This document shows, piece by piece, positions 1-64,000 of a stretch of DNA of 64,000 nucleotides. Below the pieces are notes generated by a model that was not told the DNA's origin, searched no databases, and saw only the letters and a list, made by a program, of their open reading frames with translations. This DNA comes from Bifidobacterium sp. B4142 (lineage in GTDB: Bacteria > Actinomycetota > Actinomycetes > Actinomycetales > Bifidobacteriaceae): positions 124,001-188,000 of the forward strand of contig NZ_JAFNMJ010000001.1 in NCBI RefSeq assembly GCF_026537325.1. The letters run 5' to 3'. The position numbers and the translations under genes are program-made. Position 1 is the first letter of the stretch. The number at the start of each line of letters is the position of its first letter.

Positions 1-581
1 CAGGTGTCCCTGAAGTAGTGGTTGTCGTAGTTGAACCGCACCGGAAGCCGCTTGATGATCGAGGCCGGCAGCTGGGAGGGGTCGGTCTGCCACTGCTTGG
101 CCGTGTAGTTCTTGATGAAGGCCTCATACAGGGGGCGGCCGATCAGGGAGATGCCCTGGTCGTTCAGGTTGCCCGGGTCGGTTCCGGCCAGCTCGCCGGC
201 CTGCTCCCGGATCAGTTCTCGGGCCTGCTGGGGGGTGTAGCGGGCGTGGAAGAACTGGTTGATGGTCCCCAAGTTGATGGGCAGGGGGTAGACCTCGCCC
301 TTGTGGGTGGTGTAGACCCTGTGGGTGTAGTTGGTGAATTCGGTGAAGCGATTGACATAATCCCAGACCTTGCGGTTGGAGGTGTGGAAGAGGTGGGCCC
401 CATACTTGTGGATTTCGGCCCCGGTTTCCTCGTCCATATAGGAGTATGCGTTGCCGCCTATGTGGTCGCGTACGTCGATGATTCGTACCCGGGCGCCGCT
501 GTGCTCGACCGCCTGCTGGGCCACGGTCAGGCCAAAGAGCCCGGCCCCTACAACCACCAAATCCACGTCCATGTCAGCCAT
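1..581 (-). CDS. glf: UDP-galactopyranose mutase, 3' end beyond the window
   Basis: Flavoenzyme interconverting UDP-galactopyranose and UDP-galactofuranose for cell-surface glycans. The visible 193 residues start MADMDVDLVVVGAGLFG, an FAD-binding Rossmann glycine motif, continue with IGGNAYSY (residues 41-48) and carry the family hallmark KYGAHLFHT at 59-67. The family is about 370-400 residues, so roughly half lies outside. The start at 581 is one choice; an in-frame ATG three codons later (572) is equally possible and neither has a strong ribosome binding site. A second, more distant FAD enzyme of this superfold lies at 48386-49975. The identification is from sequence motifs and I am confident of it. 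Confidence 0.93.
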   Translation of the reverse strand, partial: MADMDVDLVVVGAGLFGLTVAQQAVEHSGARVRIIDVRDHIGGNAYSYMDEETGAEIHKYGAHLFHTSNRKVWDYVNRFTEFTNYTHRVYTTHKGEVYPLPINLGTINQFFHARYTPQQARELIREQAGELAGTDPGNLNDQGISLIGRPLYEAFIKNYTAKQWQTDPSQLPASIIKRLPVRFNYDNHYFRDT

Positions 582-776
582 TCGTTTTCAGCCGTCCGTC
601 CTTTGTTGTTGTGAAGTCGGGACTGTCTATCGCCAGGGCCCGGCCTGAGTTATGATCAGCCGCTTTGAGTGCGGCGATCCTATTGCTTACATGTTAGCGG
701 ACAGGCCCGGTCGGGAAAGCGGTAGGCAGCGATGTCGACTGAATGCGCACTTGGTTTGGATGGTTGAGGCTTGCAA

Positions 777-804
777 TGGACAAGTGGAGCCGATCTGCTA
801 TAAT
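777..804 (+). promoter_or_regulatory. Promoter of the SRP RNA gene
   Basis: A -35 TGGACA (777-782), 16-bp spacer and perfect -10 TATAAT (799-804) place the start of transcription near 811, exactly at the 5' end of the SRP RNA fold. Confidence 0.75.
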
Positions 805-810
805 AGTGAC

Positions 811-898
811 TTGCTCTCACGTGGCGTTATGTCACCCAATCCCCCCAGGGCAGGAATGCAGCAAGGGTAAGTGGCCTCTGGCGGGTGCGTGGGAGTTT
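811..898 (+). ncRNA. ffs: Small signal recognition particle RNA (4.5S type)
   Basis: RNA scaffold of the bacterial signal recognition particle, binding Ffh to target membrane proteins co-translationally. The conserved domain IV core is visible at 844-869: CAGGGCAGGAATGCAGCAAG, i.e. a GGAA-type tetraloop with the asymmetric internal loop, followed by the returning strand ending CTCTGGCGGG. The ends pair: CTCTCACG (814-821) with CGTGGGAG (888-895). A T-run follows at 896-899. The length, about 85-90 nt, fits the short actinobacterial form without an Alu domain. End points are estimated from the fold and promoter. Confidence 0.9.
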
Positions 899-929
899 TC
901 CATATTCGTCTTTTTGGCCATGGATTGGT

Positions 930-949
930 CTGATGCCTTTCGGCATCAG
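930..949. terminator. Perfect 8-bp hairpin between SRP RNA and GH125
   Basis: CTGATGCC, loop TTTC, GGCATCAG. There is no T-run after it, so it is either a weak terminator of the SRP RNA transcript or a structure in the leader of the following gene. Confidence 0.4.
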
Positions 950-987
950 CGGCATCCACTGTCATGCGGGAGGCAAGGGCGCAAACT

Positions 988-2283
988 ATGACTTACCAGG
1001 AAATCCCGACTTCGGTATCGTTGTTCATCGAGCGGATTACCGATCTATGCGGGGTCAGGCATCCGGCTTGGGCCAAGGTTTTTCGGAAGGCTTTCGCTAA
1101 GACGCTTTCGACCACAGTCAGGAGGGAGAAGGACGGTACCACATTTCTGCTCACTGGAGACATCCCAGCCATGTGGTTACGGGACTCTACGGCTCAGGTG
1201 CGTCCCTACCTGGTCATAGCCCGCGACGATGACGACATGGCCGCCATGATATCGGGCTTGGTCAGGCGGCAATTCGCCTACATCTGTATAGATCCATATG
1301 CTAACGCCTTCAATGAGACTCCTTCTGGTGCTGCCTGGGATCCGAATGATCGGACGGACTTCACTAGCCCGTGGCTCTGGGAGCGCAAATATGAGGTGGA
1401 TTCCCTCTGCTATCCGGTTCAGCTGGCCTGGCTGCTCTACCGCAATACGGGACGGACGGACCAGTTCAACGCCGACTTCATCAATGGGGTCCACCGAATT
1501 TTGGATGTCTTCGAGCTGGAGCAGGACCACGCTCGCTCACCATACTTCTTCATCAGGAAGACTGATCTTTCTCAGGACACGCTGGTCGAAGATGGCCGCG
1601 GTCATCCGACGGCTCCGACAGGGATGACCTGGTCGGGCTTCCGCCCCAGCGATGATGCCTGCGCTTACAACTATCTTGTTCCCTCCAACATGTTTGCCGC
1701 TGTGGCTGTGGATCTTCTGAAACGAATCTTCACTGGCCCTTTGGATGATTCAGGTCTGGCGGACCGTGCGGACAAGCTCGGCTGCTCCATACATCTTGGC
1801 ATTGAACAGTATGGAGTCACTAGGAATGCGTCCGGGAAAGCCGTCTATGCCTATGAGGTGGATGGGCTGGGCGGGGTGAGCATCATGGATGATGCCAATG
1901 TTCCCAATCTGATTGCGGCCCCTTATTTGGGATTCTGCCCCTATGACGAACCGATTTATCTTGAGACGCGGCGTATTCTGCTCAGCCCGGAGAACCCCTA
2001 CTATTACGAAGGTTCCCAGGCCAGGGGAATCGGGTCCTCTCACACCCCGGTCGGCTATGTATGGCCTATGGCGCTGGCCATGGAAGGCTTGACGTGCAGG
2101 GACCATGATGAACAAGGCAGAATGTTGGATGTCATGGTTCAAACCGATGCCGGCACTCATCTGATGCATGAGGGATTCGATGTCGACAATCCGAGCAGGT
2201 ACACCCGTCCCTGGTTCAGCTGGGCCAATATGATGTTCTGCGAACTTGTCATGGAGTATTTCGGCATCCGGGTCGAACGGTAG
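988..2283 (+). CDS. GH125 exo-alpha-1,6-mannosidase
   Basis: Metal-independent inverting exo-alpha-1,6-mannosidase of glycoside hydrolase family 125, which removes terminal alpha-1,6-mannose, for example from N-glycan cores. The 431-residue length is right for the family and the signature GDIPAMWLRDS sits at residues 57-67; a second conserved block GSSHTPVGYVWPMAL is near residue 350. ATG at 988 is preferred over ATG 964 because GGGAGG and AAGGG precede it and the family starts here. It has no signal peptide, so it is cytoplasmic and acts on imported oligosaccharides. It converges on the minus-strand GH5/ABC operon, with only 21 bp between the two stop codons, and shares its substrate theme. 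Confidence 0.9.
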   Translation: MTYQEIPTSVSLFIERITDLCGVRHPAWAKVFRKAFAKTLSTTVRREKDGTTFLLTGDIPAMWLRDSTAQVRPYLVIARDDDDMAAMISGLVRRQFAYICIDPYANAFNETPSGAAWDPNDRTDFTSPWLWERKYEVDSLCYPVQLAWLLYRNTGRTDQFNADFINGVHRILDVFELEQDHARSPYFFIRKTDLSQDTLVEDGRGHPTAPTGMTWSGFRPSDDACAYNYLVPSNMFAAVAVDLLKRIFTGPLDDSGLADRADKLGCSIHLGIEQYGVTRNASGKAVYAYEVDGLGGVSIMDDANVPNLIAAPYLGFCPYDEPIYLETRRILLSPENPYYYEGSQARGIGSSHTPVGYVWPMALAMEGLTCRDHDEQGRMLDVMVQTDAGTHLMHEGFDVDNPSRYTRPWFSWANMMFCELVMEYFGIRVER

Positions 2284-2304
2284 CTGTGTCGGCTCATGCC
2301 GTTG

Positions 2305-3558
2305 CTAGAGCGACTCGGCTGGGATCAGCCTACCGATTCCGCGTTCCGCCAGGTATGCAGTGTCATTCGCACGATCCCGGTTGGTAAAGAGGAGGGATTC
2401 GCCCGAGGCTGCGTCTTTCATCCAAGCTTCGAAAATTCGCCCGCCAGGTGCGCAAGCACCGCGAATTTGCGACATTCCCTTAGGGTCCGAGGGCAGAACG
2501 ATGGCGACGCGATTACCGCTGGGCCGGTTCTGCCGACCATTCGAGAGGCTGTGGACCTCTTCGGCCAGACAGGAGAAGAGGCGTCCGAGCTCCTTGACCC
2601 GTCCGTCCTGATCAATCAACCCCAGGTCATACTCAAGTTCCGGGAAGTCAGCCAAGCCACGGTTCACGTCGTGGGAGCACCACCAAGTGATGCCGAACAG
2701 GTCGTCGGCCTGCGCCATCCTTCTGACGGATTCCTGCATGAAGGTCGGTGCCTGGGCGACGGTCATGACGTTGAGCGGGGCGCCGATCTCCTGGGCCCAA
2801 ACCGGGCGGTGGGCTCGGTTCTCATATGCCTTGGCCAATTCGATCAGATAACGTCCATGGCTCAGACACTCTTGGCTGCCGGGTCCGTATTTGCTGATGA
2901 CACCGTTGAATACCCAAGCATGGATCGTAGACAGGCTACCGATATGACCTTGTTGGATTGGGGTGAAGGCATGGCCGGGCAGGTACCAGACCGCATCATC
3001 CTCGCTATGGACCAGAATGCGATGGTCCTGCTCGGCGCGAGCAGCCAAAGGGCTGATCAAAGCATCAAGCCAAGCGTCGATCTGCTCGCTGGTCGCTGTC
3101 ATACCCAGGGGATGGGCTGTTCCAAGGAACTGGTTACACTCGTTACCCACTGTTATTCCTCGGAATCCGTCCAGGTCTTCCAGGCTCTGATAGACTTGAA
3201 AGATAAGGTCGGCTAGGGCATGAATGGTCTGTTCATCGGTGAATATGTTCCTGGCATGCCATGTGGTCACCCATGAAGGCAGGAAGTCGAAGCTCGACAG
3301 GTGTCCCTGAACCACGTCCACAAAAGAGTCAAGCCCGCGTTGCCCGGCTAGGTCGACCATATGGTGCAGGTCTTCTAGCCCTTGGTTGTTGATCAAGGTT
3401 CGGTTGGGCTGGAGGATCGGCCAGAGGGGGAAGACCCTGATGTGGTCTGCCCCCAAGGAGGCAATCTGATCCAGATCTCTGCCGATGGCCTGCCAGTCAG
3501 GGTCCAGCCAGGTATGGAACCATCCATGCGAGGGTGTGTAGTTGACGCCGAATCTCAT
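2305..3558 (-). CDS. GH5 beta-mannosidase (subfamily-18-like)
   Basis: Retaining glycoside hydrolase of clan A. The (beta/alpha)8 landmarks are visible: the acid/base in TVGNECNQF (Glu140) and the nucleophile in PVWAQEIGAP (Glu257), with RVFPLWP near residue 41 as the usual substrate-binding arginine region. The 417 residues and the lack of a signal peptide match the bifidobacterial GH5_18 enzymes, which from published work hydrolyse Man-beta-1,4-GlcNAc, the core disaccharide of N-glycans. The subfamily assignment is from memory of the motif pattern, not from an alignment. It is the last gene of the minus-strand operon, 6 bp after the permease gene, and pairs functionally with GH125. Confidence 0.82.
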   Translation of the reverse strand: MRFGVNYTPSHGWFHTWLDPDWQAIGRDLDQIASLGADHIRVFPLWPILQPNRTLINNQGLEDLHHMVDLAGQRGLDSFVDVVQGHLSSFDFLPSWVTTWHARNIFTDEQTIHALADLIFQVYQSLEDLDGFRGITVGNECNQFLGTAHPLGMTATSEQIDAWLDALISPLAARAEQDHRILVHSEDDAVWYLPGHAFTPIQQGHIGSLSTIHAWVFNGVISKYGPGSQECLSHGRYLIELAKAYENRAHRPVWAQEIGAPLNVMTVAQAPTFMQESVRRMAQADDLFGITWWCSHDVNRGLADFPELEYDLGLIDQDGRVKELGRLFSCLAEEVHSLSNGRQNRPSGNRVAIVLPSDPKGMSQIRGACAPGGRIFEAWMKDAASGESLLFTNRDRANDTAYLAERGIGRLIPAESL

Positions 3559-3564
3559 CCCTGC

Positions 3565-4398
3565 TTACTCCTTGACTCCGCCGGTCTCCACGCCGTCGAA
3601 GAAGTACCGTTGGAAGGCCACAAAGAAGATGATGATAGGGACCAGAGCAATGACTGCGCCGGCTGCGATCAGTCGCGGATCAGTGACGAAGGCGCCCTTG
3701 AGCTTGTTCAGCCCTACAGTCAGGGTGTACTTGGACTCGTCCCCGATGACCACCAGAGGCCACATGAAGTCGTTCCATGCACCCACGAAAGAGAAGATGG
3801 CGACTACCATGGCCGTACCTCTGACCTGGGGCAGGCAGATGTGAATGAACCTCTGCCAAACATTAGCGCCGTCCACCTCGGCCGCCTCCTCCAGCTCGTG
3901 AGGGATCGAAGCGAATGCTGTCATCATGAGTAGAATGTTCATGGCTCCACACAGTCCGGGCAGGACGACTCCCAGCAGGGAGTTGTTCAGATGCAGTCCT
4001 CGAATGGTCAGGAACTGCGAGACCAGGACGGTTTCGCCGGGAATTAGCATGCAGCCGAAAATGAATCCGGCCACCAGCTTCTTGCCAGGGAACCTGAGCC
4101 TGCCCAAGGCGTACCCTGCCAGCGTGGCCGTTACCAGATTGCCTACGACGTTGATCACAGTGACGATCAGCGAGTTGAGGGCATAGTGCAGAATCGGGAT
4201 CTGGTGAAAGACCCGGGTGAAGTTGTCCCAAGTGAAATCCTTGGGGATGAAATAGGGCGGGACGGCGTAGATGTTGTCTCCACGCCCTTTGAATGCTAAG
4301 GAAACCTGCCAGATGATGGGACCTACCAAGAGGATGAACAAGACGGTGCATGCCAGGTACCGAATGACGGTCCCCGGAGTAATTCTGTTCGCGCGCAT
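3565..4398 (-). CDS. ABC sugar permease, MalG type
   Basis: Inner-membrane subunit of a carbohydrate ABC importer (CUT1 family). The 277-residue protein has six hydrophobic segments, with the first at residues about 13-33, and the cytoplasmic EAA loop EAAEVDGANVWQRFIHICLP that docks on the ATPase. The C-terminal GVETGGVKE is typical of MalG-like subunits. Its start overlaps the stop of the upstream permease gene by one base, indicating translational coupling. No ATPase gene is in the operon, so it probably uses a shared MsmK-type ATPase encoded elsewhere, which is common for CUT1 systems. Confidence 0.93.
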   Translation of the reverse strand: MRANRITPGTVIRYLACTVLFILLVGPIIWQVSLAFKGRGDNIYAVPPYFIPKDFTWDNFTRVFHQIPILHYALNSLIVTVINVVGNLVTATLAGYALGRLRFPGKKLVAGFIFGCMLIPGETVLVSQFLTIRGLHLNNSLLGVVLPGLCGAMNILLMMTAFASIPHELEEAAEVDGANVWQRFIHICLPQVRGTAMVVAIFSFVGAWNDFMWPLVVIGDESKYTLTVGLNKLKGAFVTDPRLIAAGAVIALVPIIIFFVAFQRYFFDGVETGGVKE

Positions 4399-5369
4399 CA
4401 GTGGTCCGCCTTCCTCTGCACATAGAACTCAATTGACGTGATGATGCCCAGGATGAAGAACATGATGATGCTCAAGGCGCTGGCATAGCCGGTTCTGGCA
4501 GTCAGACCCGTACCCTCGCGCATGATCAGCATGGACATGGTGATGTCCTTTCCGCCCAGTCCTCCGGTGCCTCCGGTAAGCATGTAGACCTCGTTGAAGA
4601 CTCGGAAAGCCGCGATGGATGAAAGGAGCAGGATGAGCACCATGGTCATCCTGCAGCCGGGCATGGTCACCGAAATGAATTGACGGACAGGGCCGGCTCC
4701 GTCGATGGATGCAGCCTCATAAAGGCTGTCGTCGATGTTGGCCAGAGCTGCCAGATAGATGACCATGTAATATCCCAGACCTCCCCAGACCGTGACCAAC
4801 ATGGCGCTGAAGAGCAGCAGCCAACGATCCTGGAGGAAGGGAATGGGTTCTTTGATCCACTTCAGGCCTAGGAAGAGCGCATTAACCAAGCCCTTGGCGC
4901 TCATCATATTGGTCCAGATCAGTCCCGAAATGACCGATCCAGCCACGGCGGGCACATAGAAGGCCGTCCTGAAGAAGCTCATGATCCTGGTCTTCTTATT
5001 GACCAGTACAGCCAGGATAAGAGGCAGTATGACCATGCACGGAGCCATGCACAAGGCGTAGATCGTCGAGTTCAGCAGGGCTGTGTGAACTTTGGGATCG
5101 GCCAGAACGGCTGAATACTGGCTCAGGCCTACGAATTGCCCCGTACGCAGGAGCGTCGAATTCGTGAAAGAGAGACGGATGGTGTTCAGGAACGGATAAA
5201 TCGTGAAAACCAGAGTAAAGATGATGGGAATGATCAGAAAGAGCCAGGGGGACCAGGGCTTCATGGTCGAAATGGTCCTTGAGCCCTTGGCCTTTCCCGG
5301 CTGATGCTGACCAGCATCATGGGCTGGGGTCACGCAGGCCCCAGCTTGGTGGCTGGCGGGCAATCTCAT
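4398..5369 (-). CDS. ABC sugar permease, MalF type
   Basis: Partner permease of the same CUT1 importer, with six predicted membrane segments and the EAA loop EAASIDGAGPVRQFISVTMP. The first ATG (5369) overlaps the stop of the binding-protein gene in an ATGA arrangement. It gives a 35-residue hydrophilic lead before MKPWSPWLFLIIP; the internal ATG at 5264 also has an AAGGA upstream and would give a more typical N-terminus, so the start is uncertain. Its place between binding protein and MalG-type permease makes the transporter assignment secure; the substrate (mannosides) is inferred from the flanking glycosidases. Confidence 0.9.
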   Translation of the reverse strand: MRLPASHQAGACVTPAHDAGQHQPGKAKGSRTISTMKPWSPWLFLIIPIIFTLVFTIYPFLNTIRLSFTNSTLLRTGQFVGLSQYSAVLADPKVHTALLNSTIYALCMAPCMVILPLILAVLVNKKTRIMSFFRTAFYVPAVAGSVISGLIWTNMMSAKGLVNALFLGLKWIKEPIPFLQDRWLLLFSAMLVTVWGGLGYYMVIYLAALANIDDSLYEAASIDGAGPVRQFISVTMPGCRMTMVLILLLSSIAAFRVFNEVYMLTGGTGGLGGKDITMSMLIMREGTGLTARTGYASALSIIMFFILGIITSIEFYVQRKADH

Positions 5370-6643
5370 TGGGCCAGCCTGTCGTTGGCATCCTTGACTG
5401 CGGTGTCCAAGGCCTGCTTGGCTGTGATCTGCCCGGTGACGGCCTGCTGGAGCTGCTCGCCCAGTTCGTCCAGATCGGACTGGATGAACTGCGGAGGATC
5501 CATGACCTCGCCGTTCTTGACCTTGGAAGCTAGCATGACGACGGTCTTGGACTCGATGCTCCCGTCATCTTTCCGGAAGTAGGGGTCATCTACGCCCTTG
5601 GCCGTGGAAGGGAAGGTCTGGGAGCTCTTGGCGAAGTCCACCTGGTTAGTGTTGTTGGTCACGAAGGCGGCGAACTTGTGGGCGGCGTCCTTGTGCTTGG
5701 ACTGTGAACTCACAGCCAGAATCTCTTCATTCAGGCTTTGGTGCCCCCGGGTGATGGCTGGTGCCACGGCAAGATTCTGATAGATTTCGGGTGCATTCTG
5801 CTTGAAGTCCTTCAGGTCGTACATAAAGCCGCTACGGGTGGCCACTGATCCCTGTTTGAACAGGTCGGTGCTTTGCGATCCTGACGCGGCGACGGCCTCC
5901 TTGCTTATCATGCCGTCCTTATACATATCGACATAGTGCTGGACCAGCTCCACGCCCTTGGGCGAGTTGAAGGTGAACTTAGTCTGGTCCTTGTTCATGA
6001 TTTCAGCGCCGTACTCGCCGAAGCTGCCGATAGTAGGGAGCATCGCGGACCACTGGTATTTGTCCTTGCAGGTTCCGGCCATCTGATGGGAGGCCTCGAA
6101 GTAGGACTCCCAGGAGTCCGGCAGCTTGGCTGTATTCATGCCGCATTCGGTCAGGATCCTCTTATTGTAGAAAGTTGGACCGAGTGTCAGGTACCAGGGG
6201 TATGCATAGGTTCCGTCGGCGCCGAAGCCCTTGAAGGTCACGCTCTTCCAAGTTCCCTTGGTGTACTCGTTTTCGATGCCTGGATTGGCTTTGGAGATAT
6301 TGTCGATGGCTCCGGACTTAGCCAGGATGTAGGCATCCTTGGGCATCATGTCCATCACATCGGGCAACTGGTTGGCAGCGGCATCGGTCGAGAGCTTATT
6401 GGCGTATCCGTCGCCGGGCTGGTCGATCCACTTGACCTTGATGCCGGGATTTTGCTTTTCGAACTTGGCGATTAATTTGTGGAAGTAGCTCTTGTAGACG
6501 CTCTCAAGGTTCTTGGTCTGGAAGCTGATTGTACCGTCTGCCTTGTCGGCGCTAGTATCTGAGGATCCGCAGGATGCCAGTCCCGTCATCATGGCGATAG
6601 CCCCACAGGCTGCTGCAAGTTTCGTGATCCTGGTTGTGTTCAT
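5366..6643 (-). CDS. Sugar ABC transporter solute-binding lipoprotein
   Basis: Extracellular family 1 solute-binding protein that delivers oligosaccharide to the two downstream permeases. From ATG 6643 it begins MNTTRITKLAAACGAIAMM, a lipoprotein signal ending in the lipobox LASC, so the mature protein is lipid-anchored on the outer face of the membrane. AAAGGA eight bases upstream decides this start over an ATG at 6673. The 425 residues and clusters such as FEKQNPGIKVKW are typical of the family. It lies 47 bp after the GH38 remnant, and its leader (CAACAGATGGAAAGGA) resembles that of the GH38 gene (CAACAGACGGAAAG). Confidence 0.92.
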   Translation of the reverse strand: MNTTRITKLAAACGAIAMMTGLASCGSSDTSADKADGTISFQTKNLESVYKSYFHKLIAKFEKQNPGIKVKWIDQPGDGYANKLSTDAAANQLPDVMDMMPKDAYILAKSGAIDNISKANPGIENEYTKGTWKSVTFKGFGADGTYAYPWYLTLGPTFYNKRILTECGMNTAKLPDSWESYFEASHQMAGTCKDKYQWSAMLPTIGSFGEYGAEIMNKDQTKFTFNSPKGVELVQHYVDMYKDGMISKEAVAASGSQSTDLFKQGSVATRSGFMYDLKDFKQNAPEIYQNLAVAPAITRGHQSLNEEILAVSSQSKHKDAAHKFAAFVTNNTNQVDFAKSSQTFPSTAKGVDDPYFRKDDGSIESKTVVMLASKVKNGEVMDPPQFIQSDLDELGEQLQQAVTGQITAKQALDTAVKDANDRLAQ

Positions 6644-6690
6644 GATTGCGTTCCTTTCCATCTGTTGATACATGAGGGTGAGATATTTGG

Positions 6691-7583
6691 TCAGCGGGTC
6701 ACTCGCAGGGTGGCCAACTGGAAGGGGGAGAAGACGAGTTCAGCTGAGCTGATTGCCGAACCGTTGGGGCTGGTGAGGGCTCTAGGCTCGTCAGCAGGCA
6801 GATTATCGCCTTCAAGGGTGTCTGTTTCACGTATGACGGCTTCGGCGAAAGCCGAAGATGGTTGCAAACGGACTTTGGCGGTGGACCCGGCTGCCTCGTA
6901 GAGGCGCTGATCAGGTCTCCGGTCCCGTCGTCGGCCAGTTTGATCCAGATGACCACGGCTCTTTGGAGGGAGTCCAGGACCACCGGCGGCTCGATTTCGG
7001 GTACGTCGCTCAGGATTGGCGTCTTGACTCTACTGGCCTCGTCCAGGGTGTCGACTAAGCTGCAGCTGGCTGAGGCGGTCCGGCGAAAGTCGTGAATGCC
7101 TGTATCCGTGTCCGAGTCGGGGAAAATCAGCGACTCCAGACAGAGGATGAAGGAGACATCGGCAGCAATGGCCGAATCGACTCTGGCTGAGCCTATCAGG
7201 GGCACCCAGGCGTTTAGCGTGTGGACGGCCTTGATGACCGTGCCATCGGGTCGGAATACCATTCCTTCAATGCGCCCTCCTGCGAAATCGGAATGCCAGC
7301 CCAAATCGATGTCCAATTCAATGGACAGGTCGAGTGCAGGGTTCTGCATGCCGACGGGTATCTTTCCTTTCAGCTCGAACCAGGTCGTTCCAATTCTGAA
7401 TGGCCGGAATTCCGGTCTTTCGCTGCGTGTGTCCACCAGGAAGAGCGTCAGCGGTACAGGTTCTCCGAGTTTCTCGTGACTGCGGATCCGGCAAGTCGAC
7501 AGGGCTGTGTCCACATATGGGCTGACAGGTTGTCGGATTACGCGTTCACACCGGGTCGGTTCCCGATCCACCTTGAGATACAT
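6691..7583 (-). pseudogene. GH38 alpha-mannosidase remnant: core deleted, C-terminus frameshifted
   Basis: The first roughly 150 codons read as the N-terminal domain of bacterial GH38 alpha-mannosidases: MYLKVDREPTRCERVIRQ, FRPFRIGTTWFEL and GGRIEGMVFRPDGTVIKAVH followed by NAWVPL. The sequence then jumps to the extreme C-terminus (LSDVPEIEPPVVLDS, WIKLADDGTGDLI). Near 6907-6908 the frame breaks; in the shifted frame the family tail continues as RLYEAAGSTAKVRL and ends SPFQLATLRVTR with a stop at 6691. Family members are about 1000 residues; here under 300 codons remain, and the segment carrying the catalytic aspartate is gone. It heads the ABC/GH5 operon, so its promoter and leader may still serve those genes. 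It cannot encode an active mannosidase. Confidence 0.85.
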
Positions 7584-7650
7584 GGCGCTTCTTTCCGTCT
7601 GTTGGAATATGCCGCCATCGCGCTAACCGCCTCTGGCTCCGATGCTGGCA

Positions 7651-7668
7651 AGTATGGGACATACTATA
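7651..7668 (-). promoter_or_regulatory. Candidate -10 and overlapping operator of the mannoside operon
   Basis: On the minus strand TATAGT (7668-7663) lies 80 bp before the GH38 start. It overlaps the inverted repeat AGTATG-GGA-CATACT (7651-7665), which would suit a repressor site. The -35 is poor (TGTACG at 17-bp spacing). No regulator gene is adjacent; the nearest LacI-type gene is at 14038-15099. Confidence 0.4.
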
Positions 7669-7872
7669 GCATCTTTTGTTAACTTCGTACACAAATTGAG
7701 GGGGAGGTCATATAGTTTTGCAGCGGAACCCGCAATGGCTTTTGGCTGGTAGTGCTGATTGCTTGTATATCGCCGTTTTACACGCTGGATTATCGCGAAG
7801 GTCGTGAAAGGAACGCGCTCGTCGGCCGGTAGCGTCGGGTGTCGGCCAAGGCGTTGGATAGAGTCTTGAGGT

Positions 7873-8892
7873 ATGAGCAGCAAGCATAAGCAGGGCGAAG
7901 CACAGGAGACCTGGTACCGGGACCCGAATGAACAGACCGAAGGGGACGGCAGTCATGTTGACCGTGATCCCTTGACGTCCCGACCTCGGATTTCAGCCCT
8001 GGTTCTGTGCATGGTCGCGGGTCTGGCCTGTCTGGGTCTGGCTGCTTTTGTCTGGTGGGCGGCTGTTTGGACTGTTCCCGGGCAGACTTATGACGACATG
8101 GCCCTGACCAACTTCCGCGGTTTCCTTGACCAGGCGCCCCTGGTCAAGGCCTACCTGGGACTGTTCACTATTCCTTATTTGACTGTGGTGATCTGCGTGG
8201 TGCTGGGTCTTGCAGCTTTTGCGGTTGTTCTGGCGCGACACCGGTGGTGGCTGCTCGGCCAGGTTGCCGTATATGCTCTGATGGTCTACGGGGTGGCCCG
8301 CATTCTCAAACGCTTTCTGCCGCGTCCTGTGCTTATCCATGCCCAGGCCTCCGCAGCCAACTCAACTCCATCCGGGCATACCGTCCTGGCTCTGGCGGTG
8401 GTCCTGGCCCTGCTTTGTGTGGTGCCGCGCGTTTGGAGGGCCCCGGTCGCCTTGGTGGGGTTCGCCTTTGACCTGTCCGTGGGCTGTTCGTTGGTGCAGG
8501 GTGGCTGGCATCGCCCCTCAGACGTGATTATGGGCATTCTTATTCCGGTCGGTCTCTGTCTTATTGCTCTGGCCGCTACGCGGGGAACCGGGATGGATGT
8601 TCCTGGGACCAGAATGTCATCGGCTTCGATTCAGATTGTCTCCACCCTGATGCTGGTTGCGGGTTTCCTGGGGATTCTCTACGCCTGCTATGTCATCTGG
8701 CAGGTCAGCCCTGGGCTGGAGATCGGAGCCCGGTGGACGGCCTACGGAGTCCATTGCTCGGCCGTCATACTGACGGCTTCTGTGCTGTCGCTGACCCTGG
8801 GGCTGGTCCTGGCGATGAGGCAGATCACGGCTTCGCCTCTGACCAGGATGGGCCTTGTCGGTCGGCCTCCGGCTCCGCCCCAGAACAACTGA
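7873..8892 (+). CDS. PAP2-superfamily membrane phosphatase
   Basis: Integral membrane lipid phosphatase of the PAP2 superfamily, for which undecaprenyl-pyrophosphate or phosphatidate analogues are usual substrates. The phosphatase signature is present in order: KRFLPRP, PSGHT and SLVQGGWHRPSDV, with the catalytic His in the last. The usual arginine of motif 3 (SR) is replaced by Leu. There is a hydrophilic 38-residue N-terminus, then about seven to eight hydrophobic segments. It is monocistronic, with a 289-bp divergent region shared with the mannoside operon upstream and a separate promoter region before topA downstream. The exact substrate cannot be read from the sequence. Confidence 0.85.
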   Translation: MSSKHKQGEAQETWYRDPNEQTEGDGSHVDRDPLTSRPRISALVLCMVAGLACLGLAAFVWWAAVWTVPGQTYDDMALTNFRGFLDQAPLVKAYLGLFTIPYLTVVICVVLGLAAFAVVLARHRWWLLGQVAVYALMVYGVARILKRFLPRPVLIHAQASAANSTPSGHTVLALAVVLALLCVVPRVWRAPVALVGFAFDLSVGCSLVQGGWHRPSDVIMGILIPVGLCLIALAATRGTGMDVPGTRMSSASIQIVSTLMLVAGFLGILYACYVIWQVSPGLEIGARWTAYGVHCSAVILTASVLSLTLGLVLAMRQITASPLTRMGLVGRPPAPPQNN

Positions 8893-8976
8893 GGTCAGTC
8901 TCTGCGAGTACTGATCGACTCTGATTCATCCACCATCGGACTTAGGGATCCACGCCCGTGCACATAACCCCTTGAT

Positions 8977-9007
8977 TTGCATGGTGACGGAACCTCGTGA
9001 GTAAGAT
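8977..9007 (+). promoter_or_regulatory. Possible topA promoter
   Basis: TTGCAT (8977-8982) and TAAGAT (9002-9007) are separated by 19 bp, placing transcription start about 25 bp before the topA ATG, which has its own AAGGAG binding site. Confidence 0.4.
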
Positions 9008-9040
9008 GGCGTGCGAAAGACCACAATATAAGGAGAGGCC

Positions 9041-11917
9041 ATGGCATCCGGCAATAAGCTCGTCATTGTTGAGTCGCCAACCAAGGCAAAGAAGATCGGC
9101 GGGTACCTGGGCAAGGGCTACACGGTCATGGCCTCGGTGGGCCATATCCGCGACCTGGCCCAGCCATCGCAGGTCCCGGCCTCCCAGAAGAAGGCCTACG
9201 GCAAGTTCGGCGTAGACGTGAACGATGGCTTTAAGCCCTACTACATCGTGGACGATAAGAAGAAGCACACGGTGTCCGAGCTCAAGAAGGCGCTGAAAAA
9301 CGCCGATGAGCTCTACCTGGCCACTGATGAGGATCGGGAGGGGGAGGCCATCGCCTGGCATCTGGTGCAGACCCTCAAACCCAAGGTGCCGGTAAAGCGC
9401 ATGGTCTTTCATGAGATCACTCCCGAGGCCATCAAGGATTCGCTCAAGCACACCAGGGACGTGGATGCCCACATGGTCGATGCCCAGGAGACCCGCAGGG
9501 TGCTGGATCGGCTCTATGGCTACGAGCTTTCACCGGTGCTCTGGCGCAAGGTGGGTCCGGGGCTGAGCGCCGGGCGTGTCCAGTCTGTGGCAACCCGGCT
9601 GATTGTGGAGCGCGAGCGAGAGCGCATGGCCTTCGTCAAGGCCTCCTACTGGGATCTGTTGGCGCGGCTGGTGCAGAAGGATGCCGGGGAATCGGCATCG
9701 TCGAGTGGCTTTCAGGCACGAATGATCGGCCTGGGGAAGCAGCGGCTGGCGGTCTCCAAGGACTTCACATCCAAGGGGCAGCTGACGGAAGCGGCCACCA
9801 AGGAGCAGGTCCTGCAGCTGGATGAGCAGCATGCCCGGAACCTTGCAGAGACGCTGAAGGATCAGGACTTCACGGTGACGGGTATGGAGACCAAGCCCTA
9901 CCGGCGGCGTCCCCAGCCCCCCTTCACCACCTCTACCCTGCAGCAGACGGCTGGCAACCGGCTGGGCATGAGTTCACGGGCCACCATGCGCGCTGCCCAG
10001 GGGCTCTATGAGAACGGGTTCATCACCTACATGCGTACGGATTCGGTCACCCTCTCCCAGGAGGCCATTGCCGCTGCCCGCAAGGGGGTCGAGCGTGAGT
10101 ACGGTGCCGAATATCTTTCGGCTGAGTCCAAGCAGTATGTGACCAAGACTGCCGGCGCCCAGGAGGCTCACGAGTGCATCCGGCCCGCCGGTTCCATCTT
10201 CCACAGGCCTCAGGATCTGGCCGATCGTCTGGCCCCTGACCAGCTCAAGGTCTACACCCTGATCTGGCGGCGCACCCTGGCTTCGCAGATGGCCGACGCC
10301 ACCGGGTCTACAGCCACTATCCGCCTGTCGGCGCAGGCGGGCAGGGAGGGTACGGCCCTCTTCCAGGCTTCAGGCACCGTCATCACGTTCCCTGGCTTCC
10401 TCAAGGCCATGGGTGCAGGCTCTGAGCAGACCGATGAGGGCTCTTCCCTGCCTCCGGTCCAGCAGGGGGACGTGTTTCGTGCCGCCTCGGCAGAACCTGA
10501 CGGGCATGAAACCCAGCCGCCTGCACGCTACACCGAGGCCTCCCTGGTCAAGACCCTGGAGGCCAAGGAGATCGGCAGGCCTTCCACCTATGCCAGCATC
10601 ATTTCGACCATCATCGACCGTGGATACGTCTACGAGCGCGGCCGTGCCCTGATACCTTCCTGGCTGGCCTTTTCGGTAGTCAGATTGCTGGAGACCAATT
10701 TCCCCAAGTACGTGGATTACCAGTTCACGGCGCAGATGGAGAACGGCCTGGATATGATCGCCCATGGCAAGGAGCGAGGCAAGGACTGGCTGACCCGGTT
10801 CTACTTCGGCTCGGGGCCGGGCGCCGCTCAGAACGCTGACCAGGCCCACCAGGGCCTGCAGGAGCAGGTGGCCCAGCTTGGAGACATCGACGCCCGCAAG
10901 ATCAACACCATCGAGATAGGCGATGGCCTGCAGGTGAGGGTCGGCCGCTACGGTCCCTATCTTGAGGATACGGCCGACCTGGATGCCGATGGCAACCCCA
11001 AGCGGGCCTCGTTGCCGCCCACCATGGCTCCGGACGAGCTGACCGTGGCTGCGGGCCATGAACTGATTGCAGCCAACGCTGGCGGTCCCCGTCAGCTGGG
11101 CAAGGATCCGCAGACCGGCGGTCGGGTCGAGGTGCGCAAGGGCAGATTCGGGCCCTACGTGGCCTTGATCAGCCCCGAGGAGGAAGCGGCCGAGCAGAAA
11201 AAGCCGACCGGCAAGACCGCACGGACAACCAAACAGACAGGTCCTAAGCCCAAGATGGCATCGCTCTTCAAGACCATGGATCCAGGCACGGTCACCCTGG
11301 AGGAAGCTCTGAAGCTGCTCAGTCTGCCTAGGACGGTGGGCAGCATCGAACTGACCAATGCAAAAACGGGAGAAGTCGACCATGCCACCGTCACGGCCAG
11401 CAACGGCCGTTATGGCCCCTACCTGACGGCTACCAAGGCCGATGGCGGCACCGAGACGCGTTCGCTGACTGACGAGGGGCAGATTTTCACCATCGACCAG
11501 GCCGGGGCCAAGGCTCTCTTCGACCAGCCCAAGTACGGACGGCGTTCCCGGAGCGCGGCCAAGCCTCCCCTTCGTGAGCTGGGTACGGACCCTGACAGCG
11601 GCAAGCCCGTCACCATCAAGGACGGGTTCTACGGTGTCTACATCACTGACGGGCAGACCAATAGGACCCTGCCCAAGCAGTACACGGCCCAGTCCATCGA
11701 GCCGGAGGTGGCCTTCCGCCTGCTGGCAGAGAAGCGCGCGGCCGGGCCTGTCAAGCGACGCGGCCGGACCGCCCGCAAGTCGACTGCGCGAAAGTCCGCC
11801 GCCCGCAAGTCGGCGTCCAGCAAATCTACAGCTGGCAAGTCGGTCACTCGCGCCCGTAAAACCACAAAGAAGGCCAAAACCGCCAAGACTTCCAAGAGTA
11901 CGGAGCATAAGGCATGA
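9041..11917 (+). CDS. topA: DNA topoisomerase I
   Basis: Type IA topoisomerase relaxing negative supercoils. The Toprim domain opens with [19 protein letters not shown] and contains the metal motif [12 protein letters not shown] near residue 97; the active-site tyrosine is in [14 protein letters not shown] near residue 330. Actinobacterial-type C-terminal repeats carry the recurring GRYGPY / GRFGPYV / GFYGVYI pattern, each about 90 residues apart, instead of zinc fingers. The last 70 residues are a Lys/Arg/Ser/Ala-rich tail of repeated ARKSA / KST units that would add nonspecific DNA binding. AAGGAG precedes the ATG. The stop overlaps the tmk start (ATGA), so topA, tmk and holB are coupled. 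Confidence 0.98.
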
Positions 11918-12873
11918 GCGATGGTTTGTTCATTTCCTTCGAGGGCGTGGATGGTGCAGGCAAAACCACCCAGGTTCAACGAGCACATAACTATCTGCAG
12001 GAGTGCGGCCTGCGATCCCTGGTTACCCGCGAGCCAGGCGGCACCCCTGCCGGATTGACCATTCGGGAACTCGTCCTTCACGGCTTGGCCGCTTTCCCCT
12101 CGGTCGCCGTGACCGGAGGTACCGACGTGGTTGATGCATCCGATGATCTGGCTCCCAGGACCGAGGCCCTGCTCTATGCGGCGGATCGGGCCGAGCATGT
12201 GGCCCAGGTGGTGCGTCCGGCTCTGGATCGTGGAGACATTGTGCTCTGCGATCGTTACTTGGATTCCTCAGTGGCCTATCAGGCCGGAGGCCGTGATCTG
12301 TCGGTGGATGTGATTCGTCGGCTGAGCCTGTGGGCCAGTCAGGGCCTTCTGCCCAAGCGCACCTACCTGCTGGACGCGGATCCGGCTCAGTCCAAGTCGC
12401 GTCTGGATCATGAGCCCGATCGGCTGGAGTCTGCTGGCGACGACTTTCAGCAGCATGTGCGTCAGGCATTCCTGCAGCTGGCTCGGAGGGAGCCCGACCG
12501 GTTCCTGGTTATCGACGCCACCCAATCCATCGACCAGGTCTGGCAGATCATCCAGGACGATTTGGACAAGTTGGTCGAAGGGCGCGAGTCGGATCTGCCG
12601 CAGGTCGATGATGAGAATGACGACACTGATGCTCAGGACGATGCCGACGAGGATGAATCGACGGCAGGATATGAGGACGATGAGCAGAGTGCCGAGTCGG
12701 TCTGGACCGAGGCTGCGGATACGTCCGATCAGGCGCCGGAGGCTGATGCTGACCAGGATGACCAGCCCATCGAAGGCGAACCAGTCGGCGGCGATGCTGA
12801 CGATGATTCGGCTCCTGCAGGTTCTCGCGCTCGCTGGCTGCTCCGGTCCCGGCTCCTGCGGAAGATCCGATGA
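11914..12873 (+). CDS. tmk: Thymidylate kinase with long acidic C-terminal tail
   Basis: Phosphorylates dTMP to dTDP. The P-loop [12 protein letters not shown] (residues 8-19), the DR[YF] motif [12 protein letters not shown], and REPGGTP are all present, and the kinase domain ends near residue 215 (about the usual length). It is followed by about 100 residues that are almost entirely Asp, Glu, Ala and Ser (for example [18 protein letters not shown]), ending in a basic patch RSRLLRKIR. That extension is not part of the kinase fold and looks disordered. Both ends overlap neighbours by four bases (ATGA), indicating coupling with topA and holB. Confidence 0.96.
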
Positions 12874-14030
12874 GCGTCTGGGACGCCATTGTGGGCCAGC
12901 AGCCCACGGTCGAGCTACTCAAGCGGACGGTGGCCGCTCAGGCGCAAGGTCATGACGAGGTAGCGCAGTCCTGGTTGATCTGCGGCCCTCCTGGATCAGG
13001 GCGGTCCAATCTGGCCCGGGCATTCGCGGCTGCCCTGATCAGTCCTGACCAGGGATTGAGCGACCAGCCCACCCGCGTCACCCAGCAGGTCCTGGCCGGG
13101 ACCCATCCAGACGTGACCATACTGGCCACCAACAAGGTCACCATCGGCATCGACGAAGTAAGAGAGCTGATCATGACCTCGGAGCAGATGCCTGCGACTT
13201 CGCGCTGGCGGGTCATCATCATCGAAGACGTGGACCGGATGCTCGAGCGGACCACCAATGTGCTGCTCAAGGAGATCGAAGAGCCGGCTGAGCGTACCAT
13301 CTGGCTTCTTTGTGCACCCAGCGCCCAGGATGTGCTGCCCACCATCCGCTCACGGACCAGGGTGCTCAACCTGGCGGTGCCGTCCAACACTGCAGTGGAT
13401 GATTTTCTGACTGACCAGGTGGGGGTGGATCGGCCTCTGGCCGCCAAGGCTGCCCGTCTGGCCCAGGGGCACATCGGCATAGCCCGTCTCTACGCTACAA
13501 GGGATCAGGTCCTGGCCGATCGTGATGAGCTGGTGGTGGGCCTGCTGGGCCTGCGGCGTGCTTCGGATGCCGTGATTCTGGCTGGCCGGGTGGTTGATGC
13601 GGCCCGTGATCAGGCCACCGCTACCGTGGATGATGAGGTGGCTGGGGACGAGCGGGAGTTTCGGCAGATCAACGGTCTGAGTGACAAGGAACGCATCCCA
13701 CGCCAGCTGCGCGGGGCCTACCATGCCTTGGGCGGCAAGGACCAGGTTCGTCGACGGGTGACAAGACTGACCAGGGATGTGTTGGACCGCAACCTGAGCA
13801 CCCTGGCCAGCGTCTATCGGGATGTGGGCGTCCTGCAGAACGGCGCTGAGGAGAAAGCCGGCTTGGTCAATCTGGAGAATCGGGCGGCAATCGCTGAACT
13901 GTCCGTCAGGCTTTCCAGGCAGGGGGCCATCGACCGCATTCAGCTGATTGCCCGTGCCCGCGAAAGACTCGCGGCCAACGGCGCCCCATTGCTGGTCTTT
14001 GAGGCCCTCCTATGCGCCCTGCTGGTGTAA
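12870..14030 (+). CDS. holB: DNA polymerase III subunit delta prime
   Basis: Clamp-loader subunit that helps open and load the beta clamp. An AAA+ fold is visible: GPPGSGRSN (P-loop with Arg in place of Lys, as is usual for the non-ATPase delta prime), [10 protein letters not shown], the Walker-B-like [10 protein letters not shown] and the sensor-like [12 protein letters not shown]. The cysteines that form a zinc site in many homologues are absent in the segment before VLAGTHPDV. The length of 386 residues suits actinobacterial forms. It overlaps tmk by four bases and converges on lacI, with 7 bp between stop codons. Confidence 0.94.
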
Positions 14031-14037
14031 ACCGAAT

Positions 14038-15099
14038 TCAATATGTGAAGGTGCCGGGCGAGGTCATGTCGCTGCTGCCGATCCTTGGTGACCAGGTCGA
14101 TTCCCTGCATTGCAACTGGGGCGGCAAGGCCACATGTGAGGGAAGGATGGATGGCCCTTTGGCATCAACCAGCCGCAGAGCCTCACGGACGATGTCCTCC
14201 AATGGCGGCCTGACTGCGGTCAGGGTCGGACTGCTTATCAGGCAGGCCGGGCTGTCGACGAATGTCGCAACCTTGAGCTGATCGGGAACCTGGATCCCCA
14301 GCTCCCGGCAAGCCATCAGGGCTCCCAGCGCCAGCGAGTCATCCCCGCAGATGATGGCATCTGGATGGCTGCTGCCATCGGCAAGCATGGCCATGACATT
14401 ATCGTGGCCACGACGCATGCTGCAGGGGCCGAATTGGACCCAGTCCGGTTCTGGCGTAATGCCCAGAGTGTTGGTCAGGGTTGAGAAGGTGCTGAAAAGC
14501 TCTGTGGCGGCGCTGGTGTTCAGCTCGCGGCTCAGATAGGCTACGGCGTGCGCGTTCTGCTCGGCCAGGTGGGCGATGATCAGCCTCATGGAGGCCGCCT
14601 GGTCCATGCCGACCCAGCTGGTGTGATAGGAGAGAGGTTTGCCTCCTACTTGGACGACCGGCAATTCGGCGGGCAAATCGACTGGCATCCCGGACGGATC
14701 TTCATCCAGGGAGGGGACGACGATGACCCCCTCGGTCCGGCGGGCCGCCATTGACCTCATTGCAGCTTCAAGGGCCTGATTGCCGTCGACGGAGGCGACC
14801 ATCAGATAACGGTGTTGTCCGGTCAGCCGCCGGCTCAGCAGATCCAGGATGGATCCTGCCACGCTTCCAGTGGCACCGCACAAAACCAGGCCCAAGGTCC
14901 TGCTGCGGTCCGAACGCAGGGCACTGGCAGCAAAATTGGCCGAATAATTGAGTTTCTCGGCCGCTGCGTGAACCCGTCGACTGATGTCGTCGTTTTTGCG
15001 TCTATGGCCGGAAAGAACGCGGGATACGGTTGCCGTCGAGACGCCCGCCAAGGCTGCGACGTTGGCAATGGAGGGCTGACTGTCCGCCGATCGTCCCAT
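14038..15099 (-). CDS. LacI-family transcriptional regulator
   Basis: Sugar-responsive DNA-binding regulator. From ATG 15099 the protein begins MGRSADSQPSIANVAALAGV, and the helix-turn-helix ANVAALAGVSTATVSRVLSG is followed by the hinge AASALRSDRSRTLGLVL and a periplasmic-binding-protein-like domain of about 290 residues. Upstream codons to 15318 are read-through of the ptsH region and were excluded; GAAAGGA precedes the chosen start at 13-14 bases. It is transcribed in the same direction as ptsH, 47 bp downstream of it. The target is unknown: ptsH/ptsI and the mannoside cluster at 1-7.6 kb are the nearest candidates. Confidence 0.93.
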   Translation of the reverse strand: MGRSADSQPSIANVAALAGVSTATVSRVLSGHRRKNDDISRRVHAAAEKLNYSANFAASALRSDRSRTLGLVLCGATGSVAGSILDLLSRRLTGQHRYLMVASVDGNQALEAAMRSMAARRTEGVIVVPSLDEDPSGMPVDLPAELPVVQVGGKPLSYHTSWVGMDQAASMRLIIAHLAEQNAHAVAYLSRELNTSAATELFSTFSTLTNTLGITPEPDWVQFGPCSMRRGHDNVMAMLADGSSHPDAIICGDDSLALGALMACRELGIQVPDQLKVATFVDSPACLISSPTLTAVRPPLEDIVREALRLVDAKGPSILPSHVALPPQLQCRESTWSPRIGSSDMTSPGTFTY

Positions 15100-15146
15100 T
15101 GGCTGCTTAAAGGTCCTTTCCGCTAGCGCCTGATGCGGGCTGTGGG

Positions 15147-15413
15147 TTATTCGGCCTGGGTCAGCTTGGCCACCAAGGCATCTGCTACGGATCCAGCATC
15201 GTCCCCATCGACGGTCACGGTGACCTGGTCGCCCTTGGCGATGCCCAGGCTCATGACCATCAGGATGCTGCCCGCTTCCACAGGAGCTCCATCGCCCTTG
15301 GCTATGGTGACCTTGCAACCGCTTGATGCGGCGGCCTGCGAGAATTCCGAAGCGGGCCTGGCGTGGATGCCGACTGGATCGGTGATGATGGTGGATCGCT
15401 GTGCTGTTGCCAT
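15147..15413 (-). CDS. ptsH: PTS phosphocarrier protein HPr
   Basis: Carries phosphate from enzyme I to the EIIA domains. The 88-residue protein has the active site GIHARPAS with His17 and a serine at position 49 in EAGSILMVMSLG, equivalent to the regulatory Ser46 of Firmicutes, although no HPr kinase is seen here. GGAGAG six to eight bases upstream supports ATG 15413; upstream in-frame codons lie in the promoter region. It is divergent from ptsI across a 232-bp region with a promoter for each, an arrangement that allows joint control. Confidence 0.97.
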   Translation of the reverse strand: MATAQRSTIITDPVGIHARPASEFSQAAASSGCKVTIAKGDGAPVEAGSILMVMSLGIAKGDQVTVTVDGDDAGSVADALVAKLTQAE

Positions 15414-15483
15414 GATGATCAGCTCTCTCCGTGGTGGGGCCGGCCTCGATGGACCGGCATGCCGGGTTATGGATACGCTGGAT

Positions 15484-15512
15484 ATCATACCACGATAGCC
15501 CACAGATGCCAG
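15484..15512 (-). promoter_or_regulatory. Promoter of ptsH
   Basis: Read on the minus strand: CTGGCA (15512-15507), 17-bp spacer, TATGAT (15489-15484). Confidence 0.6.
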
Positions 15513-15525
15513 AAATCGATTACCG

Positions 15526-15553
15526 TTGAAAATAAAATGAATGTGTGTATACT
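15526..15553 (+). promoter_or_regulatory. Promoter of ptsI and the EII genes
   Basis: TTGAAA (15526-15531), 16-bp spacer, TATACT (15548-15553). The sequence CAAAGAACGTTTCCA (15567-15581) just downstream has an AACGTT core with a good LacI-type right half site (CGTTTCCA) and a poor left one; it could be an operator for the nearby LacI protein. Confidence 0.6.
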
Positions 15554-15645
15554 GAACACCGTTGCTCAAAGAACGTTTCCACTTCTGCCTCCGAGTTGGC
15601 CCCTAGTTCAGCGCGGACGAAGTGGCAGGCACTAAGGAGTGCGAC

Positions 15646-17295
15646 ATGGAGATCCAAGGCGTAGGCATTGGCCGCGGCGTTGCCATTGGCCCGGTCATTC
15701 ATATGGCGGCCGGACTGGATGTGCCCGGCGATGAGGCGAGGCCTGAGAATCTGATGGCGGATGCTGAATTCGGCAGGGTCGAATCCGCTCTGACCTCGGT
15801 CAACAAGGACCTGCTTGCGCGTGCCAAGGCCGCCCAGGATGGGCAGGGGGCCAAGGATGCTGCACCGATTCTGACCGCCTTGGCCCAAATGGCCCAGGAC
15901 CCGGCCCTGAAGACCTCGATCCGATCCCTGCTGGAGGGTGGCAAAACCGCCGAACGGTCCGTTTATGAGGCCTTTGCCGACTTCGAAGAAAAGCTCCGGG
16001 CCATCGGCGGCTACATGGGGGAGCGTGCCAACGATCTGCATGATGTAGGCCAGCGTGTTATCGCCCATCTGCTCGGCGTCCCGGCGCCGGGCGTGCCAGA
16101 AAGCGACAAGCCATTCGTCCTGGTCGCCCCTGATCTGTCTCCGGCCGACACTTCCAGCTTGGACATGGCCAAGGTTCTGGCCATTGTCACCATTGAGGGC
16201 GGTCCGACCAGCCATACCGCCATTCTGGCCCGGTCCCGAGGGATTGTCGCCGTCGTAGGCGCTCAGGACGCAGCTGGGCTGTGCGACGGGCAGACAGTCA
16301 TTGTCGATGCCGCCGCCGGCAAGGTGACAGCCGATCCTACCAAGGAACAGATTGAGAAAGCTGAGCAGGCCCGCCGCGATGCGGATCAGGCCAAGGCTTT
16401 GCGGGGCCGCCCGGGCCAGCTCAAGGACGGAACCAGAATCCCCCTCCTGGCCAATGTCGGCAAGCCTGCGGATGCCGATCCGGCCCTGGAGTATGGAGCT
16501 GAGGGGGTTGGGCTCTTCCGTTCGGAGTTCCTCTTCCTCGGCAACGAGCAGGCGCCCGGTGTCGAGGAGCAGGCTAAGGCTTACCGTGCTCTTCTTGAAC
16601 GCTTCCCTGGCCGCAAGGTGGTCATCCGTCTGCTGGATGCCGGCGCTGACAAGCCTTTGCCCTTCCTGACCCAGGCCGACGAGCCAAATCCGGCCCTGGG
16701 ACTGCGTGGCCTGCGCACGCTCAAGGTCCACAGCCAGGTCCTGGAGGATCAGCTGGAGGCCCTGGCCCGGGCTGATGCCGAGACTGATGCAGATCTGTGG
16801 GTCATGGCGCCCATGGTTGCTGATGAGCACGAGGCCGATTATTTCGTCCGTCTGGGCAAGAGCAAGGGGCTCAAGCGCGTGGGCGTCATGGCTGAGGTTC
16901 CTTCAATCGCCCTGATGGCCGACAAGGTAGCCAAGGTGGCTGACTTCGTCAGCATCGGCACCAACGATCTGACCCAGTACACGCTGGCCGCCGACCGCAC
17001 GCTGGGCTCGGTCGCCTCCTATCAGACCGCCTGGCACCCAGCCGTCCTCAGGGCCATCAAGCTCATCGCTGATGCCGGTCAAGCCAATGACATGCCTGTC
17101 GGAGTTTGCGGCGAGGCTGCTGCGGATCCGGACCTGGCCGTGGTTTTGGCCGGAATCGGCGTGACCAGCCTGTCCATGACTCCGGTCGCCCTGGATGATG
17201 TCCGCGCCGAACTGGCCAAGCACACCATGGATGAGGCCAAGGCGCTCGCCGCCAAGGCTCTGGACGGAGGGTTCTATCATCCCCAGGGGTGGTGA
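15646..17295 (+). CDS. ptsI: PTS enzyme I
   Basis: Phosphoenolpyruvate-protein phosphotransferase, first enzyme of the PTS. It has the phosphohistidine motif GGPTSHTAILAR (His190), the PEP-binding barrel with VGLFRSEFLFL and LRGLRTLKVH, the SIGTNDLTQYTLAADR signature near residue 445, and the catalytic cysteine in VGVCGEAAAD. The length, 549 residues, is normal. AAGGAG six bases upstream fixes ATG 15646. It is followed after 77 bp by the EIIA, EIIB and EIIC genes, so general and sugar-specific PTS components form one operon. Confidence 0.98.
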   Translation: MEIQGVGIGRGVAIGPVIHMAAGLDVPGDEARPENLMADAEFGRVESALTSVNKDLLARAKAAQDGQGAKDAAPILTALAQMAQDPALKTSIRSLLEGGKTAERSVYEAFADFEEKLRAIGGYMGERANDLHDVGQRVIAHLLGVPAPGVPESDKPFVLVAPDLSPADTSSLDMAKVLAIVTIEGGPTSHTAILARSRGIVAVVGAQDAAGLCDGQTVIVDAAAGKVTADPTKEQIEKAEQARRDADQAKALRGRPGQLKDGTRIPLLANVGKPADADPALEYGAEGVGLFRSEFLFLGNEQAPGVEEQAKAYRALLERFPGRKVVIRLLDAGADKPLPFLTQADEPNPALGLRGLRTLKVHSQVLEDQLEALARADAETDADLWVMAPMVADEHEADYFVRLGKSKGLKRVGVMAEVPSIALMADKVAKVADFVSIGTNDLTQYTLAADRTLGSVASYQTAWHPAVLRAIKLIADAGQANDMPVGVCGEAAADPDLAVVLAGIGVTSLSMTPVALDDVRAELAKHTMDEAKALAAKALDGGFYHPQGW

Positions 17296-17372
17296 GCAGC
17301 CGGCCGGATTTGTGCAAATCCATCGGATCCGGTGCAGTCGATCAAGTCAAACAGCACGAGCAAGGAGCAGAC

Positions 17373-17819
17373 ATGACAGATTTCCAAGCCTTCCTTCCCG
17401 ACACATCCTTCGCCTTGGATGTGCCGGCGACTGATTGGCGGGATGCCATTCGCAAGGCGGGCGACAGACTGGTGGCCTCCGGGTTCGCCACCGATGCCTA
17501 CACGGACCAGATGATCGAGACTGTTGAGAAGATGGGTCCCTACATCGTCATCGCCCCCGGTTTGGCTCTGGCTCATTCCCGGCCCAGCGAGGCGGTCCTG
17601 GGAACCGGCCTGAGCTGGGTAAGGCTGTCCACGCCTGTCGAGTTCGGCAACAAGGCCAACGATCCGGTCTCCCTGGTGATTGGTCTGGCCGGACGGGATG
17701 AGCATGAGCACCTGCAAGTGATGTCCGCCATCGCCGGTGCTCTGACCGACGCGAAGAAGACCGAGCAGCTGGCCAAGGCCGGCACCCCTGACGAGGTCCG
17801 CGCCATTCTTGGATCGTGA
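17373..17819 (+). CDS. PTS EIIA, ascorbate (UlaC/SgaA) type
   Basis: Cytoplasmic phosphotransfer domain of the mannitol/ascorbate EIIA fold. The phosphorylated histidine is His68 in IVIAPGLALAHSRP, and VSLVIGLAGRDEHEHLQVM is the usual second block. The 148-residue length is that of a stand-alone EIIA. AAGGAG precedes ATG 17373. It sits between ptsI and EIIB. Assignment to the ascorbate family is secure by fold and partner; ascorbate itself as substrate is not, because no ascorbate-catabolic genes (UlaG/D/E/F) are nearby. Confidence 0.92.
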   Translation: MTDFQAFLPDTSFALDVPATDWRDAIRKAGDRLVASGFATDAYTDQMIETVEKMGPYIVIAPGLALAHSRPSEAVLGTGLSWVRLSTPVEFGNKANDPVSLVIGLAGRDEHEHLQVMSAIAGALTDAKKTEQLAKAGTPDEVRAILGS

Positions 17820-17899
17820 AGCAGGACCCGCTTTTGCGGATCCCAGCATGGCAAATACAAGAAGCAGTAAGAAGCAAACAAGGAACAAAGGAGCAACTC

Positions 17900-18172
17900 A
17901 TGGATATTCTCTGCGTATGCGGCAACGGAATTGGCACTTCGGTTCTGCTCAAGGTCAACGTGGAGCAGGTGGCATCGGAGCTGGGCATGGATGTGACTGT
18001 GACCACCTCCGACGCGGGCAGCGCCAAGGGCACGGCCAACATGAACGACCTGGTGCTGACGTCGCCTCAGCTGGCGCCCGAGCTGGAGGGGACCACGACC
18101 CCAGTCGAGACCGTCCAGAATTTCATGGACAAGGACGAAATCAAGGGCATCCTGGAGCAGTACGCCGACTGA
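17900..18172 (+). CDS. PTS EIIB, ascorbate (UlaB) type
   Basis: Small (90-residue) phosphocarrier that accepts phosphate from EIIA on Cys7 in MDILCVCGNGIGTSVLLK, the typical CGNGxGxS motif. A further Cys5 lies beside it. AAAGGAG seven bases upstream fixes the start. It lies between EIIA and EIIC with intergenic gaps of about 80-90 bp, each with its own ribosome binding site. Confidence 0.93.
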   Translation: MDILCVCGNGIGTSVLLKVNVEQVASELGMDVTVTTSDAGSAKGTANMNDLVLTSPQLAPELEGTTTPVETVQNFMDKDEIKGILEQYAD

Positions 18173-18259
18173 TGAGTCCGGCGGACATTCATCATCGCCA
18201 GGCCGATGGAATACCCGCTCTTTAACTTGACAACAAGAGAGAAATAGTAAGGACAAACA

Positions 18260-19798
18260 ATGAATGTCTTCCTTGCGGTGCTGAACTTCATCAGCCAGGA
18301 GATTCTGAATGTGCCCGCCTATCTGATTGGCATCGTGGCGGCCATCGGCCTGATCGCCCTGAAACGGAGTGCGGGCCAGGTCATTTCGGGTGCCCTCAAG
18401 GCGGCCATGGGCTATCTGATTCTGGGCGCCGGCGCCACTGTCGTGACCAACGCCCTGGGTCCCTTCGGCAAGCTGGTCTTCAAAGCTACCGGGGCCCACG
18501 GGGTCGTACCCACCAACGAGGTGATCGTGGCCCAGGCCTCCAGCCAGTTCGGCGCAGCCTCCGCCTACATCATCGTGCTCAGCTTCATCGTCATGATCCT
18601 GCTGGCCCGGTTCACCCCCCTCAAGTACGTCTTCTTGACCGGCCACCATATGGTCTTCATGTCCACCCTGCTGGCTCTGGTCCTTTCGATCGGGTTCGGC
18701 AAGGGCAACAACCTGCTTATCGTGCTGATCGGCGCCCTGCTCATGGGCGTGATCATGGTGGCCATGCCCGCTTTCGCCCAGCCTTACATGAACCGGGTGA
18801 CCGGCAGCGACAAGCTGTCCATCGGTCACTTCAACACCTTGGGCTACGTGGTCTCGGGTGCGGTTGGCGGCGCTGTGGGCAAGAAGTCGCGTTCCACCGA
18901 GGACATCGACTTCCCCAAGGGGCTGAGCTTCCTGCGTGATTCCATGGTCTCCACCACCCTGCTCATGGTCATCCTCTATTTGGTCTTCGCCATCTGGACC
19001 GCCTTGGTGGTGCCTGCCAAAGCGGCTTTCGCCGTCTTCCCCTCTCATCCGGCCAACTGGGGAGCCTTCTTCATGGCCGCCTTCGCCCAGGCCCTGCAGT
19101 TCGGCATCGGCGTGAGCATCATCCTGTACGGTGTCCGTATCATCCTGGGTGAGCTGGTGCCCGCCTTCCAAGGCATCGCCAACAAGGTGGTTCCTGGCGC
19201 CCGTCCTGCCCTGGATATCCCCATCGTCTTCCCCTATGGTGCCAATGCATCCCTGATTGGCTTCCTGGCCTCCTTCGCCGGCGGTCTGGTGGCTCTGGTC
19301 ATCATAGCCGTCTGGCTCGGGCCCGTCTGGGGTCTGGCTCTGATCCTGCCGGGCATGGTGCCCCACTTCTTCGATGGCGGCGGCGCCGGCGTCTTCGGCA
19401 ACGCAACCGGCGGCCGCATCGGGGCTGTGGTCGGCGGCTTCATCAACGGTCTGCTGATCACCTTCCTGCCGGCCATCCTGATGACGGTTCTGGGCAGCTT
19501 CGGCCTGTCCAACGCCACCTTCGGGGATGCTGATTTTGCCTGGTATGGCACTGTGGTCGGCAAGCTGTCCCAGCTGGGCATTCCCGTTGGGGCCGTGGTC
19601 CTGGTGATTCTGGCGGTGGTGATCTTCGCCCTGGCCTGTGTCTGGCAGGTCAAGGTGGTCAACACTGGATGGATGCCTGCTGCCAAGCATGCTGAGTTCA
19701 TCGCCAGTGTCGAGGCTGAAGAGAAGGAGGCCAAGGCTCAGGCTCGCGCAGCCGCCAAGGCCGCTCGTGCACAGGCCAAGGCCGCAAAGGCCGAATAG
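18260..19798 (+). CDS. PTS EIIC, ascorbate (UlaA/SgaT) type permease
   Basis: Membrane transport subunit of the PTS system, with about ten hydrophobic segments. Characteristic blocks are FISQEILNVPAYLIGIVAAI at the N-terminus, LILGAGATVVTNAL, GVRIILGELVPAFQGI and PHFFDGGGAGVFGNATGG. The 512 residues end in a Lys/Ala/Glu-rich cytoplasmic tail (about 30 residues, EEKEAKAQARAAAKAARAQ) that is not part of the transporter fold. Its paralogue at 26344-27750 has the same core. Substrate: a carbohydrate or polyol-like compound; not identifiable here. Confidence 0.92.
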   Translation: MNVFLAVLNFISQEILNVPAYLIGIVAAIGLIALKRSAGQVISGALKAAMGYLILGAGATVVTNALGPFGKLVFKATGAHGVVPTNEVIVAQASSQFGAASAYIIVLSFIVMILLARFTPLKYVFLTGHHMVFMSTLLALVLSIGFGKGNNLLIVLIGALLMGVIMVAMPAFAQPYMNRVTGSDKLSIGHFNTLGYVVSGAVGGAVGKKSRSTEDIDFPKGLSFLRDSMVSTTLLMVILYLVFAIWTALVVPAKAAFAVFPSHPANWGAFFMAAFAQALQFGIGVSIILYGVRIILGELVPAFQGIANKVVPGARPALDIPIVFPYGANASLIGFLASFAGGLVALVIIAVWLGPVWGLALILPGMVPHFFDGGGAGVFGNATGGRIGAVVGGFINGLLITFLPAILMTVLGSFGLSNATFGDADFAWYGTVVGKLSQLGIPVGAVVLVILAVVIFALACVWQVKVVNTGWMPAAKHAEFIASVEAEEKEAKAQARAAAKAARAQAKAAKAE

Positions 19799-19869
19799 GC
19801 ATGCACAAGTTCGCCACATAAGCGCCAGGAGAAAGGTCTTGCTGATTCCTTTCTCCAGTCCAATTTAGA

Positions 19870-19908
19870 GCCGCCCGGATCATTTCCATGCGGAAGGATC
19901 CAGGCGGC
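19870..19908 (+). terminator. Hairpin downstream of the ptsI-EII operon
   Basis: GCCGCCCGGATC (19870-19881) pairs with GATCCAGGCGGC (19897-19908) with one mismatch; a further CCATGCGG sits in the loop. Only CCTTGCACTTTT follows, so the T-tract is imperfect. Confidence 0.55.
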
Positions 19909-20016
19909 CCTTGCACTTTTAGCGTAGGGTGGCGGGATTTATTATGCTGGACGCTGTTCGCGGCTGTTTTCAAGGATGAACTTGACCTCGTCGGCTGGGC
20001 GGGCGAGAATCGAATC

Positions 20017-20589
20017 ATGAGGATTATCACTGATTTCGGCACCATTCCCGATCGGTATGCCAAGCGCGCCCCTCAGTCCCTTACCCGCAAGGGACGTCCT
20101 GTAGTCTCCTTCCCCTTCCGCCTTGAGGACGTGCCTCAGGAGGCCCGCTGCCTGCACTGGATGCTGGTGGATCCTGACTCCGTGCCCGTGTGCGGCTTCC
20201 CTTGGATTCACTGGTCCCTGGCCAACCTGCCCATCGAGGCCTTGCTCGCCTTGCAGCCCGAGGGGACCGGAAGCTCTGTTCTGGCGATTCCCGAAGACTT
20301 CTCCAGAAATCTGTCTAATCTGATTCCCGGTGTGCCTCAAGGGCGCACCTCGGCGGCCTCGCCCCTGGTCATGGAGAAGGAGATCGCTGACGACCCCGCC
20401 GTGCTTATGCGTTACAACGGTCCTACGCCTCCGGACCGGGTTCATGACTATGTGCTGTCGGTCTGGGCCACACGAGAAACTCTGCCGGGCCTAGAGGAGG
20501 GGTTCTGGCTGAATGCCCTGGCCCATGCCATCCATTCCGCCCAGCCGGTGGCCGCAGCAGCTCGGGCCTGGCTGCCAGCTGATGCCTGA
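20017..20589 (+). CDS. YbhB/YbcL-family (PEBP-like) protein
   Basis: Member of the phosphatidylethanolamine-binding/Raf-kinase-inhibitor-like family. It shows the core pattern HWMLVDPDSVPVCGFPWIHW (the DPD and H residues of the ligand pocket) and the later YNGPTPPDRVHDYVLSVWA, equivalent to the GPxPPxGxHrY signature. The cellular role in bacteria is undefined. The start at ATG 20017 has no ribosome binding site but a -10-like GAGAAT six bases earlier, so it may be translated from a leaderless mRNA. A 190-residue cytoplasmic protein; monocistronic. Confidence 0.85.
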   Translation: MRIITDFGTIPDRYAKRAPQSLTRKGRPVVSFPFRLEDVPQEARCLHWMLVDPDSVPVCGFPWIHWSLANLPIEALLALQPEGTGSSVLAIPEDFSRNLSNLIPGVPQGRTSAASPLVMEKEIADDPAVLMRYNGPTPPDRVHDYVLSVWATRETLPGLEEGFWLNALAHAIHSAQPVAAAARAWLPADA

Positions 20590-20743
20590 CCTGGTTGGGG
20601 CGGTCTAGCACTAGAGTGAGGCCATGCCCCAAGTGCGCAGACGGCCGTCATCCCTGCCTGCCACGCAGTCGGTTCGAAAGGCATCCACCGACATTCTGAC
20701 TGGTGATGACGCTGACCGCGATCAGACAAAGGAAGACGCTCAT

Positions 20744-22270
20744 ATGCCCTGCACCACGCTTCTGATAGGCAAGAATGCCAGTTATGACGGGTCCACCATC
20801 ATCGCTCGGAATGAGGACTCGTCCAACGGAGAGTTTCGTCCCAAGCGCTTCGTGTTAGTCACTCCTGACCAGCAGCCACGGCACTACCACAGTGTGATCA
20901 GCCACCTGGAGATAGACCTGCCCGAGGATCCCATGCGATATACCTCGGTGCCCGACGCTTTGCACGATCAGGGGCTCTGGGCTGCTGCAGGCGTCAACAG
21001 CGCCAACGTGGCCATGTCAGCCACCGAGACCATTACCACCAACGAACGTGTTCTGGGTGCAGATCCTCTGGTTGAGCCCACCACTGCCCAGGGCCGTCCT
21101 GGGGATAAGGACTACCTGGCCGCAGCGCCCGGAGGCATCGGCGAGGAGGACTTGGTCACCATCGTCCTGCCCTATATCCACTCGGCTCGGGAGGGCGTTC
21201 AGCGGCTGGGCTCCCTGCTGGAGCGCTACGGCACCTACGAGATGAATGGCATCGCCTTCAGCGATGTGGACGAGATCTGGTGGATGGAGACTGTGGGCGG
21301 CCATCACTGGATCGCCAAGCGTGTGCCTGATGACTCCTATGTGACCATGCCCAACCAGCTGGGCATCGACGAGTTCGATCTGGACGACGCCTTCGGAGAC
21401 CAGACCGACCACCTCTGCTCGGCCGACCTGCGGGAGTTCATCGCCGACAACCACCTGGACTTGTCCGTGGAGTCGGCTTCGCCCTTCAACCCGCGTGACG
21501 CCTTTGGATCCCACAGCGATTCAGACCACGTATATAACACGCCTCGGGCCTGGTACATGCAGCGCTTCCTCAATCCCTATGACGAGATCTGGGACGGGCC
21601 GGATGCCGATCACACTCCCGCCAGCGACAACATTCCCTGGTGCCGTCAGCCTGAGCGGCTAATTACCGTGGAGGATGTCAAGTACCTGCTCAGCTCCCAC
21701 TATCAGGGCACACCCTACGATCCCTATGGGCGGACCGGCGACGAGCATACCAAGGGACTTTACCGCCCCATCGGCATCAATCGCAACGACCAGCTGTCCC
21801 TAATCCAGCTGCGCCCCTACCAGCCTGAATCATGCAGGGCCATCCAGTGGATTTCATATGGGTCCAACGCCTTCAACGCCTTGGTTCCCTTCTATACCAA
21901 TGTGGATCGCACACCCGACTATCTGGCCAACACCACGGGGCGGGTCTCCACCGACAGCCTCTACTGGTCCGACCGGCTGGTCGCCGCCCTGTGCGACTCG
22001 GCCTTTGCGGGCACTTCGGCGGCCGTCGAACGCTATCAGCAGAGCGTAGGCGCTGAGGGTCATCGCATGATCACCGCTGCAGACGAGCAGGTGGCCCGTT
22101 TGGAAGGCGCCGACAAGGGCACTGATAACCCAGAGGTTCGCCAAGTGCTGGAGGCTGCCAACGAGGACATGGCCGAACGTCTGCGCAAGGAGACCGACGA
22201 TCTGCTGAGCCAGGTGCTTTATACGGCCAGCATGGGCATGCGCAACGGCTACCATCTGTCCGACAACTGA
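20744..22270 (+). CDS. pepD: C69-family dipeptidase
   Basis: Ntn-type dipeptidase (peptidase family C69) releasing amino acids from dipeptides. From ATG 20744 the protein starts MPCTTLLIGKNASYDGSTII, placing the nucleophilic cysteine at residue 3, and continues with the family block ARNEDSSNG. WWMETVGGHHWIAKRVPDD is another conserved stretch. The length of 508 is typical. AAAGGAAG eight bases upstream supports this start. An in-frame ATG at 20624, preceded by TAGAGT six bases away, could give a 40-residue longer leaderless product, but that would bury the cysteine unless processed. Confidence 0.9.
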   Translation: MPCTTLLIGKNASYDGSTIIARNEDSSNGEFRPKRFVLVTPDQQPRHYHSVISHLEIDLPEDPMRYTSVPDALHDQGLWAAAGVNSANVAMSATETITTNERVLGADPLVEPTTAQGRPGDKDYLAAAPGGIGEEDLVTIVLPYIHSAREGVQRLGSLLERYGTYEMNGIAFSDVDEIWWMETVGGHHWIAKRVPDDSYVTMPNQLGIDEFDLDDAFGDQTDHLCSADLREFIADNHLDLSVESASPFNPRDAFGSHSDSDHVYNTPRAWYMQRFLNPYDEIWDGPDADHTPASDNIPWCRQPERLITVEDVKYLLSSHYQGTPYDPYGRTGDEHTKGLYRPIGINRNDQLSLIQLRPYQPESCRAIQWISYGSNAFNALVPFYTNVDRTPDYLANTTGRVSTDSLYWSDRLVAALCDSAFAGTSAAVERYQQSVGAEGHRMITAADEQVARLEGADKGTDNPEVRQVLEAANEDMAERLRKETDDLLSQVLYTASMGMRNGYHLSDN

Positions 22271-22309
22271 GCCATCCGATTGACAAGGATCATAAGGGAG
22301 GAGAGCCGC

Positions 22310-23830
22310 ATGACGGGCTTCGGCGATTACGTCAGGCCATACGGCCTGTTTGACAAGATCGATGCCTTCGGCTACCTGAAGGATCTGCGGGATCATCCGG
22401 ATATGCCGCGCAAGCATGGACGGGTGCTGTTGGTCACCGCCGACACTCCGCTGAAGGCATCGCGGGGAGAGGGCAAGACCACCACCACCATCGCCCTGAT
22501 CGACGCCTTGCGCGCCCGGGGCGTGGACGCCGCTGCCGTCCTGCGTCAGCCCAGCATGGGCATTACCGCCGCAGGATCCAAGGGTGGCGCCTCCGGTGGC
22601 GGCAAATCCTCCCTGACGCATCCTGAGCTGGTGGACTGGGGTCTGTGTGGGGAGATGGCTGCCATCGAATCCGCTCAGAACCTGCTGGTCTCCTTTGCGG
22701 AGAAGGCAGTGGACGAGGGGCGGTTGGACACTGTCCTAGTGCCCCGGGTCAGCGAGGTGCCCTCGCGGTCCCTGCGGCAGATCGCCGTGGACCGAGGCAA
22801 GGGCGACCTGCCTGAGCGGACCGTGCTGACGCCTACTTGCGAGCTCATGCAGATTGTAGTGCTCTCCCGGAGCATGAAGGAGATTGAACAGCGCGTGGCC
22901 GCCATGGTCGCGGGGACCCTGGATGGCCGTCCAGTTACCTTCGGAGAGTTTGTGGACCTCTGGCGTATCACCGGCATCCTGACTGATGCGGTCAAGCCCG
23001 CTTTCACCCAGACCTTGGAGGGTTCTCCAGTCTACGTGCATGGCGGGCCATTCGCCAACGTCTCCATCGGCATTCCCAGCCTGGTGTCCGTGGAGATGGC
23101 CTGCGCCCGGCACGACGTGGTCGTTGTCGAGGCGGGCTATGGAGCCGATGCCGGCGCCCAGAAGTGGCTGGACATCGCCGCCCGTGAATATGGGGCCCAA
23201 TGGCCGGCCGCCGCCGTGGTCGTCACACGTGCCACCACCTGGCGGGACGATCCTAAGCTGAGCTGGCGCTATCCCTTCCATGTGCATCGTCTGGAAGGAC
23301 TGGGCATCCCCACCTTCCCGCTGATCAACCTCTGGGAGGGTGAGGACGAGCAGGTGGAATCCTTGCGGGAGACCGCCGATGGTCTGGGCTTCCGCAGGCC
23401 CATCGCTGGCAACCTCTTCCGTGACGGGGGCAAGGCCCTTGAGCCCCAGCTGGACGATCTGATCAAGGCCCTGCAGGAGCCCGCGAAAGCCCAGGCGAGC
23501 ACGGCCAGCCTGCATGGTATGTCTGTGTCGGATCGGATTCGCTGGATCGCCAAGAGCGCCTATGGCGTGCCGGCTGATCGGGTTCTTGAGCGTGAGGGCT
23601 TCCAGGACAGTCTTCAGGCGGCCTCCGACCTCTGCAACAAGGTGGGCATCTCCCTTGAGGATCTGGTGGTGGTGGCGGTCAAGTCGCCAGCTACCATGAC
23701 CGACGATGACCGGGCCGACCAGGACAGGCGTACGGTCACTCTGAAGAAGGTCGAGGCCCATACGGGTGCCGGTCTCCTGCAGGTGAACCTGACCACTTCC
23801 CTGACCACGCCCATGCCCAAGATCGTCTGA
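22310..23830 (+). CDS. fhs: Formate--tetrahydrofolate ligase
   Basis: ATP-dependent ligation of formate to tetrahydrofolate, feeding one-carbon units into purine synthesis. The ATP loop is GEGKTTTTIAL near residue 52, followed by RQPSMGITAAGSKGGASGGG and VYVHGGPFANVSIG. At 506 residues it is shorter than the common 555-residue form but covers the whole fold; several positions differ from the Clostridium type. GGGAGGAGAG precedes ATG 22310. In bifidobacteria this enzyme can use formate produced by pyruvate formate-lyase. It lies 39 bp after pepD, possibly in the same transcript. Confidence 0.92.
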   Translation: MTGFGDYVRPYGLFDKIDAFGYLKDLRDHPDMPRKHGRVLLVTADTPLKASRGEGKTTTTIALIDALRARGVDAAAVLRQPSMGITAAGSKGGASGGGKSSLTHPELVDWGLCGEMAAIESAQNLLVSFAEKAVDEGRLDTVLVPRVSEVPSRSLRQIAVDRGKGDLPERTVLTPTCELMQIVVLSRSMKEIEQRVAAMVAGTLDGRPVTFGEFVDLWRITGILTDAVKPAFTQTLEGSPVYVHGGPFANVSIGIPSLVSVEMACARHDVVVVEAGYGADAGAQKWLDIAAREYGAQWPAAAVVVTRATTWRDDPKLSWRYPFHVHRLEGLGIPTFPLINLWEGEDEQVESLRETADGLGFRRPIAGNLFRDGGKALEPQLDDLIKALQEPAKAQASTASLHGMSVSDRIRWIAKSAYGVPADRVLEREGFQDSLQAASDLCNKVGISLEDLVVVAVKSPATMTDDDRADQDRRTVTLKKVEAHTGAGLLQVNLTTSLTTPMPKIV

Positions 23831-23871
23831 GCAGGCAATGTATGGATTCGACGGACCTGTGACGCGCCGTG

Positions 23872-23899
23872 TTGCGGGTCTGCCGAAACAGTGTATAGT
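23872..23899 (+). promoter_or_regulatory. Promoter of tRNA-Lys
   Basis: TTGCGG (23872-23877), 16-bp spacer, TATAGT (23894-23899), 26 bp before the mature 5' end. Confidence 0.6.
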
Positions 23900-23925
23900 A
23901 TTTACTTGGCTCTTGAAAGTGCCTT

Positions 23926-23999
23926 GCCCCTATAGCTCAGTTGGCTAGAGCAGCTGACTCTTAATCAGCGTGTCCGGGGTTCGAGCCCCCGTGGGGGCA
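23926..23999 (+). tRNA. tRNA-Lys (anticodon CTT)
   Basis: Complete 74-nt cloverleaf: acceptor GCCCCTA pairs with TGGGGGC plus discriminator A, D-loop contains AGCTCAGTTGGCTAGAGC, the anticodon arm GACTCTTAATC has CTT at 23960-23962, and the T arm is CGGGGTTCGAGCCCCCG. CCA is not encoded. It decodes AAG, the main lysine codon in this G+C-rich genome. Confidence 0.97.
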
Positions 24000-24006
24000 C
24001 AGAGTC

Positions 24007-24042
24007 AAAGCCCTACAGCCGCAAAGGCTGTGGGGCTTTTTT
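24007..24042 (+). terminator. Rho-independent terminator of tRNA-Lys
   Basis: AAAGCCCTACAGCC (24007-24020), loop GCAAA, GGCTGTGGGGCTTT (24026-24039), ending in six T residues. Confidence 0.9.
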
Positions 24043-24659
24043 ATGCCCGGGGTATCCGTACAAGAACCGATTTTGTGTGACATCTATGTGACAAAAATCC
24101 TGGCAAAAGAAAAACTTTGACGAAGCTAGGGTGTAAAGCCTGTCTATTTATCAACCAGCAGGCTTCTCAAGTCTCCTGCCTACTGCTTTCCCCGCCAGCG
24201 ATCTCAGCCTTAGCGCGACTTTCCGTGCGCACGCTTGGCATAGAAGCCTGCAAAAACAGCGGTCGGATCATTCCTAACCAGAAGGAGAGTTCGTTAGTCT
24301 TGTGTTTACGAATCAAGTGAATAGATGAGTCAGAGGGCGGGAGCTGTTTCGGTGATTTGCCGAGAGTGCGCGATCCGTCTGGGATATGGGTAGCTGCGCG
24401 TGGTTCTCAATGCGCTATGATTAGCAGTGGCTGGCATAAGATGTTTACGCCGGTTTGAGTGCAGTCGTGTTGATGGTGACACGTGGTTGGAGCTGGTGCG
24501 ATATCGGATTTCAACGAATTATTTGAATCAATGCAGATCACGAGCGCTTCTCGGCCTAGTGCCATCACCTTTTATTGAATGATGTCCATGCCTTGGCCCA
24601 TATGTGACCGGTTGGAGTGAAGGTCCCAAGGCGGCATTGAGAGAGGAGTGAAGGGTCGA
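24043..24659. other. Gene-poor region before the aquaporin
   Basis: No supported gene in these 617 bp. Structures seen: direct repeat TGTGACA at 24076-24092 separated by four bases; three mutually exclusive pairing elements AAGCCTG (24136-24142), GCAGGCTTCT (24158-24167) and AGAAGCCTGC (24242-24251); and GTGCGATATCG (24496-24506), which recurs before gntR. An open stretch 24117-24320 has no start signals or recognisable protein. No repeat of the tRNA 3' end was found, so an integration scar is not supported. Confidence 0.5.
24496..24506. promoter_or_regulatory. Shared 11-bp element, aquaporin copy
   Basis: GTGCGATATCG with palindromic core CGATATCG. An identical 11-mer lies at 27898-27908 upstream of gntR. 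Possible operator of the GntR regulator. Confidence 0.35.
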
Positions 24660-25394
24660 ATGGAATATTCGCTCATGACCAAGTTGGCCGCTGAATGTGT
24701 CGGCACCGCCATATTGATGATCTTCGGGAACGGCGCGGTCGCCGACGTGGATCTGGATGGTACCAAGGGCCACCGTTCCGGCTGGCTCACAATTGCCATG
24801 GGATATGGCTTCGGAGTCATGTTTCCCGTGCTCATGTTCGGAGGGATATCCGGAGCCCACATCAACCCGGCCATGACTCTGGGACAAGCCGTCATCGGTA
24901 TCTTCCCATGGAGCCAAGTACTGCCTTATATTCTGGCGCAGCTGGTCGGGGCGGCCCTGGGTCAGCTGGTCGTCTATGTCTGCTACTTCCCGCACTACCG
25001 AATGACCAAGGAACCTATGCCGATTTTGGGCACCTTCTGCACCACTGATGCCGCGGGATCGCTGGTCAATTATTTTATTAATGAGTTCTTTGGCACGCTT
25101 GTGCTGGTCTTGGGAGCCCTCTGCTGTCTACAGGGTCCATGGGGGTCTAAGGGGTTGGCTGCCGCCTCCATCGTTGTCGGCTTGATCGTCTGGGGGCTGG
25201 TCACCTCTCTGGGCGGTCCCACCGGCCCTGGTCTGAACCCCGCACGCGATCTGGTGCCGCGCTTCCTGCACTGGATACTGCCTGTGCCCAATAAGGGGGA
25301 CTCACGCTGGGGTGAGGCTTGGATTCCGGTAGTGGCGCCCATCATTGGTGCCATCGTCGGAGCCGCGATTTTCAAGGTTCTTTTCGCTGCCTGA
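24660..25394 (+). CDS. MIP-family aquaglyceroporin
   Basis: Membrane channel of the major intrinsic protein family. The two half-helix motifs are present: GAHINPAMT (NPA at 69-71) and GLNPARDLVPR, whose Asp after the second NPA marks the glycerol-conducting GlpF branch. About six membrane segments in 244 residues. ATG 24660 is preceded by GAGAGGAG and AAGGG; GTG 24648 and ATG 24675 are alternatives. It stands at the head of the second PTS locus, 192 bp before EIIA, which has its own promoter. It may import a small polyol or let out a product of the pathway. Confidence 0.92.
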   Translation: MEYSLMTKLAAECVGTAILMIFGNGAVADVDLDGTKGHRSGWLTIAMGYGFGVMFPVLMFGGISGAHINPAMTLGQAVIGIFPWSQVLPYILAQLVGAALGQLVVYVCYFPHYRMTKEPMPILGTFCTTDAAGSLVNYFINEFFGTLVLVLGALCCLQGPWGSKGLAAASIVVGLIVWGLVTSLGGPTGPGLNPARDLVPRFLHWILPVPNKGDSRWGEAWIPVVAPIIGAIVGAAIFKVLFAA

Positions 25395-25463
25395 TCAATA
25401 GTATGCTTCAAAACCCGGGTTCCTTCTCACCGGCCCGGGATTCGACATTTAAACACGCATTTT

Positions 25464-25492
25464 TAGACATCATATTGTCATGTTGTTATAAT
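25464..25492 (+). promoter_or_regulatory. Promoter of the second EII operon, with a possible operator
   Basis: TAGACA (25464-25469), 17-bp spacer, perfect TATAAT (25487-25492). The spacer contains the inverted repeat GACA-TCATAT-TGTC (25466-25479), a plausible repressor site. Confidence 0.7.
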
Positions 25493-25586
25493 GTTTCCGG
25501 AGTTCGAGGTTGAAGTTTCGTGGAGGCATTCTTCCACGATCATTCGCTACGGAGCGGATGGGCTTCATCGTATGCGAGGAGGCAAA

Positions 25587-26036
25587 TTGCTGGACGAGTA
25601 TTTCTCAGAAGGCACCGTGATGTACAGGGACGGCGTAGCCGATTGGGAAGAAGCAGTAGACGTGGTTTCCGGTCCGCTGCTTGATCTTAGAAAGATCAAG
25701 CCTTCTTATGTCGATGCCATCAAGGCTTCGATACGCAAACCGGGCGGTACCTATATTGATCTGGGTCAAGGCATCGCCATGGCCCATGCCAGACCTGAGG
25801 CGGGTGTTGTAGCCACTTCCCTGTCGGTGCTGAAAGTGGGCAGGCCTTTCTTACTGGATGATTCCCAGGACCACCCGATCAGCACGCTCTTCTGCCTGGC
25901 TGCGCAGGACTCCAAAAGTCATTTAAGCCTGATGCAATCACTGGCGACCTTCTTGAGTGACGGGCGGAATCAGGAACGGCTGGGCAAGGCCACGAACGTT
26001 GAAGAATTAAGGGCGATTCTCAAGGAAGAAAGGTAA
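25587..26036 (+). CDS. PTS EIIA, ascorbate type (second system)
   Basis: Cytoplasmic EIIA of the mannitol/ascorbate fold with the phosphohistidine motif IDLGQGIAMAHARP. I chose the TTG at 25587 because GAGGAGG lies four bases upstream and because it puts the phosphorylated histidine at residue 68, exactly as in the paralogue at 17373; the ATG at 25572 (five codons earlier) is the alternative. The product is 149 residues. Five bases separate it from EIIB. Only moderately similar to the first EIIA, so this is a diverged paralogue rather than a recent copy. Confidence 0.9.
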   Translation: MLDEYFSEGTVMYRDGVADWEEAVDVVSGPLLDLRKIKPSYVDAIKASIRKPGGTYIDLGQGIAMAHARPEAGVVATSLSVLKVGRPFLLDDSQDHPISTLFCLAAQDSKSHLSLMQSLATFLSDGRNQERLGKATNVEELRAILKEER

Positions 26037-26041
26037 TCAAT

Positions 26042-26347
26042 ATGAAGATTCTGACGGTTTGCAGCACTGGACTGGGGTCGAGCTTCATAACTCAGCTCAA
26101 CATCGACAAGGCCTTGAAAGAACTTGGCGTGACCGGTGTCGAGACCGACCATAGCGATCTGGGCTCTGTCAACAAAGGCGATGCTGATGTTATTTTTGTC
26201 GGGCGTGACATTGCTGATGCGGCCAAGGATCTGGGTGACGTGGTCGTTCTGAACAGCCTGATTGACATGAAGGAGATCAAAGAGAAGCTGGCCGAGGCTC
26301 TCAAGCGCCACGGTCTGGATATCCATGAAGAGGAGCAGACGGCATGA
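26042..26347 (+). CDS. PTS EIIB, ascorbate type (second system)
   Basis: 101-residue phosphocarrier with Cys7 in MKILTVCSTGLGSSFITQLN, the EIIB loop. GAAAGG precedes the ATG. It overlaps the EIIC start by four bases (ATGA), so EIIB and EIIC are translationally coupled. The hydrophilic C-terminus HEEEQTA is unremarkable. Confidence 0.92.
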   Translation: MKILTVCSTGLGSSFITQLNIDKALKELGVTGVETDHSDLGSVNKGDADVIFVGRDIADAAKDLGDVVVLNSLIDMKEIKEKLAEALKRHGLDIHEEEQTA

Positions 26348-27750
26348 ACGGTGCGCTGAAAGTCCTTTTAGACATCTTCCGACAGCCTGCCGTCATTGTC
26401 GCCCTGATCTCCCTGATCGGCCTGACGCTTCAGCGCAAGTCTGCCACAGACATCATGAAGGGAACTGTTAGGACGTTCGTGGGTTTTCTGGTTCTGACTG
26501 CAGGCGCGGGTGTGGTGACCAACGCATTGACTCCTTTTGGGGATATGTTCCAGCATGCTTTCCACGTCCAGGGCGTTGTCCCCAACAATGAGGCCATTGT
26601 CGGTAGGGTCCTGGTCAAATACGGTTCTATTGCAGCACTGATCTTTTTCTTTGGGATGATTGTCAACATCTTGCTTTCGGCAACGTCATACTTCAAATAT
26701 GTTTACTTGTCAGGACACGTGGCCTTCTATATGGCCACGATGATAACTGTCATTTTCGTCACAGCAGGATTCCCTACCTGGCAGACCTTGCTATGGGGAT
26801 CCATCGCCCAGGGGCTGGTCATGACTCTTTCCCCTGCGATTGTGCAGCCTTTCATGAAAAAAGTCACTGGCACCGATGATGTGGCCCTTGGGCACACTGG
26901 TGGCTCGGGCATCGCTCTGGGTGGTCTGGTGGCTACGCTCACTCGCAGCAAGAAGCATCCATCCAAATCGACTGAGGAGATCAATTTTCCCAAGAATCTG
27001 AGCTTCCTGCGCGATACCACGGTCATCGTGGCTCTGTCTATGGCCGTGATCTATGTCATTGTGGCGCTCTTCGCGGGTTCTGCTTATATCGAGAGCAAGC
27101 TCAGCGGCGGACAGAACTTCATCGTCTATGTGATCATTCAGGCAGCTACTTTCTCAGCCGGCGTCTATATTATCCTGGCGGGTGTCCGTGTGGTCCTAGG
27201 TGAGATTGTTCCAGCCTTCAAGGGCATCAGTGAACATCTGGTCAAGAACGCCAAGCCTGCCCTGGATGTCCCCGTCACCTTCACCTTTGCTCCCAACGCA
27301 GTCCTGGTCGGATTCCTGTCAAGCTTTGTCGGCGGCATTGTGGGCATGGCCATCTTGGCTTTGGCTGGCACCACCGTCATCATCCCCGGAGTCGTGTCTC
27401 ACTTCATGACAGGTGGAGCCACAGGCGTGATCGGCAACGGCGCGGGCGGGCGACGTGGTGCCGTTCTCGGTTCCTTTGTCAATGGACTAGCCATTACCTT
27501 CCTGCCCTACCTGCTCCTTCCAGTGCTGGGTTCCTTTGGCAAGGGAGCCGCCACGTATTCCGGCCCCGATTTCGGCGTTGCCGGTCTTTTCCTGGGCTAT
27601 CTCGACAAGGCAGGTGGGCAAATTGCCATGATTGTGGGAATAATAGTCGTGCTGATCTTGGTCTATGTGGTCTCCTATTTCATGAACAAGCGCAAGAAGG
27701 CCATTTCGACTGCTGCTGATGCAGCCGACAAAGACAAGGCCACTGCCTGA
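26344..27750 (+). CDS. PTS EIIC, ascorbate (UlaA/SgaT) type permease (second system)
   Basis: 468-residue membrane permease with the same landmarks as the first EIIC: LTAGAGVVTNALTPFGDMF, VVLGEIVPAFKGI and GNGAGGRRGAVLGSFVNGL. The FDGGGAG segment of the first permease is replaced by MTGGATG, so the substrate-binding loop differs. About ten hydrophobic segments and a short Lys/Ala/Asp tail. It ends the EIIABC operon; gntR follows after 243 bp with no obvious terminator between them. Substrate unknown; the amidohydrolase downstream hints at an amide- or lactam-containing compound. Confidence 0.92.
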   Translation: MNGALKVLLDIFRQPAVIVALISLIGLTLQRKSATDIMKGTVRTFVGFLVLTAGAGVVTNALTPFGDMFQHAFHVQGVVPNNEAIVGRVLVKYGSIAALIFFFGMIVNILLSATSYFKYVYLSGHVAFYMATMITVIFVTAGFPTWQTLLWGSIAQGLVMTLSPAIVQPFMKKVTGTDDVALGHTGGSGIALGGLVATLTRSKKHPSKSTEEINFPKNLSFLRDTTVIVALSMAVIYVIVALFAGSAYIESKLSGGQNFIVYVIIQAATFSAGVYIILAGVRVVLGEIVPAFKGISEHLVKNAKPALDVPVTFTFAPNAVLVGFLSSFVGGIVGMAILALAGTTVIIPGVVSHFMTGGATGVIGNGAGGRRGAVLGSFVNGLAITFLPYLLLPVLGSFGKGAATYSGPDFGVAGLFLGYLDKAGGQIAMIVGIIVVLILVYVVSYFMNKRKKAISTAADAADKDKATA

Positions 27751-27897
27751 GGCTGAAACCTGATCCTGTCTGAAGACAACAGCGATGGCGATGAAGGGCA
27801 ATGGTGTTCGACGGGCTTTGCGAAATCGATACCATGGCCCCTCCGCAGTCGCTGGATGTTCCGCAGTAGTTTGCTGTAGCGCGTAAACGCGGAGCTT

Positions 27898-27908
27898 GTG
27901 CGATATCG
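27898..27908. promoter_or_regulatory. Shared 11-bp element, gntR copy
   Basis: GTGCGATATCG, identical to 24496-24506. The 10-bp palindrome ATTCATGAAT lies further downstream at 27952-27961. Either could be a GntR-family operator. Confidence 0.35.
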
Positions 27909-27993
27909 TTGAGGATGACAATCCCCAGTTGGCACGGTAGGCAGGATTGCAATTCATGAATGCGATGAAGTCGGGTGGGGGGTCGGTTCTGCA

Positions 27994-28725
27994 ATGGTAG
28001 ATGGAATTCCCAAGTATGTATCCGTGCGGGACCATTTGCGCGGAAGCATCAAACGGATGAAGGATGGGGCGCAGCTGCCTACTGAGTCCGAACTTTGCGC
28101 ACGGTACAAGGTCAGTCGGATCACGGTTCGCCATGCCATAGAAGATCTGATTCGTGAGGGATTGATCGTTCGCAGTCAGGGCAAGGGAACCTTCAAGCTG
28201 AAGTCGCCCGCTTCCTCCCGTGAGGTGATCAACGGCCGCATCAGAGGATTCTGGCGCCAGCAGCATGATCTGGGCAGAACGGTCAAGACTCGGGTGCTGG
28301 GCAACAGGATTGTCACGAATGCTGATATTGCAACGAAGCTGGGTCTGGAGGCTGATGCGGACCTGATAGAGCTGGAGCGACTGCGCTATGTCAATGGCAA
28401 CCTGCAGCAATACGTCTGCACCTACCTGCCGGATGCTCAGTTTCCGGAGATACTTGAGCACGATTTCTCCCATGGATCCCTCTATGACTTTATCGAAGGT
28501 CGTTACGATGTCAGACTCGCCAGGAACGAAGTCGTGGTTCGCATTGAAAATGTCGATTCGCGGATCGCCGGGTACTTTCATGTGGACAGGGCCCGGCCTG
28601 TGCTGGCTATGGACTCCACCGTCTTTGACGGATTCGGTTCGGTGGTGGCATTCGGCGTGGCTCTTCAACCGCCTGCATATTCCGAAATAGAGTTTGTTAT
28701 CAACAGCGTGCCGGACTCCAGGTGA
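27994..28725 (+). CDS. GntR-family regulator with UTRA domain (HutC subfamily)
   Basis: One-component regulator. Residues 1-70 form the winged helix (QLPTESELCARYKVSRITVR, then GLIVRSQGKGTF), and the remainder is a UTRA ligand-binding domain with the typical ERLRYVNGNLQQYVCTYLP and ending in an EIEFVINSV strand. UTRA domains bind phosphorylated sugars or small metabolites, so the product of the PTS would be a natural effector. The start is ATG 27994; only a G-run serves as a ribosome binding site. Location between the EII operon and the amidohydrolase makes it their likely regulator. Confidence 0.92.
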   Translation: MVDGIPKYVSVRDHLRGSIKRMKDGAQLPTESELCARYKVSRITVRHAIEDLIREGLIVRSQGKGTFKLKSPASSREVINGRIRGFWRQQHDLGRTVKTRVLGNRIVTNADIATKLGLEADADLIELERLRYVNGNLQQYVCTYLPDAQFPEILEHDFSHGSLYDFIEGRYDVRLARNEVVVRIENVDSRIAGYFHVDRARPVLAMDSTVFDGFGSVVAFGVALQPPAYSEIEFVINSVPDSR

Positions 28726-28858
28726 TGTTTTCTGCTCGGAGAGGCCGACAGCGGTCTTTGGCGATGACTTCGGATGTCTGCTGCGTTTCGGAAATTCTGG
28801 TCCGAATCATGCTATCAGGCTGCGTCTGAATGGTATCTTCGCCTGCGCGTCAGGCTTG

Positions 28859-28894
28859 TCAAGCTTGAATGGTTCGTCCTGCCATGGATATTAT
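28859..28894 (+). promoter_or_regulatory. Promoter of the amidohydrolase gene with overlapping palindrome
   Basis: TTGAAT (28865-28870), 18-bp spacer, TATTAT (28889-28894). The -35 overlaps the perfect 10-bp palindrome TCAAGCTTGA (28859-28868), a candidate operator. Confidence 0.55.
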
Positions 28895-28955
28895 TGGCCA
28901 TATATGCCCGATTCCTCGCAATGAGTGCATCGGAGATGGGAAGGCAGGTACGACC

Positions 28956-30302
28956 ATGGGGCGTCTTCAAGGCAGGAAAGAGCGCGAGCCGTTTGTGCTC
29001 GAGCATGCCAGTATCGCGACCGGTGATGAAAAAGGCACGGTCCAGAAGGATATGTCTGTTCTGGTGTCCGCGGACGGCCGGATAGAGCAAGTCTGTCCGA
29101 CCCCGCTGGCCTACGTGCCTTCCGGATACCATCGCATCAACGCTACGGGCAAGTTTGTGGCACCCGGCCTCATTAATGCCCATACCCACCTCTTCGCCGA
29201 CGGCAAGCCCCTGTCTGGCGGCACGGAGCTGTCGCCGCGTGTGGTCGATGCTGGTTTGAAAGTGGTGCACAGCCCTGCCGGGAAAGTCCTTATGGATGTC
29301 AGGATCAAGGGCAACGTTTCCACGCTGTTGAACTCGGGAGTGACGACCATTCGTACCCTGGGTGATGTGGGTTATGAGGCGGTTCGTCTGCGCGACAGGA
29401 TTGACGCCGACGAGCTGACTGGTCCACGCATGCTGGCTGCTGGCCCCCTCCTGGCGATTCCCGGAGGGCATGGCGATCCTTTCATCGCCCTGTCCTGCTC
29501 CTCTCCCGAAGAGGCCAGACGCCGGACCAGGGAGAACCTGGATCATGGGGTCAATGCCATCAAGGTGGCTGCGACCGGTGGCGTCACCGATGCTACCAAG
29601 CTTGGTGAGGCCGGCAGCCCGCAGATGACCGAGGAGGAAATGGCTGCCGTCTGCGATGAGGCCCATGAGTTTGGTGTGCTCGTCGCAGCGCACGCTCAGA
29701 GCCCGGAGGGGGTCAAGGCCGCTCTCAAGGCTGGCGTGGACACCATCGAGCATGGCAGCGCTCTTGACGACGAGATGATTGGGCTCTTCCTCGACAATCC
29801 GCGCTCGCTTCGCGGCTTCTCGGCCTTGGACCCCACCTTGTCCGCTGGCCTGCCTCTGGTCAAGGTCAGCCAGCAGGAGCTGGGGATCAGCGACATAGTT
29901 CGAGGCAATTCCGAGCTGGTAGTCGACGGCATGGTCAAGAGCGCTAAGCAGGCCCACGAGAACGGCATTGCCGTCGGCGTTGGCACCGACACCGGCATGA
30001 CCTTCGTGCCCCAGTACGGCACTTGGCGTGAGCTGGATTATCTGGTGCGGTACGCTGACTTCACTCCAGCGCAGGCCTTCCACGCCGCAACTCAGGTCAA
30101 TGCCCGAAACCTGGGCTTCGACAATATCACTGGCTCGGTCGACACGGGCAAGGATGCGGATCTGATCGTCCTTGACGAGGATCCTGCCAAGAATGTGCGG
30201 ACCTTGGCTGACCCCAAGCTGGTAATCGTCCGTGGCAAGCCGGTCTGGCGGCCTGAAGTCGAGCACTTCAAGGAGATCGATCGCCTGCTTGACAGCTTCT
30301 GA
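28956..30302 (+). CDS. Metal-dependent amidohydrolase (prolidase/imidazolonepropionase-like)
   Basis: Hydrolase of the binuclear-metal amidohydrolase superfamily. From ATG 28956 all ligands can be placed: His76 and His78 (GLINAHTHLF), the carboxylated Lys203 (NAIKVAATGG), His246 (LVAAHAQSP), His266 (DTIEHGSAL) and the catalytic Asp345 (GVGTDTGMTF). The 448-residue protein has the usual beta-sandwich ends (RINATGKFVAPG; GKDADLIVLDEDP). Relatives cleave Xaa-Pro or Xaa-Arg dipeptides or open cyclic amides; the substrate here is unknown. No signal peptide: it acts in the cytoplasm, possibly on the product of the adjacent PTS. AAGG 11 bases upstream supports the start. Confidence 0.88.
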   Translation: MGRLQGRKEREPFVLEHASIATGDEKGTVQKDMSVLVSADGRIEQVCPTPLAYVPSGYHRINATGKFVAPGLINAHTHLFADGKPLSGGTELSPRVVDAGLKVVHSPAGKVLMDVRIKGNVSTLLNSGVTTIRTLGDVGYEAVRLRDRIDADELTGPRMLAAGPLLAIPGGHGDPFIALSCSSPEEARRRTRENLDHGVNAIKVAATGGVTDATKLGEAGSPQMTEEEMAAVCDEAHEFGVLVAAHAQSPEGVKAALKAGVDTIEHGSALDDEMIGLFLDNPRSLRGFSALDPTLSAGLPLVKVSQQELGISDIVRGNSELVVDGMVKSAKQAHENGIAVGVGTDTGMTFVPQYGTWRELDYLVRYADFTPAQAFHAATQVNARNLGFDNITGSVDTGKDADLIVLDEDPAKNVRTLADPKLVIVRGKPVWRPEVEHFKEIDRLLDSF

Positions 30303-30412
30303 TCATTAGTATCGGAACCATTCGGAGGCGTGCACTAGTTTGGCTCACTGATAGCTCCCCTGATGACCAGGTGGTATGCAAGCATGTCGGTATGCACAAG
30401 GGAGAACCGAGA

Positions 30413-31444
30413 ATGGACCAGGTCGGCCAGACCAAGGTCGTAGGAAGGTTGGCCCCTTCGCCGACTGGGCGGATGCATATAGGCAATATCTATGCCTGTC
30501 TGGCGGCCTGGCTGGGTGTCAGGTCGCAAGGGCCTGGTGGGGTTCTGCGGCTCCGCATCGAAGATATAGATACGCCGCGGGTGGTCGAGGATGCTGATCG
30601 TTGGATCATGGATGACCTGGCCTGGCTGGGGTTGGGTTGGGACGGCGAGGCGGTCTACCAGTCCCAGCGCGCCGATATCTATAGTCAGGCATTGAAGCTA
30701 CTGGAATCCCAGCAATTGATCGGCGGGCAGCCTCTGGTTTATCCATGCTTCTGTTCGCGGGCCGATATTCGTGCAGCATCAGCGCCGAATGAAGGTGACG
30801 GGTTCATCGTCTACCTGGGCACTTGCCGAGGACTTTCCCATCAGACAATCAGTGAAAGGCTGGCTCGGGGGCAGAGGCACAGCCTCCGAATCGCGGTCCC
30901 TGATCAGTCCGACGAGCCGGATGCCACCTGTCGCTTCGACGATCTGATCTATGGCCCGCAGTCCTTCAATCTGCCCAGGCAGGTCGGCGATGTGGTCGTC
31001 AGACGTTCGGACGGCTTGGTTTCCTACCAGTTGGCAGTGACGGTGGATGACCTGGCCACGGGTGTCAATCAGATTGTGCGGGGAAGGGACCTGCTAAGGT
31101 CAACAGCCATCCAGATGTGGATCCGGCACCATCTCCAACCGCAGGCTCCTGGTGTTCAGTATGCCCATTTGCCGCTGATCGATGGCGTAGACGGCAGGAG
31201 GATGTCCAAGCGCTTTGGATCGCCGGACCTGGGGTCACTCAGAAGAGACGGCTGGTCGGCCAGGCAGGTGTTGGGAGTCTGCGGCTGGCTCCTGGGTCTC
31301 TTGCAACGGCCCAGACCTGCAAGCGCACAGGAATTGCTGGATGGTTTCACGTGGAACACACTGGCTGCTGACCGCGAAGACCGGCAGCTGGACCTGAGCG
31401 ACCCAAACGAGCTGACCGTTTCTGATGTGAAGCCGAGTTTGTAG
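30413..31444 (+). CDS. gluQ: Glutamyl-Q tRNA(Asp) synthetase
   Basis: Truncated class I synthetase-like enzyme that attaches glutamate to queuosine in tRNA(Asp). It has MHIGN (residues 21-25) as the HIGH motif, RRMSKRFG as the KMSKS equivalent, and the zinc pattern CFC...Y-x3-C (PCFCSRAD, VYLGTCRG), characteristic of YadB/GluQ rather than full GltX. The 343 residues lack an anticodon-binding domain. AGGGAG eight bases before ATG 30413 fixes the start. The presence of GluQ implies the cell makes or salvages queuosine. Confidence 0.9.
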   Translation: MDQVGQTKVVGRLAPSPTGRMHIGNIYACLAAWLGVRSQGPGGVLRLRIEDIDTPRVVEDADRWIMDDLAWLGLGWDGEAVYQSQRADIYSQALKLLESQQLIGGQPLVYPCFCSRADIRAASAPNEGDGFIVYLGTCRGLSHQTISERLARGQRHSLRIAVPDQSDEPDATCRFDDLIYGPQSFNLPRQVGDVVVRRSDGLVSYQLAVTVDDLATGVNQIVRGRDLLRSTAIQMWIRHHLQPQAPGVQYAHLPLIDGVDGRRMSKRFGSPDLGSLRRDGWSARQVLGVCGWLLGLLQRPRPASAQELLDGFTWNTLAADREDRQLDLSDPNELTVSDVKPSL

Positions 31445-31575
31445 GTTCTTCTAACTCGAGTTTTGTCGCTTGTTCACGGCCTCCGCTTTCTCCCGGGGCT
31501 GTGTATTTGCCGGTATGAGCCACTGGCTACCATGGCCTCAGTCAAGGTTTCCGGATTTTAAGGAGGTAGCGGGTC

Positions 31576-32388
31576 ATGGTCGCCTATATGGACCACAAGG
31601 ATCTGGGCAATCGCCGGATCAGCCGGGAACGTGCCGCGCAGATCGCAGATGGGGTCAAGCGTGTGTCTGACAGGATCGCCAAAGCGGAGGGCTCAGCCGG
31701 CCGAAAAGAAGGCTCGGTGACTCTGTTGGCGGCCACCAAGACCCGCGATGTGGGCGAGATCATGGCAGCCATCGATGCCGGGGTGCAGCGGATCGGCGAG
31801 AACCGTCCCCAGGAGGTCACCGCCAAGGCCCAGGGATTGCTGGAGCTCTGTCGGGACAGGGGATTGGTCCTTGGCACCGACGCTGCGGGCAGAGATTCAT
31901 CCAGCGTGGGTTTCCGTCTGATCGGGCAGCTCCAATCCAACAAGATCAATAAGATCCTGCCATATGTCGACACGGTCGAGTCGGTCGACGGGCCTTCCTT
32001 GGCTCGGAAGCTGGCCACGCGGGCACTGGCTGCGGGCAGGACCGTGGGCATACTCCTGGAGGTCAACGAGTCCGGCGAGCAGGCCAAGTCGGGATGCGCC
32101 CCCGACCAGGCCTTGGATCTGGCCTATGAGCTGGCTGCTATGGAGGGGATTCAGCTTAAGGGTCTGATGACCGTCGGTGCACATGTGGACGACGAGGCCG
32201 TCATCAGGAGCGGATTCGCCCATTTGCGTGGTTTGCGCGACCGCATCAGGGATTCGGGGGAGTCTGGCACCGGCACCTGCACCATGCTGTCCATGGGGAT
32301 GACCGGAGACATGGAGTATGCGGTGGCTGAGGGGTCGACCGAGGTTCGTGTAGGTACAGCCATTTTCGGCCCGCGGGCTTTTATCTGA
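31576..32388 (+). CDS. YggS-family pyridoxal phosphate homeostasis protein
   Basis: PLP-binding protein with an alanine-racemase-like barrel that buffers PLP and affects amino-acid metabolism. The PLP lysine is Lys55 in LLAATKTRDVGEI; GENRPQEV, LIGQLQSNKINKI and LSMGMTGDMEYAVAEGSTEVRVGTA (last two family signatures) follow in order. At 270 residues it is slightly longer than the E. coli form. AAGGAGG sits upstream of ATG 31576. No cell-division genes (sepF, ftsZ), the more common neighbours in actinobacteria, are adjacent. Confidence 0.92.
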   Translation: MVAYMDHKDLGNRRISRERAAQIADGVKRVSDRIAKAEGSAGRKEGSVTLLAATKTRDVGEIMAAIDAGVQRIGENRPQEVTAKAQGLLELCRDRGLVLGTDAAGRDSSSVGFRLIGQLQSNKINKILPYVDTVESVDGPSLARKLATRALAAGRTVGILLEVNESGEQAKSGCAPDQALDLAYELAAMEGIQLKGLMTVGAHVDDEAVIRSGFAHLRGLRDRIRDSGESGTGTCTMLSMGMTGDMEYAVAEGSTEVRVGTAIFGPRAFI

Positions 32389-32441
32389 CCAGCCGCTGTC
32401 TGTTTGGGAGCCTGATTCTCTTAAGAGGCCCGGCCTGGGGC

Positions 32442-32447
32442 TAGACT
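32442..32447 (+). promoter_or_regulatory. -10 element of a probably leaderless FAH-family mRNA
   Basis: TAGACT ends seven bases before the ATG at 32455 and there is no ribosome binding site. Confidence 0.55.
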
Positions 32448-32454
32448 GTGCCCT

Positions 32455-33270
32455 ATGAGAATCGCGCGTTTTTCCTACAAGGACACCCCACGATACGCTT
32501 TCGTCCAAACCGACAAGTATGACGGCAAGGATTACCTGGTCGAGCTAAGAGGCTACCCCTTGACTGGCCAGCAGGTCGAACCCACCGGCAAGCGTTACCC
32601 CCTGGACGACGAGGATGTGCGGCTGCTGGCCCCGGTCATCCCCTCCAAGATCTACGGAGCGGCCAAGAACTACCGCGCCCACGCCGCCTACATGGCTGAG
32701 CATGGCCAGTCCTCGAACCCGGAGCCTCCGGAAAAGCTCATGCTCTTTATGAAGCCCTCCACCTCGGTCATTGGCCCTGACGACCCCATTGTCAAGCCCT
32801 CCTGCAGCAAGGACATGAACTATGAGCCAGAGGTAGCCGTCGTCATAGGCAGGATGGCCCGGAAGGTGAGCGTCAACGAGGCTATGGACCATGTGCTGGG
32901 TTACACCTGCGTCAACGATGTGACCCTGCGTGACCTGCAGAAGAACGACCCCATGTGGACCCGTTGCAAGGGCTTTGACACCGCCTGCCCTCTTGGGCCC
33001 TGGATCGAAACCGACCTGGACTACCGGGATGCGAAGGTCTCTTTCAAGCTCAACGGGGAAGAGGTGCCTGAGGCCAGGGGCACCACCGCTGACCTGATCC
33101 ACTCCATCCCTGAGCAGATCGCCTTCATCTCCAGCTTCGCGACCCTACTGCCCGGCGATGTCATCATGACCGGTACCCCAAACGCCACAGGTTCGTTGAA
33201 AAACCGCGACGAAGCTACTGTCCAGGTGGAGGGAATCGGCTACCTGCGCAATGTGGTCATCGACGAGTAG
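32455..33270 (+). CDS. Fumarylacetoacetate hydrolase (FAH) family protein
   Basis: Member of the FAH superfamily, which includes acylpyruvases, oxaloacetate decarboxylases and hydroxyhepta-diene-dioate isomerases. Landmarks: KIYGAAKNYRAHAAYM, the metal-binding MNYEPEVAVVIGR with its Glu residues, YTCVNDVTLRDLQ, RCKGFDTACPLGPWI and the C-terminal DVIMTGTPNATGS. The 271-residue length is normal. The exact reaction cannot be told; no aromatic-degradation genes are nearby, so an oxaloacetate- or acylpyruvate-clearing role is the more likely one in a fermentative organism. Confidence 0.88.
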   Translation: MRIARFSYKDTPRYAFVQTDKYDGKDYLVELRGYPLTGQQVEPTGKRYPLDDEDVRLLAPVIPSKIYGAAKNYRAHAAYMAEHGQSSNPEPPEKLMLFMKPSTSVIGPDDPIVKPSCSKDMNYEPEVAVVIGRMARKVSVNEAMDHVLGYTCVNDVTLRDLQKNDPMWTRCKGFDTACPLGPWIETDLDYRDAKVSFKLNGEEVPEARGTTADLIHSIPEQIAFISSFATLLPGDVIMTGTPNATGSLKNRDEATVQVEGIGYLRNVVIDE

Positions 33271-33300
33271 CAAATAACAGGAGAACAAGCGACATAAAAA

Positions 33301-33321
33301 CTTGAGTCATTTAGGCTCAAG
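33301..33321. promoter_or_regulatory. HAIR operator (HspR binding site) upstream of clpB
   Basis: CTTGAGT-N7-GCTCAAG matches the HspR-associated inverted repeat consensus CTTGAGT-N7-ACTCAAG at 13 of 14 positions. It lies 110 bp before the clpB start, so clpB is expected to be repressed by HspR and induced by heat. hspR itself is not in the window. Confidence 0.88.
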
Positions 33322-33430
33322 TTTGGGAATAGGTGTCCTCCTTTCGCTGTTGTAGAAGACAGATGAACCCGTGACGGGGTCTGGTCGAGTGATTCGGCTG
33401 GTCCCGCCGAAGAATGTTGGAGGATGCTCT

Positions 33431-36208
33431 ATGAACGAAAACTTCACCACCATGGCTCAGCAGGCCATCGGCGATGCTATCCAGTCGGCCTCGGCGGCCG
33501 GCAACCCCCAGGTGGATGTGCTCCATCTGTTGGACTCTCTGCTGCGTCAGCAGTCCGGCGTGGTGCCTGGGCTGATCCAAGCGGCCGGTGGTGACAGCCA
33601 ACGGGTCGGAGCCGAGGTCCGTCAGGCCTTGGTGGCTCTGCCATCGGCCAGCGGATCTACGGCCTCGCAACCCGATGCCAGCCGTCAGCTCAGCATGGCT
33701 TTGGCCCAGGCTGAGAAGGAAATGCAGGCCATGGGGGATGAATACGTCTCCACCGAGCACCTGCTTATCGCCATCGCCCAGGGTCCCTCGCAGGCCGCCG
33801 ATATTCTGAATCGGAACGGGTTGCAGGCTGATACCCTGCGCAAGGCCGTGCCCCAGGTGCGCGGCGGCGCCAAGGTGACCAGCCCGGATGCTGAGGGCAC
33901 CTACAAGGCCCTGGAGAAGTACTCCACCGATCTGACCGCACAGGCCAAGGAGGGCAAGCTGGATCCAGTCATCGGCAGGGACCAGGAGATTCGTCGTGTC
34001 ATGCAGATCCTTTCCCGGCGTACCAAGAACAACCCTGTCCTCATCGGAGAGCCCGGCGTGGGCAAGACCGCTGTGGTCGAGGGCCTGGCTGAGCGTATCG
34101 TGGCGGGCGACGTACCCACCACCCTGCAAGGTAAGAAGCTGATCTCCCTGGATCTGAGCTCCATGGTGGCTGGCAGCAAGTACCGTGGCGAATTCGAGGA
34201 ACGACTCAAGGCCGTCCTCAATGAGATCAAGAGCGCCAACGGCCAGGTCATCACCTTCATTGACGAGATCCACACCATCGTCGGTGCTGGTGCCGCCGAG
34301 GGATCCATGGATGCGGGCAACATGCTCAAGCCCATGCTGGCCAGGGGCGAACTGCGCTTGATCGGCGCCACCACCTTGGACGAATACCGTGAAAACATCG
34401 AGAAGGATCCGGCTCTGGAGCGCCGCTTCCAGCAGGTCTTCGTGGGCGAGCCCTCCGTGGAGGACACCGTGGCCATCCTGCGTGGTCTCAAGCAGCGTTA
34501 TGAGGCCCACCACAAGGTGACCATCGGGGATGATGCCCTGGTGGCTGCGGCCACCCTTTCCAACCGGTATATCTCGGGTCGTCAGCTGCCAGACAAGGCC
34601 ATCGACCTGGTTGACGAGGCCGCTGCACATCTGCGGATGGAGCTGGACTCCCAGCCTGAGGAAATCGACGAGCTTCAACGTCGCGTCACCCGTCTGGAGA
34701 TGGAGGAGATGCAGCTGAAGAAGGCTGATGACCCGGCCTCCAAGGACCGTCTGAGCAAGTTGCAGGCCGAGCTGGCGGACTCCCGCGAAAAGCTGGGCGG
34801 CCTCAAGGCCCGCTGGGAGAACGAGAAGGCTGGCCATAACAAGGTCGGTGACCTGCGTGCTCAGCTGGACGCCAAGCGGGTCGAGGCCGACAAGGCCACC
34901 CGCGAAGGTGATCTGGAGAAGGCCTCCCGCATTCTCTACGGGGAGATTCCAGGCATTCGCAAGCAGTTGGCCCAGGCGGAGAACGCCGCCGAGCAGGCTA
35001 AGAACGCCTCCAATGATGCTGGTCCCGATGGGGCTGACATCGCTGGGGGGGCAGCCCAGGAGCCCATGGTTCCTGACCATGTTGATGCGGATTCCGTAGC
35101 GGAGATCGTCTCTGATTGGACCGGCATCCCTGTGGGGCGGCTCATGGAGGGCGAGAATGAGAAGCTCTTGCATATGGAGGACTACCTGGGCAAACGGGTG
35201 GTCGGCCAGAAAGAGGCCATCCATGCAGTTTCCGACGCGGTCCGGCGCTCGCGTGCCGGCATCGCCGACCCTGACAGGCCCACCGGATCCTTCATGTTCC
35301 TGGGCCCCACCGGCGTGGGCAAGACGGAGCTGGCCAAGGCCTTGGCCGACTTCCTCTTCGACGACGAGAAGGCCATGGTCCGCATCGACATGTCAGAGTA
35401 CATGGAGAAGGCCTCGGTCTCCCGGCTGATCGGCGCTGCTCCCGGCTACGTGGGCTATGAGGAGGGCGGCCAGCTGACCGAAGCCGTGCGTCGGCGGCCC
35501 TACTCGGTGGTACTCTTCGACGAGGTGGAGAAGGCCAACCCTGAAGTCTTCGATCTGCTCCTGCAGGTTCTGGACGACGGCAGGCTGACTGACGGCCAGG
35601 GCAGGACGGTGGACTTCAAGAACACCATCCTGATCATGACCTCCAACCTTGGCTCGCAGTTCCTGGTCCGGGACGACCTGGATGAGGAGGCCAAGCGCAA
35701 GGCCGTCATGGATGCTGTCCACGCCAACTTCAAGCCCGAGTTCATCAACCGGTTGGATGATCTGGTCATCTTCCATCCGCTGACCCGCGACGAGCTGGGT
35801 TCCATTGTGGATATCCAGGTCCGGCAAGTGGCCCAGCGGCTGACCGATCGGCGTATCACCCTGGATGTCACCGACTCCGCTAGGGAGTGGCTGGCCAACG
35901 TGGGCTACGATCCGGCCTTCGGCGCCCGTCCTTTGCGTCGGCTGGTGCAGACCGAGGTGGGCGACCAACTGGCTAGGATGCTGCTTGCCGGGAAGGTCCA
36001 CGACGGTGACACGGTCCTAGTGGACCAAACCGGCGGCGACCATCTGGAACTGACTGCCTGGCCCACCGAGAATCTGGTCGATGATTCGGTCAAGGTCGAT
36101 GGTGTGACGGCTGACGGTGATGCTGATGCCGACGATGCCGGACGCGATGGTGGCCGTGGCCGTCATGCTGCGCGTGGCGATGACCAAGGTCAGGGCCAGA
36201 CTCACTGA
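33431..36208 (+). CDS. clpB: ATP-dependent disaggregase ClpB
   Basis: Hexameric AAA+ chaperone that extracts proteins from aggregates together with DnaK. In order: N-domain (1-150), first AAA module with GEPGVGKT near residue 207 and [12 protein letters not shown], a coiled-coil middle domain (about 410-520, [17 protein letters not shown]), and second AAA module with GPTGVGKT near 625 and the sensor/box FGARPLRR. The C-terminus carries about 35 extra residues rich in Asp and Gly after the fold ends. GGAGGA six bases upstream decides ATG 33431. Total 925 residues. Confidence 0.98.
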
Positions 36209-36217
36209 GATCAATCA

Positions 36218-36256
36218 GGGTCGGTACCGGGATAATCTCCAGGTGCCGGCCCTTTT
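36218..36256 (+). terminator. Rho-independent terminator of clpB
   Basis: GGGTCGGTACC (36218-36228) pairs with GGTGCCGGCCC (36242-36252) using two G-U pairs; TTTT follows. It lies between the convergent clpB and P-type ATPase-like genes. Confidence 0.75.
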
Positions 36257-36281
36257 ACGTTAGCTGCCGTGCTCTGTGGAT

Positions 36282-38357
36282 TCAGTCCATAGCAGCAGCT
36301 GGGTCCCTGCCCTTTTGCATGGGCTTCCACTGGCTGTCAACGATGATCTGGGGGCGTCGTGCCGCGACTGTCGGAAGCTGGTCCGTGTCGATCAGGGCGA
36401 GGTGCAGCCAGCGACGGCGCAGGCGCCGCAACCGGTGCAGACGACGAACGTTGAGCATGGCTAGGATGGAGGACAGAGCCCCTGTTACCGCTGCGATCAT
36501 GGGGTTGAGCATCCAGCCTAGGAAGGGTTGGCAGATTCCGGTAGCAATGACCAGGGCGATGACGTTGTAGACAGTGGACCAGGTCAGGTTCTCCCTGATG
36601 ACCTGGGTGGTGGCTCGGCTCAGTTCTATGGCCCTACTGGTTCCGTCCAAGTCGCCCTGCTGCAGGATAAGGTCCGGCTGTGGCAGGTCGATGTCGTCTG
36701 CGGCTTCGTCCGTGTCAGCCTGAAGTTTTGGACCCAAAGCGATGTCCACCTGAGCCCTGGCCGTCAGTTCGGGATCCGCTGTGGTCCCAGCTGCCAGGGC
36801 CACCAGGCTGGTTCGGCCCTGCTTTGGGGCGGATGCTGGGTCTTGACCTGTCTGATCAAGTGGGATGCCCCTGTTGGTCCGGGTCAGGTCGTGATTGAGC
36901 CGATCCATGCATTCGCGCTTGCGCTCGGGGGTCAGCCGGGTGATCAGCATATCCGCGCCCGCCTGGCGGGCTGCCCGCTCAATCCTGTCGTCCGGCTGGC
37001 GGCTCCCGTCCAGGATCAGGCTGCTTACTCGCAGGGCGCGTAGATGGGTGGCGGTCCGGGTCAGGGATTCCGTGTGGACACCCTGGCCCTCCGCGTCGTC
37101 GGGATCCAGTAGAGAGGAGTCATCCAGAATCAGGGTGTGCACCCGGCCCAGGTGGTTCATGGCCCGTGGCGAGGTGAAGAGCAGACCGTGTGCCAGACCC
37201 GTCTCCAGGCTGGTTCGGAAGGCCATGGGGATGGTCATGGCTGCGACGGCGGGGCAGGCGATGGTCAGTACACAGACGGCATTGCCTACAGCATGGGCCA
37301 AGTGGGGCTGCGGGCCCAGCATGAGCCAGAGCATGAAGGTCCAGACGGCCAGAATCATGATCAGGGCGATGGCTGTGTGGACGATACGATCCATCCTGCG
37401 CATAGCGGGGGATCGCTCGGCCAGGGCCTGGGGGATGATCTTCACGAGCCTGGCTGCATAGGTGTTGTCGCCGGCGGCATCCACTCGGATGGACAGTCGA
37501 CCCTCGAGGATCTTGCTGGAGGCCAGGATTCGATCGCCGGGTCCGCACGGCCGGGGTCTGTCATCACCTGTCAGCTCGCTGTCGTCCACCAAGGCCGATC
37601 CTGACTCCACAAGCCCATCGGCCGCTGGGCGCTCGCCTGTGCGTACCAGAAGCAGGTTGCCTGGGCGGATCTGGTCACGTGCAAGTATCTGGGCGGGGAC
37701 TGTCTGAGGATGCTGAGAATCGGCCACCAGACCTGAGGCTGGGCGGATCTCCGTCAGGTGGTTCAAGGAAGCCACCAGGGAGGCTTCCATTCTGGTGCCG
37801 ATGACCCGGGCCAGTAGCAGGAGGGTGATGACCACGCCGACCAGATCGAAGTAAGGGGATCGGGAGCCTTCCGGCAGCAGGGATCCAGCCAGGCAGGTAG
37901 CCAGGCTGTATAGGTAGGCCAGGCTTGTGGCCAGCGCGGCCAGGAGATCGGGGCTGCAGCGGTGCTCGGTCATGGCCTTCCACCCGCCTGTGAGTGTTTC
38001 ACGGCCGCCGTAGAAGATGACCGGGGCTATCAGAATAGCCTGGACCGTGGGGCTGGTCAGCCAAGAAGGAATCAGATCGGGGCCGAAGCGATCGAACAGA
38101 TCCAGAACTAAAACAGGCGCAGTCAGCAGGGCACTTACGATGGTTGGCCTGAGCAGGCGGTGGCTGCGAGAATCCAGATCAGCCCCCCATTCGCCCCAGT
38201 CCTCCGGATCATGCCAGGGGCGGTTGGCTGGGGAGTCTGCGGCTGCATCCTGGTCGCTGGCATGAGCCGACGGCATGAGGAAGTACCAGATGATCAGCCA
38301 GGTGACCGCACAGGCCACGACCAGATCTGCTATCGCCAGGAAGATATCGACACCCAC
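36282..38357 (-). CDS. P-type ATPase-like membrane protein lacking catalytic motifs
   Basis: The layout is that of a heavy-metal (P1B) ATPase: membrane pairs, an actuator domain (VRTGERPAADGLVESGSAL), TM6 with a CP motif, a P-domain, and the last helix pair (WSTVYNVIALVIATG, NPMIAAVTGALSSILAMLN). The catalytic residues are gone: DKTGT reads DDSSL (near 37100-37125), TGES reads TGDD (near 37565), CPC reads CPA (near 37245), GDGxNDxPAL reads AGTTADPEL (near 36780), and the nucleotide-binding domain with its SEHP-type motif is reduced to a stub. The frame is open for 691 residues with no stop or shift. GTG 38357 is chosen for GAAGGAG seven bases upstream. Probably a pseudoenzyme; function unknown. 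Confidence 0.8.
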   Translation of the reverse strand: MGVDIFLAIADLVVACAVTWLIIWYFLMPSAHASDQDAAADSPANRPWHDPEDWGEWGADLDSRSHRLLRPTIVSALLTAPVLVLDLFDRFGPDLIPSWLTSPTVQAILIAPVIFYGGRETLTGGWKAMTEHRCSPDLLAALATSLAYLYSLATCLAGSLLPEGSRSPYFDLVGVVITLLLLARVIGTRMEASLVASLNHLTEIRPASGLVADSQHPQTVPAQILARDQIRPGNLLLVRTGERPAADGLVESGSALVDDSELTGDDRPRPCGPGDRILASSKILEGRLSIRVDAAGDNTYAARLVKIIPQALAERSPAMRRMDRIVHTAIALIMILAVWTFMLWLMLGPQPHLAHAVGNAVCVLTIACPAVAAMTIPMAFRTSLETGLAHGLLFTSPRAMNHLGRVHTLILDDSSLLDPDDAEGQGVHTESLTRTATHLRALRVSSLILDGSRQPDDRIERAARQAGADMLITRLTPERKRECMDRLNHDLTRTNRGIPLDQTGQDPASAPKQGRTSLVALAAGTTADPELTARAQVDIALGPKLQADTDEAADDIDLPQPDLILQQGDLDGTSRAIELSRATTQVIRENLTWSTVYNVIALVIATGICQPFLGWMLNPMIAAVTGALSSILAMLNVRRLHRLRRLRRRWLHLALIDTDQLPTVAARRPQIIVDSQWKPMQKGRDPAAAMD

Positions 38358-38514
38358 GGATCTCCTTCGGTCTTGCTCCAACCCCTTAATATCTCCTATT
38401 GTGCCCTTCATCGCGGCCCGGCACAGGTCTTAAGGCTGATTCCTTGCGGAAAAAACGAATTCTCGAATTATCGCCGGCAACCTGGTTTTCGGGTCCAGTG
38501 CTTGAGATTAACTA

Positions 38515-38527
38515 GAACATATGTTCG
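38515..38527. promoter_or_regulatory. Candidate LexA (SOS) box over the rmuC start
   Basis: The perfect palindrome GAACATATGTTC followed by G fits the actinobacterial/Bacillus SOS box CGAAC-N4-GTTCG at all but the first base. It covers the rmuC start codon (38521-38523). Confidence 0.65.
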
Positions 38528-39873
38528 ATTCTACGTCATCAGTGGTCATGGTGGTGCTTCTCCTGCTGATCGGTATAGTCCTGGGGGGATTGGCAGGGTA
38601 TGTGCTGGGTCGCACCCAGGGCCGGAGGGCCGTCGGCATGGGATCCGACGGCCAGGTGGATGAACTGCGCGCTCAGCTGGATCAGGCCCAGGAACAGCTC
38701 CATGGATCCGATGCGGCCCTGGTCGAGGCACGAACCAAGGTGGACGGTCTGAACCGCGAGCTCTCCTTTGTCAAGTCCCAGCTGGCCCAGGCCCAGCAGG
38801 CGGAGCAGATCAGAATCGAGCGGGAGCGCCGCCGCGCCCAGGCTCAGGAGGAGGAGAAGCGGCGCAGGCAGGCAGAGAGCATGGAGGAGGAGAGCAAGGT
38901 GCTCTCGGCTCTGGCCCCCGTGCAAAAGAATTTGGATGCCCTCCAGCATAAGGTGGCCCAGATCGAGGAGGGCCGCAAGCAGGAGATGGGCTCCTTGGGA
39001 CAGCAGCTGAAGAGTCTGGGCGAGCAGCAGGGGAGACTGGACAAGGAGACCAGCTCCCTGGCTTCGGCCCTACGCAACAACAAGGTGCGCGGCGCATGGG
39101 GTGAGGCTCAGCTCAGGAATATCGTCGAGTCGGCGGGGCTCTTGGAGCATGTGGACTTCGACACCCAGGTGGTGGTCACCGCCTCGGATGGTCGCGTCCT
39201 GCGTCCCGACATGGTGGTTCACCTGCCCGGTGGCAAGACCATTCCTATCGATGCCAAGGCCCCCTATTCCGACTACCAGCGGGCCTGTGAGATCCCCGAC
39301 ACTGCTTCGGATGATGAGCTGCGCCGCCGGGACGAACTGCTCAAGGCGCATGCCCGGGCCCTGCGCGAGCACGTCAAGGCCCTGGCGGACAAGGAGTACT
39401 GGAACGCCTTCGAAACGGCCCCGGACTTCGTGGTGGCCTTCATCCCCAACGACTCCCTTCTGCAGGCCGCCCTGGAGGTGGACCCTACCCTGATGGATGA
39501 CGCCTTTGCCCAAAAGGTGGCCCTGACCTCGCCGGTGACCCTCTGGGCTGTGCTCAAGTCGGTAGCCTATGCCTGGCAGCAGCAGAACCTGTCCGAGGAC
39601 GCTCGCACCCTCTTCACGTTGACCCACGAGCTCTATGACCGCTTTGTGGTTCTGGGCGATCGGGCCAACAGACTGGGCCGTTCCATCACTGCCACGGTGA
39701 CCGCCTACAACAAGTTCGCTTCCTCTTTGGAGTCGCGCGTTCTGGTCACAGCCCGCAAGCTGCAGCAGATGGATCCCTCCAAGGTCATCGACTCGGTCGA
39801 CATGATCGATTCAGACAAGGGCAATATCAGGGAGCTGACCGCGCCGGAAGCTTTGCCTGACCAAGGGCGGTAA
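38521..39873 (+). CDS. rmuC: DNA recombination protein RmuC
   Basis: RmuC-family protein with a nuclease-like fold, linked genetically to limiting DNA inversions. An N-terminal membrane helix (VVMVVLLLLIGIVLGGLAGY) is followed by a long Glu/Gln/Arg coiled coil (about residues 40-180) and the RmuC domain: GAWGEAQLRNIVESAGL, KTIPIDAKAPYSDYQ and FETAPDFVVAFIPND. ATG 38521 lacks a ribosome binding site; ATG 38548 is an alternative. A LexA-type box overlaps the start, suggesting DNA-damage control. Length 450. Confidence 0.93.
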   Translation: MFDSTSSVVMVVLLLLIGIVLGGLAGYVLGRTQGRRAVGMGSDGQVDELRAQLDQAQEQLHGSDAALVEARTKVDGLNRELSFVKSQLAQAQQAEQIRIERERRRAQAQEEEKRRRQAESMEEESKVLSALAPVQKNLDALQHKVAQIEEGRKQEMGSLGQQLKSLGEQQGRLDKETSSLASALRNNKVRGAWGEAQLRNIVESAGLLEHVDFDTQVVVTASDGRVLRPDMVVHLPGGKTIPIDAKAPYSDYQRACEIPDTASDDELRRRDELLKAHARALREHVKALADKEYWNAFETAPDFVVAFIPNDSLLQAALEVDPTLMDDAFAQKVALTSPVTLWAVLKSVAYAWQQQNLSEDARTLFTLTHELYDRFVVLGDRANRLGRSITATVTAYNKFASSLESRVLVTARKLQQMDPSKVIDSVDMIDSDKGNIRELTAPEALPDQGR

Positions 39874-39897
39874 GTGCCGCTTAGGGGCCTCGGGCGC

Positions 39898-39903
39898 TAG
39901 TCT
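39898..39903 (+). promoter_or_regulatory. -10 element of a probably leaderless mRNA
   Basis: TAGTCT ends seven bases before the ATG at 39911; no ribosome binding site is present. Confidence 0.55.
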
Positions 39904-39910
39904 GATAAGC

Positions 39911-40588
39911 ATGAACGAGGCAACGAAAAGACAAGAGGGTTCATCCTTTAGGCCCACTGGGTCGCCTGATTTGGTCGGGCGCGAATCCGACGCGGACCTG
40001 CCTGAGCCGGTCGATCAGCTGCGTGAACTCCTGGCCCAGGAGATTGGCGGGCGTCCCTTCACTGAGCTGAGCGGGGTCACTTTTCATCATCGTGGGGCTG
40101 AACTTGCCGGTCATGTTCTTCTGGACACCTTGGAGGATGCGGGTTATTCAGTCGACGACTTCGACGCGGTTGGGGCTCTGACAGCAGCTGCCGTGCCGCT
40201 GGCTGATGCCATGCTTCATGCCGCGGCCTCGCGCGGGCAGGATCTGGACGCCTTCGTTATGGATTTCGTCTACCCCTCCATCAAGGGCCCATCCATCGAA
40301 GGCAGGCGGGTTATCCTGCTGGATGCCTGGCTGGGCCGGAAATCCTACGTGCAGACCTCGTCACTGGTTACCTTGGGCAAGAACAACGAACTCAATCTTG
40401 ACTGCGGGATCATCCAGCGTCAGGGTGCCAAGACGCTGGCTATCGCCTCGCTGGTGGGCGGCCGGACCGATGGCGGCATTCAGGTGGTCGATCCGGTGAA
40501 CGGCTCCCGGCAGCGGCTGCCTTTCATCTGTGCCTATCAGGAGGATCAACTCGTCGGTGCGGCCGACGACTCTCCGGAGCGATCATGA
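39911..40588 (+). CDS. Phosphoribosyltransferase-like protein (orotate PRTase fold, altered PRPP loop)
   Basis: The middle of this 225-residue protein follows the orotate phosphoribosyltransferase plan: AGHVLLDTLEDAGYSVDDFDAVGAL, then TAAAVPLADAMLHAAASRG, then EGRRVILLDAWLGRKS at the place of the PRPP loop. There the usual pair of acidic residues and TTG (as in VDDVxTTG) is reduced to LDAWLGRKS, so PRPP binding is doubtful. The N-terminal 45 residues look unstructured. It overlaps the methyltransferase gene by four bases (ATGA), so the two are coupled. Either a diverged PRTase or a regulatory relative; a true pyrE role seems unlikely. Confidence 0.6.
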   Translation: MNEATKRQEGSSFRPTGSPDLVGRESDADLPEPVDQLRELLAQEIGGRPFTELSGVTFHHRGAELAGHVLLDTLEDAGYSVDDFDAVGALTAAAVPLADAMLHAAASRGQDLDAFVMDFVYPSIKGPSIEGRRVILLDAWLGRKSYVQTSSLVTLGKNNELNLDCGIIQRQGAKTLAIASLVGGRTDGGIQVVDPVNGSRQRLPFICAYQEDQLVGAADDSPERS

Positions 40589-41310
40589 GAGAACCGAATC
40601 CAGTGACCCGAGCGGCCATGGCCTCAGATGAGCCGGTTTTCCGGCAGGTGGGGGTCGGTCCCTGGCAGGAAGAGCATCCTGAGCAGCCCATGCCGATGGA
40701 CCCGCGCTATGACCTCGAACTGCTGGAGCAGGGGGATCGTCGTAACGTCCTGGACCGGTACCGCTATTGGAAGGTCGAGGCCATTCGGGACGACCTGGAT
40801 CGCCGAGGCCGTCATGATTTCGAGGTGGCTGTGGAAAATTGGACCCACGACTTCAATATCGGCTCCATGGTCCGAACCGCCAACGCCTTCGCTGCTCGCC
40901 GCGTCCATATAGTCGGTCCTCACAAATGGAATCGCAAGGGCTCATTGATGACCGAGCTCTACCAGCATGTGGTCCACGACCCCGACATAGCAACCATGAC
41001 GGCCACCCTGCAAGAAGAGGCGGCCGGGCGGGGGGAGTCCGTGCCCCGTATGATCGCCATCGACAACGTTCCCGGGGCTGTCCCCATGGAGACCTATCAC
41101 TTTCCCCGTCGCTGCCTGCTCATGTTCGGCGCTGAGGGTCCGGGGCTGTCCGAGAAGGCCTTGGAGCTGGCAGACGATGTGGTCTACATCTCCCAGTTCG
41201 GATCGGTGCGCTCCATCAACGCCGGGGCTGCAGCTGCCGTGGCCATGCACTCCTGGATCCGTCAGCATGCCAGGGTGGCAGATCAGTCAGACCAGGGGCC
41301 TCTGCCATGA
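40585..41310 (+). CDS. TrmH/SpoU-family RNA 2'-O-methyltransferase
   Basis: SAM-dependent methyltransferase with the trefoil-knot SPOUT fold. The three motifs are in order: FNIGSMVRTANAF, LLMFGAEGPGLSEKAL and ISQFGSVRSINAGAAAAVAM. A 75-residue N-terminal extension precedes the catalytic domain. The target (tRNA or rRNA ribose) is not predictable. It is coupled by ATGA overlaps to the PRTase-like gene upstream and the ABC ATPase gene downstream. Confidence 0.9.
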   Translation: MREPNPVTRAAMASDEPVFRQVGVGPWQEEHPEQPMPMDPRYDLELLEQGDRRNVLDRYRYWKVEAIRDDLDRRGRHDFEVAVENWTHDFNIGSMVRTANAFAARRVHIVGPHKWNRKGSLMTELYQHVVHDPDIATMTATLQEEAAGRGESVPRMIAIDNVPGAVPMETYHFPRRCLLMFGAEGPGLSEKALELADDVVYISQFGSVRSINAGAAAAVAMHSWIRQHARVADQSDQGPLP

Positions 41311-42233
41311 TTGTCGTCGACTCGCTGACCAAGCGCTTTGGCTCCCGCAAGGCACTGAACCGCGTCTCCTTCACGGCTAGGGACGGTCGGGTGACCGGAT
41401 TTGTGGGGCCTAAAGGCGCTGGCAAGTCGACCACACTGCGCATTGCTCTGGGACTGGTTCGCCCTGACGCAGGCAAGGCCCTGTTCGATGGTCGGCCCTT
41501 CGTCCGGCTCTCATCGCCCATGCGGACAGCGGGAGCGGTACTGAATCCACGCAATGCCCACCCCGCTTGCAAGGCCAGGGACCACCTGCTGGCCCTGGCC
41601 GCGATCAGTGGTATTGATCACCGTCGGGTGGACCAGGTGCTTGAGATGGTCGGCCTGCAATCGGTCGCCGACAGGCCGACGGGGTCCCTTTCTCTGGGAA
41701 TGAGTCAGCGGCTGGCTTTGGCCGCCGCCCTTCTGGGCGACCCGCACAACCTGGTTCTGGATGAGCTCCTTGACGGCCTGGCTTCGGAGGGAACCGAGCG
41801 GGTGAGGGAAATGTGGCGTGGCCTCGCCTCACAGGGCAGGGCAGTCCTCCTAAGCTCCCGTAAGATCAACGAAGTGGCTCAAATCGCCGACGATCTGGTC
41901 ATCATCGCTAAGGGAAGGATCCTGGAGAGAACGACCGTGGCCCGGTTCATCGGTGAGCACTCCCGAGACTCCATATATGCGGTGACGCCTCAGCCCGACC
42001 AATTAAAGGCCGCCCTGGCCACGGCCGCCGGAATCAGCATCACCCGTCTGCCGCCGGATGAGAGCTGTCCGCCAGATGCCGCACGCTTCCGCATCCAGGG
42101 TGCGCCCCTGGCTTCGACAGCTTCGATTCTGGCCCAGGAGAGAGTAGTTCTCTACGATTTCCAGCCGGAGGAGGTTTCCTTGGAACAGGCCTACAAGGAC
42201 ATCATCCACGGCAGAAGGGATGCACGACCATGA
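41307..42233 (+). CDS. ABC transporter ATP-binding protein with altered motifs
   Basis: ATPase of a two-gene ABC exporter (bacitracin/multidrug type). Walker A is GPKGAGKST (residues 34-42) and the signature is LSLGMSQRLALA. Other motifs are changed: the Q-loop region reads AVLNP with no Gln, Walker B/D-loop reads LVLDELLDGLASEG instead of LDEPxNGLDP, and the switch histidine is Arg in LLSSRKINEVA. The catalytic Glu after Walker B remains. Loss of the H-loop would lower or abolish hydrolysis in most ABC ATPases. A C-terminal region of about 90 residues follows. Overlaps both neighbours by four bases. Confidence 0.85.
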   Translation: MIVVDSLTKRFGSRKALNRVSFTARDGRVTGFVGPKGAGKSTTLRIALGLVRPDAGKALFDGRPFVRLSSPMRTAGAVLNPRNAHPACKARDHLLALAAISGIDHRRVDQVLEMVGLQSVADRPTGSLSLGMSQRLALAAALLGDPHNLVLDELLDGLASEGTERVREMWRGLASQGRAVLLSSRKINEVAQIADDLVIIAKGRILERTTVARFIGEHSRDSIYAVTPQPDQLKAALATAAGISITRLPPDESCPPDAARFRIQGAPLASTASILAQERVVLYDFQPEEVSLEQAYKDIIHGRRDARP

Positions 42234-43219
42234 GCGCCGGCAGCGGCCGTCGATTCCGCCGGAGTTTGCGAGAGGTACCCTCAGGGCCTGATAACGCAAC
42301 TCCACGGCATGGCTCCGCTTTCACTCGGCTGCGTCGAACCTCGGGGCTGTCCTTCCTGGATTCACGTCGTCCATGCGGTCAGCTGACCTTTTTCGGGGCG
42401 GTTCGAGGGGAGCTGCGCAAGATGCTCTCCCTGCGATCGACCTGGGTCTTGCTTCTGATTGTCATGCTGTTGCAGCCGTTGAGCACCGGTCTGATGGCCT
42501 GCGGGACCCGGGCCATGGCTGGCCTGGGCTGGCAGACCGATCGCCTTCCGGCTCACCTGTTGCCTGCGTCCAGTGACGTCTTCTGGTCGGCCGTCGCTTT
42601 CGGCCTGTTTCCGGGCATGATCGTGGCGGGCATTCTGGGGATTCTGGTCCTTACGCGCGAGTTTTCCGACGCCACCATTGAGAGCACGCTGACGGCCAAT
42701 CCTCGTCGGGGCATGGTCCTGACGGCCAAAGGTCTTGCCTTGGCCTTGTTGACATGGTTGGCGGCACAGGTGGGCCTGCTGCTCAGCTGGATCCTGGCGA
42801 CCCTGCTTCTGCCAGGCAGATCGGGGGTCTTGCCCGCTTACAAGCCCGGGCTTGCTCTGATTGATTTGCTGGGCGGTCCGCTCATGCTGATCCTCTTTGC
42901 TTTGATGGGCCTGGGTCTGGGGGCCTTGAGCCGATCCAAGGTCGGCGGGATTGGCACGTTCCTAGGGCTGACTTTGGCCCTGCCACTGATTCTGGGCCTC
43001 ATGCAGGGTTTGAACTCTCATGCCGGCTGGCTGCAGATCCCTTTCAGACTGACCCCAACCAGCCTGCTGAGTACTTTCCTTTGTGGTCTGGGACAGGCGG
43101 TGGAGGCTGGTCGCGGATGGTGGCCCACCTGGTGGCAGGCGGGCCTGATCATGATGGTCTGGACGGCCCTATGCTGTGCTCTGGGAACCCTGGTCTTTAG
43201 GCGCGCAGACATCGGTTGA
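42230..43219 (+). CDS. ABC transporter permease (ABC-2 type)
   Basis: Membrane partner of the preceding ATPase. About 60 hydrophilic residues precede six hydrophobic segments beginning at MLSLRSTWVLLLIVMLLQ; REFSDATIESTLTANPRRG between segments two and three is typical of ABC-2 permeases of the ABC-type bacitracin/lantibiotic export class. The start at 42230 overlaps the ATPase stop (ATGA); a later start is possible. Substrate unknown. Confidence 0.85.
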   Translation: MSAGSGRRFRRSLREVPSGPDNATPRHGSAFTRLRRTSGLSFLDSRRPCGQLTFFGAVRGELRKMLSLRSTWVLLLIVMLLQPLSTGLMACGTRAMAGLGWQTDRLPAHLLPASSDVFWSAVAFGLFPGMIVAGILGILVLTREFSDATIESTLTANPRRGMVLTAKGLALALLTWLAAQVGLLLSWILATLLLPGRSGVLPAYKPGLALIDLLGGPLMLILFALMGLGLGALSRSKVGGIGTFLGLTLALPLILGLMQGLNSHAGWLQIPFRLTPTSLLSTFLCGLGQAVEAGRGWWPTWWQAGLIMMVWTALCCALGTLVFRRADIG

Positions 43220-43249
43220 CCCTGCCTTCTGCGTGTCATAGAGCACCCA

Positions 43250-43255
43250 TATGAT
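43250..43255 (+). promoter_or_regulatory. -10 element of a probably leaderless gatC mRNA
   Basis: TATGAT ends seven bases before ATG 43263; no ribosome binding site is present. Confidence 0.55.
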
Positions 43256-43262
43256 AAGTGGT

Positions 43263-43559
43263 ATGCCAACTTTTACACGTGAAGAGATCAAGCACTTGGG
43301 CGATTTGGCCCGGATTGCCTTGACCGATCAGGAGGCCGACCGCCTCAGGGGCGAACTCAACGTGATCGCCGATTCCATTACCAAGGTTCAGGAGGTGGCC
43401 GGCGACGACGTGCCCCCCACTGCCAATCCCATTCCTCTGGAGGCCTACCTGCGTCCCGATGAGGCTGAGGAACCGCTGACCCAGGAGGCTGCCCTTTCGG
43501 GGGCACCGGTCACCGAGTCGGGCATGTTCGTGGCCCCGCGCATTCTGGGTGAGGAGTGA
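43263..43559 (+). CDS. gatC: Asp/Glu-tRNA amidotransferase subunit C
   Basis: Small stabilising subunit of GatCAB, which converts Glu-tRNA(Gln) and Asp-tRNA(Asn) to the amidated forms. Family pattern: [21 protein letters not shown] at the N-terminus, then the [14 protein letters not shown] helix and the extended tail with [16 protein letters not shown]. 98 residues. ATG 43263 is preferred over upstream ATG 43251 because the -10 lies between them. Four bases separate it from gatA. Confidence 0.95.
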
Positions 43560-43563
43560 GAAG

Positions 43564-45117
43564 ATGAGCGCACAGGAAGAATTGGTCAAGCAATCCGCCT
43601 CCGACATGGCCGCGCAGCTGCGGTCGGGGCAGGTCTCCAGCCGTGAGCTGGTTCAGGCTCATCTGGACGTGATTGAAGCTGCCGAGCCCAGCATTGATGC
43701 GTTTCTGCAGGTCAATGCCGACCAGGCCCTGGAACAGGCTGATGCCTTCGATCAGCGCCTGGCCCATGAAGGCGACGAAGGGCTGCCGGAACTGGCTGGC
43801 GTTCCCATTGCCATCAAGGACATGATCGTCACCAAGGGCATTCCCACAACGGCCGCTTCCAAGATTCTCGAGGGATGGGTGCCGCCCTACGACGCTACCG
43901 TTATCAAGAAGCTCAAGGCCGCAGGGATGCCCATTCTGGGTAAGACCAACCTGGACGAGTTCGCCCAGGGATCCTCCACTGAGCACTCGGCCTTCAAGCC
44001 CACACATAATCCTTGGGATACCGAGCGGGTTCCGGGCGGCTCGGGCGGCGGCTCGGCCTCGGCTGTCGGCGCCTTCGAGGCTCCACTGGCCCTGGGCACC
44101 GACACCGGCGGGTCCATTCGCCAGCCCGGATCCCTGACCGGCACTGTGGGCGTCAAACCTACCTATGGCGGCGTCTCGCGGTTCGGGGCCATCGCTATGG
44201 CCTCATCCCTGGATCAGATCGGTCCAGTCTCCCGGTCAGTGCTGGATGCGGCCCTGCTGCAGGAGGTCATCGGTGGCTATGACCGCCGAGATTCCACCTC
44301 CATTCCCAAGCCGGTTCCCCCTCTGGCCCAGGCTGCTCGACAGGGCCAGAAGCGCGATCTGAAGGGCCTCAAGGTGGGTCTGGTCAAGGAGCTGGGCGGC
44401 GAGGGTTACCAGCTCGGCGTCGAGGCCCGCTTCAACGAGGCCGTCTCGCTGCTGGAGTCCATGGGCGCCGAGGTGGTCCAGGTCTCTTGCCCGCACTTCC
44501 CCTACGCGCTGGCCGCCTACTACATCATCATGCCCTCCGAGGTCTCCTCCAACCTGGCCCGTTACGATGGCATGCGCTACGGCCTGCGGGTCATGCCCTC
44601 TGAAGGCGTCCCCCAGACGGCTGCCAACATGATGGCTGCCACCCGGGAAGCCGGGTTCGGCGACGAGGTCAAGCGCAGGATCATCCTGGGCATCTACGCC
44701 CTGTCTGCCGGCTACTACGACGCCTGGTACGGCTCGGCACAGAAGGTCCGCACCCTGGTCATCCGCGACTTCGAGAAGGCTTTCGAACAGGCCGACGTGC
44801 TGGTATCGCCCACTTCGCCGACCACGGCCTTCCGTTTCGGTGAGAAGATGGACGACCCGCTGGCTATGTATCTGAACGATGTGGCCACCATTCCGGCCAA
44901 CCTGGCCGGCACTCCGGCCATGTCGATTCCCGCCGGGCTCAGCGACGACGGGCTGCCTGTCGGCTTCCAGTTCTTTGCCCCCCAGATGCGCGACGAGGTC
45001 ATGTACCGGCCTGCCGCCGCTCTTGAGGCGGCCCTGGAGGAGCAGTGGGGCGGGCCCATCTCCAAGAAGCTGTCCACTCCCTGGCTGGATGGCCTGGCTC
45101 AGGATTCGACCAAGTAG
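43564..45117 (+). CDS. gatA: Asp/Glu-tRNA amidotransferase subunit A
   Basis: Amidase subunit that releases ammonia from glutamine. The Ser-cisSer-Lys triad is visible: Lys in [14 protein letters not shown] (about residue 84), the Ser in [10 protein letters not shown] and the cis-Ser in the preceding glycine-rich [10 protein letters not shown]. 517 residues, slightly longer than average. GAGGAG precedes ATG 43564. Between gatC and gatB in one operon; the products work as a complex in the cytoplasm and are needed because no GlnRS is seen. Confidence 0.97.
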
Positions 45118-45141
45118 GCATCGGAAGGAAACGGAATCACA

Positions 45142-46644
45142 ATGGCTGAAAAACTGATGAAGTACGCCGATGCCGTGGCCAAGTACGACCCGGTGTTCGG
45201 CCTGGAGGTCCATGTCGAGCTCTGCACCAACACCAAGCTCTTCTGCCCGGCCCATATCGAGTTCGGCGGCGAGCCCAACACCCAGCTGACCCCGGTCTCC
45301 CTGGGCCTGCCTGGCAGCCTGCCCGTGGTCAACAAGACCGCCATCGACTATGCGGTCAAGCTGGGCCTGGCCCTGCACTGCAAGGTCAACGAGTGGAGCC
45401 AGTTCGCCAGGAAGAACTACTTCTACCCGGACATGCCCCGCGACTATCAGATCTCCCAGTATGACAAGCCCCTGAACGGCGAGGGTTATCTGGACGTGGA
45501 GCTGGACGACGGCAGCATCTTCCGTGTGCCCATCGAGCGGGCCCATGTGGAGGACGATGCCGGCAAGAACACCCACGTGGGCGGGGCCGACGGCCGCATC
45601 GAGGGTGCCGACCACTCCCTGGTGGACTACAACCGTGCCGGCGTTCCCCTGGTCGAGATTGTGACCAAGCCTATCGAAGGTGCCGGGGCGCGTACTCCCG
45701 AGGTGGCCGGGGCCTATGTCCGGGCCATCAGAGACATCGTCCGGGCCTTGGGCATCTCCCACGCTCGTATGGAGCAGGGCAACATGCGCGCCGATGTCAA
45801 CGTCTCCCTGCATGCCGGGCCGGATGCCTCTCTGGGAACCCGGTCGGAGACCAAGAATGTCAACACCTTCAAGGGCATCGAGAAGACGCTGACCTACGAG
45901 ATTCGCCGTCAGGCCGCCCTGCTGGAGTCCGGTGGGGAGGTGCTGCAGGAGACCCGCCACTGGGATGAGTCCACGCAGACCACTGCCGGCGGCCGGGTCA
46001 AGACCGATGCCAACGATTACCGCTACTTCCCCGACCCTGATCTGGTCATGGTCCATGTGACCAAGGACCATATCGAGGAGCTCAAGGCCCAGATGCCTGA
46101 GATGCCGCGCGAACGTCGCGCCCGCCTCAAGAAGGATTGGGACTTCACCGACCGTCAGATGCAGGACGCAGTCAACGCCGATGCCGTGGATCTGATCGAG
46201 GACACGGTCAAGGCCGGCGCCACGGCTGCCGGAGCCCGCAAGTGGTGGCTGGGCGAGATTTCCCGCGAGGCCAACGCCCGCGGGGTCAGCCTGCAGGAGC
46301 TGCCCATCTCGGCTCAGGATGTCGCTGATGTGGAGCAGCTGATTGCTGACGGCAAGCTCAACGACAAGCTGGCCAAGCAGACCGTCTCCGGCGTGTTGGC
46401 TGGCGAGGGCAAGCCCGCCGAGGTCGTCAAGAAGCATGGTTATCAGGTGGTTTCGGACGACGGGGCCCTGGACGCAGCCGTCGATCAGGCCCTCAAGGAC
46501 AACCCGGACATCGTGGCCAAGCTCAAGGGCGGCAATATGAAGCCCATGGGCGCTATTATCGGAGCGGTCATGCGGGCCACCAAAGGTCAGGCCGATGCCA
46601 AGGCAGTCAGCAAGATCGTCATGGAGCGCATCGCTAAGTCCTGA
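45142..46644 (+). CDS. gatB: Asp/Glu-tRNA amidotransferase subunit B
   Basis: Kinase/amidotransferase subunit that activates the mischarged tRNA and joins the ammonia. Signatures: [51 protein letters not shown] and [14 protein letters not shown]; the C-terminal YqeY-like tRNA-binding domain follows from about residue 350. 500 residues, normal. CGGAAGGAAACGG precedes the ATG. Last gene of the gatCAB operon. Confidence 0.97.
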
Positions 46645-46652
46645 TCAGGCCC

Positions 46653-46693
46653 GGTCCGCCGACCTGATTCCATCGGGTTCAGACCGGCGGACC
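46653..46693 (+). terminator. Hairpin after gatB
   Basis: GGTCCGCCG (46653-46661) pairs with CGGCGGACC (46685-46693). No T-run follows, so termination efficiency is uncertain. Confidence 0.5.
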
Positions 46694-46775
46694 TGCCCGG
46701 CTTCTCATGGTTTTCTCAGGGGCGAGGGATTACAATTGATTGCCATCGCAAGGTGGCGATCATGGAGGTGACGTG

Positions 46776-47936
46776 ATGTCTATGAGCGGCAGGGGCAATG
46801 ACCGACCGCAAACGCAAACCGAGGGACCTGATGATATAGGGAGCAGACAGCTACCCGACCGGATCGAGATCCCCTACATTCGGGGCGAGATGTTGCACCT
46901 GCGGCCGGCTGTCATCGCCGATTTGACGGCAATGGACCAACTGGAGGCCTTCTACAATTCCACCGGCATTACCGGTAAGGGGCCAAGTGCCGAGCGAGCC
47001 GTGGTCAACGCCTGGGTACGTAGGTCAGTAGCCTGGTCCAAGGGTCTGGCTGCCCGTGATTCGGGTGTGGGAGATCCTGAGTCCCGCCGCACCCTGGCCT
47101 GGGCCATGGTCACTGATGCGGACACCGACCAGGATGGCTCGCCAGATGCCGATGCCACCAAGGGAGTCATCGGCATGATCTTCCTGATCGACGTGGATGG
47201 CTGGTCACGCTCAGCCAGGATCCAGGTGGTCCTGGGCAGGCACTTTCGCGGGCGCGGTTACTCCCGGGATGCCATGCCCAGAATCATGACCTACGGGTAC
47301 GCGGCTGCTCCTATGGGTCTGGGCCTGCATCGGATCTGGGTGGCTGTGCCAGAGAAAAACACGCGCTCCATCTCCGTCTACCAGTCCCTGGGATTCATGA
47401 TCTCGGGCACCTCCCGTGATGCCCTCTGGGACGCCGAGAACGGCAAGTATCAGGATCAGATCGTCATGGATGCCCTGGTCGACGAATATGATCCCATCCG
47501 TTCTTTGAATGCTTTCGGCATGCATGTCATCCGTGAAAATCCTGGCGTGGCCGAAGCCCTTGTTGCACATGGATACGCTGCGGATGAGGATGGCGGCATA
47601 AGCGGGTCCGAGGAGTCTACTCCGGCAGCTCAGGATTCGCAGGTATCAGGTGACCGGACCCACCTGACCCCGAAGAGTGGCCCGCATTCAGAACAATCTG
47701 CCCAAGGCCATGCAGAACCCGATAGCAGGAATGATGACAAGGAGGTTCCCGGTCGGAAGGGCGCTGAGGATGCGGGGAAGGAGTCCGATTCCGACGAATC
47801 CGTTGCCGATCAGTCCGACGAGGAGCACACGGCCTCGGACTGGGCCTATGGGTCGGCTGAGACCAAGCGATCCAAACGCGCCTGGTGGCGTACGCTTGGC
47901 CATGGCCGTGATCGCGCGAATGGAGGCAGTCGATGA
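46776..47936 (+). CDS. RimJ/RimL-like GNAT acetyltransferase with disordered tail
   Basis: N-acetyltransferase of the GNAT fold. Residues about 30-230 hold the catalytic domain: HLRPAVIADLTAMDQLEAFY at the start, the acetyl-CoA loop QVVLGRHFRGRGYSRDAM, and GLHRIWVAVPEKNTRSISVY with SLGFMISGT as the end. The last 130 residues are Glu/Ser/Asp-rich with scattered Lys and look disordered. GGAGGTGA five bases before ATG 46776 decides the start. Overlaps the DUF2469 gene (ATGA). Substrate protein or small molecule unknown. Confidence 0.87.
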   Translation: MSMSGRGNDRPQTQTEGPDDIGSRQLPDRIEIPYIRGEMLHLRPAVIADLTAMDQLEAFYNSTGITGKGPSAERAVVNAWVRRSVAWSKGLAARDSGVGDPESRRTLAWAMVTDADTDQDGSPDADATKGVIGMIFLIDVDGWSRSARIQVVLGRHFRGRGYSRDAMPRIMTYGYAAAPMGLGLHRIWVAVPEKNTRSISVYQSLGFMISGTSRDALWDAENGKYQDQIVMDALVDEYDPIRSLNAFGMHVIRENPGVAEALVAHGYAADEDGGISGSEESTPAAQDSQVSGDRTHLTPKSGPHSEQSAQGHAEPDSRNDDKEVPGRKGAEDAGKESDSDESVADQSDEEHTASDWAYGSAETKRSKRAWWRTLGHGRDRANGGSR

Positions 47937-48247
47937 GTGCTGAGGATCTCGACAACTACGAGACCAACGCCGAACTCGCCTTGTATCGCGAGTATCGGGA
48001 CGTGATCAAGCTGTTCACCTACGTGGTCGAGACCGAGCGGCGGTTCTACCTGGCCAACAAGGTGGACTTCAACGTCCGATCTGCTGGGCAGGACGTCTAC
48101 TTTGACGTCCGGCTGACCGATGCCTGGGTCTGGGATGTTTACCGGTCCAGCCGATTCGTCAAGAACGTCCGCATCGTCACCTTCAAGGATGTCAATGTGG
48201 AGGAAGTGCAGAAGACAGACATCGATATTCCCGATTCGCTGGGCTAA
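47933..48247 (+). CDS. DUF2469-family protein
   Basis: Small (104-residue) conserved actinobacterial protein of unknown function. It begins MSAEDLDNYETNAELALYRE and contains VVETERRFYLANKVDF, DAWVWDVYRSSRFVKNVRI and VTFKDVNVEEV, which match the family from memory. In many actinobacteria it lies near rnhB (RNase HII), which is not the case here. Translationally coupled to the GNAT gene. Confidence 0.88.
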   Translation: MSAEDLDNYETNAELALYREYRDVIKLFTYVVETERRFYLANKVDFNVRSAGQDVYFDVRLTDAWVWDVYRSSRFVKNVRIVTFKDVNVEEVQKTDIDIPDSLG

Positions 48248-48385
48248 ACGACGCGCTAGGGCGAGCATCATCACGTTTGTTCCACGCAATGGCGGGAATT
48301 CGTGTGGGAAGTCCTTCGGAAGTCTCTGACTGGGGACGAGCCAGGTACAGTTGTGATGATTTCATACCGTTTTCAGGAGGTTGGC

Positions 48386-49975
48386 ATGGAGCGCAAACAG
48401 TCCGTGATCGTCATCGGCGGAGGGCCCGCCGGCTTGACAGCGGCATGGGAACTGGTCAAGGACGGCGGCGACGAGCGCTATGACGTCACTGTGCTGGAGG
48501 CCACCAACGCCTTTGGCGGCATCTCCCGCACGGTTCGACACAACGGCAACCGCATGGACATCGGCGGCCATCGGTTCTTCTCCAAGGATGACCGGATTAT
48601 GGACTGGTGGAAGGATGTCCTGCCTCTGCAGGGCGCACCCTCCTATGACGATAAAAAACTTGGCCGCCACCACGACCTGGAGCCCGGCGGCCCCGACCCG
48701 GAGAAGACCGACCGGGTCATGCTCAAGCGTCACCGAGTCTCCAGGATTTATTGGAACCACCACTTCTTCGACTATCCCATCTCCTTGTCCGCAAACACCC
48801 TCAAGGCCATGGGTTTCAAGCTGACCATGCAGGCCGGATTCAGCTACCTGAAGTCCGTCGTCCACAAGCTGCCAGAGGACAACCTGGAGAACTTCTATAT
48901 CAACCGGTTCGGTCGCAAGCTTTACTCCATGTTCTTCGAGGGCTACACCGAAAAGCTTTGGGGCCGCCACCCCCGCGAGATCAGCGCCGACTGGGGTGCC
49001 CAGCGGGTCAAAGGGCTCAGCATCATGGGCGTGCTCAAGAACGCCTTCCAAAAGCTGCTGCCCAAGAAGCGCGATGCCCACCAGGTCGAGACCAGCCTGA
49101 TCGAGGAGTTCTGGTACCCCAAGCTGGGTCCAGGGCAACTCTGGGAAACCGTGGAGCGTCGCAATGTGGAGCATGGAGTCCACGTGATCACCGATGCACG
49201 TGTGATAGGACTGACTCAGCAAGACGGCCACATGACTGGTGTGATCTATCGCAATGCTGATGGCAAGGAGGTGACCCTGCAGGCTGACCAGATCATCTCC
49301 TCCATGCCCATCAAGGACCTGGTGGAGGCCATTGCCCACGAGGAGCCGTCCACCGACAAGGAGATGGTCAGAGTGGCTCAGGGCCTGCCCTACCGCGACT
49401 TCGTGACCGTTGGCCTGCTGGTCCGTCACCTGCGCATCCGCAACACCACCTCCATCAAGACCCTGGGCGACCCGCCCATCGTTCCCGACTGCTGGATCTA
49501 CGTGCAGGATCCCGGCTACAAGATGGGCCGCATCCAGATCTTCAACAACTGGAGTCCCTACATGGTCAAGAATGTGGACGGCACTGTCTGGATCGGCCTG
49601 GAGTACTTCTGCAAGGAGGGTGATGACTTCTGGAGCATGAGCGATCAGGAGACCACTGACTTCGCCGTCAAGGAGCTGACGCGAATGGGCATCATCAACG
49701 GATCCGCCGACGTGCTGGACTCGCACCGGGAGAGGGTTTTCAAGGCCTACCCGGCCTACTTCGACACCTACGCCCAGATGCCGGAGCTGGTCAAGTGGCT
49801 GGATTCCTTTGGCAACCTTTACTGCGTGGGCCGCAACGGGCAGCACCACTACAACAACCAGGACCACTCCATGGCCACATCCATGGAGGCCGTGGCCAAC
49901 ATCAGATCGGGGCGTGCCGACAAGACCAACGTCTGGAACGTCAACACCGAGAAGTCCTACCACGAGGAGAAGTAG
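48386..49975 (+). CDS. FAD-dependent oxidoreductase (protoporphyrinogen oxidase/Glf-like fold)
   Basis: Flavoprotein of 529 residues with the dinucleotide motif [18 protein letters not shown] at the N-terminus and the second FAD contact [20 protein letters not shown], then GHRFFSKDD, in the place where Glf has KYGAHLFHT. The later [19 protein letters not shown] supplies the C-terminal FAD loop. Heme genes are not seen, so true protoporphyrinogen oxidation is unlikely; related enzymes act on polyprenyl or sugar substrates. CAGGAGG five bases before ATG 48386 fixes the start. Monocistronic, ended by a strong terminator. Confidence 0.85.
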
Positions 49976-50000
49976 GCAGACTTCGGCCTTCGTTTCCTTT

Positions 50001-50030
50001 AAGCCTCCGACCGTATGGTTGGGGGCTTTG
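50001..50030 (+). terminator. Rho-independent terminator
   Basis: AAGCCTCCGACC (50001-50012), loop GTAT, GGTTGGGGGCTT (50017-50028), then TTGTCATTT. It separates the FAD oxidoreductase from the convergent TetR gene. Confidence 0.8.
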
Positions 50031-50034
50031 TCAT

Positions 50035-50697
50035 TTACGACAGGGCAATGGCGGGTGCCTTCAGGGGCAGGCCCAGCAGCTGCGAGAAGAAGGCCACGCT
50101 CTCGCGGACACGTTGGCGGACCACCTCTCTGATGTGCGGGTGACCTGCCGCCCTTCTGCCATTGCTGACGATGGACGATAGCCCGTCGGCCATCAGCCAG
50201 GCCACACTGCGGGTGCCGGCTGTTTGGATCAGCTGGGTCTGCGGCAGGCCCCCCTGATCCAGCCAGCGGTCCAGGGCCTTGGTCAAGGGGTCGATGATTT
50301 GCCTGACGAAGCCCTCCATCACATTGCTGTTGGTACTCAGGTAGTTGTACCAGTTGGCTTTGTCCGCGAAGATGACATCCATCTTCCAGATGGCCCTTAT
50401 CAGATGCGGGCAAATGTCGTCCAGCGCCTCTTGAACGCTCAAGTCTGGGTCCTGCAGAATGTCGACTACATGGTCCACGTAGGAGGCCAGGTAGGTGCGT
50501 GCGCAGGCATCTACCAGGTCGTCCTTGGATTTGAAGTAGTAATAAAAAACGCTCATGCCCACGCCCTTGCCGTGGTTCATGGCGCGGATTACGTCGCGCA
50601 GGGAGGTGTTTGCAGCGCCTTTCCGGTCGAAGACCCGCATGGCGGTGGTTACGAATTCGCTCCGCCGTTGCTCACGCAGAGATGATCGGTTATTCAT
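50035..50697 (-). CDS. TetR-family transcriptional regulator
   Basis: One-component repressor. The N-terminal helix-turn-helix is FDRKGAANTSLRDVIRAMNH followed by GMSVFYYYFKSKDDLVDACA, the TetR signature. The remaining 150 residues are an all-helical ligand domain (NWYNYLSTNSNVMEGFV and others). It is transcribed toward the FAD oxidoreductase and is divergent from rho. No obvious target gene adjoins it. TAGACT six bases before the ATG suggests a leaderless mRNA. 220 residues. Confidence 0.92.
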   Translation of the reverse strand: MNNRSSLREQRRSEFVTTAMRVFDRKGAANTSLRDVIRAMNHGKGVGMSVFYYYFKSKDDLVDACARTYLASYVDHVVDILQDPDLSVQEALDDICPHLIRAIWKMDVIFADKANWYNYLSTNSNVMEGFVRQIIDPLTKALDRWLDQGGLPQTQLIQTAGTRSVAWLMADGLSSIVSNGRRAAGHPHIREVVRQRVRESVAFFSQLLGLPLKAPAIALS

Positions 50698-50703
50698 ATG
50701 CTC

Positions 50704-50709
50704 AGTCTA
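50704..50709 (-). promoter_or_regulatory. -10 element of a probably leaderless TetR-gene mRNA
   Basis: TAGACT on the minus strand (50709-50704) ends six bases before the ATG at 50697. Confidence 0.5.
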
Positions 50710-50849
50710 GAGGCTTACCCATGAATTTCTGGACACGCGGGCCGATTCTTGCGCCGGTCGGCCGCACGTTGTAGGCTTATGGAAGTTCGATAAGCCGAGT
50801 CGGCATCGAATTTTCATGAGCGGTACCCCCGCACTATTCTCAAGCTATT

Positions 50850-50868
50850 TGCCTAGCCTAATTAGGCA
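50850..50868. promoter_or_regulatory. Palindrome in the rho leader
   Basis: GCCTAATTAGGC (50856-50867) is a perfect 12-bp palindrome, and TGCCTA (50850-50855) can alternatively pair with TAGGCA (50863-50868). It lies just before the rho ribosome binding site (GAAGGAAAGG) and could take part in rho autoregulation. Confidence 0.4.
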
Positions 50869-50892
50869 TAGCGAAGGAAAGGCATTACAACA

Positions 50893-52782
50893 GTGGCAAC
50901 AAGCCAAGATATTCATTCCATGAAGCTGCCCGAACTCAAGGAATTGGCCAGGCAGCTGGGGTTGCGCGGTATTTCCGGCATGCGCAAGCCGGTCCTGATC
51001 GAGACGATCGAGGCGGCACGCTCGGGCGGCAAGGCCCCTGAGGGAGTAACCGTTGGTAAGCCCAAGGCTGCGGCCGCCGTGGCTAAGGGGGGCCAGGCAG
51101 CTGATCAGCAGCAGCCGACAGGGCAGGAGGCAAAGCCCGCCGCAGAAGGCGGACAGGAGATCACCGATACCAGGGAATCCGAGGAATCCAAGGACGGTCG
51201 TCCTGTCGGAGACCTCTTCGATGTTTTGGGCATTGACGATCATAAGAGCGGCCATAATAGCGAGCACCGGAACCGATTCCCCCATACCGTGGCCGATGAG
51301 GAGAACGTGGTCATATCCCGTCGCCGTCACCGCAACACGGATTCATCTCGAGGCTCTCACACCAACCGCAGCCGGAGCGAGCGTGAGCATGGCGAGGAGC
51401 GCGAAGGCTCCGGCTCAGTGCGCAATTTGGACGACATTCTGGCAGCTCTGCCCTCACGGAATGACCGCCCTCGTCGGCGCAGCTACGAGGATCGCGGCGA
51501 GGAAGGGCATGACTACCGTCACAACGGCTATGATCGCCGGAACCGGGGCGATCGCAACGACCGCAACGACCGTCGCAACCGCAACAACCATCGCAGCAGC
51601 GGCCGGGATCGTGACTATGAGCCCAGGGAGAACTTCAAGCCCGAGGACCTGGTCCCCGTGGCGGGCATTGTGGATGTGCTGGACTCCTACGCCTTCGTGC
51701 GCACATCCGGCTACCTGCCCGGCCCAAACGACGTCTACATCTCCATGGGCCAGGTCAAGAAGTACGGCCTGCGCAAGGGCGATGCCGTGCATGGCTCCAT
51801 CCGTCCCCCCCGCGAGGGTGAGCATCGCAACCAACGGCAGAAGTTCGTTCCTCTGCAGGCCATCGACTCCATCAACGGCATGAGCGTGGAGGACGCTGCA
51901 GGGCGCCCTCACTTCAACAAGCTGACCCCCCTCTACCCGCAGGAGCGCATGCGGATGGAGACCCAGCCCAAGAACATCACCGGTCGTCTGATCGACATCG
52001 TCGCCCCTATCGGCAAGGGCCAGCGCGGCCTGATAGTTTCGCCTCCCAAGGCTGGCAAGACCCTGACCCTGCAGTCCATCGCCAACTCCATCACCGCCAA
52101 CAACCCAGAGGTGCACCTGATGGTGGTCCTGGTGGACGAGCGGCCCGAGGAGGTCACTGACATGGAACGCACGGTTCAGGGCGAGGTCATCTCCTCCACC
52201 TTCGACCGCCCCGCCAGCGATCACACCACCGTGGCCGAGCTGGCCATCGAACGGGCCAAACGGCTGGTGGAGCTGGGGCAGGATGTGGTGGTCCTTCTGG
52301 ATTCCATGACCCGCCTGGCCCGCGCCTACAACATCTCGGCCCCCGCCTCCGGCCGCATCCTCTCCGGCGGCGTGGACGCGCAGGCCCTCTATCCGCCCAA
52401 GCGCTTCTTCGGCGCCGCCCGCAACATCGAGAACGGCGGCTCCTTGACCATCATCTCTTCGGCCCTGGTGGAGACCGGATCCAAGATGGACGAGGTCATC
52501 TTCGAGGAGTTCAAGGGCACAGGCAACATGGAGCTTAGGCTGACCCGGGATCTGGCTGACAAGCGCATGTTCCCCGCCATCGACATCAATGCCTCCGGCA
52601 CCCGGCGCGAAGAGCTGATCACCGCGCCCGAGGAACTGGCTGTGGTCTACCGGCTGCGTCGTCTCCTGGGTGGCATGGAGACCGAGCAGGCCTACCAGAC
52701 TCTGGTGCCCAGACTGAAGAAGACCGCCACCAACCGAGACTTCCTGGCAGCCATCAACCAGTCCATGCTGGCTCAGAAGTGA
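50893..52782 (+). CDS. rho: Transcription termination factor Rho
   Basis: Hexameric RNA-dependent ATPase that ends transcription. The N-terminal SAP-like helix region ([20 protein letters not shown]) is split from the RNA-binding cold-shock domain ([20 protein letters not shown], about residue 250) by a roughly 190-residue insert rich in Arg, Asn, Asp and Gly ([17 protein letters not shown]), as in high-G+C actinobacteria. The motor has SPPKAGKT (about 382) and [13 protein letters not shown], and the C-terminus is complete. GTG 50893 is the start, after GAAGGAAAGG. 629 residues. Confidence 0.98.
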
Positions 52783-52806
52783 CTCGGGCCTGATGACTGA
52801 TTCGCC

Positions 52807-52850
52807 CGCTGGGCCCCATCCGCGACTCATTTCGCGGATGGGGCCCAGCG
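52807..52850 (+). terminator. Perfect 19-bp hairpin after rho
   Basis: CGCTGGGCCCCATCCGCGA (52807-52825), loop CTCATT, and the exact complement at 52832-52850. No T-run follows. It probably ends the rho transcript or protects its 3' end. Confidence 0.7.
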
Positions 52851-53206
52851 TATATGCAGTGATGCAAGGCAATGGTACCTTTCAACGGTTTGGCCCATTC
52901 GGATTCTGTCTGCTGTGATTTTCGGCTTTTTGTCTGACGGCCTTAGCTGGAGTGGGCTCATGGATTGCGGTTGCAGTTCGACCGGTTGATCCTGCAGGCG
53001 ATCAGGCTGCGACAAAGACTGACAAGCGCCGTGAGGCGGCGGGTGCGGCCATCTTCATATGTTAAGGAATTCCTCTGCCGCGCATTCGGCACCTGCATCG
53101 GTGGGCGTGCGCGGATGAGCATCCCCCTGGAGCCTGTGTGATCCGCATGCCGAGTCAAGGCCGGTCTCCGAAAGGAGGAGCGGCTGGGTCGTCTGAAGCG
53201 TTTGAT
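52851..53206. other. Intergenic region between rho and chorismate mutase
   Basis: About 350 bp with no supported gene on either strand. An AAAGGAGGAG sequence at 53171-53180 looks like a ribosome binding site but no open frame with recognisable protein follows it; the downstream gene appears to use a leaderless start instead. I see no known RNA fold. Confidence 0.4.
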
Positions 53207-53212
53207 TAGACT
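53207..53212 (+). promoter_or_regulatory. -10 element of a probably leaderless chorismate mutase mRNA
   Basis: TAGACT ends eight bases before ATG 53221, with no ribosome binding site between. Confidence 0.5.
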
Positions 53213-53220
53213 GGTGACCT

Positions 53221-53577
53221 ATGAGCGAAGCGAATGTGGAAACGGTGATCGATGATCAGGCGCAGAAGGGGGGAGCCAAGGCCGAAGCCGCCCGCCAGGT
53301 GGCAGAGCTGCGTGCTGATGTGGACACTATCGATGCTGCCATTATTGCCATGCTGGCTGAACGGTCCAGAGTGACGCGTCGCATTGGGCTTCTTAAAGCC
53401 CGAGCGGGGTTCGCTTCGGCGGATCTGCATCGTGAGGCCGCCCAGGTGGCGGTCTTGCGAGGCAAGGCTGATGATTACGGACTGGACCCGGATCTGGCCG
53501 AGGCCTATCTTCATCTGGTGGCCGATGCCGCCAAGCGGTGTCACGAACGGCTGGCCGGCCAAGTTGGTCCACGCTGA
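53221..53577 (+). CDS. Chorismate mutase, AroQ type
   Basis: Converts chorismate to prephenate for Phe/Tyr synthesis. The all-helical AroQ domain follows a 25-residue lead: LRADVDTIDAAIIAMLAERS, then RVTRRIGLLKARAG with the conserved Arg and Lys, and the last helix DLAEAYLHLVADAAKRCHERL. The 118 residues make it a stand-alone monofunctional enzyme. No other aromatic-pathway gene is adjacent. It converges on the large surface-protein gene. Confidence 0.9.
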   Translation: MSEANVETVIDDQAQKGGAKAEAARQVAELRADVDTIDAAIIAMLAERSRVTRRIGLLKARAGFASADLHREAAQVAVLRGKADDYGLDPDLAEAYLHLVADAAKRCHERLAGQVGPR

Positions 53578-53583
53578 AAGAGC

Positions 53584-53600
53584 CCATCATGCGATGATGG
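53584..53600. terminator. Short hairpin between convergent genes
   Basis: CCATCAT, loop GCG, ATGATGG, extended by AGC/GCT with one bulge. No T-run on either strand. Confidence 0.35.
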
Positions 53601-53683
53601 CTGTGGACATGGGCGAGCTCCTGTGCCCTCGGCCACAGTACCGAGAGCAAGACAGGTTCGTCTTACCAGCAAGTGCCAGGAGA

Positions 53684-53693
53684 CCCCCCCCCC
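53684..53693. repeat. C10/G10 homopolymer after the surface-protein stop codon
   Basis: Ten consecutive C (G on the minus strand) 17 bases beyond the stop of the LPXTG gene. Long G tracts are prone to slippage and are used for phase variation elsewhere in bifidobacteria, but this one is outside the reading frame. Confidence 0.6.
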
Positions 53694-53710
53694 TCAGGGA
53701 CCTGCTCTTG

Positions 53711-56700
53711 TCAAATGCCAGCCGTGGTCGGACCCGCGGCTTCCTGATGCTGCTGCCTTGCCGCCAGGACTGTTGCCGTCACGAATAGTCCGACAAACAG
53801 TATGACGAGCAGACCCCGGCTGCCGGTCAGCGGCAAAATATCCCTATAAGTGAAGGTCAGCCTCTCGGTCTCCGGACTGCCCTGGCCTATGTTCCAGGTG
53901 ATGTTGACCGTTGTCGTGCCTGCCTTGAATGCCGGTGCGTAGAAGGTCCAGACATTTCTGGACTCCCATGTGTCCGCTCCGCCGTTCCGCTTCAGCTCGA
54001 GAACCTTTGTGGTATGCGGATCCGTTCCTACCGTGACTGCACTGACTGTGAACTGGGGCGGGCAAACCAGCGTGGCCGCTTTGATGCTGGCTGCGTCGGA
54101 ACCGATGCCCAGCTGTTCGCCGTTGTTGTCTCCCCAGGCGTAGGCCTTGCCGTCTGAGTTGATGACCAGGGCCTGTCGTTCGCCTGCGCTGATCCGAGTG
54201 GTGTTGCTGTCTGCGTTCGCCACTTGAGCAGGGATTCTGCTGATCGGCCCCGCGATGGAGACATTGCCCAGGGCGTTCTGACCGTTGTTTCCCCAGCTGT
54301 AGATCCGTCCTCCGCCGTCGATCCCCAGGCAGAACCATCCTCCTGCGCTGACCTGGATGGGGCTGAAACCATCGCTGCTTCCGTCGGGGTCGGCCACCAA
54401 GGTCGGCACGGCGGCATCGTTGGTGTCTCCTGTGCCGAGGCGGCCGTCTGTATTTGCGCCCCAGGCGTAGGCCTTGCCGTCTCTGCCAATGGCCAGCGAG
54501 TGGGAGCCTCCTGCGCTGACTTGGGTGGCGAAGAAGCCTGCTGACCCGTCCCCGTATTCCAGGGGTGAGGACACGGTTGTGGGAGCAGCCTTTGACGCCT
54601 GCGCACTGTTGCCCAGCCTGCCGCTATTGCCGTATCCCCAGGCGTAGACTTGTCCGCTCATGTCGATGGCCAGGGAGTGCTGGTATCCTGCACTGATCTG
54701 TCTGGCGTGAAAGCCGCTGGCGCCATCGCCTACATTCACCGATACGGGGGATGGGGCATTCCCTGTCGTCTTGCCGTCGCCCACCTGACCGCCGTTGCTC
54801 CTGTCACCCCAGGCGTAGACCTGATGATTCTTTCCAATGGCCAAGGAATGGTATCCCCCCGCGCTTACCTGGGTGTAGGTGAAATCCTCGTCGGCATTGG
54901 CTGGTTTCCTCACTAGGACGGGCACCTTGCTGCTGTCTGTGGTGCCGTTGCCGAGCTGTCCATTGCTGTTGCTCCCCCAGGCGTAGGCGTTCCCGTCGCT
55001 GCCGACGGCCAGAGAATGGTTCTTGCCCGTGCTGACCTGGGCGAAGCGGATGCCGCGCTGCGGAGGTGGAGTGATGCTGACCTGGTATCCGCCAGTGGAC
55101 GGGTTGCCGGCCGGGTCGACAGTCATCCGGGCTGAATGTGTCCAGTGTGCGACCAGGGTCAGCGGGCTGGTGACCGGCTTGCTGAAGTCGTAGGCCACCC
55201 TGGAGCTGCCATCGGCGTCTTTGACGAACCAGCCGTCGAACTGGAAGCCTGCCTTGGCCAGGGTTTGCCGAGGCACCAATTCTCCTTCCTTGATGTTCTT
55301 GCTTGTCCATGCCGCTCCGGTGCCTCCGGCTGGCTCGAGCGCAATGAGCTTATCGACCGGATCGAAGGTGTAGCTGAATCGTTGTGTCTGCTTTGAGCCC
55401 CCGGAATCCCCGGCGATGTTCCAGGTGATGGTGAAGCTGGTGGGGCCGTACGGGTAGGCGGGCGTGGTAAAAGTCCAGTCCTGATTGTCATTCCAAGTGT
55501 CTCTGCCTCTCTGGGCCAGCTCCTTGGCCGGCCGGGCACCGCTTGCCATGTTGCCGAAGACGACCTTGGTGAGGGTGATTTGCGGCGGTTGCGTGGTGCC
55601 GGGCCGTGTGGAGGATGAGTCTCGTCCGAGCTGGTTGTAGTAGCTGTATCCCCAGGTGTAGAGCAATCCGTCGGACCCAATGGCTGTCTGGTGATGGCTG
55701 GAGGTGGATACGGAGCTGGCTTTCACAGACTGAGCCAAGACAATGGCAGTCGGGCTGATCTGCCATGCTGCTTCTTGGCTTGAGCCGTTGCCCAGCTGAC
55801 CGTAGGCCTTTTTGCCCCAGGTATAGATCCTTCCGCTGTCATCTATAGCCTCGGATCCATCGTCGCCGGCGCTGATGGCGGTGATGTTGACAGCGTCGCT
55901 GCCGAAGCTGACTTCGACAGATCCCTTCACGCTTTCATTGGTATCTGCAGAGTGGCCGATTGCGGTGCCGGAACCCCAGCCGTAGACATCATGGTCGGTA
56001 TCCAGTGCCAGCACATGCTGGTAGCCAGCGCTGATGGCTATATAGAACCGGTCGTCATGCTGTCCTGTGGCCAGGTCTCGGACACGTGCCGGCGTTGGGC
56101 TGTCATTGATGGTGCCGTCGCCGAGCTGTCCCCTGCTGTTTTCGCCCCAGGACCAGGCATGGCCCTGACTGTCCAGCGCTGTGCTGGTGGTGAAGCCTGC
56201 GCTGATGGCGGTGATGCCGGACAGCGACGTTACCTTGGCGGGCGAGGGGTGACTGTCGTTGTCCGAACTGCCGTTGCCGAGCTGTCCCCGTTGGTTGTCA
56301 CCCCATGTGTAGACCGTTCCGTCCTTGGACAGGGCCATGGCGTAGGTTCGTCCTGCGCTGATGGCGGTGATTTCGGCATCGCCCGTCTTTGCCCTTGTCG
56401 GTTCGGTGGAATAATCCTCGGCGGAGCCGTTGCCGAGCTGCCCCTTGCCGTTGCTGCCCCAAGTGTAGACCGTGCCGTCTGAGGCCAGGGCCATGGAGTA
56501 GGCATCACCTGCACTGACGGCTGTGAAGGTCTTTCCTTTTACGGCATCATTATCGGTGATCCGCACTGGTGTTGCCGCCGTGCCAGTGTCCTTGCCGTTG
56601 CCCAGGGTTCCGCTGGCCTGGCTTCCCCAGGCATACACGTGCCCGTCAGAGCCCACGGCCAGGGTGTGGTAGCGGCCTGTGCTGACCTGCGCGAACCGTA

Positions 56701-59035
56701 CCCCCTTGGGTTTTGGGGGAGTCAGGGTGATTGTAGAGCCCCCGGTGTCATCGCCGTGGAGGGCGTCCGCTGTTTTCCATTCGGCATTCGACGATGACCA
56801 ATGGGCTTTCAGGTTCAGTGGTCTGGTGACCGGCTTGCTGAAGTCGTAGGCCACCCTGGAGCTGCCATCGGCGTCTTCGACGAACCAGCCGTCGAAGACG
56901 CAGCCTGACTTGGTCACGGTGGGGGGCGAAGCAAGCTGGCCTGCAGTTACGGATTGATTGGAGGTCTGTGAGCCTCCGTCCGAATCAAAGACGATCTTCT
57001 GCGCAGTGGGTGTGAAAGTATAGTCGGCGATGACTTGCCCCTGCTGTTTTGCGCCTCCGATGGTCCATTGTCCATCATTGATTTTGATCTTGGTGGTTCC
57101 GTAAGTGTGGTGAGGGGTGGTGACCGTCCATTGGCCATTCGCGCTCCATGTGTCGTCCGAGGCTCGGCTGATCGGGGTGCTGCTGTCGGTCTTGGCTACA
57201 TCGGTTTTGCCGAAGCTCAGCTTGGACAGGTCTATCTGAGGGGGGCTGACCAGTGTAGGTTTGGTCTGCGGGCCGGACGCAGGCCCATTGTCGCCTTCTC
57301 CAAGTTTGCCGTTCCTTGCCTCCCCCCAGCTGTAGGGGAGTCCGTTGGAGCCGATGGCCAGGCTGTGTCGGCAGACATCGAATGCAGCGACTGTGGCGCC
57401 CGTCAGGCTCACCTTGGTCATGGTTGATTTGGGGCTTGTCGTTCCGTCGCCCAGCTGACCGCTTGAATTGCTGCCGAGCATATACAGGCTGCCCGCAGAG
57501 TCGACCACCGCAGAGGAGAAATCGCCGGCGCTGACTGCGGTAGGTGCCGCTGTCCCCGCAGGCAGACTGATCTGGCTGGGGTGAAAGGCGTGAACGCTGT
57601 CGACATCGGTGTCGCTTCCCTTGGTCAGCGGATAGCCCCAGAAATACACCCCGCCCGCCTTGCTCAGCGCCAGGACATGCAGATACCCTGCATCGATGTC
57701 GGTATAGACAGTGTCATCCTCGGTTCCGCCCTGGTCTTTAAGAATGCGTGTGGGCGTGTAGACGCCGCTGGCTGCGTTGCCAGCTGTTCCGTTGGCCAGC
57801 TGGCCTCCCTGGTTGCGGCCCCAGGCATAGGCATGGCCCTGGCTGTCCAATGCCGTTTGGAAATCGTATCCGGCGCTGATGACTGCGAAGGTGATGCCGG
57901 ATGGTGAATGGACCGCGGCGGGCGTGGGGTTGGCGTTGACGCCGGACATCCCATTGCCGAGCTGGCCGTATTCGTTGTCCCCCCAGGTGTAGATCGTGCC
58001 ATCCGAGGCCAGAGCCATGGCATGCCAGTACCCGGCGCTGACGGCGGTGATTGTGGCCCTGAGGTTTGCCTTCACCGGTTCGGCGGAGTCCGTGGTGGAG
58101 CCATTGCCGAGTTCGCCGCGGCTGTTGTTGCCCCAGGTGTAGACCGTCCCGTCAGAGGCCAGGGCCATGGAGAATGTGGTTCCTGCGCTGACGGCTATGA
58201 AGGTCTTGCCTTGTATGGCTGCATTGTCAGTTATCCGCACCGGTGTGTCTGCATTGGTGAGGGTGCCGTTGCCGAGTTCGCCCTTGCTGTTGTCGCCCCA
58301 GGCGTAGATGTGGCCGTCTGAACCCACGGCAAGGGTGTGGTCGTGTCCGGCGCTGACCTGTGCGAATCTGACCCCTCGGGGCTTGGGCGGAGTCAGGGTG
58401 ATTGCGGAGCCCCCTGTGTCTTCGCCGCTGGCGTCGGCTGTTGTCCACCGGCCATCTTTGATCGATGACCAGTGGGCTGTAAGCGACTGCGGGCCGGTGA
58501 CCGGCTTGCCGAAGTCGTAGGCCACCTTGGAATCTTTCAGGAACCAGCCGTCGAAGAGGCAGCCCGACTTGGTGACGGAGGGAGGGGATGCCAGATGACC
58601 TGCGGTTACCGACTGGTTCAAGGCTGGTGAGCCGGGAGCCTGCGAGCCTCCGTCCGGATCGAAGGTGATGGCATACGATGATGAATCCATAGTTCGGGAT
58701 GGCTTGTCTCCGCGCGGCCTGTCTTTGAACGATTCGTCCGTCCCTTTTCCGCTCAATGGTTGGAGGGCCTTGAGCGGGGAAGGATTGCCGCTGGCCAGCG
58801 GAGACGGCCAGGCTGTTGGGGTCAGGGCCCTTGCCTCCGCCGCCCTGCCTGGGCCCATGTTGCTGTATTGTCCGGGGGAGGGCGCTCCGTCCTCAGCCGT
58901 GCCGCTGCTCCCCGCGGTAGGCGCCGGCGCCATCTCGTCGGTGGATGCGTACGCCCCCGTTGACGCTCCGACCAGCGCCAGCCCAACCATAGCCGTCAAT
59001 ACCATCAGTCTGCGGATGCCATGATCTTTCCCCAC
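53711..59035 (-). CDS. LPXTG surface protein with three InlB-repeat / RCC1-propeller modules
   Basis: Large secreted, wall-anchored protein (1774 residues). GTG 59035 after GAAGGAAG gives MGKDHGIRRLMVLTAMVG, a signal peptide cleaved near GAYAS. After a linker come three tandem modules, each an InlB/Flg_new repeat (YAITFDPDGGSQ; KIVFDSDGGSQTSNQ; LIALEPAGGTGAA), a run of RCC1 repeats (consensus VSAGxxHxLAxxSDGxxYxWG, then QLGNG) and a small beta domain (WTVTTPHHTYG; WTFTTPAYPYG; WTFYAPAFKAG). I count 7, 7 and 6 RCC1 repeats, i.e. two full seven-bladed propellers and one with six visible blades. The C-terminus is LPLTG (53836-53822), a membrane helix and a short Arg-containing tail, so a sortase would attach it. 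Likely an adhesin or ligand-binding surface protein; partner unknown. Confidence 0.9.
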   Translation of the reverse strand: MGKDHGIRRLMVLTAMVGLALVGASTGAYASTDEMAPAPTAGSSGTAEDGAPSPGQYSNMGPGRAAEARALTPTAWPSPLASGNPSPLKALQPLSGKGTDESFKDRPRGDKPSRTMDSSSYAITFDPDGGSQAPGSPALNQSVTAGHLASPPSVTKSGCLFDGWFLKDSKVAYDFGKPVTGPQSLTAHWSSIKDGRWTTADASGEDTGGSAITLTPPKPRGVRFAQVSAGHDHTLAVGSDGHIYAWGDNSKGELGNGTLTNADTPVRITDNAAIQGKTFIAVSAGTTFSMALASDGTVYTWGNNSRGELGNGSTTDSAEPVKANLRATITAVSAGYWHAMALASDGTIYTWGDNEYGQLGNGMSGVNANPTPAAVHSPSGITFAVISAGYDFQTALDSQGHAYAWGRNQGGQLANGTAGNAASGVYTPTRILKDQGGTEDDTVYTDIDAGYLHVLALSKAGGVYFWGYPLTKGSDTDVDSVHAFHPSQISLPAGTAAPTAVSAGDFSSAVVDSAGSLYMLGSNSSGQLGDGTTSPKSTMTKVSLTGATVAAFDVCRHSLAIGSNGLPYSWGEARNGKLGEGDNGPASGPQTKPTLVSPPQIDLSKLSFGKTDVAKTDSSTPISRASDDTWSANGQWTVTTPHHTYGTTKIKINDGQWTIGGAKQQGQVIADYTFTPTAQKIVFDSDGGSQTSNQSVTAGQLASPPTVTKSGCVFDGWFVEDADGSSRVAYDFSKPVTRPLNLKAHWSSSNAEWKTADALHGDDTGGSTITLTPPKPKGVRFAQVSTGRYHTLAVGSDGHVYAWGSQASGTLGNGKDTGTAATPVRITDNDAVKGKTFTAVSAGDAYSMALASDGTVYTWGSNGKGQLGNGSAEDYSTEPTRAKTGDAEITAISAGRTYAMALSKDGTVYTWGDNQRGQLGNGSSDNDSHPSPAKVTSLSGITAISAGFTTSTALDSQGHAWSWGENSRGQLGDGTINDSPTPARVRDLATGQHDDRFYIAISAGYQHVLALDTDHDVYGWGSGTAIGHSADTNESVKGSVEVSFGSDAVNITAISAGDDGSEAIDDSGRIYTWGKKAYGQLGNGSSQEAAWQISPTAIVLAQSVKASSVSTSSHHQTAIGSDGLLYTWGYSYYNQLGRDSSSTRPGTTQPPQITLTKVVFGNMASGARPAKELAQRGRDTWNDNQDWTFTTPAYPYGPTSFTITWNIAGDSGGSKQTQRFSYTFDPVDKLIALEPAGGTGAAWTSKNIKEGELVPRQTLAKAGFQFDGWFVKDADGSSRVAYDFSKPVTSPLTLVAHWTHSARMTVDPAGNPSTGGYQVSITPPPQRGIRFAQVSTGKNHSLAVGSDGNAYAWGSNSNGQLGNGTTDSSKVPVLVRKPANADEDFTYTQVSAGGYHSLAIGKNHQVYAWGDRSNGGQVGDGKTTGNAPSPVSVNVGDGASGFHARQISAGYQHSLAIDMSGQVYAWGYGNSGRLGNSAQASKAAPTTVSSPLEYGDGSAGFFATQVSAGGSHSLAIGRDGKAYAWGANTDGRLGTGDTNDAAVPTLVADPDGSSDGFSPIQVSAGGWFCLGIDGGGRIYSWGNNGQNALGNVSIAGPISRIPAQVANADSNTTRISAGERQALVINSDGKAYAWGDNNGEQLGIGSDAASIKAATLVCPPQFTVSAVTVGTDPHTTKVLELKRNGGADTWESRNVWTFYAPAFKAGTTTVNITWNIGQGSPETERLTFTYRDILPLTGSRGLLVILFVGLFVTATVLAARQQHQEAAGPTTAGI

Positions 59036-59112
59036 TTGAATCTTCCTTCTCCCAGTGTGCCGACTCCCCAGGCCAAGGCCCAAAACTGCGTCGATGCACA
59101 CCGATTAAAGCC

Positions 59113-59141
59113 CCTATACACGTTCAACCTTAGCATTGCAA
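59113..59141 (-). promoter_or_regulatory. Promoter of the surface-protein gene
   Basis: Minus strand TTGCAA (59141-59136), 17-bp spacer, TATAGG (59118-59113), about 80 bp before the GTG start. Confidence 0.55.
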
Positions 59142-59182
59142 TCAATGGCAGGATCGGGGTGTCGTATTCAGGCTCTTGCACC

Positions 59183-59396
59183 GCTGCAGGGCAGCCTGCA
59201 GCTGACCCGACCCTTGACCATGGAACAGGGATGAACGCTGATCAATCCTGTTGTTCCTGTATGCTGCAAGTCGCGGTTTAAGGAAGGGCCGAGGATGTAA
59301 GGATTGTGTTCCGTCTCTTGTGCGAGCGGCAATCATACGCTCGACATCGCGGATTGTTATGATTGTCGCCCTGGAGACGACGATGTCTTCAGGGCG
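59183..59396. other. Intergenic region between surface-protein gene and valS, with two hairpins
   Basis: No supported gene between 59036 and 59448. GCTGCAGG (59183-59190) pairs with CCTGCAGC (59195-59202). CGCCCTGGAGAC (59367-59378) pairs with GTCTTCAGGGCG (59385-59396) with one G-U pair; this lies about 50 bp after the valS stop and is its probable terminator, though without a T-run. Confidence 0.45.
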
Positions 59397-59448
59397 GCGG
59401 TGGGTGGCCAGGGCCGAATCGCTTCGGTTGCCTTGCGAATCCTGGAGC

Positions 59449-62190
59449 CTACTTGCGAGGCTTCTTGGCCGTAGGCTCGCCCAGCTGGCTGGCAGTCACA
59501 CGAATGCCGGTCTCGTCATCGGCGGATCCCATCGCTTCGGGCCGGTCGGCTTCCTCAGTCAGTTTCAGGTTTCCAGTGACCCTGCCTGCTTCGGCTATAT
59601 CTTCCAAAGCGTTCTTCACAGCTTCCAGGCCCTCCGGTGCCACGCTGAGAGATGCGGAGAGGATAGGGGTCCTCATGGAGACCTTGGCCTCTGACTTGAT
59701 TCGCCGCAGGGATGCCAGGGCGTTTCCTGCCCAGGCCAGAAGGGCTGGGTCCTGGCCCTGGGCGGCAGCCAGGTATGTTTCCGGGTGAGGCCAGGAGGCC
59801 CGGTGAACTGAACCGTCCCCCTGGTGCATCCACTGCCATGCCTCCTCGGTGGCGAAGGGCAGGAAGGGGGCCAGAAGACGGTCAAGCGCATCCAGGACCA
59901 GCCCCAGGGTCGTGCGGGCGCTCAGCACCTGGGCATCATCGGGGATCCTGCCTGTGGCGTCAGCGGTTCCGTAGGCCCGGTTCTTGGCCAGCTCGATGTA
60001 GTTGTCGCAGAAGTCCCAGAAGAAAGATTCGGTCACCTCCAGGGCCTTGGAGTGCTCGTAGGATTCCAGGGCCTTGGTGGCCTGGTCGATCACCCTTGCA
60101 AGGCCGGCCAGGACCGCGCGATCCAGCGGGACCGTGACGTCGGCAGGATTCCAGGTGGTCTCCGCTGCCCGGGTGACCTTATGGTTCTCGTCCTCGCGGC
60201 CGATGGCCAGGGCGAACTTGACGGCGTTGAGAAGTTTGACGGCCAGACGGCGGCCTATCTTCATCTGCCCCTCATCATAGGTGGCGTCCAGACCCAGCCG
60301 GGCGCAGGATGCCCAGTAGCGCACGGCATCGGCGCCATACTTTTTGATGGGTTCATCCGGCACTACCACATTGCCCTTGGACTTGCTCATCTTCTTATGG
60401 TCCGGGTCCAGGATCCACCCCGACAGGGTGGTGTCGCTCCAGGGCAGGCAGCCGTTCTCCAAGTGCGCCCGGTCTATGGAGCTGAAGAGCCAGGTGCGGA
60501 TGATGTCCTGGCCCTGGGGTCGCAGGTCCATGGGGAAGGTAGCCTTGAAGAGGGCCTGGTCTTTCTCGCTCGGTTCGGCCCAGTGGGTCACGATTTGAGG
60601 GGTCAGGGAACTGGTGGCCCAGGTGTCCATGATGTCCTTCTCGGCCGTGAATCCGCTGGGCTGGTCGCGCTGAGACTCTTTGAAGCCTTCGGGCACATCA
60701 GTGCTGGGATCAATGGGGAGCCTGTCCTCGGCCGGGGTGATGGGATGGGCGTAGTCAGTCTCGCCGTTCTCCTTTACCGGGTACCAGAGGGGGAAAGGAA
60801 CTCCGAAGAAGCGCTGGCGGGAAATCAGCCAATCGCCGTTCAGGCCCTCGACCCAGTTGTTGTAACGCACCCGCATGAAGTCCGGATGGAAGTTGAGCTC
60901 TCTGCCGCGCTCCAGCAGCTTCTGGTTCAGTTTCTGGTCAGTGCCGCCGTTGCGCAGATACCATTGACGGGAGGTGACGATCTCCAGGGGCTTGTCGCCC
61001 TTCTCATAGAAGTTGGTCATACGCTTGGTGGGCTTGGGCTCGCCGTCCAGGTCGCCGGACTCGCGCAGGGCGTCCACGATGATCTTGCGGGCTGAGAAGG
61101 TGGTCTTGCCTTCGGTCTGCTTGAAGATTCGCCGTCCGCCTTCATCGGTGATCCAGTCAGGCACGTCCATGACGATTCGACCGTTGCGCTGGATGATGGA
61201 CCTGGTGGGCAGGTTCAGATCCCGCCACCACTGCACGTCGGTCACGTCGCCGAAGGTGCAGCACATGGCGATGCCGGCGCCCTTGTCCATCTCGGCGGCG
61301 GGATGGGCCAGGATGGGCACCTCCACCTTGAACAGGGGAGAGTAGACCTTCTGCCCGAAGTACTTCTGGTAGCGTTTGTCGTCCGGGTGGGCGATCAGGG
61401 CGCCGCAGGCCGCCAGCAGCTCAGGCCTGGTGGTCTCGATGTATATTGGCGTGCCGTCCGCGAACCGGAAGGCCACGCGGTGATAGAAGCCGTCATACTC
61501 GCGCGACTCCAGCTCGGCCTGGGCCACGGCGGTCTGGAAGGTCACGTCCCAGAGTCCGGGGGCCTCCTTCTGGTAGGCCTCGCCCCGGGCCAGGTTCCGC
61601 AGGAAAGCCTTCTGTGCCACCCGGCGGGGATGCTCGCCGATGGTGTGGTAGGTCTGCGACCAATCCACTGACAGTCCCAGCGACCGCCAGAGCTGCTCGA
61701 AGAGCTTCTCGTCCTCGGCGGTCAGTTCCTCGCACAGTTCGATGAAGTTCTGACGGGAGACGGGCACCTGATCCTTGGCGCTGATTTTCTTGCCCTTGGT
61801 CCCGTGGAAGGGAGGCTTGAAGTTCGGATCGTACTTGAGCGAGGTGTCCACGCGAACCCCGTAGTAGTTCTGAACCCGCCGCTCAGTGGGCAGGCCGTTG
61901 TCGTCCCAGCCCATGGGGTAGAAGACGTCGTATCCCTGCATCCGCTTGAACCGGGCGATTACGTCGGTATGGGTGTATGAGAAGACGTGCCCCACATGCA
62001 AATGCCCCGAAACCGTGGGCGGCGGGGTGTCGATGGAGTAGACGCCGGAGCGCTCGCGGGTGTTGCGGAAGCGGTAGACGCCGGACTCATCCCAGTCGCG
62101 GCACCACTTTTCCTCCAGGCCATCCACGCCCACCCTGTCAGGCAGGGGGGTCAGATGGGCATTGACGATTCCTTGGTGTTCAGCAGACAT
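59449..62190 (-). CDS. valS: Valyl-tRNA synthetase
   Basis: Class I synthetase charging tRNA(Val). HIGH appears as HLHVGHVFSY near residue 65, the editing domain contains YIETTRPELLAACGALIAHP, and KMSKS is HKKMSKSKGNVV. An anticodon-binding domain and a shortened C-terminal arm follow; 913 residues is in the range for bacteria. TAAAAT six bases before the ATG, without a ribosome binding site, suggests a leaderless start. It lies 44 bp after the SBP gene, so read-through from there is possible too. No T-box leader is present. Confidence 0.97.
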   Translation of the reverse strand: MSAEHQGIVNAHLTPLPDRVGVDGLEEKWCRDWDESGVYRFRNTRERSGVYSIDTPPPTVSGHLHVGHVFSYTHTDVIARFKRMQGYDVFYPMGWDDNGLPTERRVQNYYGVRVDTSLKYDPNFKPPFHGTKGKKISAKDQVPVSRQNFIELCEELTAEDEKLFEQLWRSLGLSVDWSQTYHTIGEHPRRVAQKAFLRNLARGEAYQKEAPGLWDVTFQTAVAQAELESREYDGFYHRVAFRFADGTPIYIETTRPELLAACGALIAHPDDKRYQKYFGQKVYSPLFKVEVPILAHPAAEMDKGAGIAMCCTFGDVTDVQWWRDLNLPTRSIIQRNGRIVMDVPDWITDEGGRRIFKQTEGKTTFSARKIIVDALRESGDLDGEPKPTKRMTNFYEKGDKPLEIVTSRQWYLRNGGTDQKLNQKLLERGRELNFHPDFMRVRYNNWVEGLNGDWLISRQRFFGVPFPLWYPVKENGETDYAHPITPAEDRLPIDPSTDVPEGFKESQRDQPSGFTAEKDIMDTWATSSLTPQIVTHWAEPSEKDQALFKATFPMDLRPQGQDIIRTWLFSSIDRAHLENGCLPWSDTTLSGWILDPDHKKMSKSKGNVVVPDEPIKKYGADAVRYWASCARLGLDATYDEGQMKIGRRLAVKLLNAVKFALAIGREDENHKVTRAAETTWNPADVTVPLDRAVLAGLARVIDQATKALESYEHSKALEVTESFFWDFCDNYIELAKNRAYGTADATGRIPDDAQVLSARTTLGLVLDALDRLLAPFLPFATEEAWQWMHQGDGSVHRASWPHPETYLAAAQGQDPALLAWAGNALASLRRIKSEAKVSMRTPILSASLSVAPEGLEAVKNALEDIAEAGRVTGNLKLTEEADRPEAMGSADDETGIRVTASQLGEPTAKKPRK

Positions 62191-62196
62191 ACCAGC

Positions 62197-62202
62197 ATTT
62201 TA
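62197..62202 (-). promoter_or_regulatory. -10 element of a probably leaderless valS mRNA
   Basis: TAAAAT on the minus strand (62202-62197) ends six bases before the valS ATG. Confidence 0.5.
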
Positions 62203-62234
62203 TGGACGAATGGTGACAAGGAGTCCCGGTTTCC

Positions 62235-63767
62235 TCAACCCTTGATATGCAGGTTCCACAGGGGCAGGTAGCGGTCCAACAGCGAGCTGGGCATACCCTG
62301 GAGTCGGGGAGCGCTCAGGACCAAGGGTGTGCGCTCATAAAGCCAGTCGCTGGGGGAGAGGTCGCTGACCTGTCGGGCGAAAGCCCGTAGCCGTTCGGCA
62401 TAGGTATTCTGGTCGGTGCTGGCCTTGACCTGCTTCCAGGATTCCTGGACCTCGGTGTTGTCGAAGAGCATGGTGGCGTTGGGGTCGGCGAAGCGGCCGA
62501 TGTCGTCATTGTTCATGATCAGCAGGGCCATGTCGTAGTCGTGACGGGTGAGCACCTGGTCGCGGAATGCAGCCTGATCCACCATGGAGACCTGGATGGG
62601 GATGCCCACCGCCTTCAGCTGCGTGCTGATCAGATCGCCAACTTGGCTGCCGAATTCCTGGGGATAGACCAGGCGCAGGCCGCCGTGATAGTAGGACTGG
62701 GCATAGTAGGAGGCTCGACGAGCCGCTTGGACACGATCGAATGGGAAGGCCTGCAGACTGGGATCGTAGCCTGGGCTGAGCGGGTTGAGTGGTCCACCTA
62801 GCGCCTTGGCTGCGCCGCCTTCCAGATCGGCCAGCGCCTGGCGGTCCAGGGCGTAGCGAACGGCCTCGCGCACATGTTGGTCGGACAACAGACTGGATGC
62901 CTCGTTGTTGAAGGCCAGGACCACATTGTTTGAGCTGGGTGTTGCTGTCGGAGCCTTACCAGCCTGCTTGGCGGTAGCCGGATCCATGTCCACTACAGCG
63001 TCCAGACGTCCCTGGTTCAGATCTTTGACGGTCTGCTCGGGGCTGCCGGCATAGCTGAAGATGACCTTGTGGATGGCGGCCTTGTCCGGGCCCCGGTAGG
63101 ACTTGTTGGTGGTGAGGGTCAGGCTGGCTCCCGGCTGCCAGTCATCCACTTGATATGGGCCTGATCCGGCCGATTGGGTGGAGTAGTTGACGTGGGCCTG
63201 GCGATCGTAGACAATGCCGGCCCGACCGCTCAGAGCGGTCAGCAGATGGGCATCCGGGCTCTTCAGTCTGATCACCAGGGTGGCATCATCCGGGTTGGTG
63301 ACCCTGGCCAGGCCATCCAGGTCCTGGTGGCCCTGATACTGGTGGTCGAGGATCTGCCGCAGGGACCAGAGGGCATCCTCTGAGGTCAGCTGGCGTCCGT
63401 CGGCGAAGCGGGCATCATTGCGCAGATGAAAGGTGTAGAGCAGCCCATCGGCGGAGATCTCCCAGTTCTGGGCCAGTCCAGGAGTCGGCCGACCTTGGGC
63501 GTCGGGCCTGGTCAGGGTCTGGTAGACGTTGCCCATCAGGGCCTGGTCAGTGGCCTGACCGGGCTCGGTGCGGATGTCCAAGGAGACCGGAGCCTGCCGG
63601 GCCTTGATGCGCACTACCTGGCCCGAGCCTCCAAGGTTCCAGGGCAGCCGCCAGCCTCCCTGGCCAGTCAACAACGGCCAGGCCATGTAGGTGCCCGCGG
63701 TCAGGACCGCCAGTACCAGGATGAAGATGATTCCGGAGCTGATTCGTCTGTGTCTGCCGCTTGCCAT
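62235..63767 (-). CDS. Family 5 (oligopeptide-type) solute-binding protein, membrane-anchored
   Basis: Extracytoplasmic binding protein of the SBP_bac_5 family (OppA/DppA/NikA-like). Typical elements: ALMGNVYQTLTRPDAQGRPT, LAQNWEISADGLLYTFHLR, DARFADGRQLTSEDALWSL. The N-terminus has a basic start and a hydrophobic helix (ISSGIIFILVLAVLTAGTYM) but no lipobox cysteine, so it is probably held by an uncleaved signal anchor. No permease or ATPase gene is adjacent, so it is an orphan component. It lies 10 bp after nth and 44 bp before valS. 510 residues. Confidence 0.9.
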   Translation of the reverse strand: MASGRHRRISSGIIFILVLAVLTAGTYMAWPLLTGQGGWRLPWNLGGSGQVVRIKARQAPVSLDIRTEPGQATDQALMGNVYQTLTRPDAQGRPTPGLAQNWEISADGLLYTFHLRNDARFADGRQLTSEDALWSLRQILDHQYQGHQDLDGLARVTNPDDATLVIRLKSPDAHLLTALSGRAGIVYDRQAHVNYSTQSAGSGPYQVDDWQPGASLTLTTNKSYRGPDKAAIHKVIFSYAGSPEQTVKDLNQGRLDAVVDMDPATAKQAGKAPTATPSSNNVVLAFNNEASSLLSDQHVREAVRYALDRQALADLEGGAAKALGGPLNPLSPGYDPSLQAFPFDRVQAARRASYYAQSYYHGGLRLVYPQEFGSQVGDLISTQLKAVGIPIQVSMVDQAAFRDQVLTRHDYDMALLIMNNDDIGRFADPNATMLFDNTEVQESWKQVKASTDQNTYAERLRAFARQVSDLSPSDWLYERTPLVLSAPRLQGMPSSLLDRYLPLWNLHIKG

Positions 63768-63777
63768 GGTTTTGATT

Positions 63778-64000
63778 CTATCGAGAGGCCGGTCCGGCCA
63801 GGAGCTCGGCGCTGGGACATGTCTCGGCCAGTGGGCAGTGCAGGCAGTCAGGTTTGCGGGCGTGGCAGGTAGCCCGGCCGTGGAGGATCAGTCTGTGCGA
63901 TAGATTGGTCCAGTCCTCGGGCGGGAAGCAGTCGCAGATCTCATGCTCGATCTTCACCGGATCGGGATGGGTGCTGCGCCAGTCGGTCCGCCAGCGCAGG
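63778..64000 (-). CDS. nth: Endonuclease III, C-terminal part (5' end beyond the window)
   Basis: DNA glycosylase/AP lyase of base-excision repair. The 74 visible residues include HPDPVKIEHEICDCFP, LSHRLILHGRATCHARKPDC and the [4Fe-4S] cluster pattern C-x6-C-x2-C-x5-C (CHARKPDCLHCPLAETC). The catalytic helix-hairpin-helix lies beyond position 64000. Stop TAG at 63778; the next gene begins 10 bp later, so they are probably cotranscribed. Confidence 0.92.
   Translation of the reverse strand, partial: LRWRTDWRSTHPDPVKIEHEICDCFPPEDWTNLSHRLILHGRATCHARKPDCLHCPLAETCPSAELLAGPASR

Follow-up and report, generated by a model that had tools for sequence, protein, structure and literature searches.

In the window, the whole 64,000-nucleotide stretch of DNA that was analysed, a gene on the minus strand runs from a GTG start at 38357 to a stop codon ending at 36282. 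The first-pass annotation, which gave no strand, had described an uninterrupted frame of 691 codons with a strong ribosome binding site, and this is what the sequence holds: no internal stop is present and GAAGGAG lies four bases upstream of the GTG. An in-frame ATG at 38411 offers an alternative start that is unconserved even among near relatives; all 26 single-frame copies of the gene in the window's genus have, by eye, a GTG, ATG or TTG at the position of the GTG with a GGAG upstream. Judged by their sequences, the two flanking genes are taken to be clpB and an rmuC-like gene. The promoter and terminator scan returned none of either. The features used below are as follows.

36282..38357, minus strand: pseudo-P1B-ATPase gene, 691 codons plus stop (open reading frame reading and syntenic orthologues)
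38362..38368, minus strand: ribosome binding site GAAGGAG; the starts of relatives have a similar site
38274..38357, minus strand: N-terminal helix, residues 1-28, MGxDIF...TW (conservation across copies)
37788..38153, minus strand: membrane helices MA, MB, M1 and M2, residues 69-190, limits approximate and set by eye (LpCopA 3rfu homology, hydropathy, conservation)
37404..37787, minus strand: actuator (A) domain region, residues 191-318, limits approximate (Pfam PF00122)
37560..37571, minus strand: TGDD replacing TGES, residues 263-266 (alignment)
37143..37403, minus strand: M3-M4, residues 319-405, with the lowest omega of the three fitted regions, 0.03
37248..37256, minus strand: CPA replacing the copper-binding CPC, residues 368-370 (alignment)
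36678..37142, minus strand: P-domain remnant, residues 406-560, without the N-domain insert (3rfu alignment)
37110..37124, minus strand: DDSSL replacing DKTGT, residues 412-416, the first D being the phosphorylatable position (alignment)
36765..36791, minus strand: AGTTADPEL replacing GDGxNDxPAL, residues 523-531 (alignment)
36423..36677, minus strand: M5-M6, residues 561-645, with Y597 and N598 kept and G626 at the place of the M6 Met (alignment)
33371..36208, plus strand: clpB, convergent neighbour and synteny anchor (open reading frame reading)
38521..39873, plus strand: rmuC-like gene, divergent neighbour and synteny anchor (open reading frame reading)

The sole Pfam match to the window protein is the E1-E2 ATPase family PF00122, at 107.5 bits (cut-off 28.1). 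Two NCBIfam models matched below their cut-offs, TIGR01511 at 203.4 bits (curated cut-off 397) and TIGR01494 at 59.7 bits (cut-off 62.3), and the PHROGs search gave one generic ATPase family. Among solved structures, copper ATPases match most closely, the CopA-type Cu(I) P1B pumps LpCopA (3rfu) and AfCopA (7r0g) being among the best; 3rfu came first (E 5e-55), and its alignment covers residues 73-446 and 517-643 and leaves the LpCopA N-domain without a counterpart. Judged by sequence, the protein is predicted to share the P-type ATPase fold, with the E1-E2 domain and the P1B membrane core that the first-pass annotation had recognized. It differs from LpCopA and AfCopA in having no N-domain, in reading DDSSL, TGDD and CPA, and in carrying an extra N-terminal helix.

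Residue sites were named through alignment to the sister-genus copy L048, and the residue table uses LpCopA numbering, which we take simply as labels. The motifs of an active P-type ATPase are altered throughout, and all four readings given earlier (DDSSL, TGDD, CPA, AGTTADPEL) are correct. DDSSL stands for DKTGT with D412 retained, TGDD for the actuator TGE(S) and AGTTADPEL for the GDGxND hinge, and 111 residues separate D412 from the GDG position, leaving no N-domain. The P1B-1 signature (CPC in M4, YN in M5, MxxSS in M6) is likewise broken; CPC reads CPA and the M6 Met is Gly, with YN present. The earlier statement that every catalytic motif was lost thus holds for the K, T and G of DKTGT and for TGES, CPC and GDGxND, but not for three individual residues, as D412, the xxPxxK lysine K480 and the last Asp of GDGxND, D528, remain.

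Each of the 27 genomes of the window's genus yielded an orthologue in a protein search, flanked in every case by clpB and rmuC, and the frame is single in 26 of them. The remaining copy, in genome G016 (L037, at about 5.6-7.6 kb), consists of two overlapping frames and is the sole split copy in the genus, reflecting either a sequencing error or a recent loss; it reads DQSAI at the DKTGT position and was excluded from the residue counts (n=26). In these 26 copies the position of the phosphorylated Asp holds Asp in 24 and Glu in two, the Lys, first Thr and Gly of DKTGT are absent from all, and the second Thr occurs once. The xxPxxK Lys is kept in 24/26 and the last Asp of GDGxND in 16/26. The actuator Glu survives in one of the 21 copies that have the domain, and the domain is wholly missing from five others (L024, L025, L026, L028 and L030, in genomes G001, G002, G013, G022 and G026), which retain the membrane blocks. 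No cupredoxin or YHS domain was detected in the three copies of the gene that were scanned.

The retained Asp and Lys residues, together with a Glu that L021 and L022 place one position past the actuator Glu, could be read as favouring a P-type pump that is still catalytically active, with D412 phosphorylated inside a diverged motif. This reading is extremely improbable, as K, T and G are gone from every copy, the actuator Glu is lost in 20/21, the N-domain is absent and two copies have replaced the Asp itself by Glu. From the established mechanism, a protein that has lost the N-domain, the Lys and Thr of DKTGT, the GDG hinge and the actuator Glu would not be expected to go through the usual phosphorylation cycle.

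The copper site has decayed unevenly. The first Cys of CPC is kept in 23/26 copies and the second in five (lost in 21), the M6 Met in five and the copper-entry Met in one; all 13 copies of the window clade have lost the second Cys, the M6 Met and the entry Met. CPC, the M5 Asn and the M6 Met are kept together in 5/26 copies, from two other clades. In AfCopA, the residues assigned to the copper site in parts of PMC9433437 are M158, E205, D336, C380, C382, YN and MxxSS. Since the membrane blocks are the part of the protein that was retained, and five copies keep these ligands, it could be supposed that the protein is a transporter of another sort, offering a passive or proton-coupled metal path without phosphorylation. 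We consider this unlikely, given the loss of all three ligands throughout the window clade and the impaired copper binding that the same parts of PMC9433437 describe for AfCopA mutants of the CPC Cys, YN or MxxSS.

Relatives outside the genus place these losses in order. In total, 33 copies from four sister genera were read, 27 obtained through a family search and six fetched. These copies (L048-L074, L190-L194 and L198) are copper-type P1B ATPases that have complete catalytic motifs and no N-domain, and are in that sense stranger than the window gene. DKTGT, TGES, SGD, the xxPxxK Lys, GDGxND, CPC, YN and the M6 Met are present in 33/33. The spacing from DKTGT to GDGxND is 100-144 residues in 32 of them and 178 in one, which has a low-complexity linker, as compared to 198-220 residues in 11 N-domain-bearing homologues, four outgroups included. 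No SEHP-type motif was found in the copies read; three of them have a DHP within the linker, about 17 residues past DKTGT. Both of the two copies scanned carry cupredoxin and YHS domains. The sister-genus copies resemble the window gene in belonging to one clade with it, in the N-terminal helix and in the missing N-domain, and differ from it in keeping the catalytic motifs and copper ligands and in these additional domains.

With a 151-residue query spanning the junction from DKTGT to GDG, 56 of 189 family genomes gave a single match starting at residue 1 or 2 of it. One of these, G073, proved on reading to have an N-domain, which leaves 55, of which 31 were read; with G186 and G187 the N-domain-less tally comes to 57 genomes in four genera, none of them the window's genus. 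Outside the family, no such form appeared among the matches listed in a search of the order (396 genomes, some 361 of them from other families) or of the phylum (296 genomes), each search listing about 150 matches and scoring few candidates per genome. No separate gene that might supply the N-domain was seen: a profile of three N-domains matched only inside frames of at least 640 residues. In 16 N-domain-less genomes this profile detected no free-standing N-domain and in nine of them no match at all, although a very divergent one could escape it. Neighbouring stretches, covering about 1.5 kb past the match or 6-6.5 kb in total, showed clpB and rmuC together beside 14 of the 33 copies, rmuC alone beside 11, clpB alone beside two and neither beside six, among them both g15 copies. 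As the flanking genes vary in this way, the gene order is common to genera g3, g5 and g11 and does not extend to every species.

The careful tree (33 of 70 prepared rows, 605 columns, mixture model) joins the N-domain-less copies and the copies of the window gene in one clade with bootstrap 100 and SH-aLRT 100. Inside it the copies of the window gene form a clade of their own (95/91), which nests in a group with genus g5 (99/97). A quick tree of 49 of the 70 rows, which warns of long branches meeting, and a quick mixture tree of 33 of the 70 both agree with it. The window gene thus descends from within the N-domain-less copper ATPases, and most simply the N-domain would have been lost once, before these genera split. 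The first-pass annotation had the nucleotide-binding domain mostly missing; it is gone entirely, and its loss is older than that of catalysis, as the DKTGT-intact relatives also lack it, which rules out that the domain disappeared in the same decay. The ancestor was a P1B ATPase for copper, cupredoxin-like at its N-terminal end and with a YHS domain at the C-terminus, its N-domain already gone. The next changes, in the simplest reading, fall on the stem of the window's genus or shortly afterwards: DKTGT lost its K, T and G, the actuator Glu decayed, and the cupredoxin and YHS parts disappeared. The simplest course from there has copper ligands lost in the clade of the window gene and its nearer sisters (21 copies), and the actuator domain in the five genomes named above. 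Throughout, the membrane helices stayed under purifying selection as the N-terminal helix grew more conserved. The 21-copy clade sits on a long stem (1.6 changes per column), which indicates that an episode of fast change preceded the present constraint.

Selection on the gene is measurable and strong. Codon maximum-likelihood omega (IQ-TREE) is 0.103 in the window clade of 13 copies, and 0.106 and 0.127 in two three-copy clades, the former of which keeps CPC. Within the window clade it is 0.117 from the start to M2, 0.032 in M3-M4 and 0.172 in the P remnant, the last showing that the cytosolic part is not free of constraint there. Pairwise NG86 ratios, from a set of 19 pairs of which two were saturated and gave none, are 0.09-0.22 in nine close pairs and 0.12-0.42 in eight further ones, with relaxed values in divergent pairs (L007-L020 0.42, L025-L030 0.29, L021-L022 0.26). 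In a set of seven genome pairs compared for all three genes, the ratio is 0.02-0.08 for ClpB, 0.03-0.15 for RmuC and 0.14-0.42 for the window gene. Among G000, G007 and G019, the gene gives 0.14-0.16 and the N-domain-bearing copper ATPase, computed on whole open frames, 0.09-0.12, so that the former is 1.4-1.7 times the latter. The gene is therefore kept strictly, though somewhat less so than a pump of the working type. Under simple neutral substitution at d = 0.26, the modelled frame stayed free of stops in one of 1000 runs and gained 7.6 on average, which argues that the intact frame is not due to chance.

A young pseudogene is ruled out by the synteny, the omega values and the losses shared across the genus. 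Neither of the findings that the first-pass annotation had named as marks of one was obtained: no orthologue in the genus has DKTGT, the 33 DKTGT copies elsewhere lack the N-domain, and omega lies far from 1. Slow decay would be a different matter, with the gene serving no function any longer but spared frameshifts in most lineages, in keeping with the one split copy of 27, the five copies without an actuator domain and the pairs at 0.26-0.42. It is nonetheless very unlikely in view of omega at 0.10-0.13 in three clades, 26 copies free of stops where the neutral model predicts several, and the conserved membrane blocks.

Where constraint lies has shifted across the genus, the membrane helices and the N-terminal helix being the conserved parts. 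Invariant positions were compared between 13 of the 26 copies of the gene and 13 of the 33 N-domain-less copies, chosen to even diversity, the overall identity being 0.42 in the former and 0.59 in the latter. In the membrane blocks 18-20% of positions are invariant, against 33-44% in the catalytically complete relatives; in the P remnant 5/155 (3%), against 53 (34%); and in the N-terminal helix 9/28 (32%), against 3 (11%). The A-domain has 1/128, against 35, a count that is low largely because the domain is missing from five of the 13 rows. In several pairs the N-terminal helix shows little synonymous change as well, so its conservation may partly serve translation initiation; between L023 and L032, however, synonymous change is 0.65 and non-synonymous 0.016, and at least there the constraint on the protein is real.

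Taken together, catalytic residues have been lost from a gene that selection has kept across species (orthologues in 27/27 genomes, K, T and G lost in 26/26, omega 0.10). The best explanation, in which we place considerable confidence, is that of a fixed, genus-wide pseudoenzyme derived from an N-domain-less copper P1B ATPase and presumably no longer pumping; a fixed, non-pumping pseudoenzyme is what the first-pass annotation had proposed. Points that count against it include the retention of the Asp (24/26), the xxPxxK Lys (24/26) and the last GDGxND Asp (16/26), the split copy in G016, the relaxed pairs, ratios that far exceed those of ClpB and RmuC, and the constraint on the P remnant in the window clade. 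ATP-driven pumping would be beyond such a protein, and its membrane part probably serves something else.

Among roles other than pumping, metal sensing had been one suggestion. A membrane site that still binds copper, as a store or a sensor, and through which the N-domain-bearing copper ATPase is signalled to or regulated, would suit the two clades that keep CPC and the M6 Met (5/26 copies). For the window clade, sensing is made less likely by the loss of the second Cys and the M6 Met in 13/13, and we regard the role as improbable overall, since ligands are lost in 21/26 copies and constraint in the two ligand-less clades fitted (omega 0.103 and 0.127) is much the same as in the fitted clade that keeps CPC (0.106). 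Tentatively, the membrane core of the pseudoenzyme may instead be a non-pumping scaffold or regulatory subunit that uses its N-terminal helix and membrane face to bind another membrane protein. This weaker proposal fits what selection keeps, namely the helix bundle with its outer loops and the N-terminal helix.

The obvious candidate partner, a reasonable one with others equally open, is the cupredoxin copper ATPase of the same genome, C15, a 1021-residue frame at another locus. It is of the same family as the window protein and shares its N-terminal helix, and is unlike it in having intact motifs and an SEHP-containing N-domain, so that DKTGT and GDG stand 217 residues apart. Homologous frames of 952-1091 residues occur in 27/27 genomes of the genus, and motifs and N-domain were read in five. 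As both genes are present in all genomes, their co-occurrence is uninformative on partnership.

The sister-genus proteins themselves could be working N-domain-less copper pumps that draw on acetyl phosphate or a similarly small phosphodonor, the window gene being a retired descendant recruited as a membrane subunit. Several observations support this, although as a whole it is still quite unlikely: all 33 copies keep the catalytic motifs together with CPC, YN and the M6 Met, at a dN/dS of 0.08-0.19 (15 closest pairs), and in five single-contig genomes, with 24 E1-E2 loci listed, no ATPase other than the N-domain-less protein has CPC in M4 (5/5). The absence of a free-standing N-domain in the 16 genomes searched also supports it. 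The phosphoketolase pathway yields acetyl phosphate in bulk, and phosphoketolase is present in 8/8 genomes checked, the window's own included; the family is an unspecific marker, being over cut-off in 3/14 control genomes as well. An H,K-ATPase with a blocked ATP pocket still hydrolyses acetyl phosphate, according to parts of PMC4215238.

A P-type fold without the cycle has a possible parallel in human TMEM94, which differs from the window protein in having ten helices and in retaining an N-like domain. We take ERMA to be the same protein as TMEM94. Structures described in the consulted portions of PMC12134183 show a P-type-ATPase fold with no evidence of ATP binding, phosphorylation or a Post-Albers cycle, and its authors leave Mg ATPase activity open there; a 2026 paper (PMC13322241) calls ERMA the ER Mg ATPase. 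Exact-phrase searches of titles and abstracts in the open-licence literature found no report of a bacterial P-type-ATPase pseudoenzyme, and exact phrases gave none of a P-type ATPase without an N-domain among the matches listed. The portions seen of PMC10654040 and PMC12363816 mention neither N-domain loss nor loss of catalysis. The series of losses can be read in living genomes, from the complete pump through forms without the N-domain, the catalytic motif and the copper ligands to those without the actuator domain, and it makes testable whether a P-type cycle is possible without an N-domain and what use a P-type membrane core has that cannot pump.

Two minor observations were made besides. 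In L001 and the sister-genus copies, the cupredoxin-like domain sits after a single N-terminal helix and before MA; given one preceding helix, the usual total of eight and an A-domain in the cytosol, it would be cytosolic unless a helix, counted by eye, was miscounted. Finally, the window frame at 30371-31444 resembles, by eye, a glutamyl-Q tRNA(Asp) synthetase.
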